This document shows, one piece after another, positions 1 to 27,522 of a DNA stretch of 27,522 bases. The first letter of the stretch is position 1, and the number at the start of each line of letters is the position of its first letter. Under the pieces are notes generated by a model. The model saw only the letters and a program-made list of their open reading frames with translations. It made no database searches and was not told the origin of the DNA. Origin of the DNA: a virus; IMG/VR virus record IMGVR_UViG_3300023210_000173, positions 1-27,522 of that record. One strand, written 5' to 3'. Made by a program: the position numbers and the translations under genes.

Positions 1-1
1 C

Positions 2-109
2 ATCCGCAATGAGATGCAGGCGCTCGAGCGGAAGGTCGGCCTTGCGGATCCCGACATCAACGCTCTCGGGGTGAACAAAGTTGATTTTCGGAAATTCGCA
101 GAACAATGA
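2..109 (+). CDS. C-terminal end of a small head-tail joining protein (gpW-like, by position)
   Basis: An open frame enters from the left edge and ends with TGA at 107-109, giving 35 visible residues that finish RKFAEQ. The stop overlaps the ATG of the portal gene in an ATGA arrangement, so the two genes are probably translationally coupled. In lambda-type phages the gene between large terminase and portal encodes gpW, a short protein that joins head and tail. The visible helical, charged residues (QALERKVG) and the short distance to the portal fit that role. Only the C-terminus is visible, so the family cannot be confirmed from sequence; the assignment rests mainly on gene order. Confidence 0.5.
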   Translation: MRNEMQALERKVGLADPDINALGVNKVDFRKFAEQ

Positions 110-1599
110 TTGCGCCGAAAAAAAAGAATCTTTGGAACCGAGCGAAAACCGCGACCCGGATCCTCTTTAATCAAGCTCACGGATACGATGCCGCAGTCAA
201 TTCTCGCAGGAGAGCAAGGCGACAAGATACGCAAGTCCGAGCGGAACATTACGCTCTCGACTACTCGGATCGTCAAAGGGTCATTGCAACCTTGCTCGAC
301 TTCAGAAGGAACGATCCGATCGTTGCCTCGATCTGCCGACTCCGCGAGACGGACGTGATTGGGGGAGGAATCTTTCCGCAAGCTCAAACGGGCAACGAGG
401 ATCTCGACCGCAAGCTCGAGGAGAAGTGGGAGGTTTTCTCGAGGACTCCCGAGATCACGCAGACGATGAACATGAGGGAACTCCAGAGGCAACTCGCAAG
501 CCTCCCTCTGATCTTCGGGGATGGGGGGATGATCCTCCTCAAGACCGGAAGAGTCCAATTGATCGAAGGCGACAGGATCGGGACGGAGTACGAGGACGGA
601 TCCGTCCTTCGGATGAACTCGAACATCTCGGACGAGGAGGCCGACCGCAGAAAGAGAACCATCGGAGGGGTCGAACTCTCCAAGCAGAACCGACCGATTG
701 CTTATCATATCGGAACGAGAGAGGACGGGAACCTTCAAGACGTGAAGAGAATCCCGGCAAAGAATTTCATTTTTCACAAGAAACGGATCCGACCTTCTCA
801 AGTTCGAGGAGTTCCGGAACTGGCAACCGTCACGGACTCGATCCAAGACCTCAACGAGTTTGACGAGATCGAGATGCTTTCCGCGAAGGTTGCGGCCTCC
901 CTTTCCGCAGTCGTAAAAAGGGAAGGCGCACTCGATTTCGAGCTTGCTCAACGTGCGGAGGACGATCCCGAAGAAAGACTTGAAACCTTTGAGCCGGGAA
1001 CCTTTCAATATTTGGAACCGGGCGAGGATGTCTCAGTCATCGGAACCTCGGGGAGGCCGAACGTGGACGCGATCGACTATTGCGTCTATCGGATGAGAAA
1101 GATCGGAGCCGCTCTCGGGATCCCCGTGGAGTTTCTACTGATGACAATCGGCAAGAGTTCTTTCTCGGCCTCGCAAGGGATGATCCTCCTTTATCAGCAG
1201 ACAGTCGAAAGCGAGCAGAACGATCTCAAGCCAATCCTTTCCCGTCTTTGGAGGTGGAAGGTCGCGAGGTGGATCGCGGAAGGCGAGATCGAGTTCGATC
1301 CGGAGGCCGAGGATCCCTTCAACGTTCGATGGCAACCTCCCTCCTTTAGATGGGTCAATCGAGCCGCTCAAGTGAAGGCAGATGCAAGCTACATCGCGAT
1401 GGGCGCGCAGTCCCTCGATGACGTTGCCGCGACCTTCGGAACCGATGCGGCCTCCGTCCTCGAGAGAAAGGCGAAGAACATCACGACCGCAAAACGCCTC
1501 GCGGAAGAGTACGGGATCCCCGATTGGCGCGATCTTTTCAATCCAATGCCGACCACGGCTCAAGGCAACATTGTCGAGATCATGGATCGGGACGAGTAA
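106..1599 (+). CDS. Phage portal protein, lambda gpB-type
   Basis: This 497-residue protein forms the dodecameric ring at one vertex of the capsid, through which DNA is packaged and to which the tail is attached. It has the features of the lambda-type portal family (Phage_portal_2): a basic N-terminus, an early FRRNDPIVASICRLRE segment (about residues 66-81), VIGGGIFPQ (about 84-92), a central region with LIEGDRIG (about 151-158), and a C-terminal clip/crown region containing IGAALGIPVEFLL (about 334-346) and SFSASQG. Its length is close to the family norm. The start is the ATG that overlaps the stop of the preceding gene. It is followed within 25 bases by a small gene and then by protease and scaffold genes, the usual head-gene order. 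Nothing suggests a frameshift or truncation. Confidence 0.93.
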   Translation: MIAPKKKNLWNRAKTATRILFNQAHGYDAAVNSRRRARRQDTQVRAEHYALDYSDRQRVIATLLDFRRNDPIVASICRLRETDVIGGGIFPQAQTGNEDLDRKLEEKWEVFSRTPEITQTMNMRELQRQLASLPLIFGDGGMILLKTGRVQLIEGDRIGTEYEDGSVLRMNSNISDEEADRRKRTIGGVELSKQNRPIAYHIGTREDGNLQDVKRIPAKNFIFHKKRIRPSQVRGVPELATVTDSIQDLNEFDEIEMLSAKVAASLSAVVKREGALDFELAQRAEDDPEERLETFEPGTFQYLEPGEDVSVIGTSGRPNVDAIDYCVYRMRKIGAALGIPVEFLLMTIGKSSFSASQGMILLYQQTVESEQNDLKPILSRLWRWKVARWIAEGEIEFDPEAEDPFNVRWQPPSFRWVNRAAQVKADASYIAMGAQSLDDVAATFGTDAASVLERKAKNITTAKRLAEEYGIPDWRDLFNPMPTTAQGNIVEIMDRDE

Positions 1600-1620
1600 A
1601 TTGACGGAGGGACCAAAGAC

Positions 1621-1743
1621 ATGAGAGCGATTTTGAAACTGTATTTAGAGAAACCCTCCGAGGAAGTGCGCAAGCAACTGACCTCCGAGGAACAACGCCA
1701 CGCGGATCGCGTGAAGAAGTCGAAGGACAAGGGCAAGAAATAG
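1621..1743 (+). CDS. Small basic 40-residue protein between portal and protease
   Basis: ATG at 1621 follows a good ribosome binding site (GGAGGG at 1605-1610) and opens a 40-codon frame ending with TAG at 1741-1743. The protein starts MRAILKLYLEKPSEE and ends in a lysine-rich tail (KKSKDKGKK). Its last base is shared with the GTG start of the protease gene (TAGTG), a coupling arrangement. I do not recognise a family. Position suggests a head-assembly accessory or a leader that couples translation of portal and protease. Support comes from the ribosome binding site and the tight fit between neighbours. Confidence 0.65.
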   Translation: MRAILKLYLEKPSEEVRKQLTSEEQRHADRVKKSKDKGKK

Positions 1744-2906
1744 TGCCGATTCCTCGACCCACTTCATCCGAGACCGAGAAGGACTTCATCGATCGTTGCA
1801 TGAGCGACTCCGTGATGGTCTCCGAGTTTCCCGACGTGGATCAACGCCTTGCGGTCTGCAAGGTTCAAAACACTTACGGGGAAAAGATCTCGAGGATCTG
1901 CTTCCAACGAAGACCGCGGAAAAAGGTCGGGAGGTATGAGGTGAACGAGAAGGCCGGAACAATGTCCGACGTGAGTCTCATCCAGATCGGCGAGGCCAAG
2001 GGTCACGGAGTCTGGATCGATGCTCAATCTCTCGAGAGTGGTCTCGAGGTGATGGGCGGATCCTTGCCTGCATACGTGACCCACGAAGGAGCAGTCGATT
2101 CCGATCGCTTGCTCAAGGAGGTCGGACTCTTTTCGGGATTTTATATCGAGGACGGCAAGCTCAAGGCGGAGGCCTTCAAGGCGCTCGACTCCTTTCGCGT
2201 AGATGAGGCGGAAAGGTTTCGCAGGCTTTTCGATCTGGCTCGAGAGATGCCGGACGCATTCGGCCTTTCTTTAGTTTTCGAGGCCAGACTCGTCTGGGTC
2301 ATGGAAGGAGGGGAGGAGATCTCAGTCGAGGACTCCGATGGGAAAGGAGCAATCCGAGAAATCCCTTCCGTTCGATTCGTTTCCATTCGTTCCGCCGACT
2401 TTGTTGACGCTCCTGCCGCTAATAAAGAGGGACTATTTAACTCAAATCATAAAATCCAGAACATCATGGCTAAAGACAATTTAATAGAACTAAGCGCCGA
2501 GGAAGAGATTGTCCTCGATGAGGCAAACGCCGCGGAGCAATCCACCGAACCCGAGCAACTTGACGAGGAGCAACAAACCGAGATCGATCGCCTTCGCGAT
2601 GAGATGGGGAAACACGCCGATCGGCTCGATATGCTCGAAGACGGGATCGCCGACCTCAAGGAAAGACTCGCCTCGGCAAATACCGAGAACGAGGAACTCT
2701 CCACGGAGAACGAGCAACTCTCCGAAAAAACGAAAGCACTTTCTGCCGTCCTCGAGGACGGATCCGATCCGCTCGATGAGTCCTCCACCGAAGACTCGAA
2801 GACGATCGACGTGGTGGAGCAATTCAACACGGCAAGCGGCGCAGAAAAAACTCAACTCTGGAAACAGAACAAGCAAGCAATTCTTCAAAGCTATCGCAGG
2901 AGATAA
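1743..2906 (+). CDS. Prohead maturation protease fused to a C-terminal scaffold domain
   Basis: GTG start; 387 residues in three parts. Residues 1-60 hold a short motif seen in several phage head proteins (FIDRCMSD, then EFPDVDQRLAVC). Residues about 75-235 resemble the herpesvirus-assemblin-like/HK97-type prohead proteases: GHGVWIDAQSL (88-98), a candidate catalytic histidine at 114 in YVTHEG, a candidate catalytic serine at 176 in FGLSLVFEA, and the family-typical end ADFVDAPAANKEGLF (218-232). Residues about 243-387 are acidic and predicted coiled coil, as expected for a scaffold. Such enzymes cleave scaffold and capsid proteins inside the prohead. Base composition becomes AT-rich at the junction (about 2415-2495). 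The catalytic residues are inferred from motif position and not from an alignment. Confidence 0.8.
   Translation: MPIPRPTSSETEKDFIDRCMSDSVMVSEFPDVDQRLAVCKVQNTYGEKISRICFQRRPRKKVGRYEVNEKAGTMSDVSLIQIGEAKGHGVWIDAQSLESGLEVMGGSLPAYVTHEGAVDSDRLLKEVGLFSGFYIEDGKLKAEAFKALDSFRVDEAERFRRLFDLAREMPDAFGLSLVFEARLVWVMEGGEEISVEDSDGKGAIREIPSVRFVSIRSADFVDAPAANKEGLFNSNHKIQNIMAKDNLIELSAEEEIVLDEANAAEQSTEPEQLDEEQQTEIDRLRDEMGKHADRLDMLEDGIADLKERLASANTENEELSTENEQLSEKTKALSAVLEDGSDPLDESSTEDSKTIDVVEQFNTASGAEKTQLWKQNKQAILQSYRRR
2466..2906 (+). CDS. Probable nested capsid scaffold protein, in-frame internal start
   Basis: An in-frame ATG at codon 242 of the protease gene would give a separate 146-residue protein beginning MAKDNLIEL. 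The sequence is strongly acidic and heptad-like (for example LDMLEDGIADLKERLA and ENEELSTENEQLSEK), which fits a coiled-coil scaffold that guides capsid assembly. In lambda, the Nu3 scaffold is made from an internal in-frame start inside protease gene C, so the arrangement has a precedent. The start lies directly after the conserved end of the protease domain, in an unusually AT-rich stretch. No strong Shine-Dalgarno sequence is visible before 2466, so the internal start is an inference from domain layout. Confidence 0.5.
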   Translation: MAKDNLIELSAEEEIVLDEANAAEQSTEPEQLDEEQQTEIDRLRDEMGKHADRLDMLEDGIADLKERLASANTENEELSTENEQLSEKTKALSAVLEDGSDPLDESSTEDSKTIDVVEQFNTASGAEKTQLWKQNKQAILQSYRRR

Positions 2907-2912
2907 AAAGTC

Positions 2913-3815
2913 ATGGCGAACACAATCAACACAGAACTACAGAACAATATCATCGCGCAGTCGGCGCTTGAGCAATTTACGAGCATCCTTGCTCCTCTGA
3001 ATGCCTTCTCGACTTCGTTCAATGACGATGCCGCGGAACGAGGCAAGACGATCTCGATCCCGACCATCTCGAACACCTCGAGCGCAACGTCCTTCTCCGT
3101 TGCAGGCAATACCTACTCCGCAATGAACACGACTTATGGATCTACGCAGATCACTCTCGATCAGCATCTTTTCGTGAGTTGGCACGTCACGGACACCGAG
3201 GTCTCTCAATCTTCATCGGTCGAGCTTCAGCGATTCGGCTACCAGAAAGGCGGAGATCTCGCAAAAGCGGTCTTTGAAGACATCCTCGGGGAAGTCACAA
3301 ATGCGAAATATTCTTCCAAGATTACTGTGACGGCGGCAGACTTCGATGCTGATGAAGTCGCCGATCTTCGTGAAGACGGTCTCGATCAAAACCTGTATCC
3401 AGACCAATGTTCGCTAGTTCTGCAAAATACATATTTTACGAGCCTGCTCAAGGACACCGACATCTCTCACGCGATGAATTACGGATCCGCGGAAGTGATT
3501 CAAGGCGGAAGAGTTCCTAGTCTCTTTGGAATCAAGTCGATTTACGAGTCGAACGCAGTCCCGACAAATAGCGAGAACCTTAAAGGATTCTATGCTCATC
3601 CGTCTGCGCTTGCGGTCGCGATCCGTTACCTTCAGCCGACCAACACTTCCGGCTACATTTCAACGCAACGCCTAACAGACGAGGCCTCCGGGATCGTCAT
3701 GGGTTACCGAGAGTTTTATGAAGAGTCCACCGGGACTCAAACCGCAGTCCTCGAGTGCGTCTACGGCAAGAAGGTCGCCATTGATGGGAACTTGATCCGA
3801 ATCGTTTCGGCATAA
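2913..3815 (+). CDS. Major capsid protein
   Basis: This 300-residue protein begins MANTINTELQNNIIAQ, preceded by GGAG at 2899-2902. It directly follows the scaffold region, the standard place for the coat gene. The N-terminal third contains ERGKTISIPTI and is rich in Ser/Thr/Ala. The middle contains ADFDADEVADLRE, and the C-terminus ends in beta-rich AVLECVYGKKVAIDGNLIR. This pattern (short N-arm, helix with AKAVFEDIL, late Tyr/Gly-rich strands) is typical of HK97-fold coat proteins of the P22/N4-like branch. It should form the icosahedral shell. There is no sign of a frameshift or truncation. Confidence 0.88.
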   Translation: MANTINTELQNNIIAQSALEQFTSILAPLNAFSTSFNDDAAERGKTISIPTISNTSSATSFSVAGNTYSAMNTTYGSTQITLDQHLFVSWHVTDTEVSQSSSVELQRFGYQKGGDLAKAVFEDILGEVTNAKYSSKITVTAADFDADEVADLREDGLDQNLYPDQCSLVLQNTYFTSLLKDTDISHAMNYGSAEVIQGGRVPSLFGIKSIYESNAVPTNSENLKGFYAHPSALAVAIRYLQPTNTSGYISTQRLTDEASGIVMGYREFYEESTGTQTAVLECVYGKKVAIDGNLIRIVSA

Positions 3816-3818
3816 GTC

Positions 3819-4034
3819 ATGGCTCGGCAAGCGACAATCATCGGGCGCAAGGGAGATACGTGGTCTTCCGTGGCAATCGGAACCTCGAGCGAGATCCGCG
3901 AAAAGTTCAAGCGTGATTCTTTTCCCGGCCTCGATCAGATCTGGTATCTCGACACCTCTGGAGGTCACAAGCGGAAGAAAGGCGGAGGCTCAAAGGCCGC
4001 GCCTAAGAAAAAAGCTTTGGAAAAGGGTAAATAA
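3819..4034 (+). CDS. Small basic head-region protein, function unknown
   Basis: A 71-residue protein begins three bases after the coat gene stop. Its N-terminal half (RKGDTWSSVAIG, then EIREKFKRDSF) faintly recalls the GDTW-type opening of LysM or tail-X-like modules, but the match is too short to rely on. The C-terminus is a disordered, lysine-rich tail (KRKKGGGSKAAPKKK). Position between the coat gene and connector genes suggests a decoration or head-completion protein. No clear ribosome binding site is visible; close spacing to the coat gene suggests coupled translation. Confidence 0.65.
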   Translation: MARQATIIGRKGDTWSSVAIGTSSEIREKFKRDSFPGLDQIWYLDTSGGHKRKKGGGSKAAPKKKALEKGK

Positions 4035-4055
4035 AACGTGGGGTTTTTGGGAGTG

Positions 4056-4081
4056 AGGGGGGAGAGGTAACTCTTCCCCCT
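4056..4081 (+). terminator. Strong RNA hairpin after the capsid genes (terminator or processing site)
   Basis: Bases 4056-4066 pair with 4071-4081 in an 11-bp stem with one G-U pair, closed by GTAA, a GNRA-type tetraloop in RNA. It is followed by TCCCTTTTCC, a pyrimidine stretch but not a clean U-run. It lies in the 61-base gap between the highly expressed coat region and the connector genes. A partial terminator or an mRNA-stabilising/processing hairpin would lower expression of the downstream tail genes relative to the capsid. Confidence 0.6.
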
Positions 4082-4095
4082 TCCCTTTTCCGCAG

Positions 4096-4440
4096 ATGAG
4101 TAAATTCAAGACCGCAATCCTCGACCTCGACCTCGACTTCCTTATCGGAGAGACGGGCAAGGAGTTGATCGGGGTCTCCCCCTCGGCAATCGAGAACCGA
4201 TCCTTTATCGGATCCTTTCAGAGTCTTGATGAGGGATATGAGGTCGAACTCTCCGGGAGGGAAGTGATCCTCGACTCCGAGATCGTCATCAATGCAAACG
4301 CTTATTCGACCCTCCCGACCAAGGGAGCAGTCCTCAAGGATCTCGAGGGGAACCACTACAAAGTCTTTGAGATCAAGAAGGACTTCTCCTCGGCTTATAA
4401 AATGAACGTGGCCTCGCAATATGCCGCGACCGCAACATGA
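4096..4440 (+). CDS. Putative head-tail connector or stopper protein
   Basis: A 114-residue protein begins MSKFKTAILDLDLDFLIGE, 15 bases after the RNA hairpin. It is beta-rich (GYEVELSGREVILDSEIVIN, then LPTKGAVLKDLEGN, then HYKVFEIKKDF), like the small barrel proteins (gpFII or head-closure type) that attach to the portal complex. Position after the coat genes and before the terminator- and tube-like genes supports a connector role. Its stop overlaps the next start (ATGA at 4437-4440). No specific family motif is recognised. Confidence 0.6.
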   Translation: MSKFKTAILDLDLDFLIGETGKELIGVSPSAIENRSFIGSFQSLDEGYEVELSGREVILDSEIVINANAYSTLPTKGAVLKDLEGNHYKVFEIKKDFSSAYKMNVASQYAATAT

Positions 4441-4925
4441 GCGCCTCGAGCTTATGGGATCTCTACTCTTTCGAGAAACATTGGGAAGACTCGGCAAAGA
4501 CTTTCCTCGAGGCCGAGGTCGGGATCGATTGCTTCACGCAGGCCTCCGCCGAGAACTTTGTGACTCCACGGCTCGAGATCCAATTCATCACGGGGGAGGC
4601 AACCTTTCCGGATGATGCTCCGATCTCTTCCGTTCCTTCTTTGCCCGAAGGTGAATATCGCAAGCATGATGCGACCTTCGAGGTTCGAGTGGTGACCGAT
4701 GACGCTCTCGGGCAAACTCGAGCAAAGCATTTTGAATACTTGGGAAAGGTTCGAGCGACCCTTTTGAGATCCGCCGACAACTGGAACACCACGACTCTCC
4801 CATATTACGGAATGAAGTTGATCCGGCAGATGGGAACCTCCCGAGAAGTGGACGGAGATCTCCAAGTAACTTCAGTTACCTGGACTATAAAATTTTCAAT
4901 CCGCTCGGATGCCTTTCCGACTTAG
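4437..4925 (+). CDS. Putative tail terminator (tail completion) protein
   Basis: A 162-residue protein whose ATG overlaps the stop of the connector gene. The layout (helical N-terminus SLWDLYSFEKHWEDSAKTFL, then strands such as TPRLEIQFITGE, ATFEVRVVTDD and TSVTWTIKFSIRSD) fits the alpha/beta fold of gpU-type tail terminators. Those proteins form the hexameric ring that caps the tail tube and binds the head. It stands immediately before the tube-like gene, which is the usual order. The assignment is from position and fold pattern, not from a family signature. Confidence 0.6.
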   Translation: MSASSLWDLYSFEKHWEDSAKTFLEAEVGIDCFTQASAENFVTPRLEIQFITGEATFPDDAPISSVPSLPEGEYRKHDATFEVRVVTDDALGQTRAKHFEYLGKVRATLLRSADNWNTTTLPYYGMKLIRQMGTSREVDGDLQVTSVTWTIKFSIRSDAFPT

Positions 4926-4974
4926 TTGACGCGCCTCCCATTCTCGAACCTTCAAACTTTAACGGGAGAGAAAA

Positions 4975-5334
4975 ATGGCTATTACTTCAGACGGCACACA
5001 AGCATTCGGGATCGATGCTTCACCTGTAACAATTAACGCGGTAACCTACGTTTGCGAGGGAATGAACTTTTCCTTCACCGGAACACGCGCAGACATCAAC
5101 GACTCGAACGGGGAGCCTCTCGGCTCGACTGTCATCCCCGGCAGGATCGAAGTCTCTGGAACCTTGCAACTTGCCGCCGGGACAACTGTCTCCGACGTAC
5201 GTCAGCAAAGCATGACTTTGACCGCAACAAATGGATCCACGACCGGAACCTATACGATCGTTGACTGCTCCGAGGCTCAATCACAAGGCGATTACGTCAA
5301 GGTTTCCTTCAACGGATACAAGCAGATCAACTAA
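4975..5334 (+). CDS. Major tail tube protein (putative)
   Basis: A 119-residue, almost all-beta protein preceded by a clear ribosome binding site (GGGAGAG, 4963-4969). It begins MAITSDGTQAFGIDASPVT and contains RADINDSNGEPLGS, IPGRIEVSGTLQLAAGTT and a C-terminal GDYVKVSFNGYKQIN, similar in style to short siphovirus tube proteins that stack in hexameric rings. It sits between the terminator-like and chaperone-like genes, followed by the tape measure. The 49-base gap upstream begins with a TTGACG motif found at several other gene boundaries here, so it may carry its own expression signal. Confidence 0.68.
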   Translation: MAITSDGTQAFGIDASPVTINAVTYVCEGMNFSFTGTRADINDSNGEPLGSTVIPGRIEVSGTLQLAAGTTVSDVRQQSMTLTATNGSTTGTYTIVDCSEAQSQGDYVKVSFNGYKQIN

Positions 5335-5349
5335 TCCGATCGGATTCAT

Positions 5350-5961
5350 GTGGACGATCGAGTCGCGAAACTCTGGGCGGAGTATTCTCCGCGAATCGAA
5401 AAGGCGAAGGCCGAGGACGGCAGAGATCGTCATCGGCACTTCTGCGACTATTTAGAAGAAAGGGTCGGCGATTTCGTTGCCGTTCCCCTCACGCTCTCCC
5501 GTTACCTACTCCTTTCGCAGGAGGGTCTCTTCGAGGACGAGGAGGGAGATGACGCAAGGATCCCCGTCCTGCGCTTTTTATGGGTCATCTCCCCGGACTT
5601 CTCTCCCGAGCAGGAGGACGCGGCAAGGTTCGTTCGCAAAAACCGCAACATCGATCCGACTCCCTATCCGAACTTAATCCGAGAATATCTCGACAACGCT
5701 TTTCGTTATTCTCCACCACGCCGAGAAACCAAGACAAACACGGGCAAGGCAACGCCGAAGGAGTGGGTCTCCTCCATCGTGGATCTCATTGCGTCCGAAT
5801 ACTCATGGACGGAGCAAGCGATCCTCGACCTCCCGATCACTCGTCTCTTTTTATACGTCAAGCGGATCCGCGTCCGACTAGGATCCAATGAGACCGACTT
5901 CTCATCCGAGGCCGATCGCCTGCAAGCCGAGTTCATGAGGCGAGCAAACGAGCAAAACTGA
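5350..5961 (+). CDS. Putative tail assembly protein preceding the tape measure
   Basis: A 203-residue protein starts at GTG 5350 and ends with TGA overlapping the tape-measure ATG (TGATGGC). In siphoviruses the gene in this slot encodes the tail assembly chaperone, which coats the tape measure before the tube polymerises, often with a programmed frameshift. Here it is a single frame: a charged N-terminus, RYLLLSQEGLFEDEEGDDARIPVLRFLWVI-type core (about 55-85), and a helical C-terminus (ADRLQAEFMRRANEQN). I see no obvious slippery site joining two frames. Function is inferred from position. Confidence 0.55.
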   Translation: MDDRVAKLWAEYSPRIEKAKAEDGRDRHRHFCDYLEERVGDFVAVPLTLSRYLLLSQEGLFEDEEGDDARIPVLRFLWVISPDFSPEQEDAARFVRKNRNIDPTPYPNLIREYLDNAFRYSPPRRETKTNTGKATPKEWVSSIVDLIASEYSWTEQAILDLPITRLFLYVKRIRVRLGSNETDFSSEADRLQAEFMRRANEQN

Positions 5962-8882
5962 TGGCAGGCTTTTCCATACTAGCAAAGCTCGGACTAGACT
6001 CCTCGAAGTTTGCGCAATCGCTCAAGTCACAAGATACGGCAGTCGGGAAATTCGGGAAGGCGCTCGGGACGGCAGTAAAGGCAGGAGCCGCAATCGCAGG
6101 AGCGGCCTTTGCCGCGTTTACTGCGAAGGGGATCAAGGACATGATCGAGTTCGATAAGTCGATGCAAGAAGTCTTTACTCTTCTGCCGGACATCACCGAG
6201 GACTCGATGGGCAAGATGCGAGCATCCGTTCGAGATCTTGCGAAGACAATGGGGGTCGATCTGGGAGATGCAACCTCGGCGCTTTATCAAGCAATCTCGG
6301 CAGGAGTCCCCGAGGACAATGTTTTTGAGTTCATGGAGGTTGCGGCGAAGGCCTCGGTCGGAGGAGTGACTTCCCTCGAGACCGCAGTCGATGGAATCAC
6401 GACCGCAATCAACACCTACGGATCCGCAAACCTTACCGCCAAGGAGGCCGCCGATTCAATGTTCACGGCGGTAAAGCTCGGCAAGACCACTTTCGAGGAA
6501 CTGTCTGACTCCCTCTTCAACGTTTTGCCAATGGCAAAGCAGGCAGGAGTTGCCTTTGACGAAATAACCGGCGCTCTTGCGGTCATGACTGCATCGGGAA
6601 CACCGACCGCAGTCGCGACCACTCAACTCCGAGCCGCTCTCACTTCATTAATTGCTCCAACGGCAAAAACCGCACAGGCTTTCAAGGATTACGGACTCGA
6701 CGTCGGAAGTCTCAAGGCGCTCATGGCAGGCGGAGACGGAGGCCTCGTCAAAGCGATGCAGGAGGTCATGGTTGCAACTGACGGAGACGAGATCGCGATC
6801 CGCAAATTGCTCGGATCCACGGAGGCTATGAATGCAGTCCTCACTCTCACGGCAGACGGGGCAAAGAGTTTCGGGGATGCGATGGTTGAGATGGCAAACA
6901 AGACGGGATCAACCGACAAGGCTTTTGAGACCATGCAAAAGTCGGTTGCGCATCAATTGGATCTCATGCTTGCATCCATCAAAGATCTCGGGATCTCGAT
7001 GGGAATGGCTCTTCTCCCGATCATCAATGCAGTCCTCCCGGCATTGACGAATGCCTTCAAGGATGCCGGGCCTTGGCTTGACGATTTCGGGAGGAGGTTC
7101 CCTCAAATGTTGGCAACCGTGGGAGATGTGGTTGTCATCCTCACGAAGCTCGGGGTCGTGGTCGGGGTCTACGCCGCCGCAGTCAAGGCTCAAGCGGCAA
7201 TCTCCACGGCATGGAATGCTTCCCTCCTGCTCACGAAGACTCGAGCACTGGGAGCCGCAGTTCAGATTCGAGCACTTGCCGCAATCAAGGCGATCGCGAA
7301 TCCTTTCGGCCTCATTGCCGCAGGCTTGACCGCAGTCACTCTTGTCCTCTGGAAATATATCGATGCGAAGAAGGAGGCCGCAAAGCATCGACTCGCGAAG
7401 GAGCAAAAAGAAATTCAGCAACTTGCAAAATGGACGGAGGAACTAGGAAAAGAATCCGCGGCGGCAAAAGCAAAGATTGGCGAACTTATAAAAGAGATGG
7501 ACGCGATGGGAGCCGCATCCCGAAGGCAGGCCGCAAACAAGACGGAACTTCAAAGCAATCTCGACATCCTCAAGGAGAGGCTTGATGTCCTCAAGGCCTC
7601 GAAGATGGAGCAGGAAATGGAGTATAGGGTCGCAATTAAGACCTATGCAGAGCAAACCAATATGCTCGCGAATGATGACTCGCGTTTAAATAAAGCCTAC
7701 GAGCAAGCAGAACTCGACAAAACTCGCGACAAGGCGATTCAAAAGTTCCTTCAATGGCAAAGGGACGTTTTAAAGACCGAGCAGGACATCAAGGATGTCG
7801 GGGATCTTCGGGAGAAGGAACTCGCCGGGATGCTCCAGACTCAAGAGGACATCGACAAAGTTCTCAAAGACATTCACGCGAACCGAAAGCTTGAGAAATC
7901 GGAGATCGGGCAGATCCACTTGCTCGAGGTGGGGATCCGAGATCTGGAATTACAGAAAAAGAATTTGATCGATGCTTCGATCGGGGGAAGAAACCTCGAG
8001 GCAGATGCGGCCGATAGACTCAAGACGCTAGAGGGGGACATTCTCGACAAGAGAGAGCAGATCGAAAAGATCATCAAAGGAGCCTTAAAGGATGCGCAGG
8101 ATGCGGAAATTCTTCGGATCAAGGATCTAGTGACGGAATTGGATCTTGCTCTCCAGAAAGAGAAGGATCGAGCGAAGGAAGCAGGAGACGCGGCAGACGC
8201 GAAGGAGGCGGAGGTCGCGGCCTTCCGCAAAGACCTCGCTGCCGCAAATGCCGCTCTCGATCCGCTCAAAAAATTCTTTCAAAAAGACTTCAAGGGAAAG
8301 ATCACTCCGAATTATGCGGAGATGCATCGCGAGTTTAAAAAGCTAAAGGCCGAGGGGAAACTTCCGCCGAATACTCAGACGATCGCCGACTTCAAACAGA
8401 TGCTCACCGACCGCGCGGTCGCCGCAAAGGCTCATCGAGACGGGATCCTCGAGGACGGGAGGATCGCCTTGGCGGATGCAACTGAATTGCGAGCAAAAGA
8501 AAAAACCGCACTTGATGCGGCAAAGGTTATCGAGGACGAAATCGCGGCGGAGAAGAAGAGAATCCTCAACCTCGAAAAGGACGCGAGAGATCAAGAAAAG
8601 AAGACCCTCGACGAACTCACCAAGGAGCGAGAGGCATGGGAGAAGGCCTTAAAGGATTGGCAGGACAAGCTCAACATGGTTCCCCCCGAAACCGCTACTC
8701 TTGCAAATGCGATCAATCAGCAAGGCGACACTCTCACCTCCATCGATGACGCAATCGGGGACGCTCTAAACGGGAAGAACCAAGTCGATGAAGAAGCAAA
8801 CCGAGAAAAAACCCAAAAGGACTTGCTCACTACGGCAGAGGAGACTCTCTCGGTCGTGAGTGGATACTTCGTTAACCAATGA
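5961..8882 (+). CDS. Tail tape measure protein
   Basis: This 973-residue protein is the longest in the window and sets tail length. At about 0.15 nm per residue it predicts a tail near 145 nm, consistent with a siphovirus. The N-terminus (FSILAKLGLDSSKF, GKALGTAVKAGAAIAGAAFAAFTAKGI-type Ala/Gly helix, then FDKSMQEVFTLLPD) and residues about 65-330 (DATSALYQAISAG, TSLETAVDGITTAINTYG, ALAVMTASGTP) match the TP901/PhageMin-type tape-measure domain. Hydrophobic stretches follow at about 385-430. The C-terminal half (about 470-940) is long, charged coiled coil with many Lys/Glu/Ala repeats. Start ATG overlaps the stop of the preceding gene; the stop overlaps the next ATG. Confidence 0.92.
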   Translation: MAGFSILAKLGLDSSKFAQSLKSQDTAVGKFGKALGTAVKAGAAIAGAAFAAFTAKGIKDMIEFDKSMQEVFTLLPDITEDSMGKMRASVRDLAKTMGVDLGDATSALYQAISAGVPEDNVFEFMEVAAKASVGGVTSLETAVDGITTAINTYGSANLTAKEAADSMFTAVKLGKTTFEELSDSLFNVLPMAKQAGVAFDEITGALAVMTASGTPTAVATTQLRAALTSLIAPTAKTAQAFKDYGLDVGSLKALMAGGDGGLVKAMQEVMVATDGDEIAIRKLLGSTEAMNAVLTLTADGAKSFGDAMVEMANKTGSTDKAFETMQKSVAHQLDLMLASIKDLGISMGMALLPIINAVLPALTNAFKDAGPWLDDFGRRFPQMLATVGDVVVILTKLGVVVGVYAAAVKAQAAISTAWNASLLLTKTRALGAAVQIRALAAIKAIANPFGLIAAGLTAVTLVLWKYIDAKKEAAKHRLAKEQKEIQQLAKWTEELGKESAAAKAKIGELIKEMDAMGAASRRQAANKTELQSNLDILKERLDVLKASKMEQEMEYRVAIKTYAEQTNMLANDDSRLNKAYEQAELDKTRDKAIQKFLQWQRDVLKTEQDIKDVGDLREKELAGMLQTQEDIDKVLKDIHANRKLEKSEIGQIHLLEVGIRDLELQKKNLIDASIGGRNLEADAADRLKTLEGDILDKREQIEKIIKGALKDAQDAEILRIKDLVTELDLALQKEKDRAKEAGDAADAKEAEVAAFRKDLAAANAALDPLKKFFQKDFKGKITPNYAEMHREFKKLKAEGKLPPNTQTIADFKQMLTDRAVAAKAHRDGILEDGRIALADATELRAKEKTALDAAKVIEDEIAAEKKRILNLEKDARDQEKKTLDELTKEREAWEKALKDWQDKLNMVPPETATLANAINQQGDTLTSIDDAIGDALNGKNQVDEEANREKTQKDLLTTAEETLSVVSGYFVNQ

Positions 8883-9502
8883 CAACGACCTTCGACTCCC
8901 CGAACTCGGACGATTTTATCTCGCCGATCCGTCTCTCCGTTTCGCCTCGGCTTGAGTATCCGTTCCGGCAGGATCTCACCGCGATCCTTTACCGGATCGA
9001 CTACGTGCAGAGGTCGGAGTTCTTCCTTCCTGCCGATCTCGATCTCAGTTGTCCCGACAACTCCTCCGCCTTTCTGGTCGAGGAGTCCAATCCGCAACAA
9101 AGGAAAGACGGACTTTGCCGATTTACTCGAACCTTTTCGACAGTCCCGGCAGGCCGCACCGAGTTCTCCTCCTCGAGCTTTTCTTTTCCTGCTTTCAAAA
9201 ACCTCTCCGCAGATTCCGCTCTCCTTCGATCGGGTTTTACTCGGACAGTCGTGGCAAAGGTCGAATTTACTTACCTCCTCACCACGGATCCGGGGACGGA
9301 TCTCACCTTCGCGGCTCAATGGGAACCTCTGGATGCAAGCTCGAACGTCTGCAACTTTGTCGCAACGGATTCGACTCCCACGAAAGCGACCTACGAAGGT
9401 TACGTCACCGCGGAGACTTACCTCCAATCCAAGGAGACAAAGATCTCGAGATGGAAGGGGAACATCTGGCAAATGGAAAATAGAAAGGTCAAGGCGTTGT
9501 GA
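8879..9502 (+). CDS. Tail tip protein, family unknown
   Basis: A 207-residue protein whose ATG overlaps the tape-measure stop (ATGA at 8879-8882). In siphoviruses the first gene after the tape measure usually encodes a distal tail or baseplate component. The sequence is beta-rich and Phe/Ser-rich, with an N-terminal SPIRLSVSPRLEYPFRQD, a central FTRTVVAKVEFTYLLT, and a C-terminal TKISRWKGNIWQMENRKVK. No conserved motif of the distal tail protein family was recognised. The 3' end overlaps the GTG of the next gene (GTGA), consistent with coupled expression. Confidence 0.6.
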   Translation: MTTTFDSPNSDDFISPIRLSVSPRLEYPFRQDLTAILYRIDYVQRSEFFLPADLDLSCPDNSSAFLVEESNPQQRKDGLCRFTRTFSTVPAGRTEFSSSSFSFPAFKNLSADSALLRSGFTRTVVAKVEFTYLLTTDPGTDLTFAAQWEPLDASSNVCNFVATDSTPTKATYEGYVTAETYLQSKETKISRWKGNIWQMENRKVKAL

Positions 9503-9768
9503 GTTGGCCAAATGACCCGATCCCGGGACTCGTCAAGGGCGAGCGTCCGACCCTCCTCGAGGCCGAGCTTGGGAACGAGGTGATCGATGCCGTGAACGTT
9601 CTCGGGAACATCACAATCGAAAAGGGGACCAAGGACGAAGTGCAATATTCGGCGAGCGGAATCAAAGTGATTTACAAGTTCCCTCCCGATGGATGGGAGG
9701 AGAAGACAATCACGATCTGCGAAGACGGATCCTCGGTCGATTACACTTTTCTCGTTAAGTCTTCTTGA
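9499..9768 (+). CDS. Small tail-associated protein
   Basis: An 89-residue protein begins at a GTG that overlaps the stop of the upstream gene. It starts MSWPNDPIPGLVKGE and contains LGNEVIDAVNVLGNITIEKG and a Trp-centred PPDGWEEKTITICEDG. It is compact and probably beta-rich, with no recognised family. The one-base gap to the next start and position between tail-tip genes suggest a structural or baseplate-assembly role. Nothing in the sequence identifies an enzymatic activity. Confidence 0.55.
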   Translation: MSWPNDPIPGLVKGERPTLLEAELGNEVIDAVNVLGNITIEKGTKDEVQYSASGIKVIYKFPPDGWEEKTITICEDGSSVDYTFLVKSS

Positions 9769-9769
9769 A

Positions 9770-10123
9770 ATGGTTGCCTTCCTCATCCAACCCGTCTCCG
9801 GGGAGTGTTGCGAAGATCCTTGCTCGAGATCCTCACCTTGCGATCCATGCGAAAACCCTTGGGTTTGCGTTGTGGCATCCGGAGGATATGGTGGGAAATA
9901 TACGAAAGATGAGGGAGTCTCCGGATACCATTACTGGCATCAAGGCGGCGATCCTAATTATTATTTGTACTGGTCGGTTAGTTTCGGCGTGGGTTCGTGG
10001 TCATTCCGTACATATTCCGGCGATCCCTTTATCTGGGCAGATTCATCGGGAGGACAGAATGATCCCTCTGCCGTGGGGTGGCCTTCGCCCATTACCTCCG
10101 TGACCTTGAATGGCACTTGTTGA
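9770..10123 (+). CDS. Cysteine-rich tail protein with a C-terminal tip domain
   Basis: A 117-residue protein starting at ATG 9770, one base after the previous stop. A longer frame reaches upstream into the preceding gene, but this ATG gives a clean boundary and a natural N-terminus (MVAFLIQPVSG). Residues 12-33 hold six cysteines (ECCEDPCSRSSPCDPCENP, then C33), suggesting disulfides or metal binding. The C-terminal part has the pattern VCVVASGGYGGKYTKDEG, YYLYW, then ITSVTLNGTC, which parallels the end of the Ser/Thr-rich protein at 11293-11823. These look like two copies of one small tail-tip or receptor-binding domain on different stalks. Function is inferred. Confidence 0.62.
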   Translation: MVAFLIQPVSGECCEDPCSRSSPCDPCENPWVCVVASGGYGGKYTKDEGVSGYHYWHQGGDPNYYLYWSVSFGVGSWSFRTYSGDPFIWADSSGGQNDPSAVGWPSPITSVTLNGTC

Positions 10124-10139
10124 CGCTCTCCCCTCTTTT

Positions 10140-11252
10140 ATGAGCACAGAGAACTTTTTCATCGACATAAACGCCGACACGCTCGGCTCGGCTCGAGTGA
10201 TCTCGCTCACGAACTCCACGCAGGAACCGATCAAAAAGTTCGTTGCCGGGGATCTTCGAGATCTAAATCTCTATTTTGTCGATGGGTCGGGATCCTACAT
10301 CGACACTTCTCTCTATACAGTCCGAGTCGGAGTCGGTGGAATCAACAAAAGGCCGACCGGAGGGACTTGGACTTTCACTCATGGCGGAAACGATACGACC
10401 TTCGACTTCAATGCTCCTGCCTCTACTGTCGAAGCAGTTCTTGACGCGGCTCCCTTTTCCCTTGCGGTCTCCGTTACGGCTCCTACGACCGGGGTCTACA
10501 TCGTAAAATTCGATGCAGTCGGCGCTCAAACCTTGCCGACTTCCGACTCCTCCGCCTTGACTCCCGACTCCTCGGTCTCGGTCAAGAGACTTGTGACAGG
10601 AGACGGAACCACGAAGGAAGAATGGATCGTCCGACTTTTCGAGACTCCTTGGGCATACTCCGAGTCATGGTCGAACATCACGAACGGCAAGACCGGGACG
10701 CTCAACTTCGGAACCGAGAACCTCTTCAAGGCCTTCGGATCCGCAAACTCTCTTGCAGGCTATTTTGAAATCGAGCTCACGGACTCGGGCGGCAACGTCT
10801 CGACAGTCATCCAAGCGCCTACCACAATTCTAGGCCCGGTTATCGGGGACGGAGTGGCAGGCGTGGGATCCTTTGCTTCCTACATCACGGAAACTTACGA
10901 GACGATCATCTCTTCCGTGACGGGAGAAGATGAAAACGCCTCCACCGGGACAGGCAAGATCACTTTTCGGATGCCTTACGCGATGACCTTGACGGACGTC
11001 CGGGCATCGGTGAAGACCGCGCCGACAGGAGCTACGATCATTTGCGATCTCAACGAGTCCGGCTCGACAGTCCTCTCGACAAAAGTCTCGATCGATGCAG
11101 GCGAAGAGACCTCAACGACTGCCGCAACTCCTCCCGTGATCTCCGACTCCGCTCTTGCGGATGATGCCGAGATGACCATCGACGTCGATCAAGTCGGATC
11201 CGGAACTGCCGGGGTCGGTCTCAAGGTCTACCTCATTGGCAAGAGAGCGTGA
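10140..11252 (+). CDS. Tail fibre or baseplate upper-protein-like structural protein
   Basis: A 370-residue protein starting at ATG 10140 (MSTENFFIDINADTLGSARV). An ATG 30 bases upstream would overlap the previous gene and translate a spacer that resembles other noncoding gene boundaries here, so the later start is preferred. The N-terminal half is beta-rich (YTVRVGVGGINKRPTGGTW). The C-terminal 100 residues have the look of a fibre head domain: TFRMPYAMTLTDVRASVKTA, TIICDLNESG, LSTKVSIDAGEETS, MTIDVDQVGSG and GLKVYLIGKR, alternating strands as in jelly-roll receptor-binding domains. It probably attaches to the tail tip and may contact the host surface. The stop overlaps a GTG micro-frame leading to the next gene. 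Confidence 0.68.
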   Translation: MSTENFFIDINADTLGSARVISLTNSTQEPIKKFVAGDLRDLNLYFVDGSGSYIDTSLYTVRVGVGGINKRPTGGTWTFTHGGNDTTFDFNAPASTVEAVLDAAPFSLAVSVTAPTTGVYIVKFDAVGAQTLPTSDSSALTPDSSVSVKRLVTGDGTTKEEWIVRLFETPWAYSESWSNITNGKTGTLNFGTENLFKAFGSANSLAGYFEIELTDSGGNVSTVIQAPTTILGPVIGDGVAGVGSFASYITETYETIISSVTGEDENASTGTGKITFRMPYAMTLTDVRASVKTAPTGATIICDLNESGSTVLSTKVSIDAGEETSTTAATPPVISDSALADDAEMTIDVDQVGSGTAGVGLKVYLIGKRA

Positions 11253-11292
11253 CGTGGGAAACTCAATCGCCGCAAGTTTGGCAGGAAATGTC

Positions 11293-11823
11293 GTGAGCAC
11301 TCAATGGATCACCTACCCGGCGACCTCGGTCACCACGACTACGACAGTCGCGCCGACCACGACCTCCACCACCTCGACCTCGACAAGTTCGACTTCTTCG
11401 ACTTCGACAAGCTCCACCTCCACAAGTTCAACCTCCACGACTTCTACAAGTTCGACTTCCACAAGTTCAACTTCCACAAGTTCGACTTCCACAAGTTCAA
11501 CTTCCACAAGTTCAACTTCCACAAGTTCGACAAGTTCGACATCCTCAACTTCGTCAACTACTGCCGCGCTTTCCTCCATTTGCTTAGATTCCGGAATGGG
11601 AGCAGGTTTTGCCGGGACTTACACTCCGAATGGAACTTATGGAGGCCGCACGGCATATCGGAAGAACTCTGGGACTTATCCTTGGGTTTCATGGGACTCC
11701 ACCAATTCCAGATGGGAGCTTGCAGATAGTGCAGGAGGAGTCGCTTACGACTATGATGACGGAGGCCTCCATCCGTGGAGTGGAACATGGGGATCGATCA
11801 CGGTGACTGAAGGCGCTTGCTAG
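11293..11823 (+). CDS. Tail protein with long Ser/Thr-only stalk and C-terminal tip domain
   Basis: The preferred start is GTG 11293, which has an AGGA ribosome binding site at 11283-11286 and overlaps the stop of a 15-codon micro-frame (GTGA); earlier starts at TTG 11236 and GTG 11254 are possible. The 176-residue protein has a short N-terminus (STQWITYPATS), then about 80 residues that are almost entirely Ser and Thr (12-90). An 85-residue domain follows: SICLDSGMGAGFAGTYTPNG, GRTAYRKNSG, WVSWDSTNSRWELADS, then GSITVTEGAC. The tip domain resembles that of the protein at 9770-10123. The Ser/Thr stalk is an obvious candidate for O-glycosylation, and glycosyltransferase genes follow five bases downstream. 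The role as receptor-binding protein is inferred. Confidence 0.7.
   Translation: MSTQWITYPATSVTTTTTVAPTTTSTTSTSTSSTSSTSTSSTSTSSTSTTSTSSTSTSSTSTSSTSTSSTSTSSTSTSSTSSTSSTSSTTAALSSICLDSGMGAGFAGTYTPNGTYGGRTAYRKNSGTYPWVSWDSTNSRWELADSAGGVAYDYDDGGLHPWSGTWGSITVTEGAC
11446..11529 (+). repeat. 15-bp tandem repeat encoding the Ser/Thr stalk
   Basis: Five consecutive 15-base units of ACAAGTTCRACTTCC run from 11446 to 11520, differing only at one A/G position. A partial unit follows, and degenerate copies extend over roughly 11380-11560. Each unit encodes five Ser/Thr residues. Near-identity of neighbouring units suggests recent expansion by slippage or recombination, so stalk length may vary between relatives. 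The units are inside a reading frame and have no spacers, so this is not a CRISPR array. Confidence 0.9.
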
Positions 11824-11827
11824 ACTC

Positions 11828-12580
11828 ATGCGAGTCGATTGCCACCTCTGCACCTTCGGCAGGTTTGAAACAGTCCGAAGATCCCTTGCTCAATTCTTGG
11901 CGCAGGACTACGCGAAGAAGACCCTTTTGATCTTCAACACGGCTCCGACTCCGATCACGATCGACCCGAAACTTCACGGCAAAGGGATCCGCGTGGTTAA
12001 TCAATCGATCAACCCGGACGGGACTCCATTCTCGAGCCTCGGGCAAGTTCGATCCGCCGCTCTCAACCACGCCGAGGGAGACTCGTGGATCTGTTGGGAT
12101 GACGATGATCTTTTCCTCCCTTATCACATCGAGACCGCGGTCGCTCGTTTGCAAGCCGCAGGATCCCTTGCGTGGAAACCCCTCCGCAGTCTTTTCTCCG
12201 GAGACGGGGGGAAGTCCTTCAAGTTTGCGCAGAACGCAATGGAGGCATCCATCCTCTGCGACCTCAACTTCGTTCGAGAGCATGGGTTCTCGACTACCAA
12301 GAGCGGAGGCGAACACGTCTTCGGGGGTTGGCTCGACCGACTCAAGGCGGAGGATCAACTCACGATTGAAGACGTGACTCCCTCTTATGCCTACGTGTGG
12401 GGGGACGGACTCTCGAAGACCTCGGGGAACATCGACCACCCGGACAACTTTGAAAACCACAAGAAGGCCTCCCAAGACTTCGGTGACGGATCTCCCCTTA
12501 CTCCCGTCCCGATCGAGGACTTGCTTCCCATGATGTCCAGAGCGAAAGAAGTCGCTCTTGGCGGAAAGGTCGCCGCGTGA
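11828..12580 (+). CDS. Family 2-type (GT-A) glycosyltransferase
   Basis: A 250-residue protein that should transfer a sugar from a nucleotide-sugar donor. The N-terminus (MRVDCHLCTFGRFETVRRSL) is typical of GT-A enzymes, with the conserved Thr-Phe-x-Arg opening. A metal-binding acidic cluster lies at residues 91-94 (ICWDDDDLFLPYHI), preceded by GQVRSAALNHAEGD, which matches the usual N-x-A or R-N-x-A before the DxD motif. No signal peptide or membrane segment is visible, so it should act in the cytoplasm. It is the first of four overlapping genes for surface-sugar enzymes and starts just after the Ser/Thr-rich tail protein. The acceptor is unknown. Confidence 0.85.
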   Translation: MRVDCHLCTFGRFETVRRSLAQFLAQDYAKKTLLIFNTAPTPITIDPKLHGKGIRVVNQSINPDGTPFSSLGQVRSAALNHAEGDSWICWDDDDLFLPYHIETAVARLQAAGSLAWKPLRSLFSGDGGKSFKFAQNAMEASILCDLNFVREHGFSTTKSGGEHVFGGWLDRLKAEDQLTIEDVTPSYAYVWGDGLSKTSGNIDHPDNFENHKKASQDFGDGSPLTPVPIEDLLPMMSRAKEVALGGKVAA

Positions 12581-13194
12581 TCGAATATTTTTTGCGGAGT
12601 CACGACTTCGCTGATACTCAACTGGGAAACGTCGAGAAGTATTTCATCCGGGAACATCTCGAGCAGGCCTCGGGCAAGTTCTTCTTCGAGGCAGGAGCGG
12701 TCAATGGCTTTCACATGAGCCAGACGGCAACCCTCGAGAGAGTCCACGGATGGACGGGCATCCTTGTCGAGGCTCATCTGGATCTTTTCGATCTTCTCGC
12801 CAAGGGATCCAGAAAGGCGAAACCCGTCCGGGCTTTTCTCGGAGATCCGGGAGGGGTGACATTTTTCGAGCAAAAAATAGCAGGCCACGTCGGTCACTCT
12901 CAACTCAGAGAGACTCGCATCAACGAAAATTGCATTGTCTGCGAGACGCAAGAGGTCGAGGAGATCCTCCGCCTGCATGACGCGCCTCCCGTGATCGACT
13001 TCATGGTGATCGACGTCGAGGGAGGATGGAGGCAGGCCTTCCGGGGGATTGACTTCGAGGCAAGGAGGATCGACTTCCTCGGGATCGAGATGAAGGAACG
13101 GGATGAGGAGATCATCTCGGAGATGATCGGGAGAGGTTACGACCTCGAGACAGTCCTCGGGGGGGAGGATTATCTTTTCAAGTTCAAGGGATGA
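12577..13194 (+). CDS. FkbM-family methyltransferase
   Basis: A 205-residue protein starts at a GTG overlapping the stop of the glycosyltransferase. It carries the FkbM signature: an S-adenosylmethionine-binding motif I, KFFFEAGAVNGFHMS (34-48), then ERVHGWTGILVEAH (54-67), and the later IDFMVIDVEGGWRQAF (140-155). FkbM-type enzymes O-methylate sugars and related small molecules, often in polysaccharide or glycan clusters. Its length is near the family norm. Four-base overlaps on both sides place it firmly in the sugar cassette, suggesting it caps or modifies the added glycan. The substrate cannot be deduced. Confidence 0.87.
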   Translation: MIEYFLRSHDFADTQLGNVEKYFIREHLEQASGKFFFEAGAVNGFHMSQTATLERVHGWTGILVEAHLDLFDLLAKGSRKAKPVRAFLGDPGGVTFFEQKIAGHVGHSQLRETRINENCIVCETQEVEEILRLHDAPPVIDFMVIDVEGGWRQAFRGIDFEARRIDFLGIEMKERDEEIISEMIGRGYDLETVLGGEDYLFKFKG

Positions 13195-13814
13195 GCCGAC
13201 TCAATCCAGAACTCCGGAGCCTTTTCATCCACGTCCCGAAGGCCGCAGGATCTTCTCTCTCCTCTCCTGCATGGAATCGAGGGAACGGGCATGACACGGT
13301 TGCCGACTTCGATCATCGGATCGAACTCTCCCCGGATCTCTGGGTCTGGTGCTTTGTTCGCAATCCCTTCGACAGGATCGCTTGCGCTTACGAGGACTGC
13401 CCCGAGGTCTTTGACGATTGCCCGACCTTCGACTCCTTTATCGAGCGGATCTGGAACCATCGAGAGAACCTCGAGGAGATGACCTTCGCAAGATGGGCAG
13501 GCAATCACCGACTCGGCCTTCCCGTGGGGAGGATCCACTTCCTGCCTCAAGAGTTGCTCCTCATGGATCTCCGAGGAAGGTTCCGCCCGGACTTCGTGGG
13601 AAGGTTCGAGAACTTGCAAGCAGACTTTGACCGCGTTGCCGACTATCTCGGGCAACCTCGAGAAACTCTTCCCCATAAAAACTCGAGGGAGGGAAAGCAT
13701 CGGAGACGATTCTCTCCCTTTCGGGATCTCTACAAATCAAAAACCACGCGAGCAAGGGTCGAGGAAATATATCGGCGCGACCTCGAGCGATGGGACTATC
13801 AACTCGAACTATGA
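13191..13814 (+). CDS. Carbohydrate-type sulfotransferase
   Basis: A 207-residue protein with both PAPS-binding signatures of membrane-glycan sulfotransferases. The 5'-phosphosulfate loop LFIHVPKAAGSSL lies at 11-23, and the 3'-phosphate-binding element CFVRNPFDRIACAYE at 54-68. These enzymes move sulfate from PAPS to hydroxyl groups of sugars. No transmembrane anchor is seen, unlike eukaryotic Golgi homologues, so a cytoplasmic role is expected. It overlaps the FkbM gene before it and the glycosyltransferase after it by four bases each. A phage-encoded sulfotransferase within a glycan cassette is unusual. The phage would depend on the host for PAPS, since no PAPS synthesis gene is seen. Confidence 0.85.
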   Translation: MSRLNPELRSLFIHVPKAAGSSLSSPAWNRGNGHDTVADFDHRIELSPDLWVWCFVRNPFDRIACAYEDCPEVFDDCPTFDSFIERIWNHRENLEEMTFARWAGNHRLGLPVGRIHFLPQELLLMDLRGRFRPDFVGRFENLQADFDRVADYLGQPRETLPHKNSREGKHRRRFSPFRDLYKSKTTRARVEEIYRRDLERWDYQLEL

Positions 13815-14827
13815 AAAAACTCACGATAGGAATGGCTTGCTTCGATGACTTTGAGGGGGTCTACTTTACTATTCAATCTTTGCGGCTCAACAACCTCGAC
13901 GTCCTCGAGGATCTGGATCTCATCATCATCGACAACAATCCCGAAGGACGGGAAGGGAAAGCGGTCAAGGACTTCGCGAGCAAGGCCGGGGTGAGATACT
14001 TCCCCGAGACCTCTTGGAGATCGACCGCTTGCCGGGATCTGGTCTTCCAGAATGCCGAGGCCTCCTTTGCTCTCTGCATGGATCCGCACGTCTTGCTCGA
14101 GCCGGGAACGATCAAGCGCCTCCTCGAATTCATCGAGGACAAGAAGGACTCGCTCGACCTCTACTCGGGCGCGATGCTCTACGACTACCTCGGCAAGGAA
14201 TGTCCTGCGACTCATTTCGAGATGAAGTGGCGAGAAAATATGTGGGGGATATGGGGACACGATGACCGAGCAAAGGATCCCGAGGCGGATCCCTTCGAGA
14301 TCCCGGCAATGGGTCTCGGCCTTTTCTTCTGCCGGGTGCAGGCGTGGCCGGGGTTCCATCCCCTCTTGCGAGGATTTGGAGGAGAGGAGGGGGTCATCCA
14401 TGAGAAGATCCGGACGGCAGGAGGGCAGAACGTTTGCCTCCCTTGGCTCCGATGGGTTCATCGATTCCAAAGGCCTCGCGGAATCTCTTACCCTCTCAAG
14501 ATCGAGGAGCGGATCCGCAACTACTGCATCGGCTTTCTCGATGCCGGACTCGATCCGCAATCGATTCTTGACCACTTCAAGGAGACCCATCCCGGAGTCG
14601 ATGGTCATGCGATCCTTGTCGAGGCCGAGGAGCAGATGAAGAACTTTGGGAAGAATGCCGACTCGACCCTTGTCGAATTTCGGGAGGATGACGTCCTCGA
14701 GGAACCGATCAAGCTCGAGCCTCAAGTCTGGAATGAGACACAGGTGACGCTCGGGAGTCCTCTCGAGATGGACGTGAAGGGGATCAAGCTTTCCGTGAGA
14801 TCCTTCGGGGTCTCGTGGTCAACTTGA
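13811..14827 (+). CDS. Second glycosyltransferase (GT-A type) with C-terminal extension
   Basis: ATG 13811 overlaps the sulfotransferase stop (ATGA), giving 338 residues; an earlier start would lengthen the protein by seven residues inside the previous gene. The N-terminus reads MKKLTIGMACFDDFEGVYFT, followed by LDLIIIDNNPEG (36-47) and ALCMDPHVLLEPG (87-99), where D91-P-H stands in the DxD position. A later KWRENMWGIWGHDD (about 143-156) and GFGGEEGVIHEK fit the acceptor-side motifs of such enzymes. The last 80 residues look like an extra domain, with beta-rich QVTLGSPLEMDVKGIKLS at the end. It closes the four-gene cassette. The sugar and acceptor are unknown. Confidence 0.8.
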   Translation: MKKLTIGMACFDDFEGVYFTIQSLRLNNLDVLEDLDLIIIDNNPEGREGKAVKDFASKAGVRYFPETSWRSTACRDLVFQNAEASFALCMDPHVLLEPGTIKRLLEFIEDKKDSLDLYSGAMLYDYLGKECPATHFEMKWRENMWGIWGHDDRAKDPEADPFEIPAMGLGLFFCRVQAWPGFHPLLRGFGGEEGVIHEKIRTAGGQNVCLPWLRWVHRFQRPRGISYPLKIEERIRNYCIGFLDAGLDPQSILDHFKETHPGVDGHAILVEAEEQMKNFGKNADSTLVEFREDDVLEEPIKLEPQVWNETQVTLGSPLEMDVKGIKLSVRSFGVSWST

Positions 14828-14844
14828 CGATCCTCCCCTTGTGA

Positions 14845-15075
14845 ATGAGCGAGACTTTTTTTATCTACATACTCCAAAGCGTCTCGGCACTTCTTTTCGG
14901 AGGCCTTGCATTTTTCGTCAAGGGGATCTTTGCTCGGCTCGATGAGAATGGTCGGCGGATCAACTCCCTTGAGGTCACCTCGGCAAAGACCGAATCCGAA
15001 AACGTGACTCTCTTCCATCGGCTCGATGCGATCGAAAACAAACTCGACCGACTCCTCGAGCATCGACTCAAATGA
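14845..15075 (+). CDS. Small membrane protein, holin-like
   Basis: A 76-residue protein with one N-terminal membrane segment (about 5-27, FFIYILQSVSALLFGGLAFF), then a charged, heptad-rich tail (AKTESENVTLFHRLDAIENKLDRLLEH). This is the layout of small phage holins or holin-associated proteins that oligomerise in the inner membrane to time lysis. It is followed by a second protein of similar design, overlapping by four bases, and then by a spanin-like lipoprotein, which supports a lysis cassette. A TTGACG motif lies 21 bases before the start. Pairing suggests holin and antiholin, but which is which cannot be told. Confidence 0.6.
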   Translation: MSETFFIYILQSVSALLFGGLAFFVKGIFARLDENGRRINSLEVTSAKTESENVTLFHRLDAIENKLDRLLEHRLK

Positions 15076-15320
15076 TGGACTTGCAGGCATACGTCTTCCT
15101 CGGCGTGGGGTGCGCTCTTTCCGTCCTAGGATTCTTTCTTCGCAAGGAAGCAAAGAAAGCCGGAGAACTTGATGATCGAGTGAAGAGTCTTGAGACCGAT
15201 CTCGCGAAAAACGAGGCAAGGGATCTCGAGAGGTGGAACGTCGCCAATAAGCTCATGGAGGATCGGCGGAACGACGTGCAAAAACTTTTTGAAAAGCTCG
15301 AGGCCAAGGCCGACAAGTGA
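15072..15320 (+). CDS. Second small membrane protein of the lysis region
   Basis: An 82-residue protein with overlapping ATGATG start codons at 15072 and 15075. It has one N-terminal membrane segment (about 5-23, AYVFLGVGCALSVLGFFL) and a long charged helix (LDDRVKSLETDLAKNEARDLE, then DVQKLFEKLEAKADK). It resembles its upstream neighbour in size and topology, suggesting an antiholin, a second holin, or partner subunits. Its stop overlaps the GTG of the spanin-like gene (GTGA). No enzymatic motif is present. Confidence 0.58.
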   Translation: MMDLQAYVFLGVGCALSVLGFFLRKEAKKAGELDDRVKSLETDLAKNEARDLERWNVANKLMEDRRNDVQKLFEKLEAKADK

Positions 15321-15748
15321 AAGCTTTTTTTCCCTTCCTCCTGCTCCTTCTCGGAGGTTGCTCGATGCGGTCTCTTTATCCGACAATCGGGGGAGGCCTC
15401 GGAGCAGGAGTCGGATCCCTTGGAGGAGTCGGTGGAGCAGTTGCCGGAGGGATGTCCGGAGCCGCAGTCGGATCCATTTTGAAGGGGGATGATGACGTGC
15501 AGAAAATCACCTCCACCGTGAAGGCAATCTCGGAGGGAGACGTTCAAGGATTGATCAATCAAGGACTCCGCGAGCAGAGGTCTCTCTTCGATCAAATCAT
15601 CGATGGGATTTATGATCTCCTTCTCCTCTGCGGAGTCGGGGTCGGCCTTTGGGTTCTCGTCCCAATAATTTATTCGCGGTATCTTCACAAGAAGACCCAC
15701 GCGAAGATCTCCGAACAGGAGAAGAAAGGAACCACAATGAAAGAATGA
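15317..15748 (+). CDS. Lipoprotein with C-terminal membrane segment, unimolecular-spanin-like
   Basis: A GTG start gives 143 residues. The N-terminus is a lipoprotein signal (MKAFFPFLLLLLGGC) with the lipobox cysteine at 15. Residues 25-53 form a glycine-zipper-like stretch (GGGLGAGVGSLGGVGGAVAG). A soluble segment follows, then a second membrane helix at about 99-120 (YDLLLLCGVGVGLWVLVPII) and a basic C-terminal tail. An outer-membrane lipoprotein end plus an inner-membrane C-terminal helix is the topology of u-spanins such as T1 gp11 (similar length), which fuse the two membranes in the last step of lysis. The glycine-rich segment is unlike the usual linker, so the assignment is tentative. 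It implies a two-membrane host. Confidence 0.6.
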   Translation: MKAFFPFLLLLLGGCSMRSLYPTIGGGLGAGVGSLGGVGGAVAGGMSGAAVGSILKGDDDVQKITSTVKAISEGDVQGLINQGLREQRSLFDQIIDGIYDLLLLCGVGVGLWVLVPIIYSRYLHKKTHAKISEQEKKGTTMKE

Positions 15749-15837
15749 ACGACCCGGACTGGCTCGGCTCCAAGGCTTTCAAAGTATCCCTCGGGATCTT
15801 TGTTGTCTTCATAGTCTACCTCAACGCCTGCACCTAA
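15745..15837 (+). CDS. Tiny single-span membrane peptide (30 residues)
   Basis: ATG 15745 overlaps the stop of the spanin-like gene and opens a 30-codon frame ending with TAA at 15835-15837. The peptide begins MNDPDWLGSKAFKV and continues with the hydrophobic SLGIFVVFIVYLNACT. The coupled start and clean hydrophobic segment suggest a real lysis-region micropeptide. Its last base is the first base of the next ATG. Confidence 0.5.
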   Translation: MNDPDWLGSKAFKVSLGIFVVFIVYLNACT

Positions 15838-15917
15838 TGCGAGAGGCGATCCTCGACCTGCTCTTCATTGTCACGATGACAATGATGGTCGCCTTTTTGT
15901 TCCTGCTTTTCTCGTAG
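15837..15917 (+). CDS. Tiny single-span membrane peptide (26 residues)
   Basis: ATG at 15837 shares its A with the preceding TAA stop (TAATG). The 26-residue product is nearly all membrane helix: MREAILDLLFIVTMTMMVAF, then LFLLFS. The one-base overlap fits the coupled pattern of this region. It could be a lysis regulator, but its small size makes the call uncertain. The stop is followed by an A-rich/T-rich stretch (15918-15938) that might form a weak terminator hairpin. Confidence 0.42.
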   Translation: MREAILDLLFIVTMTMMVAFLFLLFS

Positions 15918-16022
15918 AAAAAGAAAACTTTTTTTCTCCGCCTTTTCGCCAATCCCCACGCATCCCACTATCCGTGCAGGATTCAAGGCTTTTCCATGCC
16001 TCGAAATAAAGTGAAGATAAAA

Positions 16023-16084
16023 GTTGCAATAACTAAAGAGGTGGTTCAATCTCTTCAGTTATTGACGCACAACTCATAACTAAA
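16023..16084. promoter_or_regulatory. Operator-like inverted repeat with a third half-site (alternatively attP)
   Basis: In the 176-base gap 15918-16093, bases 16027-16040 and 16051-16064 form an inverted repeat of 14-base arms with one mismatch and a 10-base centre. Outer GTTG/CAAC arms lie at 16023-16026 and 16070-16073. The half-site ATAACTAAA (16029-16037) recurs directly at 16076-16084 and in inverted form, as ATAACTGAA, at 16054-16062. Three related half-sites just before the first early-type gene suggest a regulator-binding region. The integrase lies about 1.1 kb away, so a role as phage attachment site is possible but less likely. Confidence 0.5.
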
Positions 16085-16093
16085 AGGACAACA

Positions 16094-16309
16094 ATGAAAC
16101 TCTTCCAAATCAATCAAACTTATTCAGCCACTTCCGTCTGCGATCACAATTGCAAATGGTCTTTCACAGTAACTCGCAGAACTGCCAAGACTGTCTGGCT
16201 CAAGGATGACCGCAACGAAACCAAAAGCTTCCGAGTGCGGGTTTGGGACAATGCCGAGACTGTCCAACCCCTCGGCAACTACTCAATGGCTCCAATCCTT
16301 TCCGCTTAA
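16094..16309 (+). CDS. Small conserved accessory protein of unknown function
   Basis: A 71-residue protein starts at ATG 16094 after AAAGGAC. The sequence MKLFQINQTYSATSVCDHNC, then FTVTRRTAKTVWLKDD, and the end NYSMAPILSA match a pattern I know from small hypothetical proteins on plasmids and phages: Tyr-Ser-x-x-Ser-x-Cys-Asp-x-x-Cys, Arg-Thr-Ala-Lys, and a final Tyr-Ser-x-x-Pro-x-x-x-Ala. The family has no assigned function that I can name. The two cysteines (16 and 20) may bind metal. It is the first gene after the operator-like dyad and so may be expressed early. Confidence 0.7.
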   Translation: MKLFQINQTYSATSVCDHNCKWSFTVTRRTAKTVWLKDDRNETKSFRVRVWDNAETVQPLGNYSMAPILSA

Positions 16310-16324
16310 CTCGAGGCCGATAAG

Positions 16325-16493
16325 ATGACCGAAAAAAAATCAAGATCGCGCCGACCAGATTCTCCGCAAGTGGATCCTTTCCTACCTCCGAAAAAACGGA
16401 GGAGACGTGAAGGCGACCGCGGAGGAGATGAGCAAGAAATTTCCAGAACTCAGCAAGGCATTTTTCAAGCGAGAGATTGCTCGCCTTTTCTAA
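16325..16493 (+). pseudogene. Small helical protein gene interrupted by a frameshift at an A8 run
   Basis: ATG 16325 starts MTEKK but then runs through eight adenines (16332-16339) into an arginine/proline-rich frame that looks like out-of-frame translation. The neighbouring frame from 16341 reads naturally as QDRADQILRKWILSYLRKNG, continues with DVKATAEEMSKKFPELSKAF and FKREIARLF, and ends at TAA 16491-16493, but has no start of its own. Removing one A would join MTEKN to this frame and give a protein of about 55 residues that could be a small DNA-binding helical bundle. This is a disrupted gene, a programmed slippage site, or a homopolymer sequencing error. A GAGG sequence precedes the ATG. 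Confidence 0.55.
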
Positions 16494-16524
16494 ATCTAAA
16501 CCAACCAAGAAAGACCCACCAAAA

Positions 16525-16773
16525 ATGAACAAAGCAAGACGTCGCAGGATCGCAAAAATCTTTTCAAAACTCACCGAACTCGAAAGCAATCTCGAGGAAC
16601 TTGAAGAAGAGGAGCAAGACGCATTCGACAACCTTCCCGAATCGATCGCCGCAACCGAACGAGGCGACCAGATGCAGGAATTCATCGAAGTCCTTTCTTC
16701 CGCCTCAAGTCAAATCGAGGAAGCTCGATGCGAGTTGTCCGAAATGCTCAACACCGAAACCGCTATTGCCTAA
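16525..16773 (+). CDS. Small acidic coiled-coil phage protein
   Basis: ATG 16525 gives an 82-residue protein, MNKARRRRIAKIFSKLTELE, continuing with LEELEEEEQDAFDNLPES and ATERGDQMQEFIEVLSSASS. A longer frame begins at 16477, but its extra residues lie over the end of the preceding frame, so this start is preferred. The pattern basic start, long acidic helix, AFDNLPES, second helix is familiar from small hypothetical phage proteins, function unknown. It lies in the block of small accessory genes before the integrase. Confidence 0.65.
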   Translation: MNKARRRRIAKIFSKLTELESNLEELEEEEQDAFDNLPESIAATERGDQMQEFIEVLSSASSQIEEARCELSEMLNTETAIA

Positions 16774-16810
16774 ATCTTAAACCTAAACCACAAAAGAAAG
16801 AACCCACGCT

Positions 16811-17179
16811 ATGAAAGATTACTCAAAAATAATAAGATCCTTCCTTCATCAAATCAAGAAGGTCGGATTCATCATCTCCAAAGTGCAAGACGAATGCGGC
16901 GGAGGCCTTAAGGCGAAGAACCCGGAGACCGGGATCACGAAGACCGACCGAGTGGTCGAGACTCTGATGTCCACCGATGGGGGATCCGTGACCTTCCAGA
17001 AAGGCGAGCATCGGGTCACGGCTCTAATCATCCTCGGCAATGATGCAGACGAACTTGTCGCCGATTGGAGTTTCAATTCTCCCGAGGCCGACTCCGCCTT
17101 CGAGGCCGGATGGGATGCCTTTCGTAATGTCTGGGAAGGCAAGAGCGTTCCAACGATGCAAGAAGGAGGTGAAGGATGA
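16811..17179 (+). CDS. Hypothetical accessory protein preceding the integrase
   Basis: A 122-residue protein, MKDYSKIIRSFLHQIKKVGF, with VETLMSTDGGSVTFQKGE (about 49-66), RVTALIILGNDADELVADWS (about 68-87) and a C-terminal FEAGWDAFRNVWEG. The order helix, beta-rich centre with LGN-D-x-E-L-x-x-D, then a helix resembles small hypothetical proteins of plasmids and integrative elements, for which I know no function. Its stop overlaps the integrase ATG (17176-17179), and an AGGAGG-type site near its end (17164-17168, GGAGG) serves the integrase. Expression is therefore probably tied to that of the integrase. Confidence 0.65.
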   Translation: MKDYSKIIRSFLHQIKKVGFIISKVQDECGGGLKAKNPETGITKTDRVVETLMSTDGGSVTFQKGEHRVTALIILGNDADELVADWSFNSPEADSAFEAGWDAFRNVWEGKSVPTMQEGGEG

Positions 17180-18861
17180 GCAACGCAAAGAAGACCCTCT
17201 CACCTTACGCGATTAGCTACCTCCGATTCTCCTCCGCCATTCAAGGCAAGGGAGATTCGTCCACTCGGCAAAACGCCTCGCGCGATCGTTGGCTCAAGGC
17301 TCATCCCGAGATCCCTCTCAAACGCGAGATGAACGACCTCGGCCTTTCTGCCTTCTCCGGGAAGCACGTTGCCACGGGTGACCTCGGGGACTTCCTCGCC
17401 TTATGCGAGTCGAAGGAGTTCCGAGCCGAGACTGCTCGCCGGGACGTCTACCTCCTCGTTGAGAACCTCGACAGATTGAGTCGCGAGCGGATCCTCAAGG
17501 CATTGGCTCAACTGGAAGGCATCCTCGCGAGTGGGGTGAAGGTTGTTACCCTCTGCGATGGCAAGACCTACGACTCGAAAAGCCTCGACAACATGAGCGA
17601 GGTGATGATGGCGATCTGCACAATGGCTCGAGCGCATGAAGAGAGCGCCAACAAATCCAGACTAAACTCCTCTGCATGGGCAAAAAAGAGAAAGGAAGCG
17701 GCGGAGGGGAAAAAAGGGTCGGCCGTTAATAATCCCGGATGGATCCGCGAGAGCAAGGACGGATCTCTCGAGGTGGTTCCCGAGGCCGCAAAGGCTATCC
17801 GCAGAGTATTCGAGCTTGCTTGCGAGGGTAAGTCCATCTCGGCGATCCGGAGCACAATGAACGCGGAAAAACATCCGACTCTAGGCTTTTTTAAGACAGG
17901 CAAGAAAAGTTTCTGGTCTTTCGTGACAGTAAAATCTCTTTTTACAAATCGGAAGGTTCTTGGAGAATTTCAGTTTCACAAGTTCGAGAAGGACGAGAAC
18001 GGGCGATACTTGCAATGCTCGAACGGGCGCAGGATTCGGAAAGCAGTCGGGGAACCCATCAAGGATTACCTCCCGGCGATCATCGACCCGGCGACCTTTG
18101 CCAAGGCTCGAAAGATCTTGGTGGATCGTCCATCCCAACGAGGCCGAAAGTCTCCGGCCTGCTTAAATCTTTTTACCAAGGTTGCTTTTGACCGCAAGAC
18201 AGGCGAGACCATTCAGATCCACACAGGCGGAGGCTTAACGAAGGCCGCAATCGCGAGAGGTCTAAAGAACGCATGGACTTATATGCCTGCCGGGATCCGG
18301 GTCGGAGCAAGGAAGGGACCCAACTGGGTCGGATGGCATCTAGAGGAATTGTTCTTCGCCTCGATCACGCAGGCCTTGAAGGTCGAAGGATCGGTCGCAG
18401 GAGCAGAGGCCGACCTTGCTCTCGCCGAGGAGCAACTCGAGGAAGTGAAGAAGACGATAAAAGGCCTCGAGAAGTTTCTCCTCGATTCGATCGGGAAAGA
18501 GGACTTTGATCCCTCGGGGATGCGCGACCACCTCGAGGCTCAACAGAAGGTTTTGAAGTTCAAGAAGGAGGAGATCGAGAAACTCAAGGACGAGATCCAC
18601 GCAGGCGCCGGAGCGATCCGCCTCGATCCGAAGCAAAAAGACCGCAAAAAGTTGATGGAAGTAATCCGGGCAAACGTTCAAAGGATCGATCTCGATTGCG
18701 AAAAGCAGGAGTTCCGATGTGTTCTGATGAACGGGATCGAGTATGAAGTGAAGAAGGTCGAGGGAGGATGGAGGATCAAGTCGGATCACTTCGATCCCGG
18801 TGAAAAGGAAGTCTTCGATTCAATCAAGCAACTTCGCAAGATCCAGAAAAAGGCCGCTTAG
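17176..18861 (+). CDS. Large serine recombinase (integrase)
   Basis: A 561-residue enzyme that should integrate and excise the phage by a serine-phosphate mechanism. The catalytic domain has YLRFSSAIQGKGDSSTRQ (15-32) with nucleophile candidate Ser19 and arginine partners in ENLDRLSRE (96-104), then MMAICTMARAHEESANKS (144-161). The Recombinase domain spans about 187-300 (VNNPGWIRE, AAKAIRRVFELACEGKSISA, PAIIDPATFAKA). A coiled coil occupies about 405-480 (LALAEEQLEEVKKTIKGLE). The zinc-ribbon region, normally marked by two Cys-x-x-Cys pairs, has no such pair here; the matching segment reads FTKVAFDRKTGETIQIHTGG. GGAGG lies just upstream of the ATG, and an intrinsic terminator follows. Phage integrases of this type often need a separate directionality factor; a nearby small gene could supply it. 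Confidence 0.9.
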   Translation: MSNAKKTLSPYAISYLRFSSAIQGKGDSSTRQNASRDRWLKAHPEIPLKREMNDLGLSAFSGKHVATGDLGDFLALCESKEFRAETARRDVYLLVENLDRLSRERILKALAQLEGILASGVKVVTLCDGKTYDSKSLDNMSEVMMAICTMARAHEESANKSRLNSSAWAKKRKEAAEGKKGSAVNNPGWIRESKDGSLEVVPEAAKAIRRVFELACEGKSISAIRSTMNAEKHPTLGFFKTGKKSFWSFVTVKSLFTNRKVLGEFQFHKFEKDENGRYLQCSNGRRIRKAVGEPIKDYLPAIIDPATFAKARKILVDRPSQRGRKSPACLNLFTKVAFDRKTGETIQIHTGGGLTKAAIARGLKNAWTYMPAGIRVGARKGPNWVGWHLEELFFASITQALKVEGSVAGAEADLALAEEQLEEVKKTIKGLEKFLLDSIGKEDFDPSGMRDHLEAQQKVLKFKKEEIEKLKDEIHAGAGAIRLDPKQKDRKKLMEVIRANVQRIDLDCEKQEFRCVLMNGIEYEVKKVEGGWRIKSDHFDPGEKEVFDSIKQLRKIQKKAA

Positions 18862-18881
18862 ACTTTACGCCTGCGACCTTG

Positions 18882-18911
18882 AAGACCCTCCTCCGGGGGG
18901 GGGTCTTTTTT
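18882..18911 (+). terminator. Intrinsic terminator after the integrase
   Basis: AAGACCC (18882-18888) pairs with GGGTCTT (18901-18907). The stem can extend inward to about ten pairs around a six-base loop, and the transcript ends in a run of six U (18906-18911). It lies 20 bases after the integrase stop and just before the end of the converging leftward gene. The loop side contains a G9 run. Confidence 0.82.
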
Positions 18912-18913
18912 GT

Positions 18914-19255
18914 TTACCGCAAATCCTGCGAAGGTTCCACTCCTGCCAATGCCTCGAGCCGCAAGATCTCCTTCTCGAGGATGATGATCCTCTGATGATC
19001 CTTATCCGAGATGGTTGAGACCTGCGACTTAATGTCCTGCCGAATGTCATCCACCATTAACAAGCCGGAAGACCACACGGTGAACCCGAAGATCGTGAGG
19101 ATCCCGAGCGCGGCCACCGCGAACCATCTCCAGAAACTCTCTTGCCTCTCCATGTCTCGGCGAAGATCGAGAACCATCCCGATGGCGACTTGAGAATCGG
19201 GGGAAGAGTCGGGGTCGTTGAAAGGCAAGGGATCTAGATGATCGTGGGCGTTCAT
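18914..19255 (-). CDS. Single-span membrane protein on the leftward (lysogeny-side) strand
   Basis: A 113-residue protein with an acidic, proline-rich N-terminus (MNAHDHLDPLPFNDPDSSPD), one membrane helix at about 43-66 (RWFAVAALGILTIFGFTVWS) and a charged C-terminal helix (KDHQRIIILEKEILRLEALA). No enzyme motif is visible. It is transcribed opposite to nearly all other genes, together with the ribbon-helix-helix gene upstream, as lysogeny-expressed genes often are. A superinfection-exclusion role is a reasonable guess; a holin-associated role is an alternative. No strong ribosome binding site is visible. The 161-base gap upstream (19256-19416) is AT-rich and may hold its promoter, but no convincing -35/-10 pair was found. 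Confidence 0.6.
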   Translation of the reverse strand: MNAHDHLDPLPFNDPDSSPDSQVAIGMVLDLRRDMERQESFWRWFAVAALGILTIFGFTVWSSGLLMVDDIRQDIKSQVSTISDKDHQRIIILEKEILRLEALAGVEPSQDLR

Positions 19256-19416
19256 GTTTTAGGGAGGGTCTTTCTGTTTTTGGGATTTTTGTAATTGGGT
19301 TTGAGGGAAAGGGTCGGCAAGGAAGCGGAAAAGGCAAAGAGGTCGCAAGATAAAAAAAGGTGCAATATTCTAAAAGGGTGAACTATTCCCCTATTAGTCC
19401 GTTGCGTCTCTTGTCC

Positions 19417-19671
19417 CTATCCTGCTTTCTTCCGGGATAAGGCCTTCGAATTTTTCACCATTCTCGCTAATTTTGTCACCGAAGACAACGGGGGAGGATC
19501 CTCCGCGGAGTCGACGTCGGCGATAAAGGCCTCGAGCGCCCATCGGTAAAGGGTCGAGTCGGTATCGATGGAGAGCGACTCCCCGATCTCCCGAAACCGC
19601 TCGACAAGGGTCAGCGGCAGGCGGACGTGGATTGATACTTTCGGAATCTTTGGAGACTTTTGCACGGTCAT
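19417..19671 (-). CDS. Ribbon-helix-helix transcriptional regulator (leftward)
   Basis: The start is set by a near-perfect AAGGAGG site (complement of 19677-19683) directly before the ATG at 19671; an upstream ATG lacks one. The 84-residue protein begins MTVQKSPKIPKVSIHVRLPL. The segment VSIHVRLPLTLVERFREIGE, then TLYRWALEAFI, fits a ribbon-helix-helix DNA-binding fold: an initial beta strand, helix, turn, helix. A proline-rich, basic tail follows. These proteins bind as dimers to short repeated sites. It diverges from a second ribbon-helix-helix gene across a 104-base repeat-rich region, the place where a lysis-lysogeny switch would be expected. It is a candidate repressor. Confidence 0.72.
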   Translation of the reverse strand: MTVQKSPKIPKVSIHVRLPLTLVERFREIGESLSIDTDSTLYRWALEAFIADVDSAEDPPPLSSVTKLARMVKNSKALSRKKAG

Positions 19672-19693
19672 CCGTCCCTCCTTAGAGAGTCGG

Positions 19694-19759
19694 ACAAAGT
19701 CTGACAAGGTAAAATAATGCACAAGTGAACAAGTTTATTTTGACAAAGTGGCACATTGT
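19694..19759. promoter_or_regulatory. Repeated ACAAAGT-type operator sites between divergent regulators
   Basis: In the divergent gap are ACAAAGT (19694), ACAAGGT (19704), ACAAGT (19721), ACAAGT (19729), ACAAAGT (19743) and ACATTGT (19753, the inverse of ACAATGT). The first two and last two start 10 bases apart, about one helical turn. The last pair forms a 19-base dyad (GACAAAGTG-G-CACATTGTC) with one mismatch per arm. Tandem half-sites at helical spacing are typical of ribbon-helix-helix operators. A TTGACA -35-like box (19740-19745) overlaps the last sites, though its -10 partner is poor. Confidence 0.6.
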
Positions 19760-19775
19760 CCTGCTTTTGGAAGTC

Positions 19776-19964
19776 ATGCCGAAAAATCCCACCAAGTTCG
19801 CAAGACCCAAAAAGTCGGTGCAAGTTCACTTCAAAGTCTCCTCGATCGAGAAGGAGAACATCGCTCGTCATGCCTGCCTCGAGGACAAGAACATCTCGAG
19901 CGTGATCCGTGAGGCCTTCTTCAAGGTGCATCCCGATCTCAAGGAGAAGGTGAACGTCCGATGA
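19776..19964 (+). CDS. Small ribbon-helix-helix regulator (rightward)
   Basis: ATG 19776 (GGAAG six bases upstream) gives a 62-residue protein, MPKNPTKFARPKKSVQVHFK. A start at 19725 would add 17 residues inside the operator region and is not preferred. The core VQVHFKVSSIEKENIARHAC, then NISSVIREAFFKVHPDL, fits a ribbon-helix-helix strand and two helices. It is the first gene of the rightward replication operon and faces the other ribbon-helix-helix gene. The pair may be opposing regulators of one switch (Cro- and repressor-like, by analogy of position only). Confidence 0.68.
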   Translation: MPKNPTKFARPKKSVQVHFKVSSIEKENIARHACLEDKNISSVIREAFFKVHPDLKEKVNVR

Positions 19965-20182
19965 CGCTCTCGAAAGTGGAGCAGGAGGCGCTCGAGATAA
20001 TGGCGACCCTCACCGACCGCGAAAGGATCCCCGTCTTCATGTCGAGCAAGACGGAAGGCCTCATCCCGGAGAATTTTGTCCTAAAGGGGAGGGACTCACG
20101 GCTCGAGCAGGAGTCGAACGAGTCTCTCCCCGATCCTTTACCAAAACCCAAAAAACCCACGAATGAAAAAATCGAAAACTAG
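19961..20182 (+). CDS. Hypothetical protein of the early operon
   Basis: A 73-residue protein whose ATG overlaps the stop of the regulator gene (ATGA). The N-terminal half is helical (MTLSKVEQEALEIMATLTDR), followed by RIPVFMSSKTEGLIPENFVLK and a proline- and lysine-rich tail (PDPLPKPKKPTNEK). Its end overlaps the start of the ERF gene by 20 bases in another frame. No family was recognised. Tight coupling on both sides supports that it is translated. Confidence 0.58.
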   Translation: MTLSKVEQEALEIMATLTDRERIPVFMSSKTEGLIPENFVLKGRDSRLEQESNESLPDPLPKPKKPTNEKIEN

Positions 20183-20888
20183 CAAACTCGCCCTTGCTCT
20201 GGCATTGGCTCAAGCGGAGATCACCTCCGCCGAACTCACGAAAGAGAACTCGTTCACGAAATCCAAGTATGCAGACCTCGCGAGCGTATGGGATGCCGTC
20301 CGTGATCCATTGACTCGAAACGGCCTTGCGGTCTCGCAGATCTTTCAGACTTTGCAGGACGGCAACATCCTTCTCGAGACTGTCCTCCTGCATACTTCCG
20401 GTGAGCGACTCTCCTCTCTCCTCCCACTCCTCGGGGTGAAGGATCACCACTCTCTCGGCTCGGCCTCGACCTATGCTCGGCGGTATGCACTCGCGGCTAT
20501 TACGGGATGCGCACCGGGCGAATGGGATGACGATGCGAACGCGGCTCAAGAGTCGATCACGAAGTCCCCGGCAAGATTGTCGAAGTCCTCGAGATCCTTG
20601 CCTCGGACAAAGAAAAGATCGACCACGCCTCCTCCACGCCTCTCCGCTCTTGAGATCCTCGAGAAAGTCCCCGAGGCCGATGAGTGGCTCCGCAACAAGG
20701 AAGTCGATCCGGGCGATCCTCCTCTCCCCGTCTGCGAGCGTATCGTGACCCTCGGAGTCGAAGGACTCAAGAAGACCATCGAGGACGATCGCAAGAAGCA
20801 GGCCAAGGCCGAGAAGGCGGAGAAGGCGGAGAAGATTGTCGCCGAGGCGGATCGAGTCGAGCCGATCAAAGAGGAGGCAAAGCAATGA
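20163..20888 (+). CDS. ERF-family single-strand annealing protein
   Basis: A 241-residue recombinase that anneals complementary single strands. Family hallmarks are SKYADLASVWDAVRDPLTRN (34-53) followed by GLAVSQIF (54-61), and the core GSASTYARRYALAAITG (99-115) with the acidic WDDDANAA (121-128). These match the P22 Erf-type core, which forms rings on DNA. The C-terminal third is basic then helical, with an Ala-Lys-Glu repeat (AKAEKAEKAEK) and an acidic end. It heads a recombination block containing an exonuclease and an SSB-like protein, consistent with phage recombination, end processing or genome circularisation. Confidence 0.9.
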   Translation: MKKSKTSKLALALALAQAEITSAELTKENSFTKSKYADLASVWDAVRDPLTRNGLAVSQIFQTLQDGNILLETVLLHTSGERLSSLLPLLGVKDHHSLGSASTYARRYALAAITGCAPGEWDDDANAAQESITKSPARLSKSSRSLPRTKKRSTTPPPRLSALEILEKVPEADEWLRNKEVDPGDPPLPVCERIVTLGVEGLKKTIEDDRKKQAKAEKAEKAEKIVAEADRVEPIKEEAKQ

Positions 20889-21022
20889 AGAAACCCATCC
20901 ACACTCAACCCGGAGCCTTCGGCAAGTGCAGGCACCGGAACTCCCACGACCTCACGCAAGAGCGAGACGCAATATCGAGCAAGCTCAAGGCCGAGGCTAA
21001 AAAAAGAAAGGCCAAGCAATGA
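20885..21022 (+). CDS. Small basic protein, 45 residues
   Basis: ATG 20885 overlaps the ERF stop and the frame ends at 21022, overlapping the exonuclease ATG. The product begins MKKPIHTQPGAFGKCRHRNS, then HDLTQERDAI, and ends in a lysine-rich helix (LKAEAKKRKAKQ). Its basic character suggests nucleic-acid contact. No family is recognised. Overlaps on both sides make it very likely a translated gene. Confidence 0.6.
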   Translation: MKKPIHTQPGAFGKCRHRNSHDLTQERDAISSKLKAEAKKRKAKQ

Positions 21023-21702
21023 AGAAAAGAATCATCTTTGACATCGAGACGGGATCCCTCCCGGACTCGGAGATCGAACGCATTGCTCCGACCTTTGACG
21101 AGTCCTCTGTGAAGGTCGGGAACTTCGGGATCGAGAAAGCGATCGAGAAGATCAACTCGGCGAAGGCATCTCACTTCAACCAGATCCGCGAGAAGGCCGC
21201 ACTCAATGCAGAGTATGGAAAGGTTCTCGCGATCGGGATCAAGTTCGAGGCCGGGACAATGTATAAAGAGGAAAAATTTGCACTTCTTATCGGTGACGAG
21301 GATCTTATGCTCACAGGTTTCTGGGTTTATGCTCTCGAGTCTTACAACAAAGGCGGAGAGATCTGGATCGGATTCAACTCGAACAACTTCGACCTCCCCT
21401 TTCTGCTCCGCCGATCGATGATCCTCGGGGTGAAGGTTCCGAAACAATTGACCCCTTCTCCTCGCTATTGGCCGGGGGACTTCTGGATCGATCTGATGGA
21501 TCTCTGGAAGGCCGGGGACTATCGGGCGACCATCTCCCTCGATCGCTTTTGCAAGGCATCCGGGCTTGAAGGAAAGAACGGATCCGGCAAGTGGTTCTCT
21601 CAACTGCTCGAGGAGGACAAGGAGGCCGCGATCAAGTATCTCGAGAACGACATCGAGATAACGGCTCAACTTGCCGAGAAGGTCATGGGGGTCTTTTCAT
21701 GA
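21019..21702 (+). CDS. DEDDy-type 3'-5' DNA exonuclease (PolB-like exonuclease domain)
   Basis: A 227-residue nuclease. Exo I is IIFDIETGSLP (5-15) with catalytic D8 and E10. Exo II is IWIGFNSNNFDLPFLLRRS (115-133) with D125. Exo III is KYLENDIEITAQLA (206-219) with Y207 and D211, making it a DEDDy enzyme. It resembles free-standing exonucleases of the predicted PolB-like 3'-5' type and has no polymerase domain. It lies between the ERF and SSB-like genes with four-base overlaps, so it probably processes DNA ends for annealing or removes mismatched 3' ends. Confidence 0.87.
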   Translation: MKKRIIFDIETGSLPDSEIERIAPTFDESSVKVGNFGIEKAIEKINSAKASHFNQIREKAALNAEYGKVLAIGIKFEAGTMYKEEKFALLIGDEDLMLTGFWVYALESYNKGGEIWIGFNSNNFDLPFLLRRSMILGVKVPKQLTPSPRYWPGDFWIDLMDLWKAGDYRATISLDRFCKASGLEGKNGSGKWFSQLLEEDKEAAIKYLENDIEITAQLAEKVMGVFS

Positions 21703-21929
21703 AGCTTTTCATTTATCATGTCCCTACTTGCCAAGCATTCTTTATAACAATGAGCCAAGGGAATGCAGAGGAGGTCGAAGGCCTGCCGAGTTCCGAAATT
21801 CAAAAGGTAGGGTTTGTCCAGAGGGAAATCACGAGGAGGTTCGGAGAGATGCCTCATGTCTTAGACATTCAGATTACCCCATGCGTTTTGATGGGCAACG
21901 GGAACCCGAACATGGTGGCGCAATCATGA
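21699..21929 (+). CDS. Hypothetical protein with atypical codon use
   Basis: ATG 21699 overlaps the exonuclease stop and gives 76 residues: MKLFIYHVPTCQAFFITMSQ, then GLPSSEIQKVGFVQREITRR, ending in NMVAQS. Codon use is less CTC/GAG-rich than in its neighbours (for example CTT, TTT, ATT, AGG, ATA), hinting at separate origin. No family was recognised. Its stop overlaps the start of the SSB-like gene, so it is translated as part of the operon. Confidence 0.55.
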   Translation: MKLFIYHVPTCQAFFITMSQGNAEEVEGLPSSEIQKVGFVQREITRRFGEMPHVLDIQITPCVLMGNGNPNMVAQS

Positions 21930-22396
21930 GGATGCAATTCCCATCAAGCGGAGGCAACTCCCGAGACCTTCTGACCCACGGATGGTTCAACTTCACCATC
22001 ATCGAGGCTTATGAGAAGAACAAGGACGGACAGGATCTCGTCACAAGGACGGGGACACCCTACCAGAAACTCGTTTGCCAAGAGCAAGAGAGCGAGATTA
22101 CTCTCTTCCATGTGATCTTTCTGGATCCCGAGAGTCCTTGGAAGGTCATGCACCTCCTCCGGGCGACCGGGTTCACTTACGAAGACGGGGAGGACGTAAA
22201 CATCTTCGCGAATATGTGGGTCGGCAAACGATTCCGAGCGAAGATCGAGGTCGAGGAGGGACGGAACAAGATTAAATTCGTTGAGCCGATCCCCTCGAGC
22301 GAGATCGAGAACTTCCTGCCGGAGGAAAAGCCGGAGGAACCGAAGAAAGAAGAACCTCCCACGGATCCCGATCTCAATGAAGACGTCCCTTTCTGA
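21926..22396 (+). CDS. Putative single-strand DNA-binding protein (DUF669-like) with SSB-type tail
   Basis: A 156-residue protein starting at an ATG that overlaps the previous stop. The folded part (GGNSRDLLTHGWFNFTIIEA, GTPYQKLVCQEQESEITLFH, then WKVMHLLRATGFTYEDGE, ANMWVGKRFRAKIEVEEG) resembles the small beta-barrel phage proteins usually found between recombinase and replication genes. The tail is disordered, proline- and acid-rich (PEEKPEEPKKEEPPTDPD) and ends LNEDVPF. It closely mimics the acidic C-terminal tip of bacterial SSB, which recruits partner proteins. This supports a role in coating single-stranded DNA during annealing and replication. Confidence 0.7.
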   Translation: MRMQFPSSGGNSRDLLTHGWFNFTIIEAYEKNKDGQDLVTRTGTPYQKLVCQEQESEITLFHVIFLDPESPWKVMHLLRATGFTYEDGEDVNIFANMWVGKRFRAKIEVEEGRNKIKFVEPIPSSEIENFLPEEKPEEPKKEEPPTDPDLNEDVPF

Positions 22397-22545
22397 TGAG
22401 CAAGCTCACATTCACCGAAGACAAGGCGCAGACGGTTCTCACCTACAAGGACTCGAACGCTCGAATCGTGTGGGTCTTCCAATCTCGAGACGATGCGTTC
22501 GAGTTTGCGATCCTGCTCTCCCGGAACTTCGGCCTCCCTTTCTGA
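22396..22545 (+). CDS. Small 49-residue protein of the replication operon
   Basis: ATG 22396 shares its A with the preceding TGA stop, and the frame runs 49 codons to TGA at 22543-22545, which in turn shares a base with the next ATG. The product is MSKLTFTEDKAQTVLTYKDS, then NARIVWVFQSRDDAFEFAIL, ending LSRNFGLPF. It looks like a compact beta-beta-alpha fold. Its terminal LPF is faintly like the SSB-type end of the preceding protein. Function is unknown. Confidence 0.65.
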   Translation: MSKLTFTEDKAQTVLTYKDSNARIVWVFQSRDDAFEFAILLSRNFGLPF

Positions 22546-22988
22546 TGAGTGGTCGCTTTCGCCCGGAATACGAGAGACCCGAGGATCGAGCCGAGGAGGC
22601 CGCGGTCTGCAAGGATCTCGAGGCAAGGGGTCTCCACTTCGAGAAACTTCCACCGAAGGACGTGATCGACTTCGCAGTCCTCAAGGAGGGAAAGGTTGTC
22701 GGGTTCATGGAGGTAAAGGCGAGGAAGAATGCCTCGGATCATTATCCGACCTTCATGGTCTCGATGGCAAAGTTCTTGCGGATGAAGCAGATCCTCGAGA
22801 CCACGGGGATCCCGACCGCTCTCGTCGTCAAATACTCCGACAAGACCCGATGCCTCTGGATCGGCAAGGAGACCCCCCACTTCGTGGAGATGGGGGGAAG
22901 GTACGATCGAGGGGACGGAGAAGACGTCGAGCCTCTCGTCCACTTCAAAACGGATCTCTTCAAGGATCTCTGGGAGGTGAAGCAATGA
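22545..22988 (+). CDS. PD-(D/E)XK-fold nuclease
   Basis: A 147-residue protein with the core nuclease pattern: an N-terminal helix (DRAEEAAVCKDLEARGLHFE, 14-33), then PPKDVIDFAVLKEGKVVGFM (36-55) with D42, and EVKAR (56-60) with E56 and K58. The helix glutamates may complete the metal site. A single-domain nuclease of this type next to recombination and replication genes may resolve branched intermediates or cut at replication forks (Holliday-junction-resolvase-like or VRR-NUC-like). Which subfamily cannot be decided. It overlaps neighbours by one base upstream and four downstream. Confidence 0.78.
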   Translation: MSGRFRPEYERPEDRAEEAAVCKDLEARGLHFEKLPPKDVIDFAVLKEGKVVGFMEVKARKNASDHYPTFMVSMAKFLRMKQILETTGIPTALVVKYSDKTRCLWIGKETPHFVEMGGRYDRGDGEDVEPLVHFKTDLFKDLWEVKQ

Positions 22989-23776
22989 AAAGATTCACCG
23001 ACTCCGAGAAATGGTCGGACAAGTTCTTTCGGACGCTCACGCCGACAGGCAAGATCTTCTGGATCTGGCTCTGCGACAATTGCGACAATGCAGGAATCTG
23101 GGAACGAGATGACGATCTCTTCAAAATCTTCTCTGGAACGAGTGTCGAGGTCGATGCGCACCTCGAGGAACTTGGAAATCGAGTCGAAATTCTCGAAGAT
23201 GACAAAATCCTCCTCCCGAAATTCGTGCAATTTCAACAAGGGGGAATGCTCCAAGAGGCAAAAGCTCCTCATCGTCAGATCCTCCGAATCCTAGAGAAAC
23301 ACGGACTCGAGCAAAGAGATTGCGGAGAAATCCGAAAGGTTAACGGAACCCTTACCGAAGGGTTAGCTAAGGGTAAGGTAAGCCTTACGGAAGGCAAAGG
23401 TAACCCTTCGGTAACCCTTACCAAAGGGTTAGCTAAGGTTACAGGTATTAGTAAAGGTAAAGGTAAAGGTAAAGGGGAAGAGTCTGAGAAGGGGGAGATC
23501 CGACCGGAAGGATGGAACGACCAAGACATGGATGACTTTCGGCCTGCTTGGGATGCCTACCTGCAACACCGGAAAGAAAATAACTGGAGGAAACCCGGAG
23601 CGACTCAAATCAAAACCCTCTTTGCCAAATTCGCAAAGGTCGGGAAGTCGGTGAGCATTCAATCCCTCGAGGACGCAGTTGCCTCCGGATGGAAAGGCGT
23701 TTTCCCCGAAAAAGAAACAACCACGAACCAGAAAGTCAAAATCCATGAGTCAGACCATGACAACCCCTTCGACTAA
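22985..23776 (+). CDS. Replication initiator-like protein with internal origin-type repeats
   Basis: ATG 22985 overlaps the nuclease stop and gives 263 residues. The N-terminal domain (DKFFRTLTPTGKIFWIWLCD, then NCDNAGIWERDDDLFKIFSG, HLEELGNRVEILEDDKILLP) matches the winged-helix domain common in phage replication proteins. The middle (119-165) is a low-complexity linker, TLTEGLAKGK and TLTKGLAKVT with a GKGKGKG run, whose DNA holds repeats. The C-terminal domain (WNDQDMDDFRPAWDAYLQHR) resembles a helicase- or loader-contact region. It stands directly before a DnaC-like loader, as lambda O stands before P. Role: binding the origin and recruiting the loader (inference). Confidence 0.77.
   Translation: MKRFTDSEKWSDKFFRTLTPTGKIFWIWLCDNCDNAGIWERDDDLFKIFSGTSVEVDAHLEELGNRVEILEDDKILLPKFVQFQQGGMLQEAKAPHRQILRILEKHGLEQRDCGEIRKVNGTLTEGLAKGKVSLTEGKGNPSVTLTKGLAKVTGISKGKGKGKGEESEKGEIRPEGWNDQDMDDFRPAWDAYLQHRKENNWRKPGATQIKTLFAKFAKVGKSVSIQSLEDAVASGWKGVFPEKETTTNQKVKIHESDHDNPFD
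23347..23477. repeat. Iteron-like repeats inside the initiator gene, probable replication origin
   Basis: A 26-base direct repeat occurs at 23347-23372 and 23413-23438 with a single difference (position 11, G versus A). Each copy contains the dyad AACCCTT/AAGGGTT. Further partial copies (GGTAAGCCTTACGG, GGTAACCCTTCGGTAACCC) fill the interval. An AT-containing tract of four GGTAAA repeats follows at about 23456-23475. Origins embedded within the initiator gene, with iterons next to a low-melting tract, are known from lambdoid phages. Confidence 0.65.
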
Positions 23777-24542
23777 TCCTCAACGCCTCGCGGAGCCTTT
23801 CCGAGTTCCGGACGGGGTGGACGTGTCAATCGATGACTGCGAGCATCCCTGCAAGGTTTGCGGCAAGTCTATTCCGTACAACTCGACCCTTCAGTCCCTC
23901 GGATGGGGGAAAGGCCTCGTCTGCGATCCTTGCTTTGCCGCAAGGGATCAAGTGACCAAGGCCGAGCCGATCAACATCGTGACCCCTCAAGTGGAGATTA
24001 ATCGGCTCATCCCTCCCCTTTACCGAGAAACGGATCCCGAGCGTCTCCCCTATGCCGAGAGGCAAGCGGTCGTTTCATGGCATCCGGGGAGGAGCAAGGG
24101 TCTTTGGATCCACGGGGAGACCAGACGAGGCAAGACTCGATCGATGTGCCTCCTGCTCGAGAAGTTGATTCGAGAAGGCAAAAAGGTTCGAGCGTTCTTC
24201 CACGGATCCTTCGGGGTGGATCTGGTCGAGGTCATGCGATCGGAGAGATCCTTCCGAGCTTGGAAGTGGGAGATCACTCGAGCAGACGTCCTTGTCATCG
24301 ATGACCTCTTTGCCGACAAGATCACCGAACGGATCGAGACCGCGATCTTCGAGATCTTTGACGAGAGGATCTCCTTCAATCGTCCGACCATCGTCACGAC
24401 TCAAATGACGAAGAAGCGAGCAAAGGATCGTTTCCACTCGGAGGCTCGATGCGATGCCTTCTTTGCAAGGATCAAGGAGTTCTTTCAAGGGGTGAGGTTC
24501 ACGCAAGACTTGCAGACGGAACTCGAGGAGGTCGCGGCATGA
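23745..24542 (+). CDS. DnaC/IstB-like AAA+ helicase loader
   Basis: ATG 23745 gives 265 residues and overlaps the end of the initiator gene by 32 bases; an ATG at 23757 is the alternative. The N-terminus has a zinc-finger-like pattern, CEHPCKVCG (32-40) and CDPC (60-63). The ATPase has Walker A GETRRGKTRS (124-133), Walker B DVLVIDDLF (181-189) and a sensor-1-like PTIVTTQ. This is the DnaC-type arrangement, which opens the ring of the replicative helicase at the origin. No replicative helicase is encoded here, so the phage probably loads host DnaB. The gene ends with an ATGA overlap into the next gene. Confidence 0.88.
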   Translation: MSQTMTTPSTNPQRLAEPFRVPDGVDVSIDDCEHPCKVCGKSIPYNSTLQSLGWGKGLVCDPCFAARDQVTKAEPINIVTPQVEINRLIPPLYRETDPERLPYAERQAVVSWHPGRSKGLWIHGETRRGKTRSMCLLLEKLIREGKKVRAFFHGSFGVDLVEVMRSERSFRAWKWEITRADVLVIDDLFADKITERIETAIFEIFDERISFNRPTIVTTQMTKKRAKDRFHSEARCDAFFARIKEFFQGVRFTQDLQTELEEVAA

Positions 24543-24910
24543 TTATGATCCCCGAAAACGAAAGAAGAGGAAAAATAAGAAAGAAACTTGAAGGGAAGAC
24601 ACTTGAAGAACTTGAAAAGATAAAAAAGGAAACAAGAGATAGTAACATTCGTACCATGAGCCATTTGCTCGCCGAGCAATGCAGACCTTCCGCGCATTAT
24701 TACTCTTCCCAAATAAGGAAATCGATAAAGAGATTAGGGCATTACATTTCAGCCGCGAATCATGTTATCGCTCAAACTCCTTGGAAGGAAATTCCGTCAC
24801 CATTGCAGGATCTTCTAAAAAACGCGCACTTAATTGATGAACTAAAAGATGGGTTGCATGGGTTCCTAGAAGATCTTTGCGAAAGTGAATTTGAGGAGGA
24901 TGACGCATGA
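24539..24910 (+). CDS. Hypothetical helical protein with AT-rich foreign-looking composition
   Basis: A 123-residue protein starting at an ATG overlapping the loader stop. It is basic and helical at first (RKKLEGKTLEELEKIKKETR), with a middle MSHLLAEQCRPSAHYYSSQI and an acidic end (LEDLCESEFEEDDA). The gene uses AGA, AAA, ATA, TTA and CTT codons heavily, unlike its CTC/GAG-rich neighbours, and is visibly AT-richer. That points to recent acquisition, although the ATGA overlaps at both ends keep it within the operon. No family was recognised. It may be an added gene of the moron type. Confidence 0.6.
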   Translation: MIMIPENERRGKIRKKLEGKTLEELEKIKKETRDSNIRTMSHLLAEQCRPSAHYYSSQIRKSIKRLGHYISAANHVIAQTPWKEIPSPLQDLLKNAHLIDELKDGLHGFLEDLCESEFEEDDA

Positions 24911-25410
24911 AACACCGTTGCAACTACACCCGGCTTGAGCCGATCGAGAAGGTCATCCCGAACCCTCGGAACCCGAACACTCACCCGGAAGGCCAGATCG
25001 AACTCCTCGCCAAGATCATTGACTTTCAAGGATGGAGATCCCCCATCGTGGTCTCGAAGAGTTCCGGGTTCATAGTCCGGGGGCATGGTCGCCTCCTCGC
25101 GGCTCAACGGCTCGGACTCAAGAAGGTTCCGATCGACGTCCAGACCTACGACAACGAGGCGCAGGAATGGGCGGATCTGGTTGCCGACAATCGGATCGCC
25201 GAACTTGCCGAGATGGATCGGGCGACCCTCAAGGACTTGATCGAGGAACTCGACACGGGAGATCTCGATCTCGATCTGACCGGGTTCGATCAAGACAGTC
25301 TCGAGGATCTGATGAGCGAGTTCCACGTCCCGGATGACAACGAGGGCATCGATGAGGACGGAATGAGCGACACCGAGCAAGAATGTCCTTCCTGCGGATT
25401 CAAGTGGTGA
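24907..25410 (+). CDS. ParB/Srx-like nuclease-fold protein with a C-terminal CxxC
   Basis: A 167-residue protein. The N-terminal ParB-like domain includes VIPNPRNPNTHPEGQIELLA (16-35), RSPIVVSKSSGFIVRGHGR (44-62, with the GHGR box) and LLAAQRLGLKKVPIDVQ. A helical acidic middle follows (EWADLVADNRIAELAEMDRA). The C-terminus ends ECPSCGFKW, a single Cys-x-x-Cys reminiscent of a truncated zinc ribbon. In phages, such free-standing ParB-like domains commonly neighbour or fuse with DNA methyltransferases, and a methyltransferase gene follows by one-base overlap. Its role may be DNA nicking, target recognition or CTP-linked binding; this cannot be resolved from sequence. Confidence 0.78.
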   Translation: MKHRCNYTRLEPIEKVIPNPRNPNTHPEGQIELLAKIIDFQGWRSPIVVSKSSGFIVRGHGRLLAAQRLGLKKVPIDVQTYDNEAQEWADLVADNRIAELAEMDRATLKDLIEELDTGDLDLDLTGFDQDSLEDLMSEFHVPDDNEGIDEDGMSDTEQECPSCGFKW

Positions 25411-26351
25411 TGAGACTCCATCCGAGACCGCAGACGAGGCCGATGACAGTCCGGGAGGCGTGGGCGGATTTGGAGGACAATCCGATCGATTGCCCGAAGT
25501 TGTCGTCGAAGTATGTCGATTATTTGAAGCAGGCAAAGGGAGGAGATCCTGTCGGTCTGTTTTTTTCCGACTGTCGCCTAGACTTCAATCGTCCCTCTTT
25601 TGTGCTTCGAAAAGGAAGACAGGGAGGCGGAATCTTTCACCCTTCAGAAAGTCGTTATTGCACGTCTGCGGAGATCAAGATCTTGGGATCTTTCCCGGAC
25701 TCCTTTAGGTTCGGAACATATAAAAATGCAGTTCAGAGAATCGGGAACTCCGTCCCCCCGAAACTCATGGAGGCAATCGCCCGACATATTCGCAAGGAGA
25801 TCCTCAAGACCCCCGGCAAGCCGACCGTGATCTCAACCTTCGCAGGGGGGGGAGGGTCATCTCTCGGCTATCATCAAGCAGGATTCGAGGAACTTCTCGC
25901 CGTGGAGTGGGATGACGATGCAGTCCGGACGCTCCGGGACAACTTTCCCGACCTGCAAGTCTATCATGGAGACATCAAGGACTTGTCGGTCGAAGAATGC
26001 CTCAACCTTGCAGGCATCAAGCCGGGGGATCTGGACGTCTTTGACGGATCTCCTCCTTGCCAAGGATTCTCTGACGCCAATCGGAGCAGGAAGCTCGACG
26101 ACCCTAGGAACTCTCTTTTCGGGGAGTTTGTCCGACTGCTCGAGGGTCTCAAGCCGAAGGTCTTCGTTATGGAGAACGTCAAGGGCATGATCAAGGGAGC
26201 AATGAAGCAGATCTTTTTGCAGATCATGGCATCACTTCGGGGAGCAGGTTATCACGTCGAGGCTCAAGTGATGAATGCGAAACATTACGGAGTCCCTCAA
26301 AGTCGAGAGAGGGTCATCTTTATCGGCCTGCGAAAGGACTTGATCAAATGA
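25410..26351 (+). CDS. Circularly permuted C5-cytosine DNA methyltransferase
   Basis: ATG 25410 shares a base with the ParB-like stop and gives 313 residues; an earlier ATG at 25383 lies inside that gene. All key motifs are present but in rotated order. The N-terminal part contains TVREAWADLEDNP, a variable stretch, then RYCTSAEIKILGSFPD (82-97, motif IX-like) and RIGNSVPPKLMEAI (110-123, motif X). Motif I STFAGGGGSSLGYHQAG (142-158), motif IV DGSPPCQGFSDANR (212-225) with catalytic Cys217, motif VI VFVMENVKG (251-259) and motif VIII PQSRERVIFIGLR (297-309) follow. The order IX-X-I-IV-VI-VIII matches the permuted M.BssHII type. It probably protects phage DNA from host restriction; no cognate restriction enzyme is seen. 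Confidence 0.9.
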   Translation: MRLHPRPQTRPMTVREAWADLEDNPIDCPKLSSKYVDYLKQAKGGDPVGLFFSDCRLDFNRPSFVLRKGRQGGGIFHPSESRYCTSAEIKILGSFPDSFRFGTYKNAVQRIGNSVPPKLMEAIARHIRKEILKTPGKPTVISTFAGGGGSSLGYHQAGFEELLAVEWDDDAVRTLRDNFPDLQVYHGDIKDLSVEECLNLAGIKPGDLDVFDGSPPCQGFSDANRSRKLDDPRNSLFGEFVRLLEGLKPKVFVMENVKGMIKGAMKQIFLQIMASLRGAGYHVEAQVMNAKHYGVPQSRERVIFIGLRKDLIK

Positions 26352-26962
26352 AGACCCCACCCCCTCAAGCCTTGCACGTCGACCATGACCCTCCGGGGGG
26401 GGATGACTTCATGCTCCTGCATGGCAGGATGATGACGCTCAAGAAGCACGGCATCGAGGCCATGAGTCCCCACGACATCCGCAACGGATACAAACCTCGA
26501 GACATTATCCGACTCATCCTCGGGCAAATCCTCGCCCATTACCGCACCCTCGAGGCAGAAATGAAGAGGGAGGGGGGGGGTGAATGGCGAGACCTTCTCG
26601 GAACCTTTCGGCCTGCATACTTGCTCGAGGAAGAGATCCGAAGACTTGAAACAGAACGCAACAACCTATACGAAACAATGCAACCAGACGGAAAGCAAGC
26701 CGGAGGAACTCCTCCACCAATCCAACCGAAGGACGAGGCGACCAAGATCCTCGACCTCTGCATCTCGATCCGACAGGCGAAGCAGACAATCGCCTCTCAA
26801 CTCCGAGACCTACGGAAGGAGGCAAAGCAGAAGATCAACGCCTTGAGCAAGGCCGAGACCGCTCTCCTCGACACCGTGGACGAGAAGCAGACCTATCTCT
26901 TCGATCTGGATCCGACAGTCACCGAGGAAGTGAACGCGATTATCTCGAATCCCGAGATTTGA
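26348..26962 (+). CDS. Coiled-coil protein of unknown function containing G8 and G9 runs
   Basis: A 204-residue protein starting at an ATG that overlaps the methyltransferase stop. It has a helical N-terminal half (HGRMMTLKKHGIEAMSPHDI, then PRDIIRLILGQILAHYRTLE), a proline-rich break (QAGGTPPPIQPKDEA) and a long coiled coil (LDLCISIRQAKQTIASQLRD, KEAKQKINALSKAETALLD). Runs of eight G (26395-26402) and nine G (26572-26580) lie inside the frame and are slippage-prone. No family was recognised. Its location before the candidate small terminase could suggest a packaging or regulatory role, but this is only positional. Confidence 0.6.
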   Translation: MKTPPPQALHVDHDPPGGDDFMLLHGRMMTLKKHGIEAMSPHDIRNGYKPRDIIRLILGQILAHYRTLEAEMKREGGGEWRDLLGTFRPAYLLEEEIRRLETERNNLYETMQPDGKQAGGTPPPIQPKDEATKILDLCISIRQAKQTIASQLRDLRKEAKQKINALSKAETALLDTVDEKQTYLFDLDPTVTEEVNAIISNPEI

Positions 26963-27381
26963 CCCGTGTGGATCCGTACTCGCAAGAGTCCACTCGCAGG
27001 CTCGAGGGATACATTCCCGAGAAACTTTACGAGATCCCGGAACCGGAACCGAGTTCCCCCTCTGCTCAAATCATCTCGGAGATTGCGGCAAGACTGCTCG
27101 ACCTCAAGGAAGTCGATCGCAGGATTCCGATCCGAATCCTTACGCAACTCGGAAAGGTTTATCGAATCTCTCCTTCGCTTTTCTGGATCACCTGCGAGAT
27201 CCTTGCGGCGAATCGTCAAGGAGGGAAAAGCCTCTCGCAGATTGCCAACGAGCAGAACTTCACCAAGCAGGCAATACATCAAGAGCAGATTAGAGAGATC
27301 GCGGCCTTGCGTGAAGTCATGCCGGAAGTCGCCGAGACGATTCAAACGATTCTCGGACGCAAAAACCTCGAGCAGGATTGA
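26959..27381 (+). CDS. HTH protein, candidate small terminase subunit or late regulator
   Basis: TTG 26959 overlaps the previous stop (TTGA), giving 140 residues; GTG 26968 is an alternative start. The N-terminus is proline-rich and probably flexible. The C-terminal half has SPSLFWITCEILAANRQGGK, then a helix-turn-helix-like SLSQIANEQNFTKQAIHQEQ and REVMPEVAETIQTILGRKN. The HTH resembles sigma-factor region 4 or the DNA-binding domain of small terminase subunits. The next frame may be the large terminase, and the small subunit gene typically precedes it, which favours a packaging role. A late-gene activator is the alternative. Confidence 0.55.
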   Translation: MTRVDPYSQESTRRLEGYIPEKLYEIPEPEPSSPSAQIISEIAARLLDLKEVDRRIPIRILTQLGKVYRISPSLFWITCEILAANRQGGKSLSQIANEQNFTKQAIHQEQIREIAALREVMPEVAETIQTILGRKNLEQD

Positions 27382-27411
27382 TTTGGCGCATTTTGGAACA
27401 GGCGGAAAAAG

Positions 27412-27522
27412 ATGAAACAGGCAAGAAAAAGGACTAAACTGTCGGAAAATTGGGAAATAATGCCCGAATATCCCCCTTTTAGGTACTCTAAGGAGGTCAG
27501 AGCCGCTAGGAGACCCCCGCAC
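27412..27522 (+). CDS. 5' end of a gene cut by the window edge, possibly large terminase
   Basis: ATG 27412, with a GGCGGA-like site eight to thirteen bases upstream, opens a 37-codon frame that stays open to the right edge. The visible residues (MKQARKRTKLSENWEIMPEY, then PPFRYSKEVRAARRP) recall the N-terminus of lambda-type large terminases, where a Leu-Ser-x-Trp-like segment is followed by a Pro/Arg-rich stretch. Position after a candidate small terminase and, if the genome is circular, just before the gpW-like gene and portal supports this. The ATPase motifs would lie outside the window, so the identity is not proven. Confidence 0.4.
   Translation, partial: MKQARKRTKLSENWEIMPEYPPFRYSKEVRAARRPPH

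Follow-up and report, generated by a model that had tools for sequence, protein, structure and literature searches.

The window examined here, a 27,522-nt stretch of viral DNA, carries genes for a portal, a major head protein, a tape measure protein, an integrase, and Erf, and was therefore assigned to a temperate tailed phage. On its plus strand, at 25410-26351, lies the gene for a circularly permuted C5-cytosine DNA methyltransferase of 313 aa, recognized from Pfam PF00145 matches in swapped order and from an AlphaFold2 model. The frame is open and intact; its ATG shares one base with the stop codon of the gene upstream (TGATG), and its stop codon in turn overlaps the ATG of the gene downstream (ATGA at 26348), as in a tight, working phage operon. 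The upstream partner (24907-25410, plus strand) encodes a ParB-like protein of 167 aa (ParB_N, E = 1.2e-6), which agrees with the original prediction of a ParB-like gene at this position, and ends in a Cys-pair tail, CPSCGFKW. A family search with the downstream gene (26348-26962, plus strand) gave no convincing family, and a remnant of a lost C-terminal module, looked for downstream of the methyltransferase gene, was not found. Upstream of the ParB-like gene, an ORF of 122 aa (24542-24910) has a GC content of 0.40, against 0.535 for the genome, and no convincing family; on these two grounds it is possibly foreign. The GC content of the N-terminal module of the methyltransferase (0.52) is ordinary for the genome, and composition does not support a recent foreign origin of that module. 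The portal gene occupies 85-1599, and the stretches inspected showed no terminase; terminase-like genes come after the methyltransferase in several related loci, so the genome may be incomplete and the window contig may be broken at that point.

Motifs I, IV (PPC), VI (ENV), VIII (QxRxR), IX, and X of C5 methyltransferases are all present in the protein, in an unusual order. Residues 1-136 (25410-25817) form a small-domain module, TRD-IX-X, delimited by a match to Pfam positions 269-323, by Foldseek, and by sequence similarity to the related locus L149. Within this module the target-recognition region (residues 22-70, 25473-25619, limits estimated), which varies among relatives, sits between a conserved HPRPQ..P start and motif IX (TSAEIKILGSFPDSF; 25662-25706), followed by motif X (RIGNSVPPKLMEAIARHI; RIGNSVPP; 25737-25790). 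The catalytic core (residues 137-313, 25818-26348) then holds motif I (25833-25886), motif IV with the catalytic Cys (GSPPCQGFS; 26034-26072), motif VI (MENV; 26157-26189), and motif VIII (PQSRERVIFIG; 26295-26327), all on the plus strand, and the chain stops 7 residues beyond the last of these. With a short TRD ahead of motif IX, the order is thus TRD-IX-X-I-II-III-IV-V-VI-VII-VIII. PF00145 (DNA_methylase) matches the protein twice with the order swapped, both pieces scoring above the cut-off; taken alone, the N-terminal piece matches positions 269-323 (E = 3.8e-8) and the C-terminal piece positions 2-166 (E = 1.2e-52). As each piece passes Pfam alone and the ORF overlaps both neighbors, chance or a frame artefact can be ruled out, and so can a two-polypeptide C5 methyltransferase of the M.AquI kind, since the core and motifs IX-X share one ORF. 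The original prediction, that motifs IX and X (GNSVPP) precede motif I, that motif VIII ends the protein, and that everything lies in a single 313-residue frame with no split or frameshift, is borne out by the motif coordinates and the swapped Pfam matches.

The start of the chain aligns about six residues past motif VIII of linear enzymes, that is, between motif VIII and the TRD. By 2018, 27 natural permuted C5 enzymes were listed in REBASE, and in all those known at the time the break falls within the variable region, in most of them between motif VIII and the TRD (‘Type H’; PMC5944983). The window enzyme, with motif X before motif I in one polypeptide, has exactly the Type H topology and belongs to a known kind, as the original prediction supposed when it pointed to the M.BssHII type; its remark that such enzymes are few holds only in a relative sense, given the 27 in REBASE and the further cases found here. 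M.BssHII, M.Alw26I, M2.Eco31I, M.Esp3I, and M2.BsaI share this arrangement and belong to restriction-modification systems, whereas the window enzyme is an orphan from a phage, follows a ParB-like gene, has a very short TRD, and groups by its core with linear phage enzymes.

Structure prediction, which had been proposed as a check, was run on the full chain with a 68-row alignment, and AlphaFold2 returned one confident two-domain enzyme (pLDDT 93.2, pTM 0.92). The weakest stretch of the model, about residues 211-230, falls where C5 enzymes have their mobile catalytic loop. In Foldseek, the full model matched 8yf3, M.HaeIII, and M.HhaI over the core only (TM near 0.5), because Foldseek aligns in chain order. 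Residues 1-136 modeled alone (pLDDT 88.9) matched 8yf3 best, over 142 columns with a TMq of 0.70, and other solved C5 enzymes over a shorter part; among solved structures, 8yf3 is the nearest to the core and to the module alike. The contrary case, an N-terminus that is not the TRD and motif X part of the same enzyme, was looked for and not found, because the full model is confident and the N-terminal piece matches both the small domain of C5 enzymes and the C-terminal modules of linear ones. The models therefore support the N-terminal TRD-IX-X segment being the small, DNA-reading domain of the same enzyme. Folded in this way, it would give its motif X helix to the C-terminal core and complete the usual two-domain enzyme.

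Viral contigs and bacterial genomes were scanned with the core and with whole proteins, yielding about 300 loci, and 174 distinct cores were sorted into architecture classes with two HMMs, which covered the core (I-VIII) and the IX-X module, respectively. Most are linear (149/174). Nine have a recognition module at both ends, and a further double-module enzyme, L307, was found later; its N-terminal module is the best viral match to that of the window (43% over 128 aa). Seven have an N-terminal module, five of them plain permuted and two (L004 and L235) with a detached second module behind. Another seven have free-standing modules, at least two after the core ORF in five cases and one in the other two, with up to three per core, and the remaining two, on short contigs, have no module. 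The double form of L120 recurs in the assemblies L256 and L259, and the permuted form of L063 in L064; recurrence in independent assemblies argues against assembly chimeras. In L004 (1544-3016), an N-terminal module is followed by a linear-type N-terminal leader (DYPAHLAAMW...) and then the core, and the second module region of this double-module methyltransferase contains an in-frame TAG, after which the rest is open in frame to 3016. In L235 (2989-4535), the N-terminal module and core share one ORF and a second module lies directly behind in another frame, which may reflect a frameshift, a natural split, or an assembly error. Three loci, L258 (698-2803), L260 (2950-5037), and L267 (2950-5037), have a core-only ORF and three separate TRD-IX-X ORFs behind a ParB gene, and fall in a supported clade with L255 and L093 (99/94). 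In L260, the first module may start on a TTG overlapping the core end, the second starts on ATG (MNLHPQPW...), and the third on TTG. To our knowledge, there is no known case of a core followed by three free modules. Separable cores and small domains are also seen in M.AquI and M.EcoHK31I, which consist of two polypeptides (PMC3404938), whereas in the split relatives found here a core can be accompanied by as many as three free modules, and the window gene encodes a single chain.

The ParB-like gene ties these forms together. Of the 147 related loci whose sequence extends 1 kb or more upstream of the core, 140 have it directly upstream, and every permuted locus is one of these. The linear phage C5 methyltransferases at this locus (L069, L070, L149, and gp003 of Aphanizomenon phage CL131) belong to the same family, have the ParB neighbor, a core about 60-70% identical to that of the window, and an equivalent TRD-IX-X module; their module, however, is C-terminal, in the normal order I to X, while that of the window is N-terminal. 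In L069 and L070, the nearest by tree, the ParB-like protein ends in ...CPKCGFKW and the linear methyltransferase core starts at once, whereas in the window the TRD-IX-X module is interposed after the ParB end CPSCGFKW and the protein stops just past motif VIII. This comparison shows the rearrangement in place.

The N-terminal module of the window is closest to the C-terminal modules of linear enzymes (47% identity with L149 over 131 aa). Their alignment begins about six residues beyond motif VIII, where the other complete cases break as well. Self-duplication as the source of N-terminal modules in double enzymes is in general unsupported: these modules match the C-terminal modules of other enzymes at least as well as they match those of their own chain, and that of L080, for example, shares 75% identity over 144 aa with the C-terminal module of L252 and has only a 41-aa match to its own. 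Gain of a second, different module followed by loss is thus likelier than self-duplication, and the more likely route would be such a gain, or fusion with the remnant of a neighboring enzyme, and then loss; the linear-type leader behind the N-terminal module of L004 supports the fusion version. Under this scheme, a TRD-IX-X module from a related enzyme would have been placed ahead of the core to make a double-module enzyme, which would then have lost its original C-terminal module to become permuted. Because the trees do not show direction, we infer the order of these steps. The architecture changes might instead reflect exchange of cores, although the relative position of module and core changes either way.

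On a core tree of 95 rows, which shows changes of state and not their direction, the permuted label changes four times and the double-module label nine times; well-supported branches force at least three and at least five of these changes, respectively. The most similar core to that of the window (73% identical) is linear, and a close permuted relative is absent among the relatives found. Horizontal transfer of the permutation from known permuted restriction-modification enzymes of the Alw26I/Eco31I/BssHII kind is very improbable, even though the window breaks at the same point (VIII | TRD) as the known natural permuted enzymes (PMC5944983). Its core groups with the linear enzymes that phages carry at this locus and lies far from distant permuted enzymes such as that of Thermus phage phiLo and the Alw26I-like plasmid enzyme L314, which fall outside the phage clade (99/99) in a tree that includes L314 without M.BssHII and in which, owing to long branches, the mutual order of the distant enzymes is unsure; the nearest relatives of its module also argue against such inheritance. 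Descent from Alw26I-like permuted enzymes is thus disfavored by the core tree, and given the grouping of the core with linear phage enzymes, a topology in common with known permuted enzymes does not imply shared ancestry. A single clade of all seven permuted cores was rejected (AU p=0.0001). A narrower proposal, one permutation in a subclade of the window, L003, L063, and L160 followed by reversions or gene replacement, is possible but rather doubtful. Such a clade is not rejected by AU tests (p=0.147 and p=0.0855), and the ParB genes of all four have a similar CPxC-(F/Y)(K/R)W tail. However, the best trees place the window core with four linear enzymes (96/94; 95/87 in a second tree), apart from L003, L063, and L160; L003 and L063 adjoin the linear CL131 and L143 in the 95-row tree, and the modules of L003 and L160 resemble the C-terminal module of CL131 more than they do the module of the window.

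What the enzyme does was weighed in the same way. Phage genes often decay, and the second modules of L004 and L235 look partly broken, so the permuted gene might be inactive or decaying, an enzyme without a C-terminal module that no longer methylates. There is little likelihood of this: all catalytic motifs of the window enzyme are intact, its ORF is embedded between overlapping neighbors as a working operon would have it, and its model is confident nearly throughout. Further, the related permuted pair L003/L063 has dN/dS of about 0.13 for the module and 0.09 for the core, values that come with dS near saturation and that indicate purifying selection on both parts. A different activity is suggested by the closest solved structure, 8yf3. 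This is the DNA cytosine carboxymethyltransferase SpCmoX from Synechococcus phage S-B43, and its homologues are also located near ParB genes (PMC12783734). In CmoX, Arg350 replaces Asn304 of M.HhaI and contacts the carboxymethyl group of Cx-SAM (PMC12783734). Of the solved structures, SpCmoX is nearest to the window enzyme in both core and module, but it is linear and has the motif X Arg, whereas the permuted window enzyme has Asn113 at that position, as in M.HhaI. Transfer of carboxymethyl by the window enzyme is therefore extremely unlikely, and Asn113 predicts ordinary methylation with SAM as donor. Where the motif X residue could be read by a simple pattern among the relatives, it was Asn in 149 and Arg in 2; the Arg was seen in L194 and L196, two Verrucomicrobia relatives (RLGRAVPP).

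The reading preferred here, which we hold to be quite likely, is that a temperate tailed phage carries here the gene for a functional C5-cytosine methyltransferase, and that the rotation of this enzyme arose among the linear enzymes of the ParB-methyltransferase locus. Phage-borne C5 methyltransferases commonly protect phage DNA against host restriction. By analogy, this is most likely also the role of the window enzyme, which would methylate a short cytosine-containing site in the DNA of its own phage and so shield it. A target guess from depleted 4-base palindromes in the 27.5 kb of the window gave nothing convincing; the commonest such palindromes in it by far are GATC (400) and TCGA (409), and GTAC is depleted (10 seen, 21.5 expected).

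How C5 methyltransferase permutations arise has so far been argued from models and laboratory evolution. A duplication-and-truncation model and its laboratory support are cited in PMC5944983, and the permutation-by-duplication experiments on M.HaeIII, as represented there (reference 14 of PMC5944983), reach the same end topology through a proposed duplicated, truncated intermediate; those experiments were laboratory evolution, whereas the double-module forms here occur in nature and have their two modules from different relatives. The present locus brings together linear, double, partly broken double, and permuted relatives with cores roughly 55-75% identical, which makes the duplication route testable on natural sequences, and close relatives in normal, double, and split forms allow the rotation to be followed in nature. 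The double-module enzymes look like living intermediates of permutation, and the N-terminal module resembles a specificity cartridge that can be relocated. The literature searched contained no description of one phage locus at which linear, double, split, multi-module, and permuted forms all occur. What is new is the setting: the enzymes with the nearest cores are linear, come from phages, and occupy this very locus, directly after the ParB-like gene. M.phiBssHII, with recognition domains reportedly at separated places, may come closest in function to the double-module forms.

Both the double-module and the free-module forms point to a simple means by which phages could swap methylation specificity. 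We would give even chances to a broader proposal, that TRD-IX-X is a cartridge moving between relatives, that the core works with one, two, or three of them, fused in front, behind, or on both sides, or free, that phages thereby change or widen their sites, and that the window enzyme keeps only the front one. An apparent permuted match in L317 spans two adjacent linear genes and was left out of the counts. This locus, from a Ruminococcus phage, carries the two linear C5 methyltransferase genes in tandem (649-3039), an arrangement from which deletion could yield a permuted enzyme.
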